Source: Methylotenera sp. (GTDB lineage: Bacteria > Pseudomonadota > Gammaproteobacteria > Burkholderiales > Methylophilaceae). From it: a stretch of DNA of 64,000 nucleotides. Numbering within the stretch: the stretch's first letter is position 1; every line of letters begins with the position of its first letter. The position numbers and the translations under genes are program-made. This document shows, in pieces, positions 1 through 64,000 of the stretch. Location of the stretch: NCBI RefSeq assembly GCF_029945535.1, contig NZ_JAQSCU010000018.1, positions 243,340-307,339 on the forward strand. The letters run 5' to 3'. The notes under the pieces were generated by a model that saw only the letters and a program-made list of their open reading frames with translations, made no database searches and was not told where the DNA came from.

Positions 1-541
1 ATTTTTCATCACTGACTTTGCTATCAGCGGCCGCAACCATAGCGTCGACTAAGTCTAGCTTCAAAATTTCGCCCTGCCAGTTCACTTTACCAGCCTCCAT
101 TGGGCCACCTGAAACAAATACCACAGGAATATTCAAACGTAGCGCTGCCATCAACATGCCGGGCGTGATTTTGTCACAGTTTGAAATACACACTAGCGCA
201 TCCGCACAGTGCGCATTCACCATGTATTCGACTGAATCGGCAATCAAATCACGACTTGGCAAGCTATACAACATACCGCCGTGACCCATCGCAATACCAT
301 CATCTACGGCAATGGTGTTGAACTCTTTTGCCACGCCGCCTGCACGCTCAATTTCACGCGCAACTAATTGACCTAAATCTTTAAGGTGAACGTGACCCGG
401 AACAAACTGCGTAAATGAGTTACAAACTGCGATAATAGGTTTATCAAAATCGCCATCTTTCATGCCAGTAGCACGCCACAAAGCGCGTGCACCCGCCATG
501 TTGCGGCCGTGAGTAGTGGTTCGAGAGCGATAAACTGGCAT
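1..541 (-). CDS. ilvD: Dihydroxy-acid dehydratase, N-terminal part (cut by window edge)
   Basis: Dehydrates 2,3-dihydroxy-isovalerate and -methylvalerate to 2-oxo acids in cytosolic branched-chain amino acid synthesis. The 180 residues visible start [20 protein letters not shown] and stay colinear with the start of IlvD. The metal-site segment [13 protein letters not shown] (around Asp81) and the [11 protein letters not shown] segment carrying the Fe-S cysteine and the Mg-binding lysine are present. The ATG at 541 gives the canonical family start. The C-terminal two thirds lie outside the window, so intactness cannot be judged. About 80 bases separate its start from the end of the upstream GGDEF-EAL gene on the same strand. 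Confidence 0.97.
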
Positions 542-624
542 AAGTAAAATCCGTAAAATAATAAGTACTATATATAAAGTGTAATTTTAGACCAGATGGC
601 GAAACTAGAGCGGATTAAATATGT

Positions 625-3123
625 TTATTTTTTGAGCATCAACATCAAATTATCTAAACCTACAGACTTGCTAAACAAAAATCCTTGAGCATATTGGCAG
701 CCGTAGCTTTGCAGTAAGCTTGCTTGCGCTTCAGTTTCCACACCTTCTGCAACCAACTCTTTACCCAAACTTTGCACCATGGCGACAATGGCCTTTACCA
801 GCAATGCATGACTGCCATTAGTGGTAATTTCATTAATAAAAGAACGATCTATTTTGACCTGATGAATTGGAAATTTGTTCAAATATGCTAAGGCTGAATA
901 GCCCGTACCAAAATCATCAATAGAAACTCTGATGCCAATTTCATCAAAAGCATCTAGCACCCGATGCACTTCGTAAGCATCCTGCAAGAGCAATCCTTCG
1001 GTGATTTCAAATTTGATCCAAGAGGGATTGCATTTTGTTTTATCTATTAAAGACTTGATTCGTTGCAAAAAGTTAAGTTCAACAAATTGCCTAGAAGAAA
1101 GATTAATAGAAACTGAAATGACTTCTGTACCGGCATTTGCACTGGCCTCGTTAATGATTTTTGCCGCAACAAATCCTTGCTTAATGACCCACAGCCCAAT
1201 TTCTACTATGAGTCCAGACTCTTCCGCCACCTGAATAAAAGACGCAGGAGAAACTTCGCCTAACACGGCACTCGTCCAACGGCACAAGGCCTCTACACCA
1301 ATAAAGCGCTTAGTTTGCAAGTCAACAATCGGCTGAAACTCTAGATACATCTCATCATTAGCTAGCGCATATCGCAATGCTGTTTCAATTTCCAATCGAT
1401 ACCTCATATCCTCCGTTAATACGGGCGAATAGAGTTGGCAGTTATTTCTACCCTTTTGTTTGGCCGAGTACATCGCTGAATCGGCATACTTAATCAAGTC
1501 ATCGACGTCATGACTGTCTTTGGGGTAACAGGCAACGCCGATACTTGCAGAGACGAAATAACCAGCGCCCGCAATATAATATGGCTTCACAACTTGCTCT
1601 AACAAACTCGCAGATTTAGCGACTAGCTCTTCGGTGCTTTTGTAGCCATTAATCAGTATGGCAAATTCGTCGCCACCCATACGTGCAAAGAAATAGCTAT
1701 CATCTGTATTTTGTTTAATGCGATCAGCCACGCCTACCAATAACTTATCGCCCACTGCATGCCCCATGGTGTCGTTAATGGTTTTAAAGTGGTCTAAATC
1801 CATGATGAGTACAGCAAATGCAGCCTGATTCTGCTCAGCTCGCTCAATGGCTTTGTTTAAGGCTTGATTTAGAAACCTGCGATTCGGCAAGTCGGTCAGT
1901 GCATCATGAAATGCCAAATGCTCAATGGTCTGTCTATATTCTGCATTCTCAGTAATGTCTGTGGCTATCATTAGCGTACCAGTCACATTATGGTTTTCAT
2001 CGTACTCTGGAATAAGCTTCACTTGGTGTACAGAAAACACTTCACCATGCCTAGTGTGCATTTCAAACGTCTGATTTTTTTGAGTTTGCATCACCTTTTT
2101 TAATTTCTCAGCAAGCTCCTTGCCTGAGATATTAACAATATATGGACTCCATTCCTCTTCAGGCGTTTTAAATAGATAATCCTTATCTGAAACTCCATAT
2201 TGCTCATCACAATGTACGCTAATGAAAACACGCTTACAGTCTAAGTCATACCGCACAATGGTAATTGGTAGGTTTTTTACCAGTGTCATGTAATCTTGCT
2301 GACGCTTGGCCACTTGCGCCTGTAGATATTGCTCTTTAGTAATGTCACGTGCAAAACCAACCGTGCCAATCACCTCATCATTTACAACTACGCAAGACTT
2401 AAAGGTTTCAGCCCAGTGTGTTTCGCCATTAGTTTTTACAATAGGCTCTACATGTGTTTTACAAACACCTGTTTGCATCACTTCTTTATCACCTTCAACA
2501 TAGCTATTAGCCGCCTCTGCCGAGAAATAATCGTAGTCCGTTTTGCCTTCAAGATCATGCACAGAAAGCTGCTTAGCCACCTTAGCAAAAGCATCGTTAC
2601 AGGCTAGAAAACGACTCTCTTTATCTTTCATCCACACCATAAATGGAAAGGTATCTAACAAGGCACGTAAATAATACTCACGCCTTCTGATTTCTTGATT
2701 TTCAATTTGTTTATGAAAGCCATGGTCTCGACCTATGGCAATTACACCCAAGACCTGATCTTGCTCATCAATAATTGGGGCTATATGTAATAAATCATAG
2801 ACATTATATTGTGTGCTTGGACCTTCACACTCAAAGACAAAAGTAGTAGTAGCGCGCATGTCCATCGCACGCTTCATTTGCACATTCACTTCTTGACTCA
2901 CACTATTCCATGCCGCTTCAGCTTGGGTGTTAACATAAGCAGCATCTAAAGCCTGTAGCGCGGGATTTTTGTATACTTGCTTACCATGTGTATCGATAAT
3001 ACAAATATTGTCTTGTGCTAGCTGAAAAAGTCTTTCGCATAAGCTTATATAAGCCGCCAAGCCTTTATCCACCTTTAGATTTATCAACTCTGATGTGTTG
3101 ACGTAAGCATTTGATGCTGACAT
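625..3123 (-). CDS. PAS-PAS-PAS-GGDEF-EAL cyclic-di-GMP signalling protein
   Basis: Predicted cytosolic protein that makes and/or degrades cyclic di-GMP in response to signals sensed by PAS domains. From the N-terminus I see three PAS-like segments (about residues 30-140, 150-265 and 280-395), a GGDEF domain (motif RMGGDEF near residue 485) and an EAL domain (motif GVEALCRW near 611). The EAL catalytic set looks complete: SINLSSRQF, EITEG, DDFGTGYS, VKIDRSF, VAEGVET and QGFLFS. The GGDEF domain has DDSY where the RxxD inhibitory site normally lies, so product feedback at that site is unlikely. No transmembrane segment is evident. ATG 3123 has a GGGA element at good spacing; the in-frame ATG at 3147 has none. 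Ligand unknown. Confidence 0.93.
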   Translation of the reverse strand: MSASNAYVNTSELINLKVDKGLAAYISLCERLFQLAQDNICIIDTHGKQVYKNPALQALDAAYVNTQAEAAWNSVSQEVNVQMKRAMDMRATTTFVFECEGPSTQYNVYDLLHIAPIIDEQDQVLGVIAIGRDHGFHKQIENQEIRRREYYLRALLDTFPFMVWMKDKESRFLACNDAFAKVAKQLSVHDLEGKTDYDYFSAEAANSYVEGDKEVMQTGVCKTHVEPIVKTNGETHWAETFKSCVVVNDEVIGTVGFARDITKEQYLQAQVAKRQQDYMTLVKNLPITIVRYDLDCKRVFISVHCDEQYGVSDKDYLFKTPEEEWSPYIVNISGKELAEKLKKVMQTQKNQTFEMHTRHGEVFSVHQVKLIPEYDENHNVTGTLMIATDITENAEYRQTIEHLAFHDALTDLPNRRFLNQALNKAIERAEQNQAAFAVLIMDLDHFKTINDTMGHAVGDKLLVGVADRIKQNTDDSYFFARMGGDEFAILINGYKSTEELVAKSASLLEQVVKPYYIAGAGYFVSASIGVACYPKDSHDVDDLIKYADSAMYSAKQKGRNNCQLYSPVLTEDMRYRLEIETALRYALANDEMYLEFQPIVDLQTKRFIGVEALCRWTSAVLGEVSPASFIQVAEESGLIVEIGLWVIKQGFVAAKIINEASANAGTEVISVSINLSSRQFVELNFLQRIKSLIDKTKCNPSWIKFEITEGLLLQDAYEVHRVLDAFDEIGIRVSIDDFGTGYSALAYLNKFPIHQVKIDRSFINEITTNGSHALLVKAIVAMVQSLGKELVAEGVETEAQASLLQSYGCQYAQGFLFSKSVGLDNLMLMLKK

Positions 3124-3397
3124 AAATATCCCAGACAAAAATTGCATCTAATGAGTTAAGTTCAATTAAACCGACTAATTAAAATTGGTTGTGATTGATA
3201 TTCATAATATTTGAACTATACGCCAAGTTTATGGACTTTGACTATGTCAATTAAAAGCACAATATAGGTAGCGGGCGTGCTAACAAATCTGCACTAAAAA
3301 ATCGGCTAAATATCATTACAATTTAATTACCTTTATTTAAACCTTTAAGTATTAAAACTTAGGTAAAATTCAGTCTTTACTTAATTGCGCCTCTCTC

Positions 3398-4183
3398 ATG
3401 TTCGTTCACCCTAGTTTTGATCCGATAGCAATTCATCTTGGTAAGTTTGGTATTCACTGGTACGGTCTAATGTACTTAGTTGGATTCTTAGCATTTTTAG
3501 GCCTAGGTAAATGGCAAATTAATCACAGAAAATGGCATGGCTGGACTATTGCTATGCTGGACGACGCTTTGTTTTTTGGAGCATTAGGTGTGATTCTAGG
3601 TGGCCGTCTAGGCTACGTTCTATTTTACCAATTCAGTTATTTTATCCATCATCCATTAGAGATTTTTGCCGTATGGCAAGGTGGCATGAGCTTTCATGGC
3701 GGCTTCTTAGGCGTGTTAGTCGCAATGTGGTTATTTGCGCATAAATATCAACTCAAATGGCTGAACATCATGGATTTTGTAGCACCACTGGTGCCGATTG
3801 GTTTGGGTGCTGGACGTATGGGTAACTTCATCAATGGCGAGCTTTGGGGTCGTGTCACCAATGCACAATGGGGTATGGTGTTTCCTAAAGTGGATAATCT
3901 ATTGCGTCACCCTTCGCAGCTTTATGAGTTTGGTCTTGAAGGTATCGTGTTGTTCTCAGCGCTTTGGATATACTCTTCAAAACCGCGTGAAACTGGTGCG
4001 GTTTCGGCTCTATTCTTAATTGGTTACGGCAGTTTTAGGTTTTTAGCTGAATATACCCGCGAGCCGGATGCCTACTTAGGTCTACTATCTATGGGCTTTA
4101 GCATGGGGCAATGGCTAAGTTTGCCTATGATACTGCTTGGTATCTGGATGTGGTTTCAGGCGCAAAAACAACGCTTTAATTAA
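3398..4183 (+). CDS. lgt: Prolipoprotein diacylglyceryl transferase
   Basis: Inner-membrane enzyme that moves diacylglycerol from phosphatidylglycerol to the lipobox cysteine of prolipoproteins, the first step of lipoprotein maturation. The 261-residue product is highly hydrophobic with about seven membrane segments. It carries the family signature [14 protein letters not shown] (about residues 141-154) and the SFHGGFLG segment with the essential histidine. Length is normal. The ATG at 3398 gives the usual family N-terminus but has no obvious Shine-Dalgarno sequence. It is transcribed divergently from the GGDEF-EAL gene across a 270-base gap in which I find no convincing promoter. Confidence 0.97.
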
Positions 4184-4187
4184 TATA

Positions 4188-4237
4188 TTTAATCGCTTGG
4201 TGATGTCTATGATGAAAATCGAAACCAAGCGATTAAA
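4188..4237 (+). terminator. Long inverted repeat behind lgt (14-bp stem, 22-base loop)
   Basis: The arms 4188-4201 (TTTAATCGCTTGGT) and 4224-4237 (ACCAAGCGATTAAA) are perfect complements just after the lgt stop codon. There is no T-run after the stem, so it is not a textbook intrinsic terminator. It may protect or process the 3' end, or act as a weak terminator. Confidence 0.45.
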
Positions 4238-4405
4238 ATCCAACACCTCAATCTAGCACTTCAACTGCACAGCCTAATTTTCACGCCTCACCTCAAATTA
4301 ATACTATTTATAAATCAATAGCTTAATTTTACTCATTTCCTGCCGTAAAGATGGTATGTACTTTGCATATTGAATAATGTACGTGACCATTTGAGGTGAA
4401 TGAAA

Positions 4406-4606
4406 ATGAAAAACTTATTTGAAGTAATGTTTAAAAGAGACTCTGGATTTATTGAGTTCAAAGCTGAATTTCAGCCTTTGTACGTCAATTCACCTAGCAT
4501 TTTGAATACTGCAGATGATGCAGAACATGAATTTGAAAAGACTTCTTTATCTAGCGAAACACAGCAAGACGAGATGCAAATTGATAATATTTACAGCAGT
4601 TTTTAG
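4406..4606 (+). CDS. Small acidic orphan protein
   Basis: A 66-residue product starting MKNLFEVMFKRDSGFIEF, rich in Asp, Glu and Ser in its second half and without membrane segments, cysteines or recognisable motifs. I do not recognise a family. A GAGG element at 4393-4396 lies nine bases before the ATG at 4406 and only three bases before the alternative ATG at 4400, so 4406 is chosen. The good ribosome site and the codon use of the ORF favour a real gene. It stands alone between lgt and a convergent operon. Confidence 0.55.
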   Translation: MKNLFEVMFKRDSGFIEFKAEFQPLYVNSPSILNTADDAEHEFEKTSLSSETQQDEMQIDNIYSSF

Positions 4607-4635
4607 CTCGCTGCTATTGGTGCTATGGCGTCAAA

Positions 4636-4902
4636 CTATCGGTGCAACTTGTTGTGCTGTTTTGATTGATGCCGATTAACCTCAGCGGTTCGCAGCATTG
4701 CATGCTTGGTTTTTTGACCATGCGTACGTTCACGCCAAAGCTTGAAAGAGCTAAGCTTTAAATTGGCGCGCATCACTTTAATCACGCCATCTTGATTTAG
4801 CCCAAATTGCGCTTCAATCGCCTCAAAGGCGGTTCTGTCTTCCCAAGCCATTTCTATGATGCGCGAAATGTCAGCTTCACTAAAATCAGCACTTAACAAC
4901 AA
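4636..4902 (-). CDS. DUF2805 / TIGR03643 family protein
   Basis: Small protein of unknown function, 88 residues. The core WEDRTAFEAIEAQFGL, then the conserved KVMRANLK-SSFKLWRERT stretch and the basic GQKTKH tail match the DUF2805 (TIGR03643) family; the first part resembles a helix-turn-helix. No ATG precedes the conserved core. Translation probably begins at TTG 4902 (or TTG 4899), overlapping the last codons of ybdD by about ten bases, with AGGG upstream. That arrangement suggests translational coupling to the cstA-ybdD transcript. Any link to pyruvate or peptide uptake is inferred only from position. Confidence 0.8.
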   Translation of the reverse strand: MLLSADFSEADISRIIEMAWEDRTAFEAIEAQFGLNQDGVIKVMRANLKLSSFKLWRERTHGQKTKHAMLRTAEVNRHQSKQHNKLHR

Positions 4903-5096
4903 CGTTTAATCCCTTTCCATTTTTTATCTTGCCACTCTTTAAAAAAAGCTTCTCGTGAAAGCGGGATAAGCGCTTCTTCAGCTAAGCCCTCTTGGTTAGT
5001 ATGATTATCAGCAAAATGCTTTAAATATTGCTCATAAGCATCATCGCCTGTTAGGCGACGGACGTAGCGCCAAAAAGCTTTTAATTTTTCGAGCAT
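4893..5096 (-). CDS. ybdD: YbdD/YjiX family small protein
   Basis: A 67-residue cytosolic protein of the DUF466 family, normally encoded directly behind cstA or btsT genes. The conserved pattern is visible: GDDAYEQYLKH near the start, a PLSREAFFKEWQDKKW segment, and the terminal cysteine pair RCC. Members of the family are thought to help CstA/BtsT-type transporters, but the molecular role is not established. It begins 13 bases after the cstA stop, with GAGAG ahead of ATG 5096, so the two genes surely share a transcript. Confidence 0.9.
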   Translation of the reverse strand: MLEKLKAFWRYVRRLTGDDAYEQYLKHFADNHTNQEGLAEEALIPLSREAFFKEWQDKKWKGIKRCC

Positions 5097-5109
5097 ATTA
5101 ATCTCTCAC

Positions 5110-7167
5110 TCAACTCTCTACTAAACGACTTGGCTCGCGTGCCACTTCTGTGATTGGCAACACTGGCTTACCTAGCATGTACTTATAAGTCACATAGAGC
5201 ATGTCAATAATCACCACCCATAGCACGGCAACAAAAAACATCGTCAAATACGCATCTAGCTGCTGGTTGAATATCAGCTGAGGCGCAACTGCTGCCTTTT
5301 CTGGCGGTAGCACACCTGCTGCCAGCTTAGCCGCCAAATCATTTGCCGCAGCAAGAAAGCCTACACGCACATCATCACTGAATATCTTTTGCCATGCAGC
5401 AGTGCTGGTCACAATCACTAACCACACCAAGGGTAGACCTGTAATCCAAACATATTTTGATTTGCCAGACTTAACTAAAATCCCTGTTGCTACACATAAG
5501 GCAATGGCAGCGAGCATTTGGTTCGCAATGCCGAATAGTGGCCACAAAATATTTACGCCGCCATTAGGATCGATCACGCCGATATATAAGAAATAACCCC
5601 ACCCAGCCACCACTAGCGCACTGGTGAAAATAACAGAAGGCATCCAAGAAGTGCGGCCCATTTTTGGCCAAATATTACCGAGCATATCTTGCAACATAAA
5701 GCGCCCAACGCGAGTCCCTGCGTCTAGCGTGGTGAGAATAAAAATCGCCTCAAACATAATGGCAAAGTGATACCACAGCGCCAGCATGCTTTTACCAAAA
5801 GCATTGCCAAAAATACTTGCCATACCAACCGCCAAGCTTGGTGCGCCACCAGTACGGGCGAACAAGCTGCTTTCACCCATGTCTTTAGCGAGCTGATTCA
5901 TTTGCTCTACACTCACGGCAAACCCCCAACTATTGATTTTTGCAACCGCATCAATCGCCTCTTTACCCACCACACCAGCAGGGCTGTTAATGGCAAAGAA
6001 TACGCCAGGCTCTAGCACGGTAGCGGCTATCATCGCCATAATAGCGACAAAGCTTTCTAGCAACATGGCGCCATAACCTATCATCCGAATATCGCGCTCA
6101 TTGGCTAAAAGCTTAGGTGTAGTACCCGATGAAATCAGCGCATGAAAGCCAGAAATGGCGCCACAAGCAATGGTAATAAACACAAATGGAAATAGTTTGC
6201 CGCCGAATATTGGCCCTGACCCATCAGTAAATTGCGTCAGCGCAGGCATGTGAATGTGCGGTTGCAAAATGATAATCGCAACAGCCAACAAAGTGACCGT
6301 GCCTAGTTTCACAAAAGTTGATAAATAATCACGTGGTGCAAGCAGCAGCCACACAGGCATGACTGCCGCAGCGAAACCGTAAGCAATAATCACCCAAGCG
6401 AGCGTTAAACCTTCGTGATCAAACAAGCCACGCAAAGATTCGTTATGCTCTATCCAACCGCCACCAGCCACTGCTAATAGCAGCAAGATAACGCCCAATG
6501 TCGAAGCCTCCAACACCCTACCTGGGCGGAAGTTACGCATATAAAAACCAACTATCATCGCGATTGGAATAGTTGCTGCCACTGTGGAAGTCGCCCAAGG
6601 GCTATGCTTCATGGCGTTTACGACCACTAGACCCAATACGGCAATCAGAATAATCATAATCAAAAATGTGCCGATAAGCGCTGCAGCACCACCGATCGGA
6701 CCAATTTCATCACGCGCCATTTGCCCCAAGCTGCGCGCATTACGGCGAGTTGAGAAAAATAGCGTGACCATATCTTGCACAGCCCCACCTAACACTGCGC
6801 CGATTAAAATCCATAACGTACCGGGTAAATAACCAAATTGCGCGGCTAATGTTGGACCAACCAAAGGTCCAGGCCCTGCAATGGCGGCAAAGTGGTGCCC
6901 AAATACCACCCATTTATTAGTTGGAATAAAGTCTCGACCATTATCCAAGCGTTCCGCTGGCGTGGCACGTGTTTCGTCTATCACCAATACGGTGGCAGCA
7001 ATCCAAGCGGCATAGAATCGATAAGCAATCGCGTAAATACATAGTGCCGCTGTAATAAACCACATTGCGCTGATGCTTTCACCACGATTAAGCGCAATAG
7101 CACTCACCGCGGAAACGCCTAAAACCAGCACTGCGATCCAGATAATTATTTTGAAATTTTTGTGCAT
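5110..7167 (-). CDS. cstA: Carbon starvation protein CstA (pyruvate/peptide transporter)
   Basis: Large inner-membrane transporter of 685 residues with some 16-18 hydrophobic segments. The CstA core is recognised by FGHHFAAIAGPGPLVGPTLA (about residues 89-108), GGAVQDMVTLF and the conserved GAISGFHALISSGTTPK region, followed by the C-terminal CstA domain. Relatives import peptides or, as shown for E. coli CstA and BtsT, pyruvate. A methylotroph may use it to recover excreted pyruvate; that is inference. It is the first gene of a cstA-ybdD-DUF2805 operon and is divergent from the ABC exporter gene. Confidence 0.95.
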   Translation of the reverse strand: MHKNFKIIIWIAVLVLGVSAVSAIALNRGESISAMWFITAALCIYAIAYRFYAAWIAATVLVIDETRATPAERLDNGRDFIPTNKWVVFGHHFAAIAGPGPLVGPTLAAQFGYLPGTLWILIGAVLGGAVQDMVTLFFSTRRNARSLGQMARDEIGPIGGAAALIGTFLIMIILIAVLGLVVVNAMKHSPWATSTVAATIPIAMIVGFYMRNFRPGRVLEASTLGVILLLLAVAGGGWIEHNESLRGLFDHEGLTLAWVIIAYGFAAAVMPVWLLLAPRDYLSTFVKLGTVTLLAVAIIILQPHIHMPALTQFTDGSGPIFGGKLFPFVFITIACGAISGFHALISSGTTPKLLANERDIRMIGYGAMLLESFVAIMAMIAATVLEPGVFFAINSPAGVVGKEAIDAVAKINSWGFAVSVEQMNQLAKDMGESSLFARTGGAPSLAVGMASIFGNAFGKSMLALWYHFAIMFEAIFILTTLDAGTRVGRFMLQDMLGNIWPKMGRTSWMPSVIFTSALVVAGWGYFLYIGVIDPNGGVNILWPLFGIANQMLAAIALCVATGILVKSGKSKYVWITGLPLVWLVIVTSTAAWQKIFSDDVRVGFLAAANDLAAKLAAGVLPPEKAAVAPQLIFNQQLDAYLTMFFVAVLWVVIIDMLYVTYKYMLGKPVLPITEVAREPSRLVES

Positions 7168-7346
7168 AATAAATATTGAGTGACTATTTTAAGTAATTAG
7201 ATTCGTTAAGTATAAATCAGACCTGCGATCACGCTAAAAACTTTATTGGAAACTTTGTACTTGAGGTGTTGAATCACAATGAACCTAAATTGTTTTCGGT
7301 TGCCAGTTATACTGTCAATAATACAAATTTAACCGAACCGATAAGC

Positions 7347-9176
7347 ATGCAAGCTACCGATACAAACGCGCCAAAAAGTGAACTGTCTATTACATCAAAA
7401 TCCCCAGCCAAAAAGCTCTCCTCTTTAGGTAACCTTTGGCCATTTTTGTATCCATATCGTTCGCGCGTATTTTTAGCGTTTATACTGCTATGCCTAGGCT
7501 CTGCAACGTTGCTCTTAGTACCGCTGGCTTTCAGAGATTTAATCGACTTTGGTTTTGTGACAAAAGCGGCTTCTGCTACATCACATAAGGGACTGATAGG
7601 CGCATTAAGCTTAAATGGTCACTTTCTGGTGATGTTCGCGCTTGCCATATTTTGGGCGCTGATGATTGCATCGCGCTACTACACTGTGTCTTGGGTGGGC
7701 GAACGCGCTACGGCAGATTTACGTAGCGCCGTATATGCACGCGTCATGACGCAATCGCCACAGTTTTTTGAAACGACTCAAACCGGCGAAGTGCTTTCTC
7801 GCCTGACTGGCGACACTACTTTAATTCAAACGGTAGTAGGAAGCTCAATATCTATGGGCTTACGCAGTTTATTTCAGTTTATTGGTGGCATGGTGATGCT
7901 GGCTGTCACTAATTTGTATTTGTTTTCATTGAACATCGGTCTGATGTTATTGCTGATACTGCCGATTATTATTATTGGCCGTTCAGTTAAAAAACTATCG
8001 CGCGAATCGCAAGACCGTATTGCCGATAGTTCTGCGATGGCAGGTGAAATACTTAACGCCATGCCTACGGTGCAATCGTATACGCAAGAGCAACGCGAGA
8101 TTGCGCGCTTTAGTAAAAGTGCTGACATTAGCTTTACCACCGCGCTGAAAAGAGTTCGTGTACGTGCCATGCTGACGATGCTGATGGTCACCGCTGTATT
8201 AGGCACGATTATTTTTGTGCTTTGGATAGGCGCACGCCAAGTCAGTGCTGGCACAATGACCGGCGGAGAACTTGCTAGCTTTGTACTTTACGCGATGATG
8301 GTTGCCGGCGCAGTAGGCACAATGGCAGAAGTTTGGGGCGATGTGATGCGCGCAGCTGGTGCTACCGAGCGCTTACTTGAGCTTCTGCATGCGGAAGTTT
8401 CAATTAAAGAGCCAACAAATGCACAAAATCTTATCAACCCCACTAACGCTGCGATTGAATTCAAAAATATCGTGTTTTATTACCCATCGCGTCCGCAAAT
8501 CGCTGCTTTAGATAATGTTTCATTAAGTATTGTCGCCGGCGAAACCATTGCATTAGTTGGCCCTTCTGGCGCTGGAAAAACCACCTTGTTTCAATGCTTG
8601 CTCAGATTCTATGAAATCAACGCAGGTCAAATCACCATCAACGGACAAAATATAGATTCGCTTAGCTTAAATAGCTTACGCAGCAATATCGCCATTGTGC
8701 CGCAAGACGCAGTGATATTCTCAGCTAACGCGCTGGAAAACATTCGTTATGGTAAGCCTGATGCGACGGATGCTGAAGTGATTGCCGCAGCTAAAGCCGC
8801 CCAAGTAGACGAATTTGTGCATAAATTGCCAGATGGCTATCAAACCTTTTTAGGTGAGCGCGGCACTCGATTATCTGGCGGGCAACGCCAACGCATTGCC
8901 ATCGCTCGCGCAATCCTTAAAGATGCGCCAATCTTGCTATTAGACGAAGCCACAAGTGCGTTGGATGCAGAATCAGAAATACTTGTTCAGCAAGGCTTGA
9001 ATGCCGCGATGCAAGGGCGTACCACTTTGATGATTGCGCATCGATTAAGTACCGTGCAAAAAGCTAACAGAATTATCGTGCTAGAAAATGGGCGTATTGT
9101 AGAAATTGGCAGCCCCGCACAACTACGTGAGCAAGGCGGACTATATGCGAGGCTGGCAGCGCTGCAACTTGCTTAA
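7347..9176 (+). CDS. MsbA-type ABC exporter, fused permease and ATPase
   Basis: Half-transporter of 609 residues: six membrane segments (about residues 35-320) followed by a nucleotide-binding domain. I can read Walker A GPSGAGKTT (about 406), signature LSGGQRQR (about 509), Walker B ILLLDEATSALD (about 530-541) and the H-loop IAHRLST. The sequence resembles the MsbA-related permease/ATP-binding group (TIGR02204) of proteobacteria. Substrate unknown; lipids or drugs are typical for the class. An upstream GTG at 7266 would add 27 residues with no transporter character, so the first internal ATG (7347) is preferred, although neither start has a strong ribosome site. It ends 20 bases from a convergent gene. 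Confidence 0.92.
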   Translation: MQATDTNAPKSELSITSKSPAKKLSSLGNLWPFLYPYRSRVFLAFILLCLGSATLLLVPLAFRDLIDFGFVTKAASATSHKGLIGALSLNGHFLVMFALAIFWALMIASRYYTVSWVGERATADLRSAVYARVMTQSPQFFETTQTGEVLSRLTGDTTLIQTVVGSSISMGLRSLFQFIGGMVMLAVTNLYLFSLNIGLMLLLILPIIIIGRSVKKLSRESQDRIADSSAMAGEILNAMPTVQSYTQEQREIARFSKSADISFTTALKRVRVRAMLTMLMVTAVLGTIIFVLWIGARQVSAGTMTGGELASFVLYAMMVAGAVGTMAEVWGDVMRAAGATERLLELLHAEVSIKEPTNAQNLINPTNAAIEFKNIVFYYPSRPQIAALDNVSLSIVAGETIALVGPSGAGKTTLFQCLLRFYEINAGQITINGQNIDSLSLNSLRSNIAIVPQDAVIFSANALENIRYGKPDATDAEVIAAAKAAQVDEFVHKLPDGYQTFLGERGTRLSGGQRQRIAIARAILKDAPILLLDEATSALDAESEILVQQGLNAAMQGRTTLMIAHRLSTVQKANRIIVLENGRIVEIGSPAQLREQGGLYARLAALQLA

Positions 9177-9196
9177 TTCTAGCGTTCGCTAAACAG

Positions 9197-10444
9197 CTAG
9201 AACAACCACCAACCAAGCCACATTGCCGTCACTTGGATGACCAATCCAGGAATTACTTGAAGCGCAAATGCCTTGCCGCCGCTGACTATGGCTGCGACCA
9301 CTTTAGATAAGGCATTCACTGAAAAAGCAACCAGTATTGGAATGACAGCATTAACTGCACTTAAATTACCCGCAGCAGCTAACGAAGCCACAGAGATGGT
9401 TGAAGCATGCACATCAGCCAGCCCTGCCACTGCCGACGCGACAACTAGCCCAGCTTGACCAAACCAAGCCTTTAAGGCAGCAGAAGCAATCAGTACAACT
9501 GCAATAACCGTAGCCAAGATAAGCGCCGTTTTTACGCTAAATGAACGGGTTGGCTTAGTCATTTCTGCCCCATTGTGATGAAATGAATTAAGCGTAACGA
9601 CCAAGCCATAAATAGCAATCGAAACTCCACCAAAAATCAATGGCACTGCTAAAGCTTGTAATGTGGGTCTATGGATTGCAGCAAGTAGTAGAGTCAGTTG
9701 CAAAACCGTTGAGAGGCTGGAAAGCAAGGCGCCTGCGACCGCAGAACCAATTAAAGTTGGCATTTCTTTAGCGCGCGCTCCCATCGCACCTATCGTAGCA
9801 ATACTGGAAATAAAACCAGAGACCAAACCAACTATTGGTAAGCCTATGCGCCCACCAAGCAAACGCAAAGCCAGGTGCCCCAGCGCGCTAATAAACATCA
9901 CCAATATAACAATGAGCCAAAGGTTTCTTGGGTTTATCGCATTAAACGGCCCTATAAATTCATTCGGCACCAGTGGCAATACAATCAGCGTTGCCGCAGC
10001 AAGTATCAAAAAGTCATTTAACTCGTCCTTAGTCACCGCACCGCGTACAAAACCATGAATAGGCTCTTTCGCAGCCAATAATATTGATGCTGTTACCGCA
10101 AGACTAGCGGCTAATGATGGGGCGCTCAGGGCTAATCCACCTAAAATGACAGTGAAAATCAGCGTAATTTCAGTCGTCAGCCCGGGATGTTTATTGACTC
10201 TCATGGCATAAGAAATGGCAGCAAAAACTGTAACGCTGAGAACTGCGACGACTAACAGCCAAAAATTGATGGTTGTGCTTACTGCGCCCAGCAGTGAAGC
10301 GATAGTAAAGGTCCGTATACCCGCTAAAGACCTATCAGGATCAATACCCTTGCTGCGCTCACGCTCGGCACCTACTAAAAGCCCTATGCCTAAAGACACT
10401 GCCAAGTTAAGCCAGAGAGAGTTATCAATCAAAATATTTTCCAT
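9197..10444 (-). CDS. MgtC/SapB family membrane protein with DUF4010 domain
   Basis: Integral membrane protein of 415 residues with about a dozen hydrophobic segments. The N-terminal third has the MgtC signature: SLGIGLLVGAERER (about residues 17-30) followed by LAGIRTFTIASLLGA. The rest matches the DUF4010 part, with an internal LPIVGLVSGFISSIATIGAMG segment. MgtC proteins are linked to growth at low magnesium and to ATP-synthase control, but the role of the long DUF4010 form is not known. It follows radC by nine bases and is probably the last gene of that operon. Confidence 0.88.
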   Translation of the reverse strand: MENILIDNSLWLNLAVSLGIGLLVGAERERSKGIDPDRSLAGIRTFTIASLLGAVSTTINFWLLVVAVLSVTVFAAISYAMRVNKHPGLTTEITLIFTVILGGLALSAPSLAASLAVTASILLAAKEPIHGFVRGAVTKDELNDFLILAAATLIVLPLVPNEFIGPFNAINPRNLWLIVILVMFISALGHLALRLLGGRIGLPIVGLVSGFISSIATIGAMGARAKEMPTLIGSAVAGALLSSLSTVLQLTLLLAAIHRPTLQALAVPLIFGGVSIAIYGLVVTLNSFHHNGAEMTKPTRSFSVKTALILATVIAVVLIASAALKAWFGQAGLVVASAVAGLADVHASTISVASLAAAGNLSAVNAVIPILVAFSVNALSKVVAAIVSGGKAFALQVIPGLVIQVTAMWLGWWLF

Positions 10445-10453
10445 AAACTAAAT

Positions 10454-11128
10454 TTACAACAAGCCTCGCTCAACAAATGACAGCGTCGTATTGCCTGCCA
10501 CAATAAAATGATCCAACACCCGCACATCAACTAGCGCTAATGCTTCTTTTAATTGCTTGGTAATTAACTCATCTGCTTGGCTTTGCTGCGCAATACCAGA
10601 TGGATGATTATGTGCAAATATAACGCTAGCAGCATTATGGTGCAATGCGCGTTTGACTACTTCTCGCGGATAAACGGAAGTTTGCGTGAGCGTACCGCTG
10701 AACATTTCCTCAGTCGTCACTACTCTATTTTGCGCATCTAAAAACAATACAAAAAATACTTCACGCGTCAGATTACCTAATTTCAAACAAAGATAATCGC
10801 GTACTTGTTTAGGTGAGTTGAATATATCTTTTACCTGCATTTGCTCACTTAACGCACGACAACTCATTTCAAAAATAGCTTGTAACTGCACATATTTACT
10901 ACTGCCTATGCCGTGCACTTGGGTTAATTCGCTCAGTTGTGCGGCAAATATTCCGTTTAAGCTGCCAAACTGTGTCAGCAAATCACGCGCTAAATCCACT
11001 GCACTTTTACCGGTGACGCCTACACGCAGAAAAATGGCGAGCAACTCTGCATCAGAGAGCGCTTCTACGCCAAGTTCTAACAGCTTTTCACGCGGGCGTT
11101 CACTCGCAGGCCAGTCGGTAATTGCCAT
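10454..11128 (-). CDS. radC: RadC family JAB-domain protein
   Basis: 224-residue protein of the RadC (UPF0758) family. An N-terminal helix-hairpin-helix-like part ([12 protein letters not shown]) precedes a JAB/MPN domain holding the metal motif HNHPSG with a downstream Asp (QSQAD). Despite the name, a DNA-repair role is doubtful; the JAB fold suggests a metal-dependent hydrolase. Length and the start [16 protein letters not shown] are typical. In many proteobacteria radC lies beside coaBC and dut or the rpmBG genes, as here, although a dikinase-like gene and an HExxH gene separate them. Confidence 0.95.
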
Positions 11129-11141
11129 GCTTACTCCTTAA

Positions 11142-11906
11142 TCACTTTAACCAACCAATCTCACGAGCGGTTTTAGGGCCAATTAATGTTTGCTTCAAGC
11201 TTTTAGGAATTTCAGCTTTATTTTCACTGATAGGCGTACGACCACCCATCAACTCAGCCAAGTCTTGCGGATAACGTGGCGATTTTTCTGGCTCGGCAAA
11301 GCCATCTGGATAGATAGGCATAGAAGTAGCCAAATCGTACTTATCTGTGGCATTGAGTGTATGCAATAACTCATGTGCCAAAATCACCAAGTTCTGCTTG
11401 GAATAAGTACTGTCGCCAAACAAGTTGACGCGACCGATTCTACCTTTATTAAGCGCGGTTGAGTGACTTAAACGTGGATTAGTGACTGGGTCGTAATACA
11501 GCAAATACAGTCGAATTGCAGGTTTAACGTTGACTTTAGGACTATGGCGCCATGCGAAATATCTAAACTTTAAACTCCAAACAATCGTACCTAAAACACT
11601 TCCATCTTTAGGTGGCGCTGGTGGAATATCAATCACCTGCGCACCTAATTGCATTTCTATCGGCCGACGTAAACCCAGATGATACGGCTCAGCTTCACGT
11701 GCAAAGTATTCAGCTACAGGCTCAAAATCCTCGTGCGTTAACGTGCGTAAGTAATCACTCACTTTGGCGCTATTGTCTGCATTAACTGGGTATACCGCAA
11801 CATATAAATTGTCTTTCCACGCCAAATCGGCTTTATCCAACCAAGTGTTTTGAACCACTGTCGCTAAAATCAATAATAAAATAATGATTCTAATTTTCTT
11901 CCACAT
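11142..11906 (-). CDS. Membrane-anchored HExxH protein, putative zinc metallopeptidase
   Basis: 254 residues. A hydrophobic N-terminus (IRIIILLLILATVVQ) acts as a signal anchor, and the rest is soluble and probably periplasmic. Near residue 178 there is LAHELLHTLNATDKYD, an HExxH zinc-binding motif followed by a possible third ligand region. No named family is recognised. ATG 11906 is preferred over TTG 11912. It starts 30 bases after the dikinase-like ORF and ends 13 bases before radC, so all probably share a transcript. Whether it cleaves peptide bonds cannot be told from the sequence; the upstream neighbour, also apparently exported, suggests a joint envelope function. Confidence 0.7.
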   Translation of the reverse strand: MWKKIRIIILLLILATVVQNTWLDKADLAWKDNLYVAVYPVNADNSAKVSDYLRTLTHEDFEPVAEYFAREAEPYHLGLRRPIEMQLGAQVIDIPPAPPKDGSVLGTIVWSLKFRYFAWRHSPKVNVKPAIRLYLLYYDPVTNPRLSHSTALNKGRIGRVNLFGDSTYSKQNLVILAHELLHTLNATDKYDLATSMPIYPDGFAEPEKSPRYPQDLAELMGGRTPISENKAEIPKSLKQTLIGPKTAREIGWLK

Positions 11907-11936
11907 ACCCAATGGCTTTCGTTTTAATAAATGATT

Positions 11937-12950
11937 TTAATTTTTATAAGTCACGTATGGCCTAGCTTGCACTATCCAAAAAACATCTTGGCCGCCTTGG
12001 GTTTCTAGCACCCACTCAATATCTAACACATCAGTCTGATTAAAAATCTCGGCAACATGTTGCGCAGCTTGGCTCAATATTTTGGCACGTCTCTCAGTCA
12101 AAATCGCCTCACCTTTTGTTACAGGTCTTTCCAGCATGCCGCCTTTTGGATTAGCCACTAACATGGTCGACTCATCCGAGCGACTAATCACCCGCGTGCC
12201 ATCATTGCTCGTGTCAAACAAAATCTGCTCAGCAATTTTTTGCCCTTCTACTACGCGCATACCCAAACCCCACTTGGAATTAATAGTATAAGTAGTAGTT
12301 TGATGCCCCCAAATATCCGTGGTCAATAACACACCTGCAGCTGCGGCATTCACAGCAGTTTGTATCAATACGGCTGGGTAAACTTGCTCATGTGGAATGC
12401 CAAAATGCGCACGCTCTTCAACCGCACGTAAATTCCAAACCGATGCCCACACTTGCTTAATAGCGGCTTCCAGCGCTTTTTTATCTTTTACGTTAGGCAC
12501 GGTGTCATAAAGCCCCGCGCCGTTAAAACCTTTTAAGTCTTCGGCATTGGTTGAGCTGCGCACAAATACACCACGACCACCAAGCCGTTTTTGCCACCTT
12601 GTTTGAATCTTATTAAAAGTGTTCGCAGCAAGTGGCGAATTTGTAATAGCCAAACGAAGGGTCTCTAAACTCGCTTTACGCCAGTTTGCATCTTGTTTGA
12701 ATTTTGGATCGTTTAAAGTCTTCACAATCAATTGATCGATATGATGCTGTTTGATGTGCGCGAGATAGTAACTAAAAGGGATGCCAAAACCATCAGGGAT
12801 ATTTAAATTAGTATTAGCACGCACCATTTCACCTAAATTGCTGGTTTTAGCACCGTATTTATTAGCATCTTCTGCACTAATTTTACTTAGCGGCAAAAGT
12901 GCTGTCGTCATTAAATCTGCTGCAGGCATTACCACTGCAGCTTTAGCCAA
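11937..12950 (-). CDS. PPDK_N-type ATP-grasp domain protein (second half of an interrupted gene)
   Basis: 337 codons open after an in-frame TAG. The product matches the ATP/pyruvate-binding domain of pyruvate phosphate dikinase and PEP synthase: KTSNLGEM, PDGFGIPFSYY, FVRSSTNAEDLKGF, KQVWASVWNLRAVEER, the AGVLLTTDIW loop, and the closing DIEWVLE...IVQARP. These are the ATP-grasp landmarks in the right order. No PEP-binding TIM barrel follows. The first codon of the open stretch is a TTG without a ribosome site; ATG 12929 lies just before the conserved core and could serve for reinitiation. In frame with 12981-14042, with which it would form one protein of about 700 residues. Confidence 0.75.
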   Translation of the reverse strand: MAKAAVVMPAADLMTTALLPLSKISAEDANKYGAKTSNLGEMVRANTNLNIPDGFGIPFSYYLAHIKQHHIDQLIVKTLNDPKFKQDANWRKASLETLRLAITNSPLAANTFNKIQTRWQKRLGGRGVFVRSSTNAEDLKGFNGAGLYDTVPNVKDKKALEAAIKQVWASVWNLRAVEERAHFGIPHEQVYPAVLIQTAVNAAAAGVLLTTDIWGHQTTTYTINSKWGLGMRVVEGQKIAEQILFDTSNDGTRVISRSDESTMLVANPKGGMLERPVTKGEAILTERRAKILSQAAQHVAEIFNQTDVLDIEWVLETQGGQDVFWIVQARPYVTYKN

Positions 12951-12980
12951 CTTTGCATTTTTATGCTGCGTAATTTCTGC

Positions 12981-12983
12981 CTA
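12981..12983 (-). other. In-frame TAG splitting the dikinase-like gene
   Basis: The codons on the minus strand read GAG GCA ACA TAG GCA GAA ATT, and the frame then stays open through the whole ATP-grasp domain to 11937. Both halves are free of other stops and keep normal domain sequence. Nonsense mutation, stop-codon readthrough, two-subunit translation and a base-call error all fit. Confidence 0.85.
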
Positions 12984-14042
12984 TGTTGCCTCACGCAAGG
13001 CGTAACCTGCCTCCGTGATACTATAAAACACTTGCTTACCATCGAAATTCTTAAACTCATTGACGGCACTTTTAATAGTCGCATTAGGAATTCCCCAAGC
13101 ACTTGCACGCAAATTCACATGCGATAACGGCGTAGAAAACTGCGTGGTAATCACACCGGCTACTGGTGAAATGTCAGGATAACTGCTTTGTAACAACACA
13201 ATGTCATCCTCATCAAACGTTAAATTCTCAATTTGTATAGTTGGCGGCACAATGACCAGGCGACCAATCGCACTGCCCGTGTTAAACGCTTGATAAGGTA
13301 GCGATTGGTAAATTTGATTGTTATTGATGGTTTGAATATGAAAGGGTTTTAACTGACTGGCCACGTGCTCTTGCTCAGATGAGTCTGGTCTAAACACCAG
13401 TGGTGCAATGGTAAACGTTTGCTGCAAACGCTTATAAGCCAGCTGAATATCCGGCGCTTGAATAGTATCGCCTTCCCAAAATGAGAAAGTCCATAAGTCA
13501 CGAGGCGTCGCACTCGCATCTGGTTTAGGAGGTTCTAGCTTAGGGTAGTGCGTTAAATAGCCCAAAATAAACTGCGGCTTTTTCGTACTGTAATTACGGT
13601 TATAGGCTTTCATATTGGCTGCCGTACGCGGTATTTTTTGCAAATAATCCACTACAAAATCGGCATGCAACATAAACACATTGCTATCAACAAAGTAAAT
13701 TTTATTGGTTTTCAGATCAATCACAAACTTAGTAAATTCAGCATCACGTAGCGGTTTACTTAGCTGTTTCCAAGTGGCCATATCTCGCACTTCAGCTTTC
13801 CACACTCGGCCAGAAGGCACTTCAGCGGGTGGCTTTGTATGTGTGCAATCGCTACACATAATGCCAGCAGGCGCTTGCTGAGAAGTTAACTCATGGTTTT
13901 CAACTGAGTTCATCAGCGCTGGACTCATACGCCGCGCCTCAGCATAGCTCGCACCAAGTAGCATACTTGCACACAGCACAAGCACCCATGTTAAACTTGA
14001 AGTTATATTTGAAATTTTGAGCAACTTTATTGTTTTTAGCAT
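12981..14042 (-). CDS. Exported protein with PEP-utilizer phosphohistidine domain (first half of an interrupted gene)
   Basis: 353 residues. A signal peptide is evident: LKTIKLLK, a hydrophobic core LTWVLVLCASMLLGA, and a probable cut after SYA. A CxxC pair (MCSDC) follows near residue 65. The C-terminal 80 residues match a PEP-utilizing mobile domain, with the phosphohistidine-type motif TPLSHVNLRASAWGIPN. Phosphohistidine before ATP-grasp is the order of alpha-glucan water dikinases, and SHVxxRA resembles their motif. The frame stops at TAG 12983-12981 and the ATP-grasp part continues in the same frame. The ATG at 14042 is preferred to TTG 14048. Its start lies 14 bases from the divergent coaBC start. 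Confidence 0.72.
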   Translation of the reverse strand: MLKTIKLLKISNITSSLTWVLVLCASMLLGASYAEARRMSPALMNSVENHELTSQQAPAGIMCSDCTHTKPPAEVPSGRVWKAEVRDMATWKQLSKPLRDAEFTKFVIDLKTNKIYFVDSNVFMLHADFVVDYLQKIPRTAANMKAYNRNYSTKKPQFILGYLTHYPKLEPPKPDASATPRDLWTFSFWEGDTIQAPDIQLAYKRLQQTFTIAPLVFRPDSSEQEHVASQLKPFHIQTINNNQIYQSLPYQAFNTGSAIGRLVIVPPTIQIENLTFDEDDIVLLQSSYPDISPVAGVITTQFSTPLSHVNLRASAWGIPNATIKSAVNEFKNFDGKQVFYSITEAGYALREAT

Positions 14043-14056
14043 AAGCAAAATCTACC

Positions 14057-15253
14057 ATGACAACGCAGATAAATAAACGAATAGTTTCAACAAAGCTTGT
14101 ACTCGGCATTACTGGCGGCATCGCGGCATACAAAGCGGCTGAACTTGTGCGTTTGCTAGTTAAAGCTAATTACGATGTACAAGTCGTCATGACCGCTGCC
14201 GCTTGCCAATTTATTACACCAGTGACTATGCAGGCATTGTCTGGTAAGCCTGTGTTTATTGACATGTGGGATAGCAGCATTAGTAACGGCATGCCGCATA
14301 TAGAGTTAAGCCGCGAGGCAGACGCGATTCTAGTCGCCCCAGCCAGTGCAGACTTTTTAGCAAAACTAGTGCAAGGCCGCGCGGATGACTTGCTTTCTAC
14401 GCTATGTTTAGCAAGAGATTGCCCTTTGCTAGTCGCACCTGCAATGAACAAACAAATGTGGGAAAATCCAGCCACGCAACGTAACATCAATCAATTAATT
14501 ACAGATGGCATTAGTATTTTTGGTCCCGATAGCGGAGAGCAAGCCTGCGGCGAAGTTGGCTTAGGCAGAATGCTAGAAGCAGAAGCTTTACTAGCATTAG
14601 TAAACGCTCACTTTACTCCCAAACTATTAGCTGGCAAGCGAGTACTGATTACCGCTGGCGCCACATTAGAAATGATAGACCCCGTGCGAGGCATTACCAA
14701 TTTAAGCTCAGGCAAAATGGGTTATGCCATCGCTCAAGCAGCAGCTGATATGGGCGCAGACGTCACACTCATCAGCGGAATAACTGCGCTAAATGCAATT
14801 AAAAGCGCGACTAACATCAAAGCCGAAAGCGCTCAAGCCATGTATGAGGCTGTTATGAGCAATATCATCAATCAGGATGTTTTTATTGCCGTAGCTGCTG
14901 TGGCTGATTACCGCCCTGTAACGCAACATCATGCAAAAATCAAAAAAAACACGTCCTCTCTCACACTAGAACTCACACCGAACAAAGACATATTAGCAGA
15001 CGTCGCCAGCCTACCCAATGCACCATTTTGCGTAGGATTTGCCGCTGAAACTGAAAACTTACTCGAGCATGCCGAAACCAAACGTAAAGCAAAAAAACTA
15101 CCACTCATTGTCGCAAATTTAGCTAATGAGGCTCTGGGGAGCGAAGAGAATAGCGTCACACTCATTGATAAAAATGGTGCTCACCCAATAGAACGAACCT
15201 CTAAATCTGAAGTTGCCAAACTGTTATTAAATCATATAGCTCACATGCTGTAA
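14057..15253 (+). CDS. coaBC: Bifunctional phosphopantothenoylcysteine decarboxylase / phosphopantothenate-cysteine ligase
   Basis: Cytosolic enzyme for the second and third steps from phosphopantothenate toward coenzyme A. The N-terminal flavin-dependent CoaC half has ITGGIAAYKAAELVR, the catalytic histidine in MPHIELS, the PAMN motif and the ACGEVGLGRM flap cysteine. The CoaB half has ITAGATLEMIDPVRGITN, the SSGKMG motif, AAVADYRP and a KIKK lysine. At 398 residues it is a normal length. No other in-frame ATG lies before the Rossmann motif, which fixes the start at 14057. The divergent neighbour starts only 14 bases away, so its promoter must lie within that gene. Confidence 0.97.
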   Translation: MTTQINKRIVSTKLVLGITGGIAAYKAAELVRLLVKANYDVQVVMTAAACQFITPVTMQALSGKPVFIDMWDSSISNGMPHIELSREADAILVAPASADFLAKLVQGRADDLLSTLCLARDCPLLVAPAMNKQMWENPATQRNINQLITDGISIFGPDSGEQACGEVGLGRMLEAEALLALVNAHFTPKLLAGKRVLITAGATLEMIDPVRGITNLSSGKMGYAIAQAAADMGADVTLISGITALNAIKSATNIKAESAQAMYEAVMSNIINQDVFIAVAAVADYRPVTQHHAKIKKNTSSLTLELTPNKDILADVASLPNAPFCVGFAAETENLLEHAETKRKAKKLPLIVANLANEALGSEENSVTLIDKNGAHPIERTSKSEVAKLLLNHIAHML

Positions 15254-15259
15254 TTTAAC

Positions 15260-15280
15260 CCATGAATTAATCATGGTTTT
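15260..15280 (+). terminator. Weak terminator-like hairpin behind coaBC
   Basis: CCATGA (15260-15265) and TCATGG (15271-15276) pair with a five-base loop and are followed by TTTT. The 6-bp stem is short, so termination may be partial. Confidence 0.35.
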
Positions 15281-15345
15281 CTTCATTGCTTTGATCTATA
15301 AGGCAATATATCATGCGGCCTTTCCAAAAATGAATGCACTGCACC

Positions 15346-17517
15346 ATGAAAATAAAATCGCTCAAAATAAAATCATTTAGTAGAAAACCGTTGTTTATAT
15401 TAATTGCAGCGATCGTTTCCCCACAAGTCTATGCTGAAGACACCATATCACTTGCACCTGTAGTTGTTACCGCTACTAGAACTGAACAAAGCAGCTTTGA
15501 TTTACCTGTCGCTATTGACGTCGTAGAGAAAAAAGACATTCAAGACGGTCAGCTGCAAATGCTACTTTCTGAAAGCTTAATCCGCGTACCTGGCATTACT
15601 GCGCAAAACCGCAACAATCAAGCTCAAGATCCGCAGATCTCAAGTCGGGGCTTTGGCTCACGTTCCAGCTTTGGCGTTCGTGGCATTCGTGTATATGTAG
15701 ATGGCATCCCTTTGACCATGCCTGATGGTCAAGGCCAACCTGGTATAGTTGATTTGTCAGCGATTAAAAGTATTGAAGTCATGCGTGGGCCATTTTCAGC
15801 ACTTTACGGCAACTCCTCTGGAGGCGTGATTCAGATGCTATCTGAGGATGCACCCAAATCACTCGAAGTTGGAGGCACCGTAATGTTTGGTAGCGACAAC
15901 ACCAAACGCCAAGTCCTAAAAGCGTCAGGCACAACAGAAAATATCGAATATTTACTCGATGCCTCTAATTTTGAAACGGATAGTTACCGCGACCACGGCG
16001 CAGGTAAAAAACAAGCTGCAACGGCTAAATTTAAAATTAACTTTAGTGAAGATACCAAGCTCACTACATTAGTTAATTGGTTTGACCAGACGGCTCAAGA
16101 TCCGCTTGGGCTTGATAGAGCTAGAGCATTTAATAGTAGCACTCGTGATTCTGCAGTGCCAGCAGCTAACTTTGCAAATACCAGCGTAAAACGTGACCAT
16201 ACGCAAATTGGCTTCTACTTTGAGCATGCTTTTGATGACCAAAATAAAATTGTCTTGGCCCCATATGTTGGCTCACGTAGCAATGCACAAATTTTAACAA
16301 CTACGGCTTTAGCAACAAAACTCACGGCGACTTCCTGCACGGCCTCTGGCTCATCGCAAGGTACATGTGCCAGACTAAGTGAAATTGATCGCGACTTTTA
16401 CGGCATGGATGCGCATTGGGATAACAATGGCAAGGTTGGCAACATGCCTTATAACCTGACATTTGGCCTTAATTATGGCAAACAAAACGATGCCAGATTG
16501 GATACCAATATTCTTGTTAATGGCGTGATATCCGCTGTAAAAAATAGGGATGAAGACAATATTGCACATAATTTTGATCAATATTTACAAGGCAAGTTGA
16601 GTGTTCTTGATAATGTAGACTTACATGCTGGTGTGCGTCATACCAATGTACAACTTGAAGTGAAAGATCAGTTGCCGCTCAATGGTAATAACAGCGGCGC
16701 TGTGGAATATCAAAAAACCACACCAGTGATTGGCGCAATCTGGAAAGTGACGCCTATTTTTAATGTTTATGCAAACTACGGTAAAGGTTTTGAAACGCCG
16801 ACCTTCGTAGAGGCGGCATTTGACAATGTAACTTCAGGTGCAGCAAGCAAGCCAAACCTTTCTCTAAAAGCAGCACAAAGCCAAAATTACGAAATTGGTT
16901 TAAAAGCCTTTATTGAGGACAACACACAAGCTAATTTTAATATATTTAAAGTGAATACCGAAAATGAGCTTGTCACCAAACAAACCGTAGCAGGCCGCTC
17001 AAGTTATCAAAATGCTGGTCACACACAACGTACTGGTGCAGAGCTTTCTATTGACTCTCATTGGGCACATGACATTTCAACGTACTTTTCATACACTTTA
17101 CTAAACGCCAAGTTCGAAGATCCTTTCACTACAGTAACTAACGCTGCTGGCGCCACAGGCATAGTCAATGCCGGCAACAAAATCCCTGGTACCTACAAAA
17201 CACAGGTTTATGGCGAGGTCGCTTGGAAGTACGCGCCGATGGGCTTTAGCACGGCGCTCGAAGCTCGCTTCAATAACAAAGTTTACGTAAATGATATCAA
17301 CAGTGACGCTGCGCCTTCATACACTATTTTTAACATTCGAGCAGGTTTCGAACAAAATCTTGCTAGCTGGAGCCTAAAAGAATATGTGCGGGTAGAAAAT
17401 ATTGCAGACAAAGACTATATTGGGTCGGTTCGTGTAAATGATGGCAATGCACTATTTTTTGAACCAGGGGCAGGTAGAAACTATTTGCTTGGTTTAAGTG
17501 CAAACTATAAATTTTAG
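15346..17517 (+). CDS. TonB-dependent outer-membrane receptor
   Basis: 723-residue outer-membrane beta-barrel receptor driven by TonB. A basic N-terminus and hydrophobic stretch (PLFILIAAIVSPQVYA) form the signal peptide. A TonB-box-like APVVVTATRTE follows. The plug domain has the landmarks SSRGFGSRSSFGVRGIRVY, VDGIPLTMPDGQGQP and IEVMRGPFSALYGNSSGG. The barrel closes with a C-terminal Phe (LSANYKF), typical for BamA-dependent insertion. The substrate cannot be told; ferric siderophore, copper or cobalamin are possible, and no riboswitch or clear Fur box is visible upstream. The ATG at 15346 gives the cleaner signal peptide; 15334 is an alternative. The gene stands between coaBC and dut, which are often adjacent. 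Confidence 0.9.
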   Translation: MKIKSLKIKSFSRKPLFILIAAIVSPQVYAEDTISLAPVVVTATRTEQSSFDLPVAIDVVEKKDIQDGQLQMLLSESLIRVPGITAQNRNNQAQDPQISSRGFGSRSSFGVRGIRVYVDGIPLTMPDGQGQPGIVDLSAIKSIEVMRGPFSALYGNSSGGVIQMLSEDAPKSLEVGGTVMFGSDNTKRQVLKASGTTENIEYLLDASNFETDSYRDHGAGKKQAATAKFKINFSEDTKLTTLVNWFDQTAQDPLGLDRARAFNSSTRDSAVPAANFANTSVKRDHTQIGFYFEHAFDDQNKIVLAPYVGSRSNAQILTTTALATKLTATSCTASGSSQGTCARLSEIDRDFYGMDAHWDNNGKVGNMPYNLTFGLNYGKQNDARLDTNILVNGVISAVKNRDEDNIAHNFDQYLQGKLSVLDNVDLHAGVRHTNVQLEVKDQLPLNGNNSGAVEYQKTTPVIGAIWKVTPIFNVYANYGKGFETPTFVEAAFDNVTSGAASKPNLSLKAAQSQNYEIGLKAFIEDNTQANFNIFKVNTENELVTKQTVAGRSSYQNAGHTQRTGAELSIDSHWAHDISTYFSYTLLNAKFEDPFTTVTNAAGATGIVNAGNKIPGTYKTQVYGEVAWKYAPMGFSTALEARFNNKVYVNDINSDAAPSYTIFNIRAGFEQNLASWSLKEYVRVENIADKDYIGSVRVNDGNALFFEPGAGRNYLLGLSANYKF

Positions 17518-17531
17518 TTTTTTTAACACCA

Positions 17532-17554
17532 AAACCCGCTTAGCGGGTTTTTTT
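17532..17554 (+). terminator. Intrinsic terminator of the TonB-receptor gene
   Basis: AAACCCGC (17532-17539), a TTA loop and GCGGGTTT (17543-17550) form a GC-rich stem running into a T-tract, 14 bases after the stop codon. Confidence 0.92.
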
Positions 17555-17672
17555 ATATCCTATTAATCAGAAAAAAAGAAATATAATCCATAGTGATTTA
17601 AGCGAACATTTAGTGTTTAATGCTAAGCTGAGTATTTCCCAAAGCTTACTAATTCATATTTATGAGAATGTT

Positions 17673-18125
17673 ATGAAAATTATTGTAGACCTAAAAATTC
17701 TAGATGACCGCCTACATGAACAAATGCCCACCTACGCTACAGAAGGCTCTGCTGGTTTAGATTTACGCGCATGTATTGATGCGCCTATTACCTTGCAACC
17801 TGGCGACACCATGCTCATCCCTACGGGCATGGCGATTCATTTAGATAACATTTATCATGCCGCGCTAATTTTGCCTCGCTCAGGGCTTGGTCATAAACAC
17901 GGCATTGTTTTAGGCAACTTGGTTGGTTTGATAGACTCTGATTATCAAGGTCAGTTAATGGTGTCATGCTGGAATAGAGGCAATACAGCTTTTGAATTGA
18001 ACCCCATGGAGCGTATTGCTCAATTAGTCATCGTACCTGTTCTGCAAGCAGACTTTCATCTGGTAGATGATTTTGACGCTAGTGAACGTGGCGAAGGTGG
18101 ATTTGGTAGTACAGGTAAGCATTAA
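17673..18125 (+). CDS. dut: Deoxyuridine 5'-triphosphate nucleotidohydrolase
   Basis: Trimeric cytosolic dUTPase that hydrolyses dUTP to dUMP and pyrophosphate, keeping uracil out of DNA and supplying dTMP synthesis. All five family motifs are present: [26 protein letters not shown] with the catalytic Asp, RIAQLVI, and the C-terminal [10 protein letters not shown] arm. Starting at ATG 17673 gives 150 residues, the usual length; an upstream GTG would add 20 unrelated residues. A TATAAT at 17582-17587 could be its -10 box but lacks a good -35. Confidence 0.97.
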
Positions 18126-18221
18126 TTACCCGCATTGAGGACTGAATTCCAACATTAACCATAGCTAACGCTTAAATATCTGTTAAATCTTGAATATTAT
18201 TGATTTTTTCTGATATTTCTC

Positions 18222-18251
18222 TTGAGAATAAGTTGGCTTTCATACTATAAT
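18222..18251 (+). promoter_or_regulatory. Sigma70 promoter of rpmB-rpmG
   Basis: TTGAGA (18222-18227), an 18-base spacer and a perfect TATAAT (18246-18251), with transcription expected near 18258. This places the promoter inside the longer open frame of rpmB and supports the rpmB start at 18291. Confidence 0.85.
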
Positions 18252-18290
18252 TGCGGTCTTTCAAAAAAAGCAGAAGTTTGGAGATTAACC

Positions 18291-18527
18291 ATGGCACGTG
18301 TATGTATGGTAACTGGCAAAAAGCCAATGGTGGGTAACAATGTTTCTCACGCTAACAACAGAACAAAACGTCGTTTTTTACCTAATTTGCAAAACCGCAA
18401 ATTTTGGGTTGAGAGCGAAAATCGCTGGGTAAGCATGCGCATTACTAATAATGCGTTACGTACAATCGACAAAAACGGTATTGATGCCGTGCTTGCTGAT
18501 ATGCGTGCAGCTGGCCAGAAAATCTAA
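18291..18527 (+). CDS. rpmB: 50S ribosomal protein L28
   Basis: 78-residue ribosomal large-subunit protein, starting [20 protein letters not shown] and ending with the family pattern [17 protein letters not shown]. It has a single N-terminal Cys and no zinc quartet. ATG 18291 is preceded by GGAGA; 23 upstream in-frame codons overlap the promoter and are not coding. Transcribed with rpmG, 12 bases downstream. Confidence 0.98.
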
Positions 18528-18539
18528 GGATAGAATATC

Positions 18540-18695
18540 ATGCGCGAAAAAATCAAATTAGAGTCTAGTGCTGGTACAGGTCATTTTTATACCACTACTA
18601 AAAACAAACGTACTATGCCTGGCAAAATGGAAATCAAAAAATTTGATCCAGTAGTGCGCCAACACGTGATGTACAAAGAAACTAAACTTAAATAA
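18540..18695 (+). CDS. rpmG: 50S ribosomal protein L33
   Basis: 51-residue large-subunit protein reading [20 protein letters not shown], then [17 protein letters not shown] and the end YKETKLK. It has no cysteines, so this is the zinc-free (C-minus) form. An AAGGA element precedes the ATG. It is the second gene of the rpmBG pair and ends just before a strong terminator. Confidence 0.97.
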
Positions 18696-18725
18696 TATTT
18701 GTATTTATATATTATTTAGTTTAAT

Positions 18726-18752
18726 AAAAAACCCGCTAATAGCGGGTTTTTT
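18726..18752. terminator. Bidirectional terminator between rpmG and the mscS-type gene
   Basis: AAAAAACCCGCT (18726-18737), a 3-base loop and AGCGGGTTTTTT (18741-18752). The A-tract on one side and T-tract on the other let it stop transcription from both strands, as suits convergent genes. Confidence 0.93.
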
Positions 18753-18787
18753 ATTATCTGAGACTTAATCTATTTAATGATTTGCAC

Positions 18788-20056
18788 CTAAGCGGACATT
18801 TCAGCCAACTTAGCGGCAGCATCCGTCTTAGCAAAGACAATGCCGTTAGCTTCAAAGGCTCGCCATATTGATAAGTAAAGCGAAGACTGTAGCGCACTTC
18901 CTCCTGACTCTGGGTTCATTACCCATACGGTCAGACTTAAATCAATGCCGTTCTCGGTAAATCCTTTTACTAGCACGTCTGGCGACGGTTTCATTAACAC
19001 TCGGTCCTGTTGCATCGCCTCATCATGCATCAATGCCACAGCGCGATCTAAGTTGCTCTTATAGCTAATACTCAAGTTAATTTGCACACGACCTTTATGC
19101 TCAATCAAAGAATGATTTATAACTGCAGTCGTTACTAGCGCTTCATTAGGGATAATCACATGTGTACCATCTTGCTTTGCTAGAATCATATAGCGGGAGC
19201 GCAAGTCGTTAATTACACCATAATGCTTATCGACTGTAATCACATCGCCAATTTGCATTGATTTATCGAGCAGAATGATAAAACCACTCACATAGTTACT
19301 GGCAATCCGTTGCAAACCTAAACCCAAGCCCACACCTAACGCACCACCAAAAACCGAAAGAAAGGTAATATCCAAACCTACTGCTGAAAGTGCGATTAAT
19401 AGGGCTATCGTTAATAAAAGCATCCGTAATAATTTTGTCATTACTACGCGTAGATTAACGCTCACATGCTCGGCGCGCATGACTTTATTTTCTATAAATC
19501 GGCTAATCCAAAGCGCGATGAAAATGGTGACGAGTATGGTAAGAACTGCCTGCAACACCAGAAGCAAATCAATTGAGTGCTTGCCTATCTTAAATTTAAT
19601 ATCTTCAAGCACCTGAAACATCTCAGGTAACAGTCCGCTCAGATGAAGCGCAAGCACTACCCATATTGAGGTAGATATCGTATTTTCTAAGGTTTTAAGC
19701 AGCCCGCCAGGTGCAACAATGTAGCGTATCGCATATACAGCTAACCTGATAATGGCCATGGCAAATAACAATGTACTGGTTAATTGCAGCAAACTAGTAT
19801 GTTGCCAATGCGACAATATTATCTTGCCGATCTGAACAAATATAAGTGTAGACAAAGGAAATAAAACACGATTTACACCGCCAATCCCCAACTTCCACTT
19901 TTCTGGTGCATTGTGCATTACGTAAGCACGTAATGCGCCATTAACGGTCCAAGCTATACTAGATGCAACAGCAATTATCGTAAGCTCCCACAGAGCAGCT
20001 GTGGTAGATAAATCCGCTAACAACTCTTTCCACAATAAATGTATTTCTGGGTTCAT
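18788..20056 (-). CDS. MscS-family mechanosensitive ion channel
   Basis: 422-residue inner-membrane protein. Several hydrophobic segments in the first 200 residues precede the pore helix and beta domain of MscS channels. The pore-lining region GGALGVGLGLGLQRIASNYVSG (about residues 235-256) has the Gly/Ala packing pattern, followed by DKSMQIGDVITV and IIPNEALVTTAVINHS. Such channels open on membrane tension to release solutes at hypo-osmotic shock. The extra N-terminal segments put it with the larger MscS homologues rather than E. coli MscS itself. It lies 66 bases after the CorA-like gene on the same strand. Confidence 0.92.
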   Translation of the reverse strand: MNPEIHLLWKELLADLSTTAALWELTIIAVASSIAWTVNGALRAYVMHNAPEKWKLGIGGVNRVLFPLSTLIFVQIGKIILSHWQHTSLLQLTSTLLFAMAIIRLAVYAIRYIVAPGGLLKTLENTISTSIWVVLALHLSGLLPEMFQVLEDIKFKIGKHSIDLLLVLQAVLTILVTIFIALWISRFIENKVMRAEHVSVNLRVVMTKLLRMLLLTIALLIALSAVGLDITFLSVFGGALGVGLGLGLQRIASNYVSGFIILLDKSMQIGDVITVDKHYGVINDLRSRYMILAKQDGTHVIIPNEALVTTAVINHSLIEHKGRVQINLSISYKSNLDRAVALMHDEAMQQDRVLMKPSPDVLVKGFTENGIDLSLTVWVMNPESGGSALQSSLYLSIWRAFEANGIVFAKTDAAAKLAEMSA

Positions 20057-20122
20057 TTCAAGAGTTTCAGATTTGATATAAATTTAATGGCAATGGAGAT
20101 ATTTAAAGCTGAAAATATCAAA

Positions 20123-21457
20123 CTAATGATTATCCATTCTGTGGCTTTTTATTCTACGGCTTTCTAAATGACGCAACCCTATGTAAGTCAATATACCTAT
20201 TCCTATCATCACAATAATGAATATGCTATATGCGATAGGCCAAGGAATAGCATGTGTCATCATTGAGAACTCAGACATTCCGCCAATACCAGCCAAGACA
20301 TTAATCGGCATAATCACAACGCTAATCACGGTTAAGCGCTTAAGGTCTTTATTCTGATTAACGTTCAAGAAACCCACAGTGGCATCCATTTGAAAGTTAA
20401 TCTTATTAAACAGAAACGTTGTATGTCCGTCTAGCGATTCAATATCACGTAAAATTTCCCGCACATCTTCATGTTGTGCAATTGAGAGAAATTTACGTCG
20501 CATTAAAAAAGACAAAGCGTTACGAGTATCAAGTACATTTCGGCGTATGCGGCCATTCAGATCTTCCTCAACAGAAATATCAGTAAGGATTTTAGCTGCC
20601 TGCTCATTAGTCATGTGCGATCTAAATACTTGTCGACCAACTTCTTCCAGACGCACATACTCATCCTCTAAGGCATTTGCTGAGTACTCAACATCGGCAG
20701 CATAAAGATCCAGTAATACATCTTTGGCTTCAGAAACATAACCCGCCTGAGCACGCGCTCTCAATCGCTGTAAGCGAAATACAGGAAGCTCCTCACTCCG
20801 CACTGAAAAGAGCGTACCTTTATTAAGGATGAATGCAACCGCAACATTTCGCGACTCATTTTCACGCTCCAGCAAGAACGCAGAATGCAAATGAACCTCT
20901 CCGTTCTCCTCTTCATAAAAGCGTGCACTGGTTTCCAAATCCGTTAACTCTTTAGGGTTAGGCAGATTAACGCCAAAGATTTCCTTGGCCCATGCTAACT
21001 GCTCATCTTCAGGCGTCACAAGGTCAACCCATATAGGCTTGGCCTGCACCAAGTCTTCCCTGTTATAAATTGGAATCTGTCTCAACTTTCCTTCGTGCAA
21101 ATCAAACACACGGATCACCATGCTCTGATTGGTAGGCTTAGGCTCAGAGACTAATTCCACGCGAACAGAATCCGAGACAACCAACAAAATTTCCTCTTTA
21201 CGCTCCTCACCTACAAGCGGCCAAATGACCTTACAATCATCGGTAGATAATGACTCCAGTATGCTTGCTATTGCTTGGGTTTCGAGTTTTTCTAAAAGTC
21301 GACGCAGCTCTGATAGGTTGTTTTGGTGCACCATGCCCTCAACTAGGTCATGACGTTGCATGTCTTGGCGATGCACTAAGTCTTCAACAAGTTTATGTCT
21401 CTCTATCATGCTTTTGACTTTAGCACGTGATTCTTGAATGCTTTCGAATTCACTCAT
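20123..21457 (-). CDS. CorA-like divalent-cation transporter with MgtE-N-like N-terminus and GMS motif
   Basis: 444 residues. The N-terminus has a doubled segment (HKLVEDLVHRQ then HDLVEGMVHQN) and a region like the MgtE intracellular N domain (about residues 50-110). A CorA cytoplasmic domain and two C-terminal membrane helices follow. At the end of the first helix the signature GMN of CorA is replaced: AGIGGMSEFSMMT. This layout is known from betaproteobacterial CorA-like proteins. It probably moves Mg2+ or another divalent cation, but the altered motif leaves ion and direction open. ATG 21457 has AAGG at good spacing; the ATG at 21523 would add 22 unrelated residues. Confidence 0.88.
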   Translation of the reverse strand: MSEFESIQESRAKVKSMIERHKLVEDLVHRQDMQRHDLVEGMVHQNNLSELRRLLEKLETQAIASILESLSTDDCKVIWPLVGEERKEEILLVVSDSVRVELVSEPKPTNQSMVIRVFDLHEGKLRQIPIYNREDLVQAKPIWVDLVTPEDEQLAWAKEIFGVNLPNPKELTDLETSARFYEEENGEVHLHSAFLLERENESRNVAVAFILNKGTLFSVRSEELPVFRLQRLRARAQAGYVSEAKDVLLDLYAADVEYSANALEDEYVRLEEVGRQVFRSHMTNEQAAKILTDISVEEDLNGRIRRNVLDTRNALSFLMRRKFLSIAQHEDVREILRDIESLDGHTTFLFNKINFQMDATVGFLNVNQNKDLKRLTVISVVIMPINVLAGIGGMSEFSMMTHAIPWPIAYSIFIIVMIGIGILTYIGLRHLESRRIKSHRMDNH

Positions 21458-21671
21458 TTGAGTTGCCTTTAATTCATATCGATTACTAATAATTAACCCC
21501 AATTCTAACACGCAGCAATTCAATTAGCCGCAAATACAAATAATGCACCAACAATAAGCTGCACAAATACTTTACATACTGATGCTGAATTATTCACTAC
21601 AAAATCAGTAGAAATCTAATCAATGATAATATTTACCATTAAACTTTCTATAGTTAAATGGAATTGCATTA

Positions 21672-21929
21672 ATGATTATAAAACTTATTCTTTACTCAAC
21701 TTCGCACTGTCATTTATGTGAGCAGGCAGAGGCTTTGCTATTAGAAGTAGCTCTTGAACAAGAGCTCCATTGGGAATCTATTGAAATAACGGATCATGCA
21801 ATCCTTTACGAGCTGTATGAAATCAAAATCCCAGTATTAAAAAGACTAGATACTGATATTGAAATTTGCTGGCCATTTAATGAAGATGACATTAAGTTAC
21901 TACTGAGAGATACTGAAATTAAGTTCTAA
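21672..21929 (+). CDS. Glutaredoxin-like thiol protein
   Basis: 85-residue cytosolic protein of the glutaredoxin-like group (Glrx-like/DUF836). It starts IIKLILYSTSHCHLCEQAEALL, with the redox pair CHLC at about residues 13-16 in the usual strand-loop-helix position, and has the cis-Pro in KIPVLKR. A thiol-disulphide exchange role follows from the family; the partner is unknown. Single gene, converging with the alpha operon on a shared terminator. Confidence 0.85.
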   Translation: MIIKLILYSTSHCHLCEQAEALLLEVALEQELHWESIEITDHAILYELYEIKIPVLKRLDTDIEICWPFNEDDIKLLLRDTEIKF

Positions 21930-21953
21930 ATGAATAGCTATATCCACATAAGC

Positions 21954-21979
21954 AAAAAGCCAGCTGAAGCTGGCTTTTT
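21954..21979. terminator. Bidirectional terminator between the glutaredoxin-like gene and rplQ
   Basis: AAAAAGCCAGCT (21954-21965) and AGCTGGCTTTTT (21968-21979) form a 12-bp stem with A- and T-tracts at its ends. It can end both the plus-strand gene and the 32-kb minus-strand ribosomal block. Confidence 0.95.
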
Positions 21980-22005
21980 TACTGGAAAATCAATAACGAC
22001 AGAAA

Positions 22006-22395
22006 TTAATCTGCAACTACTACATCTGCACCTGTATCAGGGCGATCAACTAACTCAACTAAAGCCATTGGTGCGTTGTCGCCGTTACGGAAACCACATT
22101 TAAGTACACGTAAGTAACCGCCATTACGTGTAAGGTAACGTGGACCTAATTCACCGAATAATTTACCAACAATATCACGATCACGTAAGCGACTGAACGC
22201 TAAACGACGATTGGCTAAAGTAGGTGTTTTACCTAATGTGATTAAAGGTTCTGCAAATTTACGCAACTCTTTTGCTTTTGGCAAAGTAGTTTTAATCACT
22301 TCATGACGTAGCAATGATGCTGTCATATTGCGGAACATAGCCGCACGATGGCTGCTAGTACGATTTAATTTACGATTGCTATTACCGTGACGCAT
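22006..22395 (-). CDS. rplQ: 50S ribosomal protein L17
   Basis: 129 residues, starting [20 protein letters not shown], with the internal [20 protein letters not shown] stretch of L17. The last residues ([10 protein letters not shown]) form the short acidic tail seen in proteobacterial members. Last gene of the alpha operon, 36 bases after rpoA. Confidence 0.98.
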
Positions 22396-22430
22396 AGTAA
22401 TTCCTTAAGTTTCTTTATTTATGCTGGCAA

Positions 22431-23417
22431 TTAAGCTTTTTCAAGCCCAACTGGTGGCCAGTTTTCTAGTTTCATGCCTAATGTTAGGCCGCGAGTTGCG
22501 AGTACATCTTTAATCTCATTCAATGATTTACGACCTAAGTTAGGCGCTTTTAACAGCTCATTCTCAGTACGTTGAATCAAATCACCGATATAGAATATGT
22601 TTTCAGCTTTTAAGCAGTTTGCTGAACGAACAGTTAACTCTAAATCATCTACTGGACGCAATAAAATTGGATCAACCTGTGGTGCAGATTTCACTTCAAC
22701 TTCACTTGGTGCGCCTTCTAAATCAGCAAATACTGATAACTGACCCATTAAGATACGCGCAGCATCACGAATAGCTTGTTCTGGTTCAATTACGCCGTTA
22801 GTTTCAACATCCATTACCAACTTATCTAAGTCAGTACGCTGCTCAACACGTGCGCTTTCAACTTGATAGCTCACTTTATTGATTGGGCTGAATGAAGCGT
22901 CAACCATGATAAAACCTAACACACGGTCTTCTTCATTTGCTTTTTGGCGTGCTGGAACTGGTTGATAACCACGACCCATTGCAACTTTAACTTCTAAATT
23001 CAGCTTGCCACCTTTTGTAAGGTGAGCAATCACGTGATCAGGATTAACGATTTCAGCATCATGACCTGTTTCAAAATCACCGGCTGTAACAACACCTTCA
23101 ACAGACTTATTTAACACTAAAATTGTTTCTGATTTAGTATTTAATTTTAATGCTACGCCTTTAAGATTTAGTAAGATATCTACTACATCTTCTTGAACGC
23201 CATCTAAAGTTGAATACTCATGTACAACGCCATCGATTTTAACTTCAGTAATAGCGAAGCCAGGAATTGAAGACAATAAAACACGACGTAAAGCATTACC
23301 TAAAGTGTAGCCAAAACCACGTTCCATCGGCTCCAGCGTTACACGTGCACGCAATGGAGACAATACCTCTACATCAACTACACGTGGTTTTAAGTATTCG
23401 GTAGGACTGTTTTGCAT
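22431..23417 (-). CDS. rpoA: DNA-directed RNA polymerase subunit alpha
   Basis: 328 residues, normal for proteobacteria. The N-terminal assembly domain has [23 protein letters not shown]. The C-terminal domain carries the DNA- and activator-contact surface [11 protein letters not shown] (the Arg265/Asn268 region of E. coli numbering) and [16 protein letters not shown]. It binds beta and beta-prime, both encoded in the same block. A perfect 11-bp hairpin lies in the 115-base gap between rpsD and rpoA. Confidence 0.98.
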
Positions 23418-23486
23418 AGTTATACCTTTTAATTTTTGTATTAATCTCTATTAACTATTAACTGATAGTTCGTAGAGTAAATATTG

Positions 23487-23510
23487 AGGTGAGCCGTAAA
23501 CGGCTCACCT
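23487..23510 (-). other. Intercistronic hairpin between rpsD and rpoA
   Basis: AGGTGAGCCGT (23487-23497) pairs perfectly with ACGGCTCACCT (23500-23510). No T-run follows on the minus strand, so a processing or stability element is more likely than a terminator. Confidence 0.6.
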
Positions 23511-23532
23511 AACATAACAATTTAAATCTTAA

Positions 23533-24162
23533 TTATTTTGAGTAAAGCTCAACTACCAATGACTCATTGATTGTTGGTGGTAACTCATCACGTTGTGGCT
23601 TAGCCTTAAATGTACCTTTAAGCGCTTTAACATCAACTTCAATCCATGCTGGGAAGCCACGTTGCTCAGCTGCTTCTAAAGCACCTTTGATGCGCAACTG
23701 TGTTTTAGATGATTCAGCAACACTCACTACATCACCAGCTTTAACTTGGTATGAAGGAATATTCACGCGACGACCATTTACTAAAATACTGTTGTGACGA
23801 ACAATTTGGCGCGCTTCAGTGCGTGAGCCACCAAGACCCATACGGTAAGTAACGTTATCTAAACGGCACTCTAAAAGTTGTAACAAGTTTTCACCTGTAA
23901 TACCTTTTTGGCGATCAGCTTCAGCGTAGTAGCTACGGAATTGAGCTTCAAGAACGCCGTAGATACGACGTACTTTTTGTTTCTCACGCAATTGAACACC
24001 GTAGTCTGATAGACGTTGGTTGCGACGTTGACCGTGCTGACCTGGTGGGAAGTTACGTTTTTCGATTGCACATTTGTCTGTAAAGCACTTTTCAGCTTTT
24101 AAAAAAAGCTTTTCGCCTTCACGACGACATTGACGGCACTTAGGGTCTAAATTTCTAGCCAA
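23533..24162 (-). CDS. rpsD: 30S ribosomal protein S4
   Basis: 209-residue small-subunit protein that starts 16S rRNA folding and, in E. coli, represses the alpha operon. The N-terminus has cysteines at 9, 12, 26 and 31 ([10 protein letters not shown], then [12 protein letters not shown]), the zinc-binding form that E. coli lacks. The S4 RNA-binding domain follows with [13 protein letters not shown] and [20 protein letters not shown]. Confidence 0.98.
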
Positions 24163-24205
24163 GGGATTCTCCTGTTATCTCTACTAAAGTGAGCTTAAGC
24201 TCAAC

Positions 24206-24595
24206 TTAAATGCGGCGTTTTTTAGGTGGACGGCAGCCGTTGTGTGGTACTGGCGTCACATCAGTAATGCTGGTGATTTTAAAACCAGCTGCATTAAGTG
24301 CGCGCACTGCAGATTCACGACCTGGGCCTGGGCCTTTAATACGCACTTCTAAATTCTTAACACCATTTTCTTGTGCTGATTTACCAGCAACCTCCGCAGC
24401 GACCTGCGCAGCAAAAGGCGTACTCTTACGTGAGCCTTTAAAACCTTGGCCACCAGAAGTTGCCCATGACAGCGCATTACCTTGACGGTCTGTAATGGTG
24501 ATGATGGTATTGTTAAAAGAAGCATGCACGTGGGCGATACCCTCTGCAATGTTCTTTTTAACTTTTTTTCTTACGCGTACATTAGCTTTTGCCAT
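24206..24595 (-). CDS. rpsK: 30S ribosomal protein S11
   Basis: 129 residues with [37 protein letters not shown] and the closing [13 protein letters not shown]. The Asn in that tail is the residue turned to isoaspartate in E. coli S11. It lies between rpsM and rpsD in the alpha operon. Normal length. Confidence 0.98.
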
Positions 24596-24663
24596 GTTGC
24601 ACTATCCTTACCAATAAATCTTACTAAAATTTGTAAACCTAAAATTTTGAGCTAATTAACAGC

Positions 24664-25026
24664 TTATTTAGCTTGTTTAATCGCTTTAACTGGACCTTTA
24701 CGTGTACGCGCATTTGTTTTTGTACGTTGACCACGAACTGGCAAACCACGGCGATGACGAATACCGCGATAGCAACCTAAGTCCATCAAGCGTTTGATGT
24801 TCATAGATACTTCACGACGTAAATCACCTTCAACTTTTTCTTTAGCAACTTCATCACGCAACTTATCTACATCTGCGTCATTTAAGTCTTTCATTTTTGT
24901 TGTTGCTAAAACGCCAGCTGCAGCACAGATTTTTTGTGCTGTAACACGTCCAATACCAAAAATTGCAGTTAATGCAATGTCAGCATGTTTGTTATTTGGG
25001 ATGTTTACCCCTGCAATACGCGCCAT
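24664..25026 (-). CDS. rpsM: 30S ribosomal protein S13
   Basis: 120 residues starting [20 protein letters not shown], with the [11 protein letters not shown] helix-two-turn-helix and the [22 protein letters not shown] segment near the end. It sits at the subunit interface by the P-site tRNA. First gene of the alpha operon, behind a near-consensus promoter. Confidence 0.98.
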
Positions 25027-25081
25027 ACTTTACTCCAAATTTAGGTTTACCTAAAAATCTATTGCTTTAAAAAAGCCGATG

Positions 25082-25110
25082 ATTTTAACAGTAAAACCAA
25101 TTTATATCAA
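25082..25110 (-). promoter_or_regulatory. Sigma70 promoter of the alpha operon
   Basis: On the minus strand: TTGATA (25110-25105), exactly 17 bases, then TAAAAT (25087-25082), preceded by TGT so that it is also an extended -10. Transcription should start near 25075, about 50 bases before rpsM. It lies in the 171-base gap between rpmJ and rpsM. Confidence 0.85.
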
Positions 25111-25149
25111 TTAGCTTATCTTCTGATCAATTAAAATATTGACCAACTT

Positions 25150-25180
25150 AATTAGTGGCTATATTAAACAACCACTAATT
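25150..25180 (-). other. Inverted repeat behind rpmJ
   Basis: AATTAGTGG (25150-25158) and CCACTAATT (25172-25180) pair across a 13-base loop between the end of rpmJ and the alpha-operon promoter. AT-rich, no T-run. It marks the 3' end of the spc operon. Confidence 0.45.
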
Positions 25181-25197
25181 GGATTAATAAAACTCTA

Positions 25198-25311
25198 TTA
25201 ACCTTGACGTTGTTTGTGACGTGGATCTGTACAAATGATACGTACAACGCCACGACGGCGAACAACTTTACAATTACGGCATAATGCTTTTACAGATGCA
25301 CGAACTCTCAT
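25198..25311 (-). CDS. rpmJ: 50S ribosomal protein L36
   Basis: 37 residues: [20 protein letters not shown], then [17 protein letters not shown]. Cys11, Cys14, Cys27 and His32 give the zinc-binding (C-plus) form. It follows secY directly; infA, which often lies between them in betaproteobacteria, is not here. Last gene of the spc operon. Confidence 0.97.
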
Positions 25312-25361
25312 TTATAACTCCATCACTTCTTAAACTACAGGTTCTAAATTATTACTATTAA

Positions 25362-26687
25362 CTACTTTTGGGTATTGCCTTTAAAGTTAGCTTTTTTAAG
25401 CAGACCTTCATATTGATTCGACATTAAATGTGACTGAACTTGCGTCATAAAATCCATCGTAACAACAACAATAATTAACAATGATGTACCGCCAAAATAA
25501 AACGGCGTATTAAATTTCAATCTTAAAAACTCTGGCAACAAACAAACTAAAGTAATGTATATAGCGCCGATTAATGTTAAACGACCCATAATTCTGTCGA
25601 TGTATTTTGCAGTTTGGTCGCCAGGACGAATTCCAGGAACAAATGCACCACTTTTCTTTAAGTTATCAGCGGTGTCTTTTGGGTTAAACTGCAATGCAGT
25701 GTAAAAGAAACAAAAGAACACAATAGCTACAGTAAAGAATAAAATGTAAATCGGCTGCCCTGGTGACAAAGCATTAGAAATATCTTTTAACCAATACATA
25801 CTTTCTTTACCGCTAAACCAGTTTGCCAACGTTGCTGGGAACAAAATAATACTAGAAGCAAAAATTGGAGGAATCACACCCGCCATATTCAACTTCAACG
25901 GTAAATGCGTAGTTTGCCCACCGTATACTTTATTTCCAACCTGACGCTTAGCATAATTCACTGTGATCTTACGCTGGCCACGCTCTACAAATACCACTAA
26001 TGCAGTCACCAAAACTATAGTCACTAGCAAAAAGAATAGAATTAAAGGTCCTGCGGCGCCAAACCCACCTGAATTAGCCATCTCTACAGAAGACCCAATA
26101 GCTTTTGGCAAACCTGCAACAATACCTGCGAAAATAATAATCGAAATACCATTACCAATTCCACGTTCAGTTATTTGCTCACCTAACCACATGATAAACA
26201 TCGTACCGCTAACTAAGGTAATCACTGCAGTTAGCCTGAACGCCAAACCAGGGTCTAAAACCAATCCTGGCTGACCTTCAAGTGCGATCGCAATACCTAA
26301 GGCCTGAAACGCTGCAAGAACCACCGTGCCGTAGCGAGTCCACTTGGTAATTGTTCTACGTCCAGCTTCACCTTCTTTTTTCAACTGTTCTAACTTTGGT
26401 GAAACTGCTGACATCAACTGCATAATAATAGATGCAGAAATGTACGGCATAATACCTAAAGCAAACACTGTGAATCTTGATAGTGCGCCTCCAGAGAACA
26501 TGTTAAACATGCCTAGGATGCCGCCACTTTGTGATTCAAAAAGCTTAGCTAAAACTACAGGATCAATACCCGGAACAGGAACATGAGCCCCTAAACGGTA
26601 TACGATTAATGCACCAAGTACAAAAAGTAGGCGACTTTTAAGTTCGCCCATTTTTGACGCTGTTTTTAATAAACTATCTTGTGCCAA
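25362..26687 (-). CDS. secY: Protein translocase subunit SecY
   Basis: 441 residues with ten membrane segments, forming the protein-conducting channel with SecE and SecG. Recognisable parts are the start [46 protein letters not shown]-like [20 protein letters not shown], and the cytoplasmic loop with [17 protein letters not shown]. The last large loop has [16 protein letters not shown]. Located after rplO in the spc operon, as in most bacteria; secE lies 26 kb away in the same block. Confidence 0.98.
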
Positions 26688-26697
26688 AACAATACTC

Positions 26698-27138
26698 TTA
26701 TGCTGCTTCTAAAATTTTACCGCCAGCTGCTTCAACTGCGGCGCGGGCGCCTTTAGTCAACAATAAGCCTTGGATATTATATTTTGCAGTTACATCACCA
26801 GATAAAAATAACTTAGCATTTCTAACTGTTCCAGAAACGATATTAGCAGCTTTTAAAGCCAGTAAATCAATCACTTCATTTGGAACCAATGCTAATTCAC
26901 TAGTACGCACATGTGCAGTTTTAGCTTTTGTCATTGATTTGAAACCGCGTTTTGGTAGACGACGTTGAATTGGCATTTGACCGCCTTCAAAACCGACCTT
27001 ATGAAAACCACCAGTACGTGATTTCTGACCTTTATGTCCACGACCAGCTGTTTTACCAAAACCAGAACCGATACCACGACCAACGCGACGACGTTCTTTC
27101 TTTGCGCCTTCAGCAGGCTTAATTGTATTTAATTGCAT
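26698..27138 (-). CDS. rplO: 50S ribosomal protein L15
   Basis: 146 residues, with the very basic glycine-rich start ([27 protein letters not shown]) cut here to its pattern [19 protein letters not shown], and [18 protein letters not shown]. Start overlaps the rpmD stop (TAATG). Confidence 0.98.
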
Positions 27139-27335
27139 TATCCTTCTACCTTTAAGAGATAGCCCACGGTATTGATCATACCGCGGATTGCTGGAGTGTC
27201 TTGTAACTCAACTGTATGGTGCATACGACGTAAACCTAAACCAGTAATGGTAGCTTTATGTGACTGAATACGACCAATTGTACTTTTAACCAACGTCACC
27301 TTGATAGGTGTCGTAACTTTTTGTGTTTTAGCCAT
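27138..27335 (-). CDS. rpmD: 50S ribosomal protein L30
   Basis: 65 residues with the short L30 fold: [38 protein letters not shown] and the end [14 protein letters not shown]. Its stop shares a base with the rplO start, pointing to coupled translation. Confidence 0.97.
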
Positions 27336-27337
27336 GA

Positions 27338-27850
27338 TTAGCCTCTAATTTCTTCAACTGATTTACCGCGTTTAGCTGCGATTTCTGCTGGTGTATTCAT
27401 TGACTCTAGGCCATTTAACGTAGCGCGAACCAAGTTATAAGGGTTTGTTGAACCGATACATTTAGCGACCACGTTAGTAACACCCATTACTTCAAAAATT
27501 GCGCGCATTGCGCCACCAGCGATAATGCCAGTACCTTCCGAAGCTGGTTGAATAAACACTTTAGCAGCGCCATGCACACCTGTAACAGCGTGATGCAAAG
27601 TACCGTTTGTTAAGTTAATTTTCAACATACCACGACGCGCTTCATCCATAGCCTTTTGTACAGCTACTGGCACTTCACGCGCTTTACCTTTACCCATACC
27701 AACAGCACCATCGCCATCGCCAACTACTGTAAGAGCTGCAAAACTCATGATACGACCACCTTTAACCGTTTTACTTACACGATTAACTGCAATCATTTTT
27801 TCGCGCAAACCATCAGTCTGCTGCTGTTGCTGTTCCATTTCTCTCGCCAT
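27338..27850 (-). CDS. rpsE: 30S ribosomal protein S5
   Basis: 170 residues. The double-stranded-RNA-binding-like core has [20 protein letters not shown], the fidelity-related loop [18 protein letters not shown], and [17 protein letters not shown]. The N-terminus has an unusual run of five Gln (MEQQQQQTD). ATG 27850 has GAGG six bases upstream; the ATG at 27853 is too close to it. Confidence 0.97.
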
Positions 27851-27877
27851 CATTAACCTCTTTAGCAATCAGACCAA

Positions 27878-28231
27878 TTAGAAGGATAAGCCGTTTTCGC
27901 GAGCGGCATCAGCCAACGCTTTAATACGACCGTGATATTTATAGCCTGAACGGTCAAAAGCAACGGTTGCAACACCAGCTTTAACCGCTTTTTCAGCGAT
28001 AAGTTTACCAATAGCTGCAGCTGCTTCCACATTGCCGCCATTTTTAATGTTTTTACGAACGTCAGCTTCTACTGTTGAAGCACTCACAATTACTTTACCG
28101 CCAGTAGCGTCAATAATTTGAGCATAAGTATGCAAGTTAGTACGATGCACACTTAGACGTGTAACTTTTAGCTCTGCAATTTTGGCACGGGTTTTACGTG
28201 CACGACGCAAGCGATTATTTACGTTGTTCAT
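27878..28231 (-). CDS. rplR: 50S ribosomal protein L18
   Basis: 117 residues that bind 5S rRNA. Recognised by [29 protein letters not shown] and the end [20 protein letters not shown]. Normal position between rplF and rpsE. Confidence 0.98.
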
Positions 28232-28241
28232 TTTTTAAGCC

Positions 28242-28775
28242 TTATTTCTTTTTGGTTTCTTTAATTGCAACAACTTCATCAGCGTAACGAACACCCTTGC
28301 CTTTATATGGCTCCGGAGCGCGGTAAGCACGAATCTGTGCAGCAACCTGGCCAATCACCTGCTTATCAACACCTGTTAACAAAATTTCTGTTGGTGTAGC
28401 AGTTGCCACAGTCACGCCAGCTGGCATTTTGTGGTTGATTGGGTGTGAATAACCTAATTCTAAGTTCAATATAGCGCCTTGTGCAGCAGCTTTGTAACCA
28501 ACGCCAACTAAAGTTAGTTTACGTGTAAAGCCCTCTGAAACACCTTTAACCATATTTGCCACTAAAGCACGCAATGTACCTGACATTGCACGTGAGTGTT
28601 GAGCATCGCTTGAAGCTTGAAACGTAATAGTTTCACCTTCGCGCTTTAGCACAACCGCACTTGTTAGCGGATGAGACAATTTACCTAATGGACCGCTAAC
28701 ATCAATTGAATTAGCACTTAATACCACTTCAACTTTAGCTGGAATAGCGACTGGATTTTTAGCAACACGTGACAT
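28242..28775 (-). CDS. rplF: 50S ribosomal protein L6
   Basis: 177 residues with two related L6 domains. Visible: [39 protein letters not shown], and the C-terminal [17 protein letters not shown]. Lies near the factor-binding site of the large subunit. Normal length. Confidence 0.98.
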
Positions 28776-28785
28776 TTGCTTCTCC

Positions 28786-29181
28786 TTAAGCCACTACGCA
28801 CAACACTTCGCCACCGATACCGGCTGCTTGTGCTTTACGATCTGTCATTACACCCTTAGATGTAGACATAATTGTCACACCAAGGCCATTCATTACTTTA
28901 GGGATCTCTTGAGACCCTTTATACACACGCAAACCTGGCTTGCTAATACGCTGTATACGCTCAATAACTGGGCGACCAGCATAATATTTCAAGCTAATAG
29001 TTAAAGTAGCTTTACCACCTTCAGTTTGCACTGCAAAATCTTCTACATAACCTTCTTCTTTAAGCACGCTAGCAATAGCAGTCTTAACATTTGATGAAGG
29101 CATAGCAACAACCGCTTTGTTAACCATTTGCGCATTACGAATACGCGTCAACATGTCGGCAATCGGATCACTCATACTCAT
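28786..29181 (-). CDS. rpsH: 30S ribosomal protein S8
   Basis: 131 residues, with [18 protein letters not shown] at the start and the C-terminal [20 protein letters not shown], part of the 16S rRNA contact. In E. coli S8 also represses the spc operon by binding the rplE region of the mRNA; whether the site is kept here was not tested. Confidence 0.98.
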
Positions 29182-29195
29182 AGCTATTCCTCCTA

Positions 29196-29501
29196 TTACC
29201 AGCTGGCTTTAGTGACGCCTGGAACGAAGCCAGCCATCATTAAATCGCGTAATTTACTACGCCCAATACCGAATTTACTAAACACACCACGTGGGCGACC
29301 AGTTAAAGCACAACGATTACGAAGACGCACTGGGCTTGAGTTGCGTGGAAGCGCTTGGAATTTCATGCGCGCTTCAAGGCGACTTTCTGCAGTAGCAGTA
29401 ACATCATTCATTGCCGCTTCTAGTGCAGCACGTTTTACAGCGAATTTACTTACAGTTGCGCGACGTTTAATTTCGCGTTCTGTCATACAGGTTTTAGCCA
29501 T
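29196..29501 (-). CDS. rpsN: 30S ribosomal protein S14
   Basis: 101 residues, the long zinc-free form of S14 without the CxxC...CxxC pattern. It has [20 protein letters not shown] and the end [20 protein letters not shown]. Lies in the usual place between rplE and rpsH. Confidence 0.98.
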
Positions 29502-29504
29502 GAC

Positions 29505-30044
29505 TTAACCTCTGAAAGGAAAACTAAACGCAGCAAGCAAAGCTTTTGCTTCTTCATCCGTTTTCGCAGTAGTTGTAATAGTGATATTCATTCCACGAAT
29601 TGCATCGATTTTATCGTATTCAATTTCAGGGAAAATGATTTGCTCTTTAACACCCATGTTGTAGTTACCACGACCATCAAATGATTTCGCAGAAATACCG
29701 CGGAAGTCACGAATACGTGGAATAGCTACAGTAACCAAACGATCCAAGAACTCGTACATGCGCTCGCGGCGTAAAGTTACTTTACAACCTACAGGATAGT
29801 CATCACGAATTTTAAATGCAGCCACTGATTTTTTAGCCTTAGTTACAATTGCTTTTTGACCTGCAATTTTTTCCATATCGCCAACAGCGTGTTCCATTAC
29901 CTTTTTATCTGCAACCGCTTCGCCCACACCCATGTTAAGAGTGATCTTATCGATACGAGGCACTTGCATTACTGAAGTGTAACCAAATTGCTCAGTCATA
30001 GATTTAACAACTGAGTCTTTATAAAAATCTTTTAAGCGCGCCAT
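29505..30044 (-). CDS. rplE: 50S ribosomal protein L5
   Basis: 179 residues that bind 5S rRNA and touch the P-site tRNA. Visible: [40 protein letters not shown], and [19 protein letters not shown]. Ends AFSFPFRG as usual. Confidence 0.98.
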
Positions 30045-30052
30045 AATTCTTC

Positions 30053-30370
30053 CTATGCGTCCACTGCTTCGCCATTAGATTTGAATACGCGAATTTTGCG
30101 ACCATCATCTAATGTTTTGAAGCCTACGCGATCACCTTTTTGGGTCGCACTGTTAAATAAAGCAACGTTAGAAATGTCTAATGGCATTTCTTTAGCAATG
30201 ATGCCGCCAGCAATACCTTTCATCGGGTTTGCTTTTGCGTGTTTCTTAACTAAATTAAGACCTTCAACAACAACATGACCTGAATCAAGAATACCAATAA
30301 CTGTACCTTGCTTACCTTTGTCTTTACCGGTATTTAGGATGACTTGATCACCCTTGCGAATTTTGTTCAT
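30053..30370 (-). CDS. rplX: 50S ribosomal protein L24
   Basis: 105 residues with a KOW motif ([19 protein letters not shown]) that starts 23S rRNA assembly, then [16 protein letters not shown]. Normal order after rplN. Confidence 0.98.
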
Positions 30371-30378
30371 GTGAGCTC

Positions 30379-30747
30379 CTACAACACTTCTGGCGCTAAT
30401 GAAACGATTTTCATGAATTTTTCAGTACGTAATTCACGTGTTACTGGCCCGAATATACGGGTACCAATCGGTTCTAGCTTATTATTTAACAGTACTGCAG
30501 CATTGCCATCGAACTTAACCAAAGAGCCGTCTGGACGACGAACACCTTTAGCAGTACGCACAACTACCGCGCTGTAAACTTCGCCTTTTTTTACGCGACC
30601 ACGTGGTGCAGCATCTTTGATGCTCACTTTGATGATATCGCCTATTCCAGCGTAGCGACGTTTAGAGCCACCTAACACTTTGATGCATTGCACAGAGCGC
30701 GCACCAGTGTTATCGGCAACTTCTAGCCGAGATTGCATTTGAATCAT
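30379..30747 (-). CDS. rplN: 50S ribosomal protein L14
   Basis: 122 residues, starting [20 protein letters not shown] and containing [23 protein letters not shown] 30747 follows a strong GGAGA; the frame upstream to 30762 is part of the leader. First gene of the spc operon, behind its own promoter and a hairpin-rich leader of about 150 bases. Confidence 0.98.
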
Positions 30748-30793
30748 GAGAATAATCTCCAACTTAATCCGTTAAAACCAACACCAGCCATTT

Positions 30794-30819
30794 TTAATTG
30801 AAACTTATCTTTCAATTAA
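30794..30819 (-). promoter_or_regulatory. Leader hairpin 2 of the spc operon
   Basis: TTAATTGAAA (30794-30803) and TTTCAATTAA (30810-30819) form a perfect 10-bp stem with a 6-base loop, about 45 bases before the rplN start. Not followed by a T-run in the direction of transcription beyond the stem. Confidence 0.55.
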
Positions 30820-30847
30820 CACGGCCGATAGACCCGGTCAGTATTGG

Positions 30848-30890
30848 GGCGAGAGCTTATGACTTATTTTTTACAATAAAGTCGCTCGCC
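30848..30890 (-). promoter_or_regulatory. Leader hairpin 1 of the spc operon
   Basis: GGCGAG (30848-30853) pairs with CTCGCC (30885-30890), and inside it GACTTATT (30861-30868) pairs with AATAAAGTC (30875-30883) with one bulge. It would lie within ten bases of the transcript's 5' end. Confidence 0.5.
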
Positions 30891-30903
30891 TAAATAGCCA
30901 AAC

Positions 30904-30932
30904 ATTATAACTTGCATCATCAATTAGTGCAA
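30904..30932 (-). promoter_or_regulatory. Sigma70 promoter of the spc operon
   Basis: Minus strand: TTGCAC (30932-30927), 17 bases, perfect TATAAT (30909-30904); start expected near 30897. The -35 box lies in one arm of the 14-bp inverted repeat 30922-30935/30946-30959. It stands exactly at the rpsQ/rplN border, the classical S10/spc division. Confidence 0.9.
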
Positions 30933-30959
30933 TTACTATTACTAATAATTGCACTAATT
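30922..30959. repeat. 14-bp inverted repeat covering the spc -35 region
   Basis: AATTAGTGCAATTA (30922-30935) and TAATTGCACTAATT (30946-30959) are perfect complements with a 10-base spacer, directly behind rpsQ. It could end or protect the S10 transcript, or be an operator over the -35 box. Confidence 0.75.
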
Positions 30960-30972
30960 AACCTTACTTAAA

Positions 30973-31218
30973 TTAGGCTGCTTTAACAACCCAGTTTTTA
31001 GTTTTAGAAAGTGGACGACTTTCAACAATCGTTACAATGTCACCTTCTTTACAGCTGTTAGTCTCATCATGTGCATGAAACTTTTTAGATTGGCGAATAA
31101 CTTTACCAATCAATGGATGTTTAACTTTACGCTCTACCAACACCGTAACAGTTTTATCCATTTTATCGCTTGTTACGCGGCCAGTTAAGCTACGTACTAC
31201 TTTTGTCGTTTCAGTCAT
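30973..31218 (-). CDS. rpsQ: 30S ribosomal protein S17
   Basis: 81 residues with the OB fold of S17: [40 protein letters not shown], and the conserved [20 protein letters not shown]. Last gene of the S10 operon; a 210-base gap with a promoter and hairpins follows. Confidence 0.98.
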
Positions 31219-31220
31219 AA

Positions 31221-31415
31221 TTATGCCTGTTTCGCTTTCTCAGCTAATACAAGCTTCACACGCGCTACATCTTTGCGTACTTTACCTAGCTGATCTACTT
31301 TAGATAATTGTTGAGTTGCCACCTGCATACGAAGTGAGAATTGCGCACGGCGCAATTCAATCAACTCTGCATTTAGCTCTTCAACGCTTTTTGCTCTTAA
31401 ATCGGTTGCTTTCAT
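31221..31415 (-). CDS. rpmC: 50S ribosomal protein L29
   Basis: 64 residues, an all-helical protein at the peptide exit tunnel. Visible: [20 protein letters not shown] and the end [16 protein letters not shown]. Two bases separate it from rpsQ. Confidence 0.97.
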
Positions 31416-31431
31416 TTTAGCTTCCTTATCC

Positions 31432-31848
31432 TTAACTACCGATTTGGCGAGTCATGAATGTCGTTTCAATCGGCAACTTTGCAGCAGCCAAACGGAACGC
31501 TTCACGTGCAAGCTCTTCGCTTACTCCGTCCATCTCGTATAACATTTTACCTGGTTGGATTTGAGCAACGTAGTACTCTGTACTACCTTTACCATTACCC
31601 ATACGTACTTCAGCAGGTTTTTTAGAAATTGGTTGATCTGGGAATATACGAATCCATACACGACCACCACGTTTAATATGGCGAGTCATAACGCGACGAG
31701 CAGCTTCAATTTGACGAGCAGTTAAACGGCCGCGGCCTACTGCTTTCAAACCAAAATCACCAAAACTTACTTTATTACCCGTAGTTGCAATGCCTTTGTT
31801 ACGGCCTTTTTGCATCTTACGATATTTTTGTCTAGACGGTTGTAGCAT
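31432..31848 (-). CDS. rplP: 50S ribosomal protein L16
   Basis: 138 residues near the A-site finger. Starts [19 protein letters not shown] and contains [20 protein letters not shown] and [15 protein letters not shown]. Its start overlaps the end of rpsC by 17 bases, so translation is probably coupled. Arg81-type hydroxylation target region is present but not judged. Confidence 0.98.
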
Positions 31849-32557
31849 CTTTAGCCCTCGGCTTTCTTACTTTTTTCTCTGGCTCAGCAGCTGGAGTTGT
31901 TGTAGCGCCAATAGGTGCTTGTACATTACCAGCGAAGATTTCACCTTTGAATACCCAAACTTTAATACCGATAATACCGTATGTCGTTGAAGCTTCAGCA
32001 ACACCGTAATCAATGTCAGCACGGAGTGTATGTAATGGCACACGGCCTTCACGATACCATTCAGTACGAGCAATTTCGATACCGTTTAAACGACCTGAAC
32101 TCATGATTTTGATACCTTGAGCACCAAGACGCATTGCATTTTGCATTGCACGCTTCATAGCACGACGGAACATCACGCGTTTTTCAAGTTGTTGAGCAAT
32201 AGATTGCGCAATCAATGTTGCATCAATTTCAGGCTTACGCACTTCTTCAATGTTTAAATGAACTGGAACGCCCATCAAACCTTGTAAAGTTGAGCGCAAA
32301 GACTCAATGTCTTCGCCTTTCTTACCGATAACAACACCAGGACGCGCGCTGTAAATAGTGATTTTTGCATTCTTTGCAGGACGCTCAATCAAGATACGGC
32401 TAACCGCAGCACTGGCTAATTTTTTATTTAAGAACTCACGTACTTTAATGTCACCTTGCAACATTGCAGGGAAGTTCTTGCTATTGGCATACCAACGTGA
32501 GGACCAGTTTTTTTGGACACTCAGACGGAAACCAATTGGATGAATTTTCTGACCCAT
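31832..32557 (-). CDS. rpsC: 30S ribosomal protein S3
   Basis: 241 residues at the mRNA entry channel. KH domain with [20 protein letters not shown] and the C-terminal domain with [36 protein letters not shown]. The basic tail ends [15 protein letters not shown]. Confidence 0.98.
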
Positions 32558-32566
32558 GATTATCCC

Positions 32567-32896
32567 TTAGTTACCGACAGTCACATGAATGTGACAGGTT
32601 GGTTTAGTAATACGACCAGCGCGACCTTTTGCACGTGGGCGAATACGTTTAAGCACAATACCTTTATCAACATAAATTGAAGTAACTTTCAATTCGTCGA
32701 TATCGGCGCCGTTGTTATGTTCAGCGTTAGCAATTGCAGATTCAACCACTTTCTTAATGATTTCAGCACCCTTTTTAGGTGTGAAATTAAGAATGTTAAG
32801 TGCGTGATCTACTTTCTTGCCACGAACAAGGTCTGCCACCAATCTAGCCTTTTGAGGAGAGAGATGAACACCTTTTAATATTGCAGATACTTGCAT
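32567..32896 (-). CDS. rplV: 50S ribosomal protein L22
   Basis: 109 residues; its long hairpin lines the exit tunnel. Visible: [20 protein letters not shown] and the loop [20 protein letters not shown], which shows no deletion of the kind linked to macrolide resistance. Confidence 0.98.
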
Positions 32897-32905
32897 CTTC
32901 AGCTC

Positions 32906-33181
32906 CTACTTCTTAGCTTTTTTGTCGGCTGCATGACCTTTGAATGTACGTGTTAACGCAAATTCACCGAGCTTGTGACCTACCATGTTTTCAGAAATCA
33001 ACACTGGGATGTGTTGCTTACCATTATGAATTGCAATAGTAAGACCGATAAAATCTGGGAAAATTGTAGAGCGACGTGACCAAGTCTTAATTGGTTTACG
33101 ATCGCGCGCTGCAGCTGCAACTTCTACTTTTTTAGCCAAATGACCATCAATAAATGGACCTTTTTTAAGTGAACGTGCCAT
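32906..33181 (-). CDS. rpsS: 30S ribosomal protein S19
   Basis: 91 residues with [40 protein letters not shown] and [22 protein letters not shown] cut here to their patterns. Binds near S13 in the head of the small subunit. Confidence 0.98.
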
Positions 33182-33184
33182 AAA

Positions 33185-34018
33185 TTACCTTACGCCTCTC
33201 GGACGACGACTAATACGCATATTATCTGTACGCTTACTGCTACGTGTACGATAACCTTTAGTTTTAACACCCCATGGGCTAACTGGATTCATACCTGCAG
33301 CTGTACGACCTTCACCACCACCGTGTGGGTGATCTACCGGGTTCATCACCACACCGCGAACGGTTGGGCGAACACCACGCCAGCGCATTGCACCAGCTTT
33401 ACCGATTGAACGTAGTGAATGCTCTTCATTACCCACTTCACCTAAAGTTGCCATGCAATCAACATGTACGCGGCGAACTTCACCTGAACGTAAACGCAAT
33501 TGAGCATAAGCACCTTCACGCGCTAGCAATTGTACTGACGTACCTGCTGAACGAGCAATTTGCGCACCTTTACCAGGTTGCAATTCGATACAATGAATTG
33601 TGCTACCCACTGGAATGTTACGTAGCGGCATCGCATTACCTACTTTAATAGGCGCTTCAGAACCACTAATTAACTGCATACCAGCACTTACGCCACGAGG
33701 AGCAATAATGTAACGACGTTCACCATCCGCATAACAAAGCAAAGCAATGTGTGCCGTACGGTTTGGATCATACTCAATATGTTCCACTGTCGCTGGAATA
33801 CCAGCTTTATTGCGTAAGAAGTCAATTAAACGATAATGCTGTTTATGACCACCACCTTGGTGACGTACTGTAATACGACCGTTATTGTTACGACCTGCGT
33901 TTCTACTTTGACTCTCCAACAGCGGTGCGTGTGGTTTACCTTTATAAAGGTCAGGTGTTACCACCTTTACTACACCACGACGACCCGGGGACGTTGGCTT
34001 GACTTTAACTAATGCCAT
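33185..34018 (-). CDS. rplB: 50S ribosomal protein L2
   Basis: 277 residues next to the peptidyl-transferase centre. Visible: [38 protein letters not shown], and the conserved [14 protein letters not shown] loop with the histidine needed for peptide-bond formation. Normal length. Confidence 0.99.
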
Positions 34019-34029
34019 CTCATCTCTCC

Positions 34030-34344
34030 TTATTCAGCCGCTGCGAAGTTAATTTCTTGGCCTGGTTTCAAGCTTACATAAGCTTTTTTCCAGTCTTTAC
34101 GCTTGCCCATACTTTTGCCAGCGCGCTTTGTTTTACCACCTACGTTAATCGTAGAAACTTTCTCCACTTCAACTTTGAAAACAAGCTCAACTGCAGCTTT
34201 GATTTCCGGTTTAGTTGCATCAGTACGTACGATAAAAGCAATTTGCTGATACTTATCAGCGATGTAAGTTGCTTTCTCAGTGATTTGTGGTGCTAAGATT
34301 ACTTGCAACAAGCGATCTTGAGTTTTAGTCATAGCGGTCATCAT
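34030..34344 (-). CDS. rplW: 50S ribosomal protein L23
   Basis: 104 residues at the exit tunnel, docking site for trigger factor and SRP. Has [20 protein letters not shown] and [20 protein letters not shown]. The start overlaps the rplD stop (ATGA); ATG 34344 or the adjacent 34341 may be used. Confidence 0.97.
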
Positions 34345-34967
34345 GCTAACATCTCCTCAAGTTTCTTCACCGCAGCAACTGTAGCCACAACATTAGGGAA
34401 ACGCACTAAACTGACTGGGTCAGCAAATTGTGCTTCAACCACCATGACGTTAATCAGGTTGCGTGAAGATAAATATAAGTTTTCATCAAAGCCATCAGTC
34501 AGCACTAATACGCCGCCTTCAAAACCTAGATTTTTAATTTTCTCAGCAAAAGCTTTAGTTTTAGGAGTAGCTACAACAAACTCTTCAACTACATTCAAAC
34601 GCTCTTGACGTACTAGCTCAGATAAAATCGTTTGCATACCAGCACGGTAAGCTTTACGATTAATTTTATGGCTGAAGTTTTCAAGTGGTGAGCTTGGGAA
34701 TGCGCGACCGCCTCCACGCCAGATTGGGCTAGACGTCATACCAGCACGTGCGTTCCCCGTTCCTTTTTGTGCGTATGGCTTGTGCGTAGTATGCGCAACA
34801 TTACCACGACCTTTTTGTGCACGAGTTGCTGTACGGGCATTAGCCATATAAGCAACCACTACTTGATGCACTAAAGCCTCGTTAAATTCACGGCCAAAAG
34901 TATCATCAGATACAGTTACGCCAGCTTTAACAGCTTTACCATTCTTATCTTGTAATTTGAGTTCCAT
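34341..34967 (-). CDS. rplD: 50S ribosomal protein L4
   Basis: 208 residues. The extended loop reads [20 protein letters not shown] and [19 protein letters not shown], without the changes tied to macrolide resistance. In E. coli L4 represses the S10 operon through the rpsJ leader; here the leader before rpsJ is short, and a separate promoter precedes rplC. Confidence 0.98.
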
Positions 34968-35626
34968 TATTTCATCCCCTTCTGAAGCTTAGCTTTAATA
35001 GCCGGGCGAACAACAACATCACCGCCTTTAGAACCAGGGATTGCACCTTTAATCAACAATAGGTTACGCTCAGCATCAACACGAACGATTTCTAAGTTCT
35101 GTGTAGTAACTTTAGTAGCACCTAAGTGACCAGGCATACGCTTACCAGGGAATACTCGACCCGGATCTTGCGCCATACCAATAGAACCAGGTACGTTATG
35201 TGATTTAGAGTTACCGTGAGATGCGCGGTTAGACTTAAAGTGATGGCGCTTAATAGCACCAGCAAAGCCTTTACCTAAAGAAATACCAGTAACGTCAACT
35301 ATTTGACCCGCTTGGAAAATATCAACTGTGATATTTGCACCTGCAGTGTAATTAGCTAAAACATCACCAGTTACCGGGAATTCATGTATACCAGCGCCTG
35401 CAGCAGAACCTGACTTGGCATAATGCCCAGTCAATGCACTGTTGATGCGGCTAGCACGACGTGTACCGTAAGCAACTTGAAGACCAGTATAGCCATCGCT
35501 TGCGATCGTCTTGATCTGTGTCACGCGGTTAGGTACAACTTCCAACACGGTTACTGGGATGCTTGCGCCGTCCTCAGTAAACACGCGGGTCATACCCACT
35601 TTGCGACCAATAAGCCCTAAGCTCAT
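34967..35626 (-). CDS. rplC: 50S ribosomal protein L3
   Basis: 219 residues. Starts [20 protein letters not shown] and has [21 protein letters not shown] and [20 protein letters not shown]. The loop reaches the peptidyl-transferase centre. A promoter and an attenuator-like hairpin lie in the 131 bases before it. Confidence 0.98.
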
Positions 35627-35647
35627 GATCGTATCCTTATTATTTAG

Positions 35648-35676
35648 TTAAAAAGCCGATTACAATTGACCGACTT
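35648..35676 (-). terminator. Attenuator-like hairpin in the rplC leader
   Basis: In the transcript AAGUCGGU (35676-35669) pairs with AUCGGCUU (35660-35653) with two G-U pairs and an 8-base loop, and runs into UUUUU. It lies about ten bases after the expected rplC transcription start and 27 bases before the gene. Confidence 0.5.
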
Positions 35677-35692
35677 CTGTGAAAGAGGGCGG

Positions 35693-35721
35693 ATTATACC
35701 GAACCCTCAATATTTTTACAA
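35693..35721 (-). promoter_or_regulatory. Sigma70 promoter of rplC
   Basis: Minus strand: TTGTAA (35721-35716), 17 bases, perfect TATAAT (35698-35693); start near 35686. It splits rpsJ from the rest of the S10 operon. Confidence 0.75.
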
Positions 35722-35757
35722 CCAGTTTATTACAACTACTTTTTACTACTTAAATTC

Positions 35758-36066
35758 TTACAGCTTGATTTCTACATCCACACCAGCTGGCAAATCTAAT
35801 TTCATTAATGCATCCACTGTTTTGTCTGTAGGATCAACAATATCCATCAAACGTTGGTGAGTACGAATCTCGAACTGATCACGTGATGTTTTATTAACGT
35901 GAGGTGAACGTAAAATATCAAAACGTTCGATACGTGTTGGTAATGGCACTGGACCTTTTACCACAGCGCCAGTACGTTTGGCAGTTTCTACGATTTCTTG
36001 AGCTGACTGATCAATCAAACGATAATCAAATGCTTTAAGACGAATACGAATTTTCTGTGTTGACAT
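35758..36066 (-). CDS. rpsJ: 30S ribosomal protein S10 / transcription factor NusE
   Basis: 102 residues that act in the small subunit and, with NusB and NusG, in antitermination. Visible: [40 protein letters not shown] and [20 protein letters not shown]. Normal position behind tuf. Confidence 0.98.
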
Positions 36067-36105
36067 TATTTACTGCCTTTCTAATTTACTACTTTTCAAA
36101 GAGCG

Positions 36106-36131
36106 AAACGGCAGAGTTCACTCTGCCGTTT
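36106..36131 (-). other. Hairpin between tuf copy 1 and rpsJ
   Basis: AAACGGCAGAGT (36106-36117) and ACTCTGCCGTTT (36120-36131) form a perfect GC-rich stem 25 bases after tuf. No T-run follows; a processing or partial termination site is likely. Confidence 0.6.
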
Positions 36132-36155
36132 GATTAAACCACCTATTTATTACAA

Positions 36156-37346
36156 CTATTCAATAATCTTAGCCACCACACCAGCACCTACAGTACGGCC
36201 ACCTTCACGAATAGCGAAGCGTAAGCCTTCTTCCATCGCGATTGGTGAGATCAATGTCACTGTGATTGATACGTTATCACCTGGCATGACCATTTCTGTG
36301 CCTGCTGGCAATTCTACTGCGCCCGTTACGTCTGTGGTACGGAAGTAGAATTGTGGACGGTAACCTTGGAAGAATGGTGTGTGACGACCACCTTCATCTT
36401 TACCTAGCACGTAGATTTCTGCTGTGAATTTTGTGTGTGGTTTGATTGAGCCTGATTTAGCTAATACTTGACCACGTTCGATGTCTTCACGTTTTGTACC
36501 ACGTAGTAATACACCTACGTTATCACCAGCCATACCTTGGTCTAGTAATTTACGGAACATTTCAACACCAGTACAGGTTGTTTTTACAGTTGGTTTTAAA
36601 CCAACAATTTCAATTTCTTCACCGACTTTGATGATACCGCGTTCAATACGGCCTGTTACCACAGTACCACGACCAGAGATTGAGAATACGTCTTCAACTG
36701 GCATTAGGAATGTACCGTCGATTGCACGTTCTGGCATTGGGATGTAGTTATCTAACGCATCTGCTAGACGGAAGATTGATGGCTCGCCGATTTCTGTTTG
36801 GTCGCCTTCTAATGCTGCACGTGCTGAGCCTGTGATGATTGGTGTATCGTCACCCGGGAAGTCGTATTTGCTGAGCAAGTCACGTACTTCCATTTCAACG
36901 AGCTCTAATAACTCAGCATCGTCTACTAAGTCTGCTTTGTTTAGGTAAACCACGATATAAGGAACGCCAACTTGACGTGCTAATAGGATGTGTTCACGTG
37001 TTTGTGGCATAGGACCATCAGCGGCTGAACATACTAAGATCGCGCCGTCCATTTGTGCTGCGCCGGTGATCATGTTTTTAACATAGTCGGCATGGCCTGG
37101 ACAGTCTACGTGTGCGTAGTGGCGGTTAGCTGTTTCGTATTCAACGTGGGCTGTGTTAATGGTAATACCACGTGCTTTTTCTTCTGGTGCTGCGTCAATT
37201 TGATCGTAGGCTTTTGCTTCGCCACCGAATTTTTTAGACAGGATTGTGGTAATCGCTGCTGTTAGTGTTGTTTTACCATGGTCAACGTGGCCAATTGTGC
37301 CTACGTTAACGTGCGGCTTGGTCCGCTCAAATTTACCTTTTGCCAT
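36156..37346 (-). CDS. tuf: Elongation factor Tu, copy 1
   Basis: 396-residue GTPase that brings aminoacyl-tRNA to the ribosome. P-loop GHVDHGKTT (residues 19-27), effector region with [33 protein letters not shown], and domain 2-3 motifs ([23 protein letters not shown]). The protein is identical to the copy at 52889-54079 and the DNA nearly so. Located between fusA and rpsJ as in the str operon. Confidence 0.99.
36199..37346 (-). repeat. 1.15-kb direct repeat, tuf copy 1 arm
   Basis: Apparently identical in DNA to 52932-54079, same orientation, 16.7 kb apart. The match stops at the start codon on one side and at the fourth synonymous difference (36198) on the other. This is the pattern left by gene conversion confined to coding sequence. 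Confidence 0.9.
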
Positions 37347-37388
37347 TTAATTTTCCTTTAAATTTAATATATTAAGAATAGTTTTTAA

Positions 37389-39479
37389 TTACTTCTTATT
37401 CATAATGGCTTCAGCCACGTTTCTTGGTGCTTCTGTGTAGTGCTTAAATTCCATACTGTAACTTGCACGGCCTTGTGACAATGAACGCACAGTAGTTGAG
37501 TAACCAAACATCTCAGCCAACGGCACTTCAGCGCGCAATACTTTACCTGTTGCATTGTCTTCCATACCTTGGATCATACCGCGACGAGATGACAAGTCAC
37601 CCATGATGTCACCCATGTAATCTTCTGGCGTTTCAACTTCTACAGCCATCATCGGCTCTAGTAAGATTGGATCTGCTTTACGCATACCATCTTTGAAACC
37701 GATTGAAGCGGCCATTTTAAAGGCATTTTCGTTCGAGTCAACGTCATGGTATGAACCATCAAACAATGTCACTTTAACGTCTACTACTGGGAAGCCAGCC
37801 AAAACACCTGCTGGAATAGTCTCGCGCAAACCTTTTTCCACTGCAGGTATGAACTCGCGCGGAACAGTACCACCTTTAATCGCATCAATAAACTCAAAAC
37901 CTTTACCTGGCTCGTTTGGCTCCATAATTAACCATACATGGCCATACTGACCTTTACCACCAGATTGCTTAACGAATTTACCCTCAACTTCAACCTTCTT
38001 CTTGATCGCTTCACGGTAAGCCACTTGTGGCGCGCCAACGTTTGCTTCAACGTTAAATTCGCGACGCATACGGTCTACTAAAATCTCAAGATGCAACTCA
38101 CCCATACCAGAAATAATCGTCTGATTAGTTTCTTCGTCAGTTTTAACACGGAAAGATGGATCTTCTTGCGCCAAACGATTTAAAGCAACGCCCATTTTTT
38201 CTTGGTCAGCTTTTGTTTTTGGCTCAACAGCAACGTGAATCACTGGCTCAGGGAATATCATGCGCTCTAAAATGATCTCATCATTGATGCTACATAAAGT
38301 GTCACCTGTAGTCGCTTCTTTCAAACCAATAGCCGCAGCAATATCACCCGCACGAACTTCAGTTAAAGGCTCACGAGTATTTGCGTGCATTTGCACGATA
38401 CGACCGATACGTTCTTTTTTACCCTTGATTGGGTTGTATACAGTATCACCAGCGTTAATTACACCAGAGTAAACACGGAAGAAAATCAATTGACCTACAA
38501 ACGGGTCAGTCATAATTTTAAATGCTAATGCAGAGAATTTCTCATCATCAGAAGCTTTGAGACGAATTTCGTTACCATCACCATCTTCAGCTTTAGTCGG
38601 TGGAATGTCTGTCGGAGCTGGCATCAACTCAACAACTTTATCCAACATCGCTTGAACACCTTTGTTTTTGAAAGCTGAACCACAAACCATAGGAACGATT
38701 TCAAAGGCAATGGTACGCATACGCAAACCAGTCATGATGTCAGCTTCTGACAAATCACCTTCTTCAAGGTATTTATTCATCAGCTCTTCAGTCGCTTCTG
38801 CAGCGGCCTCAACCATGTTTTCACGCCATTTGTCGCAAGTTGCTTTCAAGTCAGCAGGAATGTCACGGTAGTCAAATTTCATACCTTGAGACTCATCATC
38901 CCAATAGATAGCTTTCATCTTAATAAGATCAACAACACCTTCGAATTTATCTTCTGCGCCGATTGGCACTTGCAAAGGAATTGGATTTGCTTTTAGACGT
39001 GCACGCATTTGATCGTACACTTTAAAGAAGTCTGCACCAGCGCGGTCCATTTTATTAACGAACGCTAAACGTGGCACTTTATATTTATTTGCTTGGCGCC
39101 ATACAGTTTCAGACTGAGGCTGAACACCACCCACAGCACAATACACCATACAAGCACCATCAAGCACACGCATTGAACGCTCTACTTCAATCGTAAAGTC
39201 AACGTGGCCCGGAGTATCAATAATATTAATACGGTGTTGGTCAAATTGACCAGCCATACCTTTCCAGAAGCAAGTAGTTGCTGCTGAAGTAATAGTAATA
39301 CCGCGCTCCTGCTCTTGCTCCATCCAGTCCATTGTTGCAGCACCATTGTGCACTTCACCAATTTTGTGGTTTACGCCTGTGTAAAACAAGATACGTTCAG
39401 TCGTTGTAGTTTTACCTGCATCGATGTGAGCAGAAATACCAATGTTACGATAGCGTTCAATAGGGGTTATACGAGCCAC
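37389..39479 (-). CDS. fusA: Elongation factor G
   Basis: 696-residue GTPase that drives translocation and, with RRF, ribosome recycling. Motifs: [49 protein letters not shown] cut to pattern, [10 protein letters not shown], and the domain IV segment with [17 protein letters not shown] near the tip. Normal length. It stands 42 bases before tuf copy 1. Confidence 0.99.
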
Positions 39480-39576
39480 GGCTATTACCTTTACTTAAAT
39501 ATTATTGCTTAAATTCTTAAAGAGCGATGCAAATGACCTAAGCACTTACTTAGGCCAACCAAACAACATTCAAATA

Positions 39577-40047
39577 CTAAAATCTGAAATGTGAGAATGC
39601 TTTATTCGCTTCCGCCATACGGTGAACTTCTTCACGTTTTTTCATTGCTGAACCACGACCTTCAGAAGCTTCAGTTAATTCAGCAGCTAAACGCAAGCCC
39701 ATTGACTTCTCACCACGTTTACGCGCTGCATCACGCATCCAACGCATCGCTAAAGCACTACGACGGTTAGGACGCACCTCAACTGGCACTTGATAGTTAG
39801 CACCACCAACGCGACGGCTCTTAACTTCCACTAATGGACGTAAGTTAGTTAACGCAAGGGTAAATACTTCCAAAGCATCTTTACCTGTTTTAGCTGTAAT
39901 TTGATCAAACGCACCGTATAAAATACGTTCTGCAACAGATTTTTTACCACCTGTCATAAGTACGTTTACAAATTTTGACACTTCTTGGCTACCAAATTTT
40001 GGATCTGGCAGGATGTTGCGTTTGGGGACTTCTCTACGTCTTGGCAT
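39577..40047 (-). CDS. rpsG: 30S ribosomal protein S7
   Basis: 156 residues, primary binder of the 3' domain of 16S rRNA. Visible: [39 protein letters not shown] and [20 protein letters not shown]. Normal length for the short S7 form. Confidence 0.98.
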
Positions 40048-40162
40048 TATTTTCTCTATTCTATTAAATTAATTTTGCTAGCAAATACATTAGCAAGGCA
40101 TCTCAGCCGCTTAAATGCATATCTTATGCGCAATACATTACGAACACATTACGCAAAGTAAA

Positions 40163-40549
40163 TTACGCTGCTTTACCCGCTTTAGGACGTTTAGCACCGT
40201 ATTTAGAACGTGATTGTTTACGATCTTTAACACCAGCCGTATCCAAACTACCACGAACCATATGGTAACGCACACCTGGCAAATCTTTTACACGACCACC
40301 ACGTAGCAATACCACGCTATGCTCTTGCAAGTTATGGCCTTCACCACCGATGTAACTAATCACTTCGTAGCCATTAGTTAAACGTACTTTTGCAACTTTA
40401 CGCAAAGCTGAGTTTGGCTTTTTAGGTGTTGTTGTGTAAACACGTGTACAAACGCCACGTTTTTGTGGACATGATTCAAGTGCTGGCACTTTACTTTTTG
40501 TGACCACTTTAGCGCGTGGTTTGCGTATTAACTGATTGATGGTTGGCAT
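40163..40549 (-). CDS. rpsL: 30S ribosomal protein S12
   Basis: 128 residues at the decoding centre. [18 protein letters not shown] and [18 protein letters not shown] keep Lys at both positions where streptomycin-resistance changes arise, so the sequence looks wild type. First gene of the str operon behind a near-perfect promoter. Confidence 0.98.
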
Positions 40550-40609
40550 TGCCTATAACCTCTAATTGATGTCTTCAAATATTACTTTTTAAAATTTTGC
40601 AAAACAAAT

Positions 40610-40648
40610 CAGGATAGCAATGTCATCGCTGACAATTTAGCTATCCTG
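40610..40648 (-). promoter_or_regulatory. Leader hairpin of the str operon
   Basis: CAGGATAGC (40610-40618) pairs with GCTATCCTG (40640-40648); inside, TGTCA (40621-40625) pairs with TGACA (40630-40634). On the minus strand it begins about five bases after the expected start of the rpsL transcript and is followed by a T-rich, imperfect tract (ATTTGTTTTG). It may also end rpoC transcripts. Confidence 0.65.
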
Positions 40649-40659
40649 AAAAACCCAAC

Positions 40660-40688
40660 ATTCTATTTAGCCTGACTTTTATTGTCAA
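40660..40688 (-). promoter_or_regulatory. Sigma70 promoter of the str operon (rpsL-rpsG-fusA-tuf)
   Basis: Minus strand: consensus TTGACA (40688-40683), 17 bases, TAGAAT (40665-40660); start near 40653. It begins 19 bases after the rpoC stop codon and is the best promoter in the window. Confidence 0.92.
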
Positions 40689-40706
40689 GCCTTTAATTGT
40701 TTGATT

Positions 40707-43700
40707 TTATTCTGCTGCCGCTTCACTTACCACTTCTACTGCCGGAACTTCAGCCTCTGTAAACAATGCTTCAGCTGGTATTTCTTTCGCTGGAGCACTA
40801 CCTGCAACCGCCGCACGCTTACGCGCATCATGATATGCCAAGCCTGTACCTGCTGGAATCAAGCGCCCAACAATGACGTTTTCTTTCAAGCCACGCAATT
40901 CATCACGTTTACCTAAAATAGCCGCTTCAGTTAACACACGCGTTGTTTCCTGGAACGAAGCCGCAGAGATAAATGAATCTGTTGATAATGATGCTTTAGT
41001 AATACCTAGCAACACATATTCAAATTCTGCAGGACGTTTGTTTTCTGCTATCACGCGCTCATTTTGCGACAATAGATCTGCACGCTCAACTTGCTCACCC
41101 ATGATGAAGTTTGTATCGCCAGCATCTGTTACACGTACACGGCGTAACATTTGGCGCACAATCACTTCAATATGCTTGTCATTAATCTTCACGCCTTGCA
41201 AACGGTAAACGTCTTGCACTTCGTCGATAATGTAGCGCGCTAATGCTTCGCGACCTTGTAAACGCAGAATATCTTGCGGTTCAGCTGGACCATCAACAAT
41301 GCTCTCACCTTTAGTGACCACTTGGCCATCATGCGCCGTTACGTGCTTATCTTTAGGAATCAAGAATTCACTGGTGATGCCGTCTAAATCAGTAATCACT
41401 AAACGTTGTTTACCTTTAGTATCTTTACCGAATGACACAGTACCCGTCACTTCAGCCAACATACCAGCATCTTTTGGCGAACGTGCTTCAAACAACTCAG
41501 CCACGCGTGGAAGACCCCCGGTAATATCACGTGTTTTAGATGACTCTTGTGGAATACGCGCAATTACTTCACCAACGCCTACCGCTTGACCATCTTTAAC
41601 AGTAATAATACAACCCAACTGGAATGTCGTATTGACTGATTGCTCACTGCCAGTAATTTTCACTTCAACACCGTTAGCATCCAACAATTTAACTTGTGGA
41701 CGTAGGCCTTTAGTTTGACCAGCACGCTGTTTAGGATCGATCACCACCAATGATGACAAGCCTGTCACATCATCGATTTGTTTAGCAACGGTAATACCTT
41801 CTTCCACGTTTTCAAATTTAATTTGACCCGCGTATTCAGTAATAATTGGACGAGTATGTGGATCCCATGTTGCGATCGCTTGACCCGCTTTTACTGTTTT
41901 ACCGTCAGTAATTTGCAATGTTGCACCGTATGGCACTTTATGACGCTCACGCTCACGACCGTTTTCATCAGCAATAATCACTTCACCATTACGTGAAATC
42001 ACCACTTGCTCATTACGCGCATTCGTTACGTAACGCATCGTAGAAGTGAAGTTCAGCACACCGTTAGACTTACCTTCAACTTGCGACACTGAAGCCGCAC
42101 GTGACGCTGCACCACCAATGTGGAACGTACGCATAGTCAACTGTGTACCTGGCTCACCAATTGATTGCGCCGCGATCACACCAACAGCCTCACCCATGCT
42201 AATTAATTTACCGCGACCTAAGTCACGACCATAACATTTAGCGCAGATACCGTAACGCGTATCACAGGTAAGTGCAGTACGCACTTTCACTTCATCAATA
42301 CCAAGCGCATCAAGATGCTCAACTTCATCTTCACCTAACAATGTACCTGCTGGGTAAATCACTTCTTGTGTTTCTGGATTAACCACATCAAGTGCAGCCG
42401 TACGACCTAAAATACGATCATGTAACGGCTCAATCACTTCACCACCTTTTACCAAGGCTTTGGTCACTAAACCATCACTCGTACCACAGTCAATTTCAGT
42501 TACCACTAAATCTTGCGTTACATCCACTAGACGACGTGTTAAGTAACCAGAGTTCGCTGTTTTCAACGCCGTGTCGGCTAGACCCTTACGAGCACCGTGG
42601 GTTGAAATAAAGTATTGCAATACGTTTAGACCATCACGAAAGTTCGCTTTAATCGGCGTTTCAATAATAGAACCATCCGGTTTCGCCATCAAACCGCGCA
42701 TACCAGCTAGCTGACGAATCTGCGCTGCAGAACCACGCGCTCCAGAGTCGGCCATCATGTAAATAGCATTGAATGATTCTTGACGAAGCACTTTACCTGC
42801 TTTGTCTTTAATTTGCTTACCATCCGCGTCTAATACATCTTCTTCTTTAAGTTGCTTCATCATAGCGTCAGCAACTTTATCACTTGCACGACCCCAGATA
42901 TCCACCACTTTATTGTAGCGTTCACCTTGTGTTACCAAGCCTGAAACGTACTGATCTTCAATTTCTTTCACTTCAGATTCAGCAGCAGCAATCAACGCGC
43001 CTTTTTCTTTCGGTACTAACATATCGTTAATACTGATAGAAATACCGGCTTTAGTTGCGTATGAATAACCAGCGTCTTTAAGTTTATCAGCGAATATAAC
43101 TGTTTCGCGGATACCCACTTTACGGAATGAAGCATTGATTAACTTAGAAATCTCTTTCTTTTTCAATGCTTTATCAAGGTTGCTATAAGCTAAACCAGCT
43201 GGCAGAATTTGTGACAATAATGCACGACCAACCGTAGTTTCATAACGATTGATTTTCTCAGTTTTAACGCCGTCTAAATCTATCTCGTATTCTTTAATGC
43301 GCACGGTAACTTTGGCATGAAGGTCAATTAAACCTTGGTCATACACACGTTGTACTTCTTTTACATCTGCAAAGCGCATACCTTCACCGCGAGCGGCTAC
43401 TCTTTCACGCGTCATGTAGTACAGACCCAAAACGATATCTTGTGAAGGCACAATAATTGGCTCGCCGTTTGCAGGAGACAATACGTTGTTAGATGCCAAC
43501 ATCAAAGTACGTGCTTCCATTTGCGCTTCTAGCGACAATGGTACGTGAACGGCCATTTGGTCACCATCGAAGTCGGCGTTGAATGCCGCACAAACTAATG
43601 GATGCAATTGAATCGCTTTACCTTCGATCAAAATCGGCTCAAAAGCTTGAATACCTAAACGGTGCAATGTAGGTGCACGGTTAAGTAATACTGGATGCTC

Positions 43701-44951
43701 GCGGATTACATCCTCGAGAATATCCCAAACTTCTGGTCCTTCTTCTTCTACTTTTTTCTTCGCTGCTTTAATCGTTGTTGCAATACCTAACACTTCCAGT
43801 TTATGGAAAATGAATGGTTTGAATAATTCCAAAGCCATTTTCTTAGGCAAACCGCATTGATGCAATTTCAGTTGCGGACCAACCACAATCACTGAACGAC
43901 CTGAGTAATCCACACGTTTACCCAATAAGTTCTGACGGAAACGACCGCCTTTACCTTTAATCATGTCAGCTAATGATTTCAATGGACGCTTGTTAGCACC
44001 AGTCATCACTTTACCACGACGACCATTGTCTAACAGTGAATCCACCGCCTCTTGCAACATACGTTTTTCATTACGTACAATAATTTCAGGCGCTTTTAAC
44101 TCTAGCAAACGTTTTAGACGGTTGTTACGGTTAATTACACGACGATATAAATCGTTCAAATCTGAAGTTGCAAAACGGCCGCCATCCAACGGTACTAATG
44201 GACGTAATTCTGGCGGCAATACTGGCAAGATTTCTAGAATCATCCACTCTGGTTTAATACCAGATTTTTGGAATGCTTCTAGTACTTTTAGACGTTTGGC
44301 GATTTTCTTGATTTTCGCCTCAGAGCCCGTTGCGCCTAAGTCTTGGCGTAATTGAACTACTTCACGCTCAATATCCATTGTACGTAATAACTCGCGTACC
44401 GCTTCAGCACCCATTACCGCATTGAATTCGTCGCCGTATTCTTCAACTTTTGCCAAGTAATCATCTTCAGTCAATAACTGACCGCGTGTAAGCGGTGTCA
44501 TGCCTGGATCAACCACGATGAATGCTTCAAAGTACAATACGCGTTCAATATCACGTAAAGCGATATCTAACACCATACCCAAACGGCTTGGTAATGATTT
44601 CAAGAACCAAATGTGAGCAACTGGTGAAGCAAGGTCAATATGACCCATACGCTCACGACGCACTTTAGATAAAGTCACCTCTACGCCACATTTTTCACAG
44701 ATCACACCGCGATGTTTTAAGCGTTTGTACTTACCGCATAGACACTCGTAGTCTTTTATCGGGCCAAATATTTTTGCGCAGAACAAGCCATCACGCTCAG
44801 GCTTGAATGTACGGTAGTTGATAGTTTCTGGCTTTTTAACTTCGCCATATGACCATGAACGGATTTTTTCAGGTGAAGCGAGCGCAATCTTAATTGCATC
44901 GAACTCTTCTTCTTGCGTTACCTGTTTAAATAAGTCTAATAGAGCTTTCAA
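40707..44951 (-). CDS. rpoC: DNA-directed RNA polymerase subunit beta-prime
   Basis: 1414 residues, the proteobacterial length. The N-terminal zinc site (CLCGKYK...CEKCGVEV), the active-site loop [16 protein letters not shown] with three Mg-binding Asp, and the second zinc cluster ([16 protein letters not shown]) are present. The trigger-loop region with [20 protein letters not shown] follows. The C-terminal end is rich in Ala and Glu. Eleven bases separate it from rpoB. Confidence 0.99.
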
Positions 44952-44962
44952 GTCTGTTCTCC

Positions 44963-47900
44963 TTAGTTTCTGTCTAGGTCAATGTCGATAGCAAGTGAAC
45001 GAATTTCTTTCACTAACACGTTGAATGATTCCGGCATACCAGCATCAATTTTGTGTTCGCCTTTAACAATGTTCTCATATACTTTTGTACGGCCAGTCAC
45101 GTCATCAGACTTCACTGTCAGCATTTCTTGTAATGTATATGAAGCACCATAAGCTTCAAGCGCCCAAACCTCCATCTCTCCGAAACGCTGACCACCGAAT
45201 TGAGCTTTACCGCCCAATGGTTGTTGCGTAACAAGTGAATAAGGACCTGTTGAACGTGCATGCATTTTGTCATCAACCAAGTGATGCAATTTCAATACGT
45301 GCATATAACCAACAGTGACTGGGCGTTCAAATGCATCACCTGTGCGACCATCAAACAATGTGACTTGCGTTTTACCAGCATGGAACTGCAACTGTTTAGT
45401 ACGCGCGGCATCATCTGGGTAAGCTAAATCTAGCATGGCTTTAATATCAGATTCTGCTGCACCATCGAATACTGGTGTTGCAAATGGCACGCCGTTTGTA
45501 AGGTTGCGAGCAAGTTCTAATACTTCAGTGTCAGTAAACGAATTAATGTCTTCTTTTTTACCTGTGCTGTCATTGTAGATTTGCTCAAGGAATTTACGGA
45601 TGTCAGCTACTTTAGCTTCTTCACGTAGCATTTCATCAATACGCAAACCTAGACCTTTAGCAGCCCAGCCCAAGTGAACTTCTAGAATCTGACCGATGTT
45701 CATACGTGAAGGAACGCCTAGTGGGTTCAAAACGATGTCCATAGGCGTACCATCCGCCATGTGTGGCATATCTTCAATTGGACAGATTTTTGAAATCACA
45801 CCCTTGTTACCGTGACGACCGGCCATTTTATCACCTGGCTGAATGCGACGTTTAACAGCTAAATACACTTTAACCATTTTCTGTACGCCAGCTGGCAACT
45901 CATCGCCTTGCGTTAATTTACGTTTTTTCTCTTCAAACTTGCTGTCAAAGGCAACACGCGCTTGTGCCAAGCTGTCTTTCAACTGCTCTAATTGACGCGC
46001 TGTTTCTTCGTCAGTTAGGCGAATATCAAACCAGTCATAGCGACCTACCGAAGCCAAATACTCAGCAGTTAACACATCGCCTTTTTTCAGTTTGTTAGGG
46101 CCACCAGTTGCAGCTTTACCTTCAATCAGGCGACGGATACGTCCGAATGCATCGTCTTCAACAATACGCATTTGATCGGCTAAGTCTTGTTTGTAATGCG
46201 TTAACTGATCATCGATAATTTGTTGCGCACGTGAATCACGCTCTAAACCTTCACGTGTAAACACTTGTACGTCAATCACTGTACCGCTCATGCCTGAAGG
46301 CACGCGCAATGAAGTATCTTTAACGTCTGAAGCTTTTTCACCGAAAATTGCACGTAACAACTTTTCTTCTGGTGTCAGTTGCGTTTCACCTTTTGGTGTC
46401 ACTTTACCAACTAGAACATCGCCAGCTTCAACATCAGCGCCGATATAAATAATACCGACTTCATCTAAACGGCCTAACATACGCTCGCTTAGGTTTGAAA
46501 TATCTTGAGTGATTTCTTCAGCACCAAGTTTAGTATCGCGTGCAACAACAGTTAACTCTTCAATGTGAATTGAAGTGTAACGATCATCAGATACTACGCG
46601 CTCAGAGATAAGAATTGAATCCTCGTAGTTATAACCATTCCAAGGCATAAAGCCTACTAACATGTTTTGACCTAAAGCCAATTCACCCATATCAGTTGAA
46701 GCACCATCGGCAATCACGTCACCGCGTGCCAATTTATCGCCTACGCGAACCAATGGACGCTGGTTAATGTTTGTGTTCTGGTTTGAACGCGTATATTTAG
46801 TTAAGTTATAAATATCGACACCAACTTCACCATCTTTTGCTTCGTCATCGTTTACACGAACCACGATACGACCAGAGTCAACGTAATCCACTAAACCACC
46901 ACGACGCGCTTGCACTGTCGTACCTGAGTCGACCGCTACTGTACGTTCAATACCCGTACCAACCACGGCTTTTTCAGCACGTAGACATGGCACCGCTTGA
47001 CGTTGCATGTTGGCACCCATCAATGCGCGGTTCGCATCATCGTGTTCCAAGAATGGAATCAATGAAGCCGCAACAGATACAATTTGACCAGGCGCAACGT
47101 CCATATATTGAACGCGATCTGGCTGGGTCATGGTGAACTCGTTGTGATGACGTGATGAAACCAAGTCTTCAACAAACATGTTCTTAGCATCTAAGTCTGT
47201 GTTCGCTTGCGCGATCATGTATTGACTTTCTTCAATCGCTGAAAGATAGTCAATCGTATCAGATACTTTATTGCCTTCAACACGGCGATACGGTGTTTCT
47301 AAGAAACCGTATTCGTTAGTACGTGCATATAAAGCCAATGAGTTGATCAAACCAATGTTTGGACCTTCTGGCGTTTCAATCGGACACATGCGGCCATAGT
47401 GGGTTGAGTGAACGTCACGCACTTCAAAACCAGCGCGTTCACGTGTCAAACCGCCAGGGCCAAGTGCTGAAATACGGCGTTTATGCGTAATTTCAGACAA
47501 TGGGTTGGTTTGGTCCATAAATTGTGACAATTGGCTTGAGCCAAAGAATTCACGAATTGCGCTAGATACTGGCTTAGCGTTAATCAAGTCATGCGGCATC
47601 AAGTTATCTGATTCAGCTTGTGATAGACGCTCTTTAACAGCGCGCTCTACACGTACTAAACCTGTACGGAATTGATTTTCTGCCAACTCACCTACTGAAC
47701 GAATACGACGATTACCTAAATGGTCAATATCATCGATCTCGCCACGGCCATTGCGTAACTCTAGCAATACGCCGATAACGGCAAGGATATCGTCATTTGA
47801 AAGGATGTATGCACCTTCAGCACCACGTGGGCCGACTGTCTCGTAGAACTTACGCATCCAGTTTGATTGACGATCTTCTGCTTTTTCTGGGAATGCGCGA

Positions 47901-49135
47901 CGGTTAAACTTCATACGACCTACGCGTGACAAGTCATAACGATCTTCATTGAAGAATAAACCGTTAAATAGCGCTTCTACTGAATCTTCAGTTGGCGGCT
48001 CGCCCGGGCGCATCATGCGATAAATCGCAACACGTGCACTATATTGATCAGGAATTTCATCAATACGTAATGTTTGAGAGATATAGTCGCCGTGATCTAA
48101 ATCATTAGAATAAAGGGTATTAATTTCGCCCACTTTTGCATCAATTAATTTCTCTAACAATGATTCAGTAATTTCGTCATTGGCATTCGCAACGATTTCA
48201 CCAGTTTCTTTATCAACAATATTTTTACCTATCGCGCGACCTAGAATAAAGTCTTGTGGCACAGCAATTTTGCTTACACCAGCTTTTTCCATATCACGGA
48301 TATGTTTTACGGTAATGCGCTTGTCTTTAGCAACTAACACTTCACCATCTTTAGCTACGATGTCGAATTTAGCGACTTCGCCACGTAGACGATCTGGCAC
48401 TAATGTGAATTCAACACCTTTTGCACTGACGTGGAATGTATCGAAATCAAAGAATGTAGCGATGATTTGCTCTGGCGTATAACCAAGTGCTTTAAGCAAA
48501 ATGGTCACTGGCATTTTACGGCGACGATCGATACGGAAATACAAGTAATCTTTAGGATCAAACTCGAAATCTAACCATGAACCACGGTAAGGAATGATAC
48601 GTGCTGAGAATAGCAATTTGCCTGAGCTATGTGTTTTACCACGATCATGCTCAAAGAACACGCCTGGGCTACGGTGTAATTGAGAAACAATCACACGCTC
48701 AGTACCGTTAATTACAAATGAGCCGTTTTCCGTCATCAAAGGCAATTCGCCCATGTAAACTTCTTGCTCTTTCACTTCTTTAACGGTTGGTTTAGAGGCT
48801 TCTTTGTCCATAATGGTCAAACGAACTCTTACGCGTAAAGGTGCAGCGTAAGTTAAACCACGCTGTTGACACTCTTTCACATCAAACGGCTCAGCGCCTA
48901 ATTGATAGCTGACGTAATCTAAACGTGCATTACCTGAATGGCTGATAATAGGAAAAACTGAAGCGAAAGTTGACTGTAAACCATCTTCTGTACGCTTGTC
49001 TGCCGGGATTTCTGCTTGTAAGAATGCTTTGTATGACTCTAACTGCATTGCAAGCAAGTATGGAATTTCTTGAACACTTTCGCGCTTGGCGAAACTTTTA
49101 CGAAGGCGCTTCTTTTCGGTGAAGGAATAGCTCAT
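44963..49135 (-). CDS. rpoB: DNA-directed RNA polymerase subunit beta
   Basis: 1390 residues. The rifampicin-binding cluster reads [20 protein letters not shown] then [17 protein letters not shown], matching sensitive betaproteobacterial enzymes (Asp, His and Ser positions unchanged). The catalytic [15 protein letters not shown] region and the C-terminal [20 protein letters not shown] are intact. A hairpin lies in the 194 bases between rplL and this gene, the usual place for attenuation or RNase III cutting between ribosomal and polymerase genes. Confidence 0.99.
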
Positions 49136-49283
49136 TGCATCTCCTAATGTTTGAGGGCAGAAATTAAAATACTTGTTATAGAGTTGAATCTAAAACGCTG
49201 AAAGTATTTTTATTTCTAACTTCATGTTAAGTACGAAATTTAATTACATTTTGTTACATTTTTTACGCCACCACAAACGGCGA

Positions 49284-49307
49284 AGGCTGACGGTCTCCCG
49301 TCAGCCT
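49284..49307 (-). other. Hairpin between rplL and rpoB
   Basis: AGGCTGACGG (49284-49293) and CCGTCAGCCT (49298-49307) form a perfect 10-bp stem, 22 bases after the rplL stop. No T-run follows. The corresponding E. coli site is a partial terminator and an RNase III site. Confidence 0.7.
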
Positions 49308-49329
49308 AAATCACACTAAAACAAAGTGA

Positions 49330-49707
49330 TTACTTGATTTCGCCAGTTGCGCCAGCTTCAATCAATTTTTTCAATGCTGCATCAGCGTCAGCTTTGCTTA
49401 CGCCTTCTTTAACAGCTTTTGGTGCGCCATCAACTAAGTCTTTAGCTTCTTTCAAGCCTAAACCAGTTAATTCACGAACAGCTTTAATTGCACTAACTTT
49501 TTGTTCGCCAGGTGTTAAGATAAACACTGTGAACTCAGTTTGCTCAGCCGCGGCTGCTGCTGGAGCACCTGCAGCGCCACCAGCTGCTACAGCTACTGCT
49601 GCAGCTGATACGCCAAATTTCTCTTCGATTTCTTTAATGAATGCTGTCAAATCTAAAACTGACATACTGCCTACTGCATCTAAAATTTCTGCATTTGTAA
49701 TAGCCAT
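49330..49707 (-). CDS. rplL: 50S ribosomal protein L7/L12
   Basis: 125 residues forming the stalk that recruits translation factors. N-terminal dimer domain ([17 protein letters not shown]), an Ala-rich hinge, and the C-terminal domain with [20 protein letters not shown] and the [16 protein letters not shown] helix. Located after rplJ. Confidence 0.98.
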
Positions 49708-49762
49708 TTTGAATATTTCCTATAATTTAATAATTTAACTTAAAGTAAGTTGTTTTGGTGAA

Positions 49763-50254
49763 TTAAGCTGCTTCTTTAGCATCACGAATTGCCGCCATCG
49801 CGCGAGCGAATTTGGTTGGCACTTCGTTGAGCGTACGAGCAAACTTAGCAAGCAACTCTTCGCGACTTAGTGTAGACGCTAAGGCTTGAACGCCAGCAAC
49901 ATCCATCAACTGATTCGGAATAGCACCCGCTTTAATCACGAACTTGTCGTTAGTTTTTGCAAAATTGTTCAACACTTTAGCCGCAGAAACTGGGTCTGAT
50001 GAAATACCAAACACCAACGGGCCAATCATGCTGTCTGCTAATGCTGAAAATGCTGTGCCTTCAACTGCACGGCGTACTAATGAGTTTTTCAACACACGTA
50101 AATACACGCCTGATTTTCTAGCATCTGCACGCAATACAGTCATGTCAGCCACGCCCATACCACGATATTCAGCAATAACAATCGCTTGAGCTTCCGCAAC
50201 TTGCGCGCTTACTTCAGCAACTACTGCTTTTTTCTCTGTAAGATTTAGACTCAA
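49763..50254 (-). CDS. rplJ: 50S ribosomal protein L10
   Basis: 163 residues: [39 protein letters not shown], and a C-terminal helix that carries the L7/L12 dimers. With L12 it binds its own mRNA leader, which can be recognised in the 345 bases upstream. A GGAGA-type ribosome site precedes ATG 50254. Confidence 0.98.
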
Positions 50255-50389
50255 AGTCTTCTCCTTCCGTTAAAATCTCTGTTTTAACAATAAAGTTATT
50301 ACTAAAACAGAATCTGCTCTTAGTATTAAAAAACACTAAAAACCATTTTACGGCGACCATTCACTGGGAGATATTTTTCCTGTTTAGGG

Positions 50390-50510
50390 ATACGCCATCT
50401 GCGTAGGGTTTAGCGAATTGAAAGCAGAGGTTAAAGCAAACTTCACTTTTTCACCCACCTAGAAACTGCTGACATTAAGTCCCTTCAGACACCTACGGTC
50501 TTTGATAACC
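50390..50510 (-). promoter_or_regulatory. L10(L12) autoregulatory mRNA leader of rplJL
   Basis: In the 345-base rplA-rplJ gap the minus strand carries ACCGTAGGTG (50499-50490) and, about 80 bases on, CCCTACGCAGATGG (50408-50395). Their pairing (CGTAGG with CCTACG) and the GCAGATGG tail match the helix that closes the L10 leader of proteobacteria. L10-L12 binding there would repress rplJL translation. Exact ends are approximate. Confidence 0.75.
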
Positions 50511-50560
50511 TTATTGATTAATCAAGTTATTGACTGTTCAATAAGCCCAAAGCCCTTTGC

Positions 50561-50588
50561 GATTGGACTTGGCTTACCAAGTCCAATC
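50561..50588 (-). other. Strong hairpin behind rplA
   Basis: GATTGGACTTGG (50561-50572) and CCAAGTCCAATC (50577-50588) form a perfect 12-bp stem with a 4-base loop, 12 bases after the rplA stop. It separates rplKA from the rplJL leader. No T-run, so it is rather a processing or stabilising element. Confidence 0.7.
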
Positions 50589-50599
50589 ATCATTCTTTA

Positions 50600-51286
50600 T
50601 TACGCCACTAAACTTGCTTGATCTACACGTACACCAGCACCCATGGTGCTAGAGATAGATAACTTCTTAAGGTAAACACCTTTTGTTGAAGCTGGCTTTG
50701 CTTTATTTAAAGCATCCACCAAAGCTAACAAATTACCTTGTAATTGCTCAACAGTGAAAGAAGCGCGACCGATTGTGCAATGGATGATACCGCCTTTATC
50801 TGTACGGTATTGCACCTGACCAGCTTTTGCGTTTTTGACAGCAGTAGCCGCATCAGGAGTTACAGTACCTACTTTTGGGTTTGGCATTAAACCACGTGGA
50901 CCTAGAATTTGACCTAAAGCACCCACAATACGCATAGCGTCTGGTGTTGCGATAACAATATCAAAATCCATTACACCAGCTTTAACTTGCTCAGCCAAGT
51001 CTTCAAAACCAACAATGTCAGCACCAGCAGCTTTAGCCGCTTCAGCTTGCGCACCTTGTGCAAACACAGCAACGCGTGTTGTTTTACCTGTTCCGTTAGG
51101 CAATACTAAAGCGCCACGAACCAATTGGTCAGATTTACGTGCATCAATACCTAGATTCACAACCGCATCAATTGATTCATTGAATTTTGCTTTAGCGTTT
51201 TCTTTAACCATAGTTAAACCATCGGTCACTGGATAAAGTTTATTACGGTCTACTTTTGCACGTAGTGCATCAATTCTTTTAGCCAT
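50600..51286 (-). CDS. rplA: 50S ribosomal protein L1
   Basis: 228 residues of the L1 stalk by the E site; in E. coli also the repressor of rplKA. Visible: [54 protein letters not shown] and [17 protein letters not shown] 51286 is one base after the rplK stop and follows GGAGGG; the longer frame to 51352 would overlap rplK. Confidence 0.98.
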
Positions 51287-51287
51287 G

Positions 51288-51719
51288 TTATACACCCTCC
51301 ACTTCAATACCCATACTACGTGCGCTACCTGCAATAGTACGCACTGCAGCATCCATATCAGCTGCAGATAAATCTGCGCGCTTAGTATTAACGATATCTT
51401 CCGCTTGTTGGCGAGTGATTTTACCTACTTTATCAACATGAGGACGTGGCGAACCTTTTGTCACACCAGCTGCTTTTTTGATTAAAATAGTTGCTGGTGG
51501 AGATTTCATCACAAATGTGAAGCTCTTATCAGCAAATGCTGTAATCACTACTGGAATTGGCAAGCCTGGCTCTACGCCTTGAGTTGCAGCATTAAATGCT
51601 TTACAGAATTCCATAATATTCAAACCGCGTTGACCCAATGCTGGACCGACTGGTGGACTTGGGTTGGCTTTACCTGCAGGAATCTGCAGCTTGATGTAGC
51701 CAATGACTTTCTTTGCCAT
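51288..51719 (-). CDS. rplK: 50S ribosomal protein L11
   Basis: 143 residues of the GTPase-associated centre. Starts [20 protein letters not shown], has [20 protein letters not shown] with the thiostrepton-related prolines, and ends [16 protein letters not shown]. Coupled to rplA. Confidence 0.98.
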
Positions 51720-51799
51720 GGTATAACTCCTAAAATGGGTAATAGCGCTAAATTACTTTAGCTCCCCGTTAAACATAACTACTTAAATAGAACGACTGA

Positions 51800-52336
51800 C
51801 TAAACTTCTTTTTCGATTTGACTGAACTCAAGTTCAACTGGTGTAGAGCGTCCAAAAATCACAACAGACACATGTAACTTACTTTTTTCGTAGTTAACAT
51901 CTTCAACGTTGCCAGAAAAGTCTTTAAATGGACCATCAACAATACGCACTGACTCGCCTTTTTCAAAGGTAAGTTTTTGTGTAGGATTACTTTTGCTATC
52001 ATCAATGCGCTGCAAAATGATATCAACTTCTTTATCTTTAATTGGAGTAGGCTTTTGCGCGCTACCACCAATAAATGCGGTTACACGTGGCGTACTTTTA
52101 ACCAGATGCCAACTCTCGTCAGTCATGGCCATTTGCACCAAAACATATCCCGGGTAAAGCTTACGTTCAGAAATGGTTTTTTGGCCTGCCTTCATCTCAA
52201 TCACTTCTTCGATTGGAACTAGAATCTGACCAAATTGTTCTTGCAGACCTGTGCGAACGATGCGTTCTTCCAGTCCTTTTTGCACTGATTTCTCAAAACC
52301 AGAGAAAGCTTGTACCGCGTACCATTTCATACTCAT
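51800..52336 (-). CDS. nusG: Transcription termination/antitermination protein NusG
   Basis: 178 residues. The NGN domain has [20 protein letters not shown] and YPGYVLVQM; the KOW domain has [19 protein letters not shown] and ends [18 protein letters not shown]. It binds RNA polymerase and, through the KOW domain, Rho or S10. ATG 52336 shares a base with the secE stop (TAATG), so translation is coupled; upstream in-frame codons belong to secE sequence. Confidence 0.98.
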
Positions 52337-52683
52337 TACGCGCCCCGTCCCATTAACCACTGCACCATAAATGCAAATCCAATATCAACCACCGCTAAGA
52401 ATGCAGCCATAATAACTACCAACACAAACACCACCATAGTGGTTTGCGTTGTTTCTTTACGTGTTGGCCACACGACTTTGCGCGCTTCAGCCACAGCCTC
52501 ACCGATAAATACGAGAGACTGCTGACCAATAGGTGTTGTCCATAGCACTGCAATAGATGCACCTAAGCCAGCCAGCACTGCGAGTATGCGCAACACGGTA
52601 GCTTTATCTGCTAACAGGTAAAATCCTGCAATGCCTGCAGCGAGTAGCAAAAATGCCACCAACAACTTAATTTTGTTGATCAT
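52336..52683 (-). CDS. secE: Protein translocase subunit SecE
   Basis: 115-residue inner-membrane partner of SecY with three membrane segments, as in E. coli. The conserved core is the cytoplasmic helix [20 protein letters not shown] followed by the essential last helix. It lies between tRNA-Trp and nusG. Confidence 0.96.
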
Positions 52684-52735
52684 AATTCACTTAATTAGCG
52701 TTACTTAAATAATGTCTAAAACATCACTTCAAATT

Positions 52736-52811
52736 TGGCAGGCCAAGAGGGTGTCGAACCCCCAACCCTCGGTTTTGGAGACCGATACTCTACCAATTGA
52801 GCTATTGGCCT
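52736..52811 (-). tRNA. trpT: tRNA-Trp (anticodon CCA)
   Basis: 76 bases including an encoded CCA end. Acceptor AGGCCAA/TTGGCCT, D arm TAGCTCAATTGGTAGAG, anticodon stem CGGTC...with loop TCCAAAA reading CCA, and T arm GGGGGTTCGACACCC fold well. Sits between tuf copy 2 and secE, about 28 bases after a strong terminator. Confidence 0.97.
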
Positions 52812-52839
52812 GTAGTTTAGGCTTAACGCCTCACAACTT

Positions 52840-52873
52840 AAAAAGCTACGCTGGGTTGTTAGCGTAGCTTTTT
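52840..52873 (-). terminator. Intrinsic terminator behind tuf copy 2
   Basis: AAAAAGCTACGCT (52840-52852) and AGCGTAGCTTTTT (52861-52873) form a perfect 13-bp stem with an 8-base loop and end in a T-run on either strand. It starts 16 bases after the tuf stop codon, upstream of tRNA-Trp. Confidence 0.93.
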
Positions 52874-52888
52874 ATTTAAAACTTCTTA

Positions 52889-54079
52889 CTATTCAATAAT
52901 TTTAGCCACAACACCAGCACCCACAGTACGACCACCTTCACGAATAGCGAAGCGTAAGCCTTCTTCCATCGCGATTGGTGAGATCAATGTCACTGTGATT
53001 GATACGTTATCACCTGGCATGACCATTTCTGTGCCTGCTGGCAATTCTACTGCGCCCGTTACGTCTGTGGTACGGAAGTAGAATTGTGGACGGTAACCTT
53101 GGAAGAATGGTGTGTGACGACCACCTTCATCTTTACCTAGCACGTAGATTTCTGCTGTGAATTTTGTGTGTGGTTTGATTGAGCCTGATTTAGCTAATAC
53201 TTGACCACGTTCGATGTCTTCACGTTTTGTACCACGTAGTAATACACCTACGTTATCACCAGCCATACCTTGGTCTAGTAATTTACGGAACATTTCAACA
53301 CCAGTACAGGTTGTTTTTACAGTTGGTTTTAAACCAACAATTTCAATTTCTTCACCGACTTTGATGATACCGCGTTCAATACGGCCTGTTACCACAGTAC
53401 CACGACCAGAGATTGAGAATACGTCTTCAACTGGCATTAGGAATGTACCGTCGATTGCACGTTCTGGCATTGGGATGTAGTTATCTAACGCATCTGCTAG
53501 ACGGAAGATTGATGGCTCGCCGATTTCTGTTTGGTCGCCTTCTAATGCTGCACGTGCTGAGCCTGTGATGATTGGTGTATCGTCACCCGGGAAGTCGTAT
53601 TTGCTGAGCAAGTCACGTACTTCCATTTCAACGAGCTCTAATAACTCAGCATCGTCTACTAAGTCTGCTTTGTTTAGGTAAACCACGATATAAGGAACGC
53701 CAACTTGACGTGCTAATAGGATGTGTTCACGTGTTTGTGGCATAGGACCATCAGCGGCTGAACATACTAAGATCGCGCCGTCCATTTGTGCTGCGCCGGT
53801 GATCATGTTTTTAACATAGTCGGCATGGCCTGGACAGTCTACGTGTGCGTAGTGGCGGTTAGCTGTTTCGTATTCAACGTGGGCTGTGTTAATGGTAATA
53901 CCACGTGCTTTTTCTTCTGGTGCTGCGTCAATTTGATCGTAGGCTTTTGCTTCGCCACCGAATTTTTTAGACAGGATTGTGGTAATCGCTGCTGTTAGTG
54001 TTGTTTTACCATGGTCAACGTGGCCAATTGTGCCTACGTTAACGTGCGGCTTGGTCCGCTCAAATTTACCTTTTGCCAT
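52889..54079 (-). CDS. tuf: Elongation factor Tu, copy 2
   Basis: 396 residues, identical in protein to copy 1. Four synonymous differences are seen in the last 43 bases of the gene, and none further on by eye. It lies behind tRNA-Thr, the tufB place in E. coli (thrU-tyrU-glyT-thrT-tufB). Ribosome site AAAGGA lies before ATG 54079. The upstream leader differs fully from that of copy 1, so the two copies can be controlled separately. Confidence 0.99.
52932..54079 (-). repeat. 1.15-kb direct repeat, tuf copy 2 arm
   Basis: Partner of 36199-37346. The flanks on both sides are unrelated between the copies. Confidence 0.9.
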
Positions 54080-54112
54080 TGCTTCAGTCCTTTACAATAT
54101 TTTATTAACTAT

Positions 54113-54138
54113 AAGTTTTATTAAAATTAATAAAACTT
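54113..54138 (-). other. AT-rich hairpin in the leader of tuf copy 2
   Basis: AAGTTTTATTA (54113-54123) and TAATAAAACTT (54128-54138) form an 11-bp stem between tRNA-Thr(GGU) and tuf. It may separate the tRNA precursor from the tuf mRNA. Confidence 0.5.
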
Positions 54139-54198
54139 GTTCAAATTAAAACTTACTTAAATCAAGTTGATACAACAATTAACTTTTAATACATCATT

Positions 54199-54273
<75 letters not shown>

Positions 54274-54296
54274 GCTTGTTCTATGCACCCAGTCTT

Positions 54297-54372
54297 TGGA
54301 GCGGGCGACGAGACTCGAACTCGCGACATTCAGTTTGGAAAACTGAAGCTCTACCAACTGAGCTACACCCGC
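54297..54372 (-). tRNA. glyT: tRNA-Gly (anticodon UCC)
   Basis: 76 bases with encoded CCA. Acceptor GCGGGTG paired with CGCCCGC, anticodon stem TCAGT/ACTGA with loop TTTCCAA, T arm GCGAGTTCGAGTCTCGT. Reads GGA and GGG codons. Confidence 0.97.
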
Positions 54373-54449
54373 GCATCCATCTTAACCAGCGCCAACAGGC
54401 TCAAACTATACAGCTACTACTTTTTTTTGCAAAATCGATGTGTTACAAA

Positions 54450-54537
<88 letters not shown>

Positions 54538-54610
54538 AAACCGAACCCACGATTATGCTGAAAATCTGACTGGCTGTCAAATTGTATAAAAGGGTAAATG
54601 TTTAAGAATT

Positions 54611-54686
54611 TGGTGCCGGATGTCGGAATCGAACTGACGACCTTCGCATTACAAGTGCGCTGCTCTACCAACTGAGCTAATCCGGC
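54611..54686 (-). tRNA. thrU: tRNA-Thr (anticodon UGU)
   Basis: 76 bases with encoded CCA. Acceptor GCCGGAT/ATCCGGC, anticodon loop CTTGTAA in stem GCGCA/TGCG(A), T arm CAGTTCGATTCTG-like. First gene of the tRNA-tuf operon. Confidence 0.97.
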
Positions 54687-54703
54687 GTTTATTTGAGTTG
54701 CGT

Positions 54704-54709
54704 ATTATA
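54704..54709 (-). promoter_or_regulatory. Probable -10 box of the tRNA-tuf operon
   Basis: Perfect TATAAT on the minus strand, 17 bases before the mature tRNA-Thr(UGU) 5' end. No good -35 is seen; GTTACT or TTACTT at 15-16 bases is the nearest. The region overlaps the end of sspB. Confidence 0.55.
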
Positions 54710-54731
54710 CTGATATTTTAAAAAAAGTAAC

Positions 54732-55154
54732 CTACTTTACGATAGTTAATGTAGGTTTTTTACTTTTTATTGCATTTTTATCTTCAGAAGGCTCTGCGTG
54801 ACCATCTGATGCCTCATTCTTACCTACATAATCTGAAGCATCCTCTATTTCAAAAAACATACCCTGCCCATTTTCACGTGCAAATATACCTTTTACTGCA
54901 TGCATAGGTACATAGAGGTTTTGCGAAACACCACCGAATCTTGCTGAAAAGCTAATAGCTTCATTATCTATCAGCAAGTCTTTGGTCGCAGTGTAATTCA
55001 CATTCAATACAATCTCACCATTTTTAACATACGCTACAGGCACGCGGGTATGGCTATCCACCACAACTAGTAAGTGCGGTGTACAGCCATTGTCCATACA
55101 CCACTCGTGTATAGCACGTACCAAATAGGGTTTAGTGGAGGTGAAATCAGCCAT
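54732..55154 (-). CDS. sspB: ClpXP protease specificity-enhancing factor SspB
   Basis: 140-residue adaptor that hands ssrA-tagged proteins to ClpXP. The substrate-binding domain has TKPYLVRAIHEWCMDNGCTP, and AISFSARFGGVSQNLYVPM. A flexible acidic linker leads to the ClpX-binding tail KKPTLTIVK, like the XB tail of E. coli SspB. It follows sspA by 16 bases, the usual order. Confidence 0.95.
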   Translation of the reverse strand: MADFTSTKPYLVRAIHEWCMDNGCTPHLLVVVDSHTRVPVAYVKNGEIVLNVNYTATKDLLIDNEAISFSARFGGVSQNLYVPMHAVKGIFARENGQGMFFEIEDASDYVGKNEASDGHAEPSEDKNAIKSKKPTLTIVK

Positions 55155-55170
55155 TGAATTTAACTTACTA

Positions 55171-55770
55171 TTATTTACGCATCGCTTTTTCTGAAGGCGT
55201 CATTGCATCTGAGTACAATGGTCTTGAGAATAAACGCTCTGCATATTTTAATATTGGTGCTGCTTGGTTTTGCAAATCAATCCCATAGTGACCTAAACGC
55301 CACAATAATGGTGTTACAGCAACATCTAACATTGAGTAATCATCACCTAACAAATAATTTTGTTTAGAGAAAATCGGCACTAGTTGCGTCAAATTATCAC
55401 GAATAGTAATGCGCGCTTTATCTGCTTTCTCATCATCACCAGACTCAATGTCTTTAATATGATCAAACAACTCTTTTTCAAAGTTATATAAAAACAATCT
55501 TGCGCGTGCGCGCATGACAGGATCAGGCGGCATCAATTGCGGGTGAGGAAAGCGCTCATCAATATATTCATTGATAATATTAGCTTCCGACAATACTAAA
55601 TCACGCTCAACCAACACTGGCACTTGATTGTATGGATTAATCACTGCTAAGTCTTCAGGCTTGTTTGCAAGATCAACATCGATTACTTGAAAATCCATGC
55701 CCTTTTCAAACAAAACAATACGGCAGCGGTGGCTATAGGGATCAGTTGTCCCCGAGTATAAGGTCATCAT
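55171..55770 (-). CDS. sspA: Stringent starvation protein A (GST-fold RNA polymerase-associated protein)
   Basis: 199 residues with the glutathione-S-transferase fold: an N-terminal thioredoxin-like part (TLYSGTTDPYSHRCRIVLFE, NPYNQVPVLVERDL) and a helical C-terminal domain. The family binds RNA polymerase and supports acid and starvation responses. The PYSHR and NQVPV patterns are typical of SspA rather than catalytic GSTs. The ATG at 55770 (or 55767) lies just after the petC stop; the longer frame overlaps petC. Confidence 0.94.
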   Translation of the reverse strand: MMTLYSGTTDPYSHRCRIVLFEKGMDFQVIDVDLANKPEDLAVINPYNQVPVLVERDLVLSEANIINEYIDERFPHPQLMPPDPVMRARARLFLYNFEKELFDHIKDIESGDDEKADKARITIRDNLTQLVPIFSKQNYLLGDDYSMLDVAVTPLLWRLGHYGIDLQNQAAPILKYAERLFSRPLYSDAMTPSEKAMRK

Positions 55771-55772
55771 AT

Positions 55773-56498
55773 TTAGTGTATATCTTTCCAATAAGCTTTT
55801 TTGAGTTTGTAAGTAAGTACTAACAACACTCCTAAAAACAGTAGTACAAACCAGCCCAAATGATTGCGCTGTTGCTTGCCAGGTTCAGCCATAAAGGCCA
55901 TATAGTTGGTTAAATCACCAATTAATGTGTTGTATTCTTCAACGCTGAGCTTACCCGGCTTAGTTAGGGTAAGTTCATGCGTTTCATGATTAAAGCTTTG
56001 CTCACCTTGCAATTCGTATAGCACATGCGGCATTGCCACTTTATCGTATACAACGTTATTCCAACCTGTTGGGCGGGTATCGTCGCGATAGAAGCTGCGC
56101 ATATAGGTATACACCCAATCTGCGCCGCGAGCACGCACTTCAACTGACAAGTCTGGTGGCGCAACACCTAGCCATGCTTTAGCCTCTTTTTTATTCATAG
56201 CAACTTTCATAGTGTCGCCAACTTTTTCACCCGCAAAAAGTAAATTATCTTTAATTTGCTTTTCCGTTAAACCGATTTCTTGCAAACGGTTATAGCGCAT
56301 AAAGCTTGCACTATGGCAATTCAAGCAACTATTGATGAAAGTACGTGCACCGCGTTGTAGCGAATCATGATTAGAAGCATCAATCGGTGCTTGGTCTAAA
56401 TGCACACCTTCATTAGCAACGGCTAATTGCGTTAGCAACAAGCTTGGCATCAAGATTAAAGCCAATAAGGATTTTTTCATTATATTTTTAATTTTCAT
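55773..56498 (-). CDS. petC: Cytochrome c1 of the bc1 complex
   Basis: 241 residues. A signal peptide (KKSLLALILMPSLLLTQLAVA) precedes a periplasmic domain with the haem-binding CLNCH (about residues 58-62) and a distal Met ligand in KVAMPHVL. A C-terminal membrane anchor (GWFVLLFLGVLLVLTYKLKK) follows. Passes electrons from the Rieske protein to soluble cytochromes. It is four bases after petB. Confidence 0.96.
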   Translation of the reverse strand: MKIKNIMKKSLLALILMPSLLLTQLAVANEGVHLDQAPIDASNHDSLQRGARTFINSCLNCHSASFMRYNRLQEIGLTEKQIKDNLLFAGEKVGDTMKVAMNKKEAKAWLGVAPPDLSVEVRARGADWVYTYMRSFYRDDTRPTGWNNVVYDKVAMPHVLYELQGEQSFNHETHELTLTKPGKLSVEEYNTLIGDLTNYMAFMAEPGKQQRNHLGWFVLLFLGVLLVLTYKLKKAYWKDIH

Positions 56499-56502
56499 GA
56501 TA

Positions 56503-57843
56503 TTAGCCTGTCACTCTTTCTGGTACTGGTAATGTTTTGTCTCGTTTCGTGTACCAAGGCATTAACAAGAAGAAAGCAAAGTAAACCACAGTAAAGACAC
56601 GTGCGATTACCGTAGCAATATCCGCTTTACCTAACCAAGAACCAAACTGACCAAACTTGTCAGCAGGCACGGTACCTAAATAACCTAACACTAAAAAGCT
56701 CACAACAAAGGCAAAAAGCCATTTTTTGTAAAGCGTGCCACGATAGCGAATTGATTTCACCGCACCTCTATCTAACCAAGGTAAAAAGGCAAACACAACC
56801 ACTGATAGACCCATTGCAACAACACCTGGGAACTGTGAAACACCAATTGGCGGAACTGCGCGCAATATCGAATAATACGGAGTGAAGTACCAAGTAGGCG
56901 CAATGTGTGACGGCGTCACTAGCGGGTTAGCTGGCACAAAGTTATTGGCTTCTAAAAAGTAGCCACCAACTTCAGGTGCGAAGAAAATAATAGCTGAAAA
57001 CACGATTAAGAACACAACCACGCCGACCATATCTTTAACCGTATAGTAAGGATGGAATGGAATACCATCTAACGGAATACCGGTTTTTTTATCTTTGGTT
57101 TTCTTAATTTCAACGCCATCAGGATTATTTGATCCGACTTCATGCAGCGCAATTAAGTGAGCAGTAACCAAGCCCAACAACACCAAAGGCAAGGCAATAA
57201 CGTGAAAAGCAAAAAAGCGGTTTAAGGTAGCATCACCTACTAAGTAGTCACCGCGCAACCATTCCATCAAGTCTGGCCCAATAAGTGGGACGGTACCAAA
57301 CAAACTAGTAATGACTTGCGCACCCCAGTAAGACATTTGACCCCAAGGTAATAGGTAGCCAAAAAATGCCTCGCCCATTAACGCCAAGAAAATACCCATA
57401 CCGAACAGCCAAATAAGCTCACGCGGGTTACGATATGAACTGTAAATAATGCCGCGGAACATGTGTAAATAAATTACCACGAAGAACATTGAGGCGCCTG
57501 TAGAGTGCATATAGCGAATCACATAACCCCAAGGCACGTCGCGCATAATGTATTCTACTGACGCAAAAGCTACTGACGGATTACCTAAAATACCATCTAG
57601 TGGCGAAGCATCTGGCTTGTAGTGCATCGTTAGAAAGATGCCAGTGACAATTTGAATCACCAACACCAACATGGCTAACGAGCCGAAGAAATACCAAAAA
57701 TTGAAGTTCTTTGGTGCGTAATACTCAGTTAAATGCGCTTTAACATTGCTAGTAAGCGGAAAACGTTCATCCACCCAATTAACAGTACCTTCCAAAACGT
57801 CAGCTAATACTGATTTTTTTTCTGCTGTAGATTTATTAGCCAT
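56503..57843 (-). CDS. petB: Cytochrome b of the bc1 complex
   Basis: 446 residues, eight-helix inner-membrane subunit carrying two haems b. Paired His ligands are visible in helix B (RYMHSTGASMFF, YLHMFRG) and helix D (FAFHVIALP, TAHLIALHE). At the quinol-oxidation site the usual PEWY is PTWY (HIAPTWYFTPYYSILRA), a departure from the acidic residue thought to help proton exit. Length fits the betaproteobacterial form, with an N-terminal extension. Middle gene of petABC. Confidence 0.97.
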   Translation of the reverse strand: MANKSTAEKKSVLADVLEGTVNWVDERFPLTSNVKAHLTEYYAPKNFNFWYFFGSLAMLVLVIQIVTGIFLTMHYKPDASPLDGILGNPSVAFASVEYIMRDVPWGYVIRYMHSTGASMFFVVIYLHMFRGIIYSSYRNPRELIWLFGMGIFLALMGEAFFGYLLPWGQMSYWGAQVITSLFGTVPLIGPDLMEWLRGDYLVGDATLNRFFAFHVIALPLVLLGLVTAHLIALHEVGSNNPDGVEIKKTKDKKTGIPLDGIPFHPYYTVKDMVGVVVFLIVFSAIIFFAPEVGGYFLEANNFVPANPLVTPSHIAPTWYFTPYYSILRAVPPIGVSQFPGVVAMGLSVVVFAFLPWLDRGAVKSIRYRGTLYKKWLFAFVVSFLVLGYLGTVPADKFGQFGSWLGKADIATVIARVFTVVYFAFFLLMPWYTKRDKTLPVPERVTG

Positions 57844-57846
57844 GAT

Positions 57847-58470
57847 TTAAGCCTTCCCTTCAGGATCGACACCGATAAGCAATGTGGTTTCGGTTAAATA
57901 ATGATATTTTGGCACTACCAAATTGGTTGGTGCAGGTGAACCTTGAAATACACGCCCAGCTAAGTCAAACTTAGAGCCATGACATGGACAAACGAAGCCG
58001 CCATCCCAATCAGGCGTCACGTCAAAACGTGAGTTTGGCGAACAACCCAAATGCGTACAAGTACCTAGCATTACCGCATACTCAGCCTTAATTGCGCGAC
58101 CATTCTCTTTGCAATATTCCTGCTGCTGAGGCACTTCTGATTTAGGATCTTTTAACTGTGTATCGTGGTGATTAAGCTTATCAAGCATTTCTTTAGTACG
58201 ATGGATAATCCATACTGGCTGACCGCGATATTCTGCAACCATCATTTCACCTGGAGCAACCTTAGAAATATCCACCTCAACTGGCGCACCAGCAGCTTTA
58301 GCGCGCTCGCTTGGCGTCATGCTCTTAACAAATGGCACAGCAGCAGCAGCGCAACCCAGCGCGCCAACAGCAGACGTGACAATTAAAAATTTACGTTTTT
58401 CTATATCTACTGAAGCGCTTGGTTCTGACTGCGAACTAGCTTGGTGCTTGTCACTGTGATTGTCTGACAT
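57847..58470 (-). CDS. petA: Ubiquinol-cytochrome c reductase iron-sulfur (Rieske) subunit
   Basis: 207 residues. An N-terminal segment [20 protein letters not shown] is a Tat-like signal anchor with KR rather than RR. The 2Fe-2S cluster motifs are CTHLGC and CPCHGS, with a long insert between the anchor and the cluster domain. Takes electrons from quinol to cytochrome c1. tatABC is encoded about 3 kb upstream. First gene of the petABC-sspAB operon. Confidence 0.97.
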
Positions 58471-58578
58471 GATTTCCTCGGCTACTGATTATGAATTCTT
58501 GCCTTTTTGGGGCCAACATCAATCTGCTTAACTATATTTTCTACATTTAAAAAATTAGAAGCTCAAAAATATGACGCA

Positions 58579-58599
58579 ATTATAAAGGTTGCGATTATA
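58579..58599 (-). promoter_or_regulatory. Two candidate -10 boxes upstream of petABC
   Basis: The minus strand has TATAAT at 58599-58594 and again at 58584-58579 in the 184-base gap before petA. Neither has a good -35 hexamer at 16-18 bases, so the active promoter cannot be named. Confidence 0.4.
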
Positions 58600-58654
58600 C
58601 AATTTTTTACAAGTTAATTAAAGCTTTATTTTATAAGTGCCTGAAATAAAACAA

Positions 58655-59404
58655 CTAAACTGGATTTTTTATATCTATAAACTCGTGTGTTAAATTAAAT
58701 TTTTCAGCTAAATGCTGGCCCAATGCTTGTACACCATAACGTTCTGTTACATGATGCCCCGCTGAAATATATGACACACCAGATTCAACTGATTGATGTG
58801 TGGTTTGCTCAGAAATTTCACCGCTAATATAAACATCCACACCAAGCTCAATGGCGTCATCAATATAGCCCTGCGCGGCACCAGTACACCAAGCCACTTT
58901 TTGCACTATTTTGTGCGGGGCACCAATGACTAATGGTGCACGCTGCAAAGTAGATTCAATTTGTGCCGCAAATGCCCCTAGCGTGGTGGGGCTAGCTAAC
59001 TTACCATACGCCATGAGTTTAGACTCACCCGCAAAACCACTAGGACTTATGCCCAACACTAGTCCGAGCTGCACATTGTTGCCAAACTCAGCATGTGCAT
59101 CTAGTGGCAAATGATATGCCACTAAGTTCAAGTCATTTTTAAGCAAAAAAGCTAATCGATTGCGCTTAATACCGATCACTCTAGGATCTTCATTACGCCA
59201 AAAATAGCCATGATGCACTAAAATCAAATCGGCATTAGCTTGTTTAGCCACTTCCAATAGCGCCATGCTAGCCGTCACGCCTGTCACTATTTTTCTAATT
59301 TCTGCTCGCCCCTCTACCTGCAGGCCATTGGGACAGTAATCTTTGAAGCGTTCAACTTGCATAAGTTCTTGTGTATATTGAAGCAACTCATTCAGTTTTA
59401 CCAT
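58655..59404 (-). CDS. Nif3-like dinuclear metal-centre protein (YbgI family)
   Basis: 249 residues of the NIF3/YbgI family, hexameric proteins with two metal ions per subunit. The start [20 protein letters not shown], the CPNGLQVEG segment, LVHHGYFW with metal-binding His, and the C-terminal [13 protein letters not shown] with further His and Glu are present. Family role uncertain; in yeast and bacteria it is linked to GTP cyclohydrolase-like or cell-wall functions without proof. Divergent from the degS-like gene, which it commonly neighbours in betaproteobacteria. Confidence 0.92.
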
Positions 59405-59580
59405 TTTTTGACCTTTTTATCACATCACTCTTGAATATTCGCTAGAATAGCTTGATATAACATTGTGCACATGACATTACTCAAACAATCGCAACATTAA
59501 CTTCAAATTTAGACAATAATCACTTTAATAAACGCGGCCTTTCTACCACCACTCTAACAATCACAACTACAATCAACAAA

Positions 59581-60765
59581 ATGAACAATCAACTACATAA
59601 AAAATTATGGCTCATTTTTGCCCAGACAGTCACAGTGTGTTTAGCGCTAGTTTTTGTATTACGGCTTTTCTTTCCTAGCCTGTTGGAAAACATGCTGGCA
59701 AAACCTAATAATACCTTATTGGTAAAACAGGCTGAACCTAGAAATGATGGTAGTTTAGTTGGGTCTTATAGTGTAGCCGTAAAAAAAGCGATGCCATCTG
59801 TGGTAAATATTTTCACTACTAAAAAGGCGCCAGATAATCCGCATCAGAAATATTTAGATGACCCAGCTTTCCGTCAGTTCTTTGGCGACCAATTGGATGA
59901 CCCTGATGCGCAGACTCAACCTGAAAATAGCCTCGGGTCTGGTGTCATCGTGAGCGAACAAGGTTTGATTTTAACGAACAATCACGTGGTAGCCTCCGCA
60001 GACGAAATCGAAATTGCACTTGCAGATGGCCGTAAAATGTCGGCAAAAGTCGTTGGCACAGATCCTGATACTGATTTAGCTTTAATTAAAATTGAAGCTG
60101 ATAACTTACCTGCAATCACGTTTGCCAGCTCAGATAAACTCAATGTAGGTGATGTTGTTTTAGCCATTGGCAACCCATTTGGAGTTGGTCAAACGGTAAC
60201 GCAAGGTATTATCAGTGCGCTTGGTCGCAACCATTTAGGCATTAATACTTTTGAAAATTTTATTCAAACAGATGCTTCAATCAACCCAGGCAACTCTGGC
60301 GGTGCCTTGATTGATACTGATGGCAGCCTAGTTGGCATTAACAGCGCCATATACTCTCGCAGTGGCGGCTCTATGGGTATCGGCTTTGCTATTCCTGCTA
60401 CCTTGGCACGCCAAGTCATGGATCAAATTGCCAGCCAAGGCAATGTGACTAGAGGCTGGATTGGCATTGAGGCGCAAGACATTACTCCTGAACTTGCCGA
60501 ATCATTCAAACTAAAAGCTGTAGAAGGCGCATTAATTGCTGGCGTACTAAAAAATAGCCCTGCAGAAAAAGCTGGGCTACGTGCGGGTGATATTTTATTG
60601 ACCATTGACAGTAAACCAATTGCTGATACAAGCAATATGCTGAATTTAATTGCCGCACTCACGCCAAACCAAAAAGCCACATTCAAAATCGCGAGGGCGG
60701 AACAACGGTTGAATATTGCGGTAATGATTGGCAAGCGCCCAAAACCTGCCGTAGAGAAAGATTAA
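59581..60765 (+). CDS. degS: DegS/AlgW-like membrane-anchored serine protease with one PDZ domain
   Basis: 394 residues. One N-terminal membrane segment (about residues 9-30) anchors a periplasmic trypsin-like domain with the triad His135 (TNNHVV), Asp165 (DTDLAL) and Ser239 (NPGNSGG). One PDZ domain follows (about 285-385). This is the build of DegS, which starts the sigma-E envelope stress cascade, rather than DegP, which has two PDZ domains. The regulated partner (RseA-like) is not in the window. No Shine-Dalgarno sequence is evident before ATG 59581. Ends 12 bases from the convergent tatC. Confidence 0.92.
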   Translation: MNNQLHKKLWLIFAQTVTVCLALVFVLRLFFPSLLENMLAKPNNTLLVKQAEPRNDGSLVGSYSVAVKKAMPSVVNIFTTKKAPDNPHQKYLDDPAFRQFFGDQLDDPDAQTQPENSLGSGVIVSEQGLILTNNHVVASADEIEIALADGRKMSAKVVGTDPDTDLALIKIEADNLPAITFASSDKLNVGDVVLAIGNPFGVGQTVTQGIISALGRNHLGINTFENFIQTDASINPGNSGGALIDTDGSLVGINSAIYSRSGGSMGIGFAIPATLARQVMDQIASQGNVTRGWIGIEAQDITPELAESFKLKAVEGALIAGVLKNSPAEKAGLRAGDILLTIDSKPIADTSNMLNLIAALTPNQKATFKIARAEQRLNIAVMIGKRPKPAVEKD

Positions 60766-60777
60766 ACGATTACAGTC

Positions 60778-61521
60778 TTACGCTGTTGGTGGCAGTATGG
60801 TCTGCTTTGGTGTTTGCTTAGTGAATGACGCCACAATTAGGCCAAGTTCAAATAACATCCAGATAGGCATCGCTAACATAAACTGAGAAATAATATCTGG
60901 CGGAGTAAATATCGCCCCAACAATAAATGCCGCAACCACCACATAGCCGCGCGCTTCTTTAAGTTGAGCGACTGTTAACCAACCAAAGCGTACAGTCATG
61001 ACCACGGCAATTGGCACTTGAAACGCCAAACCAAAAGCGAAAAATAGCGTTAAGACAAAATCCAAGTAATTACCTATGTCTGTCATTACTGCAACACCTT
61101 TTGGTGCTGAACCGACAATAAACCCAAACACTACGGGAAACACTGCAAAATAAGCGAACGCCATGCCCGCTAGAAACAGCAAGCTACTGGCAATAATCAT
61201 CGGAATCATGAATTTCTTTTCATGAGAATACAACCCTGGCGCGACAAACCCCCAAACTTGATACATGGTATGCGGCAATGAAACAATAAACGCCGCCATC
61301 ATGGCCACCTTCATCGGCACAAAAAATGGCGTAGTCACTGCCGTTGCAATCATTTGACCGCCTGCTGGCAGCTTACTTAGCAAGGGTTCAGCGAGTAGCG
61401 CGTAAATCTTGTTAGCAAACGGGAAGAATCCGATGAATACAACAATAAAACCCAACACGATGCGCAATAAGCGGTCGCGCAATTCAATTAGGTGTGAAAT
61501 GAAGTTATCTGTTGGGGTCAC
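60778..61521 (-). CDS. tatC: Sec-independent translocase subunit TatC
   Basis: 247 residues with six membrane segments, the receptor for twin-arginine signal peptides. Visible: FISHLIELRDRLLRIVLGF with the conserved Glu and Arg, and VAPGLYSHEKKFMIP. It lies six bases after tatB. Confidence 0.97.
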   Translation of the reverse strand: MTPTDNFISHLIELRDRLLRIVLGFIVVFIGFFPFANKIYALLAEPLLSKLPAGGQMIATAVTTPFFVPMKVAMMAAFIVSLPHTMYQVWGFVAPGLYSHEKKFMIPMIIASSLLFLAGMAFAYFAVFPVVFGFIVGSAPKGVAVMTDIGNYLDFVLTLFFAFGLAFQVPIAVVMTVRFGWLTVAQLKEARGYVVVAAFIVGAIFTPPDIISQFMLAMPIWMLFELGLIVASFTKQTPKQTILPPTA

Positions 61522-61527
61522 TAGCGT

Positions 61528-61944
61528 TTATTCTGTTGTTGGGACTTTTTTAGTGCGTGTTCTTTTGACTTTAGGCTTTGTATCTGTTGAATTCACATCA
61601 GTGGAATTCACATCTGTAGATATTAATTCTGGCACTTTAGGATTACTTGCTTCTAATTTAAACTCCGTAACATCCTTAGAAATCGCATCTATGCTTTCTT
61701 GCACACTAGATTGAATACTCTCTTTAGTTTTAGTGACAGTATCTTGAATCTCTTGCTGCAGTTGTTGCAGTTCTTCAAAACGCACTTCACGATTCACTTC
61801 TTCTTTCACTTGCGCCACATATCGTTGCATGCGTCCAGCAAGCGCGCCTAGGGTACGCGCCACCTTTGGTAGTTTTTCTGGACCAATTACTATCAGAGCC
61901 ACCACTGCGATAACGATTAACTCTGAGAAGGAAACATCAAACAT
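61528..61944 (-). CDS. tatB: Sec-independent translocase subunit TatB
   Basis: 138 residues: one N-terminal membrane helix (FSELIVIAVVALIVIGPEKLP), an amphipathic helix and a long charged tail. The FGP/GPEKLP hinge is typical. The tail contains a short tandem repeat (STDVNSTDVNSTD) and ends in basic residues. Confidence 0.95.
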   Translation of the reverse strand: MFDVSFSELIVIAVVALIVIGPEKLPKVARTLGALAGRMQRYVAQVKEEVNREVRFEELQQLQQEIQDTVTKTKESIQSSVQESIDAISKDVTEFKLEASNPKVPELISTDVNSTDVNSTDTKPKVKRTRTKKVPTTE

Positions 61945-61949
61945 ATCCG

Positions 61950-62156
61950 TTATTGCTTAGTTTTATTCGTCACTTCGCCTTCAATAGTATTACTAGTCGC
62001 TTTGTTATCCTCAAGCTTATCATCACGCATAGCTTTTTTGAACTCATTGACCGCACCACCTACATCGCCACCAATATTTTTAAGCTTTTTAGTTCCGAAT
62101 ACTAATACCACAATCAACAATACAATTAACCAATGCCAAATGCTAAATGAACCCAT
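61950..62156 (-). CDS. tatA: Sec-independent translocase subunit TatA
   Basis: 68 residues: [20 protein letters not shown], the hinge [14 protein letters not shown], and an amphipathic helix with EFKKAMRDD. Forms the pore or membrane-thinning patch. First of the tat genes, after hinT. Confidence 0.96.
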
Positions 62157-62177
62157 GATAATTCTCCATAAATTTAA

Positions 62178-62519
62178 TTAAATCTTATGCGGCTTATCGC
62201 CGCCACCTAGCACATGCACATGAATATGAAACACTTCTTGACCGCCATCTTTACCTGTATTGATAAGCGTTTTGAAGCCTGTCAAACCTTGCTCTTTTGC
62301 AAGTTTCGGCGCGAGTAGTAACATTTTTCCAAGCAAAGCTTGATGCTGCGCTTCACAACTAGCCAGACTTTCAACATGCAGTTTAGGCACAATCAAAAAA
62401 TGTACTCTAGCGGATGGGTTAATGTCATTAAAGGCAATGACATCCTCGTCTTCATAGATTTTCTTTGCTGGAATACTACTATTAACTATCTTACAAAAGA
62501 TGCAATCGTCACTCATCAT
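62178..62519 (-). CDS. hinT: HIT-family purine nucleoside phosphoramidase
   Basis: 113 residues of the HIT superfamily. [20 protein letters not shown] at the start and the catalytic triad motif [10 protein letters not shown] near the end. Hydrolyses AMP-linked phosphoramidates. Its start overlaps the hisE stop (ATGA). Confidence 0.95.
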
Positions 62520-62845
62520 TTTGCACCTTCTTCTACTCTAGAAGCTTTCTCTTCCAAGCCTGAGAGCCCTTCACGCCTTGCCAGCTCATTCAATATGTCT
62601 TGCGGCTTTAAACCTGCCTGCGCCAACATCACCAAGGTATGGAACCATAAATCGGCAGTTTCATAAATAAGATGCTCATTATCGCCATTCTTCGCTGCAA
62701 TAATGGTTTCAGCCGCTTCTTCACCGACTTTTTTGAGTATGCTATCCATGCCTTTAGCATACAGTTTAGCCACATAAGAAGTCTGCGGATCTGCGCTCTT
62801 ACGCTGCTCTAACAACTCAGCCAATCGGTTTAATGTGTCACTCAC
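62516..62845 (-). CDS. hisE: Phosphoribosyl-ATP pyrophosphatase
   Basis: 109 residues of the MazG-like fold, second step of histidine synthesis. Visible: [35 protein letters not shown] and the [14 protein letters not shown] helix with metal-binding acids. Overlaps hisI by eight bases; here hisI and hisE are separate genes, unlike the fused enterobacterial form. Confidence 0.97.
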
Positions 62846-63236
62846 TTTTTTTAACTTCCGTATATATTTCTTCTGGACTTTTAATGACAGGCTGATCTAT
62901 AAGCCACTCGTCATGCTCTAGCTTTTTAAAAAAACAGTTATGTCGTCCAGTATGACAAGCAATACCACCGACTTGTTCTACATTAATCAGAATAACGTCT
63001 TCATCACAATCTAGGCGAATTTCATGCACAAGTTGCACATGACCAGACTCTTCACCCTTACGCCATAATTTATTGCGAGAACGTGACCAATAAACGGCTT
63101 GTTTAGTATCATTAGTCAGTTGCAAGGCTTCACGGTTCATCCATGCAAACATGAGTATACGTCCAGTATCATGCTCTTGTGCGATAACGGGTACAAGTCC
63201 ATTTGCATCCCAGCTAACGTCATCTAACCAACTCAA
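62838..63236 (-). CDS. hisI: Phosphoribosyl-AMP cyclohydrolase
   Basis: 132 residues, third step of histidine synthesis. [50 protein letters not shown] cut to pattern, the metal-binding LDCDEDV, and the cysteines in [11 protein letters not shown] are all present. Overlaps hisF by four bases. Confidence 0.98.
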
Positions 63237-63997
63237 AGCCTTACCTCAATACCATTTCTTTGCATATATTCTTTTGCTTGCTTAACGGTATATTCACCAT
63301 AATGGAAAATGCTCGCAGCAAGCACAGCGTCAGCGCCGCCTTCTTTTACACCATCCACCAAATGCTGCAAATTACCCACGCCGCCTGAGGCAATAATCGG
63401 CACATCAACCGCGTTTGAAATAGCTCTATTTAACGGGTTGTTGAAGCCAATTTTTGTACCATCTCTATCCATACTCGTGACTAGCAGTTCGCCAGCACCT
63501 AGCTTAGCCATGTATTCAGCCCATTTTACGGCATCTAAACCTGTAGCTTTGCGGCCGCCATGAGTGAACACTTCCCACTCAAATGGCTGGTTATCTACTT
63601 TTTTTGCATCAATCGCCACCACGATACATTGCGAGCCAAATCGACTTGCCGCATCTTGCACCATTTGTGGGTTAAGCACTGCGGTAGTATTAATACTGAC
63701 TTTATCTGCTCCAGCGTTTAATAGCCGGCGCACATCTTCAACTTCACGCACACCGCCGCCGACTGTTAATGGAATAAAAACTTGAGAGGCTACCTCTTCA
63801 ATAATATGTAGAATCAAGCCACGATTATCTGAGCTGGCGGTAATATCTAAAAATGTGAGTTCATCTGCGCCTTGGTCATCATAGCGTTTAGCAATCTCAA
63901 CAGGATCACCTGCATCGCGCAATTCTAAAAAGTTAATGCCTTTAACCACGCGTCCATCAGTCACATCTAGGCATGGAATAATACGTTTAGCGAGCAC
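63233..63997 (-). CDS. hisF: Imidazole glycerol phosphate synthase subunit HisF
   Basis: 254 residues forming the (beta/alpha)8 cyclase that with HisH makes imidazole glycerol phosphate. [20 protein letters not shown] with the first catalytic Asp, [48 protein letters not shown] with the second Asp, and IASGGVGN are seen. It starts at GTG 63997, directly after a TAA (64000-63998) in frame, probably the stop of hisA outside the window. Confidence 0.97.
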
Positions 63998-64000
63998 TTA

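What the first reader, a model, noticed from the sequence alone, without database searches (positions are those of the whole stretch)
11937..14042. One dikinase-like gene cut in two by a single in-frame TAG
Seen: 353 codons from ATG 14042, TAG at 12983-12981, then the same frame stays open for 347 codons. The first part ends in a phosphohistidine-type domain and the second is a complete-looking PPDK_N ATP-grasp domain. No other stop or frameshift is seen, and the second part has no ATG with a ribosome site near its start. Inference: the unit is one protein of about 700 residues. A recent nonsense mutation, suppression/readthrough, or reinitiation giving two subunits are all possible. Both parts still look under selection, which argues against an old pseudogene.
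Basis: partly seen in the sequence, partly recalled or inferred. Interest (0 to 1): 0.7.

Follow-up and report, generated by a model that had tools for sequence, protein, structure and literature searches.

The report
One gene broken by single stop
A gene for a probably exported two-domain phosphate-transfer protein carries one premature stop codon between its domains, while intact relatives make it as one chain, so this is most likely a recent, ordinary loss-of-function mutation.

Summary
Eight of 8 other Methylotenera copies examined are single frames, with a sense codon at a non-conserved residue where the TAG stands. The family is a probably exported phosphohistidine-like + PPDK_N protein, also in Acidobacteriota, Deltaproteobacteria/Myxococcota and Bacteroidota. 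Of 80 related loci (six of them Methylotenera), 76 are one uninterrupted frame, 2 are cut by contig ends, and 2 (Flavobacterium) carry lone stops of other kinds at other places. Release factor 1 is intact and TAG ends ordinary genes; no UAG-reading tRNA was found in an incomplete search. The window copy keeps all 47 family-invariant residues and low dN/dS on both sides; a marginal excess of amino-acid changes on its branch fits a young stop. Best reading: a recent nonsense mutation that parts an exported domain from its ATP-grasp domain and probably inactivates the protein; assembly error comes next. Readthrough is possible but unsupported. Two-subunit expression is unlikely, because only the first half has an export signal.

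The parts
12984..14042 (-). first part of the interrupted gene: export signal, N-terminal domain, phosphohistidine-like domain (353 codons)
   Evidence: aligns with residues of one 704-aa open frame in G013
13935..14042 (-). probable Sec signal sequence (hydrophobic core, ...AEA|RR)
   Evidence: read by eye; hydrophobic N-terminus in 74 of 80 related loci by a crude hydropathy test, no signal-peptide program
12990..13295 (-). phosphohistidine (swivel)-like domain; conserved His codon at 13121-13119 in motif STPLSH
   Evidence: limits carried over from the model of L031; sub-threshold Pfam hit; His invariant in the 19-row alignment
12981..12983 (-). in-frame TAG; corresponds to residue 355 of L031, first residue of the predicted inter-domain helix
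11937..12980 (-). second part of the same frame, ending in TAA: ATP-grasp part (347 codons)
11949..12857 (-). PPDK_N ATP-grasp domain
   Evidence: Pfam PF01326, E 1.1e-51, residues 42-344 of the second part
11142..11912 (-). downstream neighbour, possible M6-type metalloprotease (HELLHT), not split; beside the gene in 8 of 9 Methylotenera copies
   Evidence: weak NCBIfam hit E 0.0035, 17.3 bits against a cut-off of 110.8; neighbourhood; in 24 of 37 genus genomes including all 7 with the dikinase-like gene

Best explanation
A single-chain, probably exported protein with a phosphohistidine-like swivel domain followed by a PPDK_N ATP-grasp domain has acquired one recent nonsense codon in this strain, at a non-conserved residue at the start of the inter-domain helix. 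Termination there should give an exported fragment without the ATP-grasp domain. The rest of the message would go untranslated, or be weakly restarted in the cytoplasm without a signal. Phosphate transfer between the two domains should then be lost. Shown: the stop, the intact relatives, the conservation of both halves, an intact release factor 1. Inferred: export, enzyme activity, loss of function.
For: All six other whole genomes with the gene, of 61 searched, have it as one open frame of 684-720 aa; L035 and L036 add two intact copies. The aligned residue is E, E, E, A, S, P, S, D in the eight relatives. Family-wide, 76 of 80 loci are one uninterrupted frame. Two Flavobacterium copies carry lone stops, TGA and TAA, at unrelated positions; in a sample of 299 Flavobacterium genomes, 45 have the gene and those same two carry a stop. 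Such scatter is what sporadic inactivation gives. RF1 is intact above its cut-off. Twelve frames that I picked end in TAG in both the window and G013. Polarised changes, nonsynonymous/synonymous, are 40/62 on the window branch and 21/64 on the G013 branch (16 changes of unclear polarity left out), Fisher p 0.042, which would fit neutrality over about 13% of the branch (95% 1-26%). A published survey finds that in-frame stops in bacterial genes tend to be short-lived (PMC7918605).
Against: All 47 invariant residues are kept and dN/dS is low on both sides (0.111, 0.064), which a working product would give too. The branch excess is marginal, not significant in either half alone (p 0.13, 0.23), not corrected for testing, and partly clustered as recombination would give. 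dN/dS between two intact copies is nearly the same (G013-G003 0.102 and 0.061), so no relaxation shows there. No expression data.
Confidence: 0.73

Rival explanations
1. The base is an assembly or sequencing error and the gene is intact in the living strain.
For: One stop and nothing else wrong in 2.1 kb, all 47 invariant residues retained; low dN/dS.
Against: The genome is 99.99% complete in 19 contigs, so not evidently poor; TAG is two base changes away from the codon of the three nearest relatives. No reads were available.
Confidence: 0.12
2. The TAG is suppressed or read through often enough to make useful amounts of full-length exported protein.
For: Constraint on both sides. A published survey argues that many in-frame bacterial stops keep dN/dS below 1 and suggests readthrough (PMC7918605: abstract and first part of Results read).
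Against: The stop is in 1 of 9 Methylotenera copies, so not conserved. RF1 present. No anticodon CUA among the tRNAs read by ARAGORN at the 39 places found, nor at the single hit of a pattern search; but the list lacks a His tRNA and an Ile tRNA with GAT anticodon, so it is incomplete. Constraint may simply predate the stop.
Confidence: 0.1
3. Reinitiation makes two cooperating subunits, as in two-component dikinases such as HpeHI and PpsAB.
For: Dikinases with the ATP-grasp and swivel domains on separate chains exist (PMC12167813, passages including parts of the abstract seen). A haloarchaeal pair with this gene order is in L180. In-frame TTG, GTG and ATG occur 33, 48 and 54 nt past the stop.
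Against: Only the first half has an export signal, so the halves would end up in different compartments (inference). 76 of 80 relatives are single uninterrupted frames. The one strong ribosome site near the junction (-9.5 kcal/mol) precedes a TTG that lies upstream of the stop.
Confidence: 0.05

Closest known systems
In-frame stops in otherwise conserved bacterial genes (PMC7918605)
   Same: single nonsense codon, dN/dS below 1 on both sides
   Different: that survey's large study keeps to stops shared by orthologues of two or more species; here the stop was seen in one genome only
PEP synthase / rifampin phosphotransferase (RPH) ATP-grasp domain
   Same: PPDK_N domain; best Foldseek hits are RPH structures (5hv1 first) and PEP synthase 2ols
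   Different: order is phosphohistidine then ATP-grasp; probably exported; the second part scores far below the NCBIfam cut-offs
Two-component dikinases HpeHI, CreHI, PpsAB
   Same: ATP-grasp and swivel domains, there acting from separate chains (PMC12167813)
   Different: relatives of this gene are one chain with a probable export signal
Alpha-glucan water dikinase (plants)
   Same: phosphohistidine domain before the ATP-grasp domain (order recalled); weak GWD1_pHisD hit
   Different: hit below Pfam's cut-off; no starch-binding family among the Pfam hits

Membership tests
recent nonsense pseudogene | orthologues have a sense codon at the stop | tested here: met
   8 of 8 aligned Methylotenera copies
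recent nonsense pseudogene | stop private to one lineage | tested here: met
   1 of 9 Methylotenera copies; the two other lone stops found in the family lie elsewhere. Other strains of the same species were not available
recent nonsense pseudogene | relaxed selection after the stop arose | tested here: inconclusive
   p 0.042 overall, 0.13 and 0.23 by half; relaxed fraction 0.01-0.26
recent nonsense pseudogene | no functional product | not testable with these tools
   needs proteomics
programmed readthrough / recoding | stop conserved among orthologues | tested here: not met
programmed readthrough / recoding | suppressor tRNA or lost RF1 | tested here: inconclusive
   RF1 intact; no CUA anticodon found, but the tRNA list is incomplete
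two-component dikinase (HpeHI/PpsAB type) | domains encoded as separate genes in relatives | tested here: not met
   76 of 80 loci one uninterrupted frame
PEP synthase | curated family score | tested here: not met
   TIGR01418 147.4 bits for the second part, cut-off 739.75; none for the first part. The two parts were scanned apart
rifampin phosphotransferase | curated family score | tested here: not met
   NF041857 117.1 bits for the second part, cut-off 999; none for the first part
alpha-glucan water dikinase | GWD1_pHisD above gathering score | tested here: not met
   15.3 bits, cut-off 27; 15.7 in L031, 12.9 in L049
dikinase chemistry (works like) | motif His and ATP-grasp residues conserved | tested here: met
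   47 of 47 family-invariant residues present in the window copy; that they are the catalytic ones is by analogy, activity not tested

The most novel reading that the evidence does not exclude
The protein belongs to an uncharacterised exported dikinase-like family, in several phyla, that carries phosphohistidine chemistry and an ATP-grasp domain outside the cytoplasm. In this strain a leaky TAG between the domains would set the ratio of an exported fragment without the ATP-grasp domain to the full enzyme.
Probability: 0.05. Interest if true: 0.65.

Novelty: new member of a known kind. Interest (0 to 1): 0.27.

Why it matters
The stop looks like a young nonsense codon caught before decay, useful for dating gene loss. 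The more interesting by-product is the host gene: a family with conserved phosphohistidine and ATP-grasp motifs that mostly begins with a probable export signal, although ATP is scarce outside the cytoplasm (general knowledge). If it is exported and active, its phosphate donor is an open question.

Tried and rejected
Genetic-code change: rejected, RF1 intact and TAG ends ordinary genes. Suppressor tRNA: 39 tRNA matches, none read as CUA by ARAGORN; list incomplete; a CTA-anticodon pattern gave one place where ARAGORN sees no tRNA. Natural split into two genes in relatives: not seen among the 80 loci. The Streptomyces plasmid hit with two names is one full-length gene overlapping its neighbour by 4 bases; the Natribaculum pair has a PEP-synthase-type His motif and is more distant.

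I therefore claim no excess of lone stops in the family. No viral contig matched. The VIA-align library was not available. A worry that L042 and L006 are one contig (equal stated lengths) was checked and dropped: no shared 60-mers.

Papers. PMC12167813: passages. PMC7918605: outline with abstract, and part 1 of the Results. PMC4319602 (draft genomes of Lake Washington Methylophilaceae): whole text, nothing on this gene. All others: search listings only. Searches that bear on an exported dikinase family listed nothing evidently about it; several listings were capped at ten, so this is weak evidence of absence.

Full report
On the minus strand, ATG 14042 opens 353 codons, TAG stands at 12983-12981, and the same frame continues for 347 codons to TAA. 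Pfam finds PPDK_N in the second part (E 1.1e-51) and, below its cut-off, a phosphohistidine-like domain at the end of the first.

Relatives settle the unit. The window's genome (G000, 3.0 Mb, 19 contigs) is in one genus with G003, whose contig is a record titled Methylotenera. Among 61 whole genomes searched with the second part, best matches at 71% identity or more occur in G000 and six others, all of the same genus; the remaining genomes have matches of 33% or less, or none. The first part is found in the same seven only. In the six others both parts lie in one open frame of 684-720 aa. With L035 and L036, eight intact copies were aligned. The column of the TAG holds Glu in the three nearest and Ala, Ser, Pro, Ser, Asp in the rest, so no particular residue is required there.

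The family is wider. A scan of genome contigs, one genome per species, confirmed 89 loci and kept the best 80: Methylotenera (six, four of them the same as copies above), Pyrinomonas and other Acidobacteriota, Deltaproteobacteria, Enhygromyxa, and mostly Flavobacterium. Of the 80, 76 are one uninterrupted frame over both domains, two are cut by contig ends (L043, L092), and two have a lone in-frame stop: L050 (TGA, just after the signal sequence) and L051 (TAA, before the phosphohistidine domain). In 299 Flavobacterium genomes 45 have the gene, and 2 of 45 carry a stop, the same two. The control for this rate failed, so no excess is claimed. Seventy-four of 80 have a strongly hydrophobic N-terminus by a crude hydropathy test; the six exceptions (L040, L043, L050, L051, L062, L092) have a cut, interrupted or doubtful start. 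Seventy-seven of 80 have the (T/S)PL(S/A)H motif and 80 of 80 the ATP-grasp RSSxNxED motif in the stretch taken.

AlphaFold2 on the intact relative L031 (19 rows, mean pLDDT 81.7, pTM 0.76) places the column of the TAG at residue 355, the first residue of a helix (355-366) that follows the last strand of the phosphohistidine-like domain and leads to the ATP-grasp domain. Foldseek's best matches in the PDB are rifampin phosphotransferase and PEP synthase, over about 330 columns.

Selection. Between window and G013, dN/dS (NG86) is 0.111 before and 0.064 after the stop. Twenty-one neighbouring genes give 0.005-0.086, so the first half lies above all of them; but the intact pair G013-G003 gives nearly the same values for this gene, 0.102 and 0.061. 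All 47 invariant residues of the family alignment are kept. Polarised by G003, the window branch has 40 nonsynonymous to 62 synonymous changes and the G013 branch 21 to 64, with 16 changes of unclear polarity left out; Fisher p is 0.042 overall, 0.13 and 0.23 for the halves. If read as relaxation this fits neutrality over about 13% of the branch, 95% range 1-26%; had the whole branch been neutral, about ten further stops would be expected, and none is seen. Against the relaxation reading, several changes cluster and resemble other Methylotenera copies, as recombination would give, and synonymous divergence from G013 doubles from the 5' to the 3' half (0.28 to 0.59).

Translation. RF1 is intact above its cut-off. 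Twelve of 12 frames that I picked end in TAG in both window and G013, for instance 9197-10444, 18788-20056 and 25362-26687. At 39 tRNA places ARAGORN reads no CUA anticodon, but no His tRNA and no Ile tRNA with GAT anticodon is on the list, so the search was incomplete. Among G013 frames over 200 aa compared with the window, this gene is the only one whose window counterpart has a stop well inside; one other has a stop within its last four codons. In-frame possible restart codons lie 33, 48 and 54 nt past the stop with weak ribosome pairing.

Conclusion. The most economical account is a young nonsense mutation in one strain's copy of a patchily distributed gene (7 of the 37 genus genomes searched), with an assembly error as the next possibility. 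Reinitiation would leave the ATP-grasp part in the cytoplasm while the first part is exported, so the precedent of two-component dikinases (PMC12167813, passages) does not transfer easily. Readthrough, proposed in general for such stops (PMC7918605, abstract and part of Results), is not excluded; the same paper notes that such stops tend to persist only briefly.

Noticed in passing
L050 (stop at 3152), L051 (stop at 3575): Two Flavobacterium copies of the same family also carry one lone in-frame stop (TGA, TAA) at other places.
   Followed up: partly
L031-L110: The family combines phosphohistidine and ATP-grasp motifs with a probable export signal in 74 of 80 loci; the phosphate donor outside the cytoplasm is unexplained.
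   Followed up: partly
window 11937-14042: Synonymous divergence from the nearest relative doubles between the 5' and 3' halves (0.28 to 0.59), perhaps recombination within the gene.
   Followed up: no
window 11142-11912: Downstream gene with HELLHT motif and a weak M6 metalloprotease hit; in 24 of 37 genus genomes, including all 7 with the dikinase-like gene; not found beside it in L036.
   Followed up: partly
window 15334-17517: A long gene (TonB-receptor-like by recall) only 70% identical to its counterpart in G013, while most neighbours in the first 30 kb are above 90%.
   Followed up: no
window 36156-37346 and 52889-54079: Two 396-aa frames that match the same G013 frame at 100% (EF-Tu by recall).
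   Followed up: no
L178 2498-4510, L179 2420-4426: Streptomyces plasmid relatives (25-27% identity), one chain, no export signal seen by eye, beside an ATP-grasp gene and an MFS transporter.
   Followed up: partly
L180 1-2937: Haloarchaeal plasmid with a phosphohistidine-ending gene followed by a separate PPDK_N gene.
   Followed up: partly
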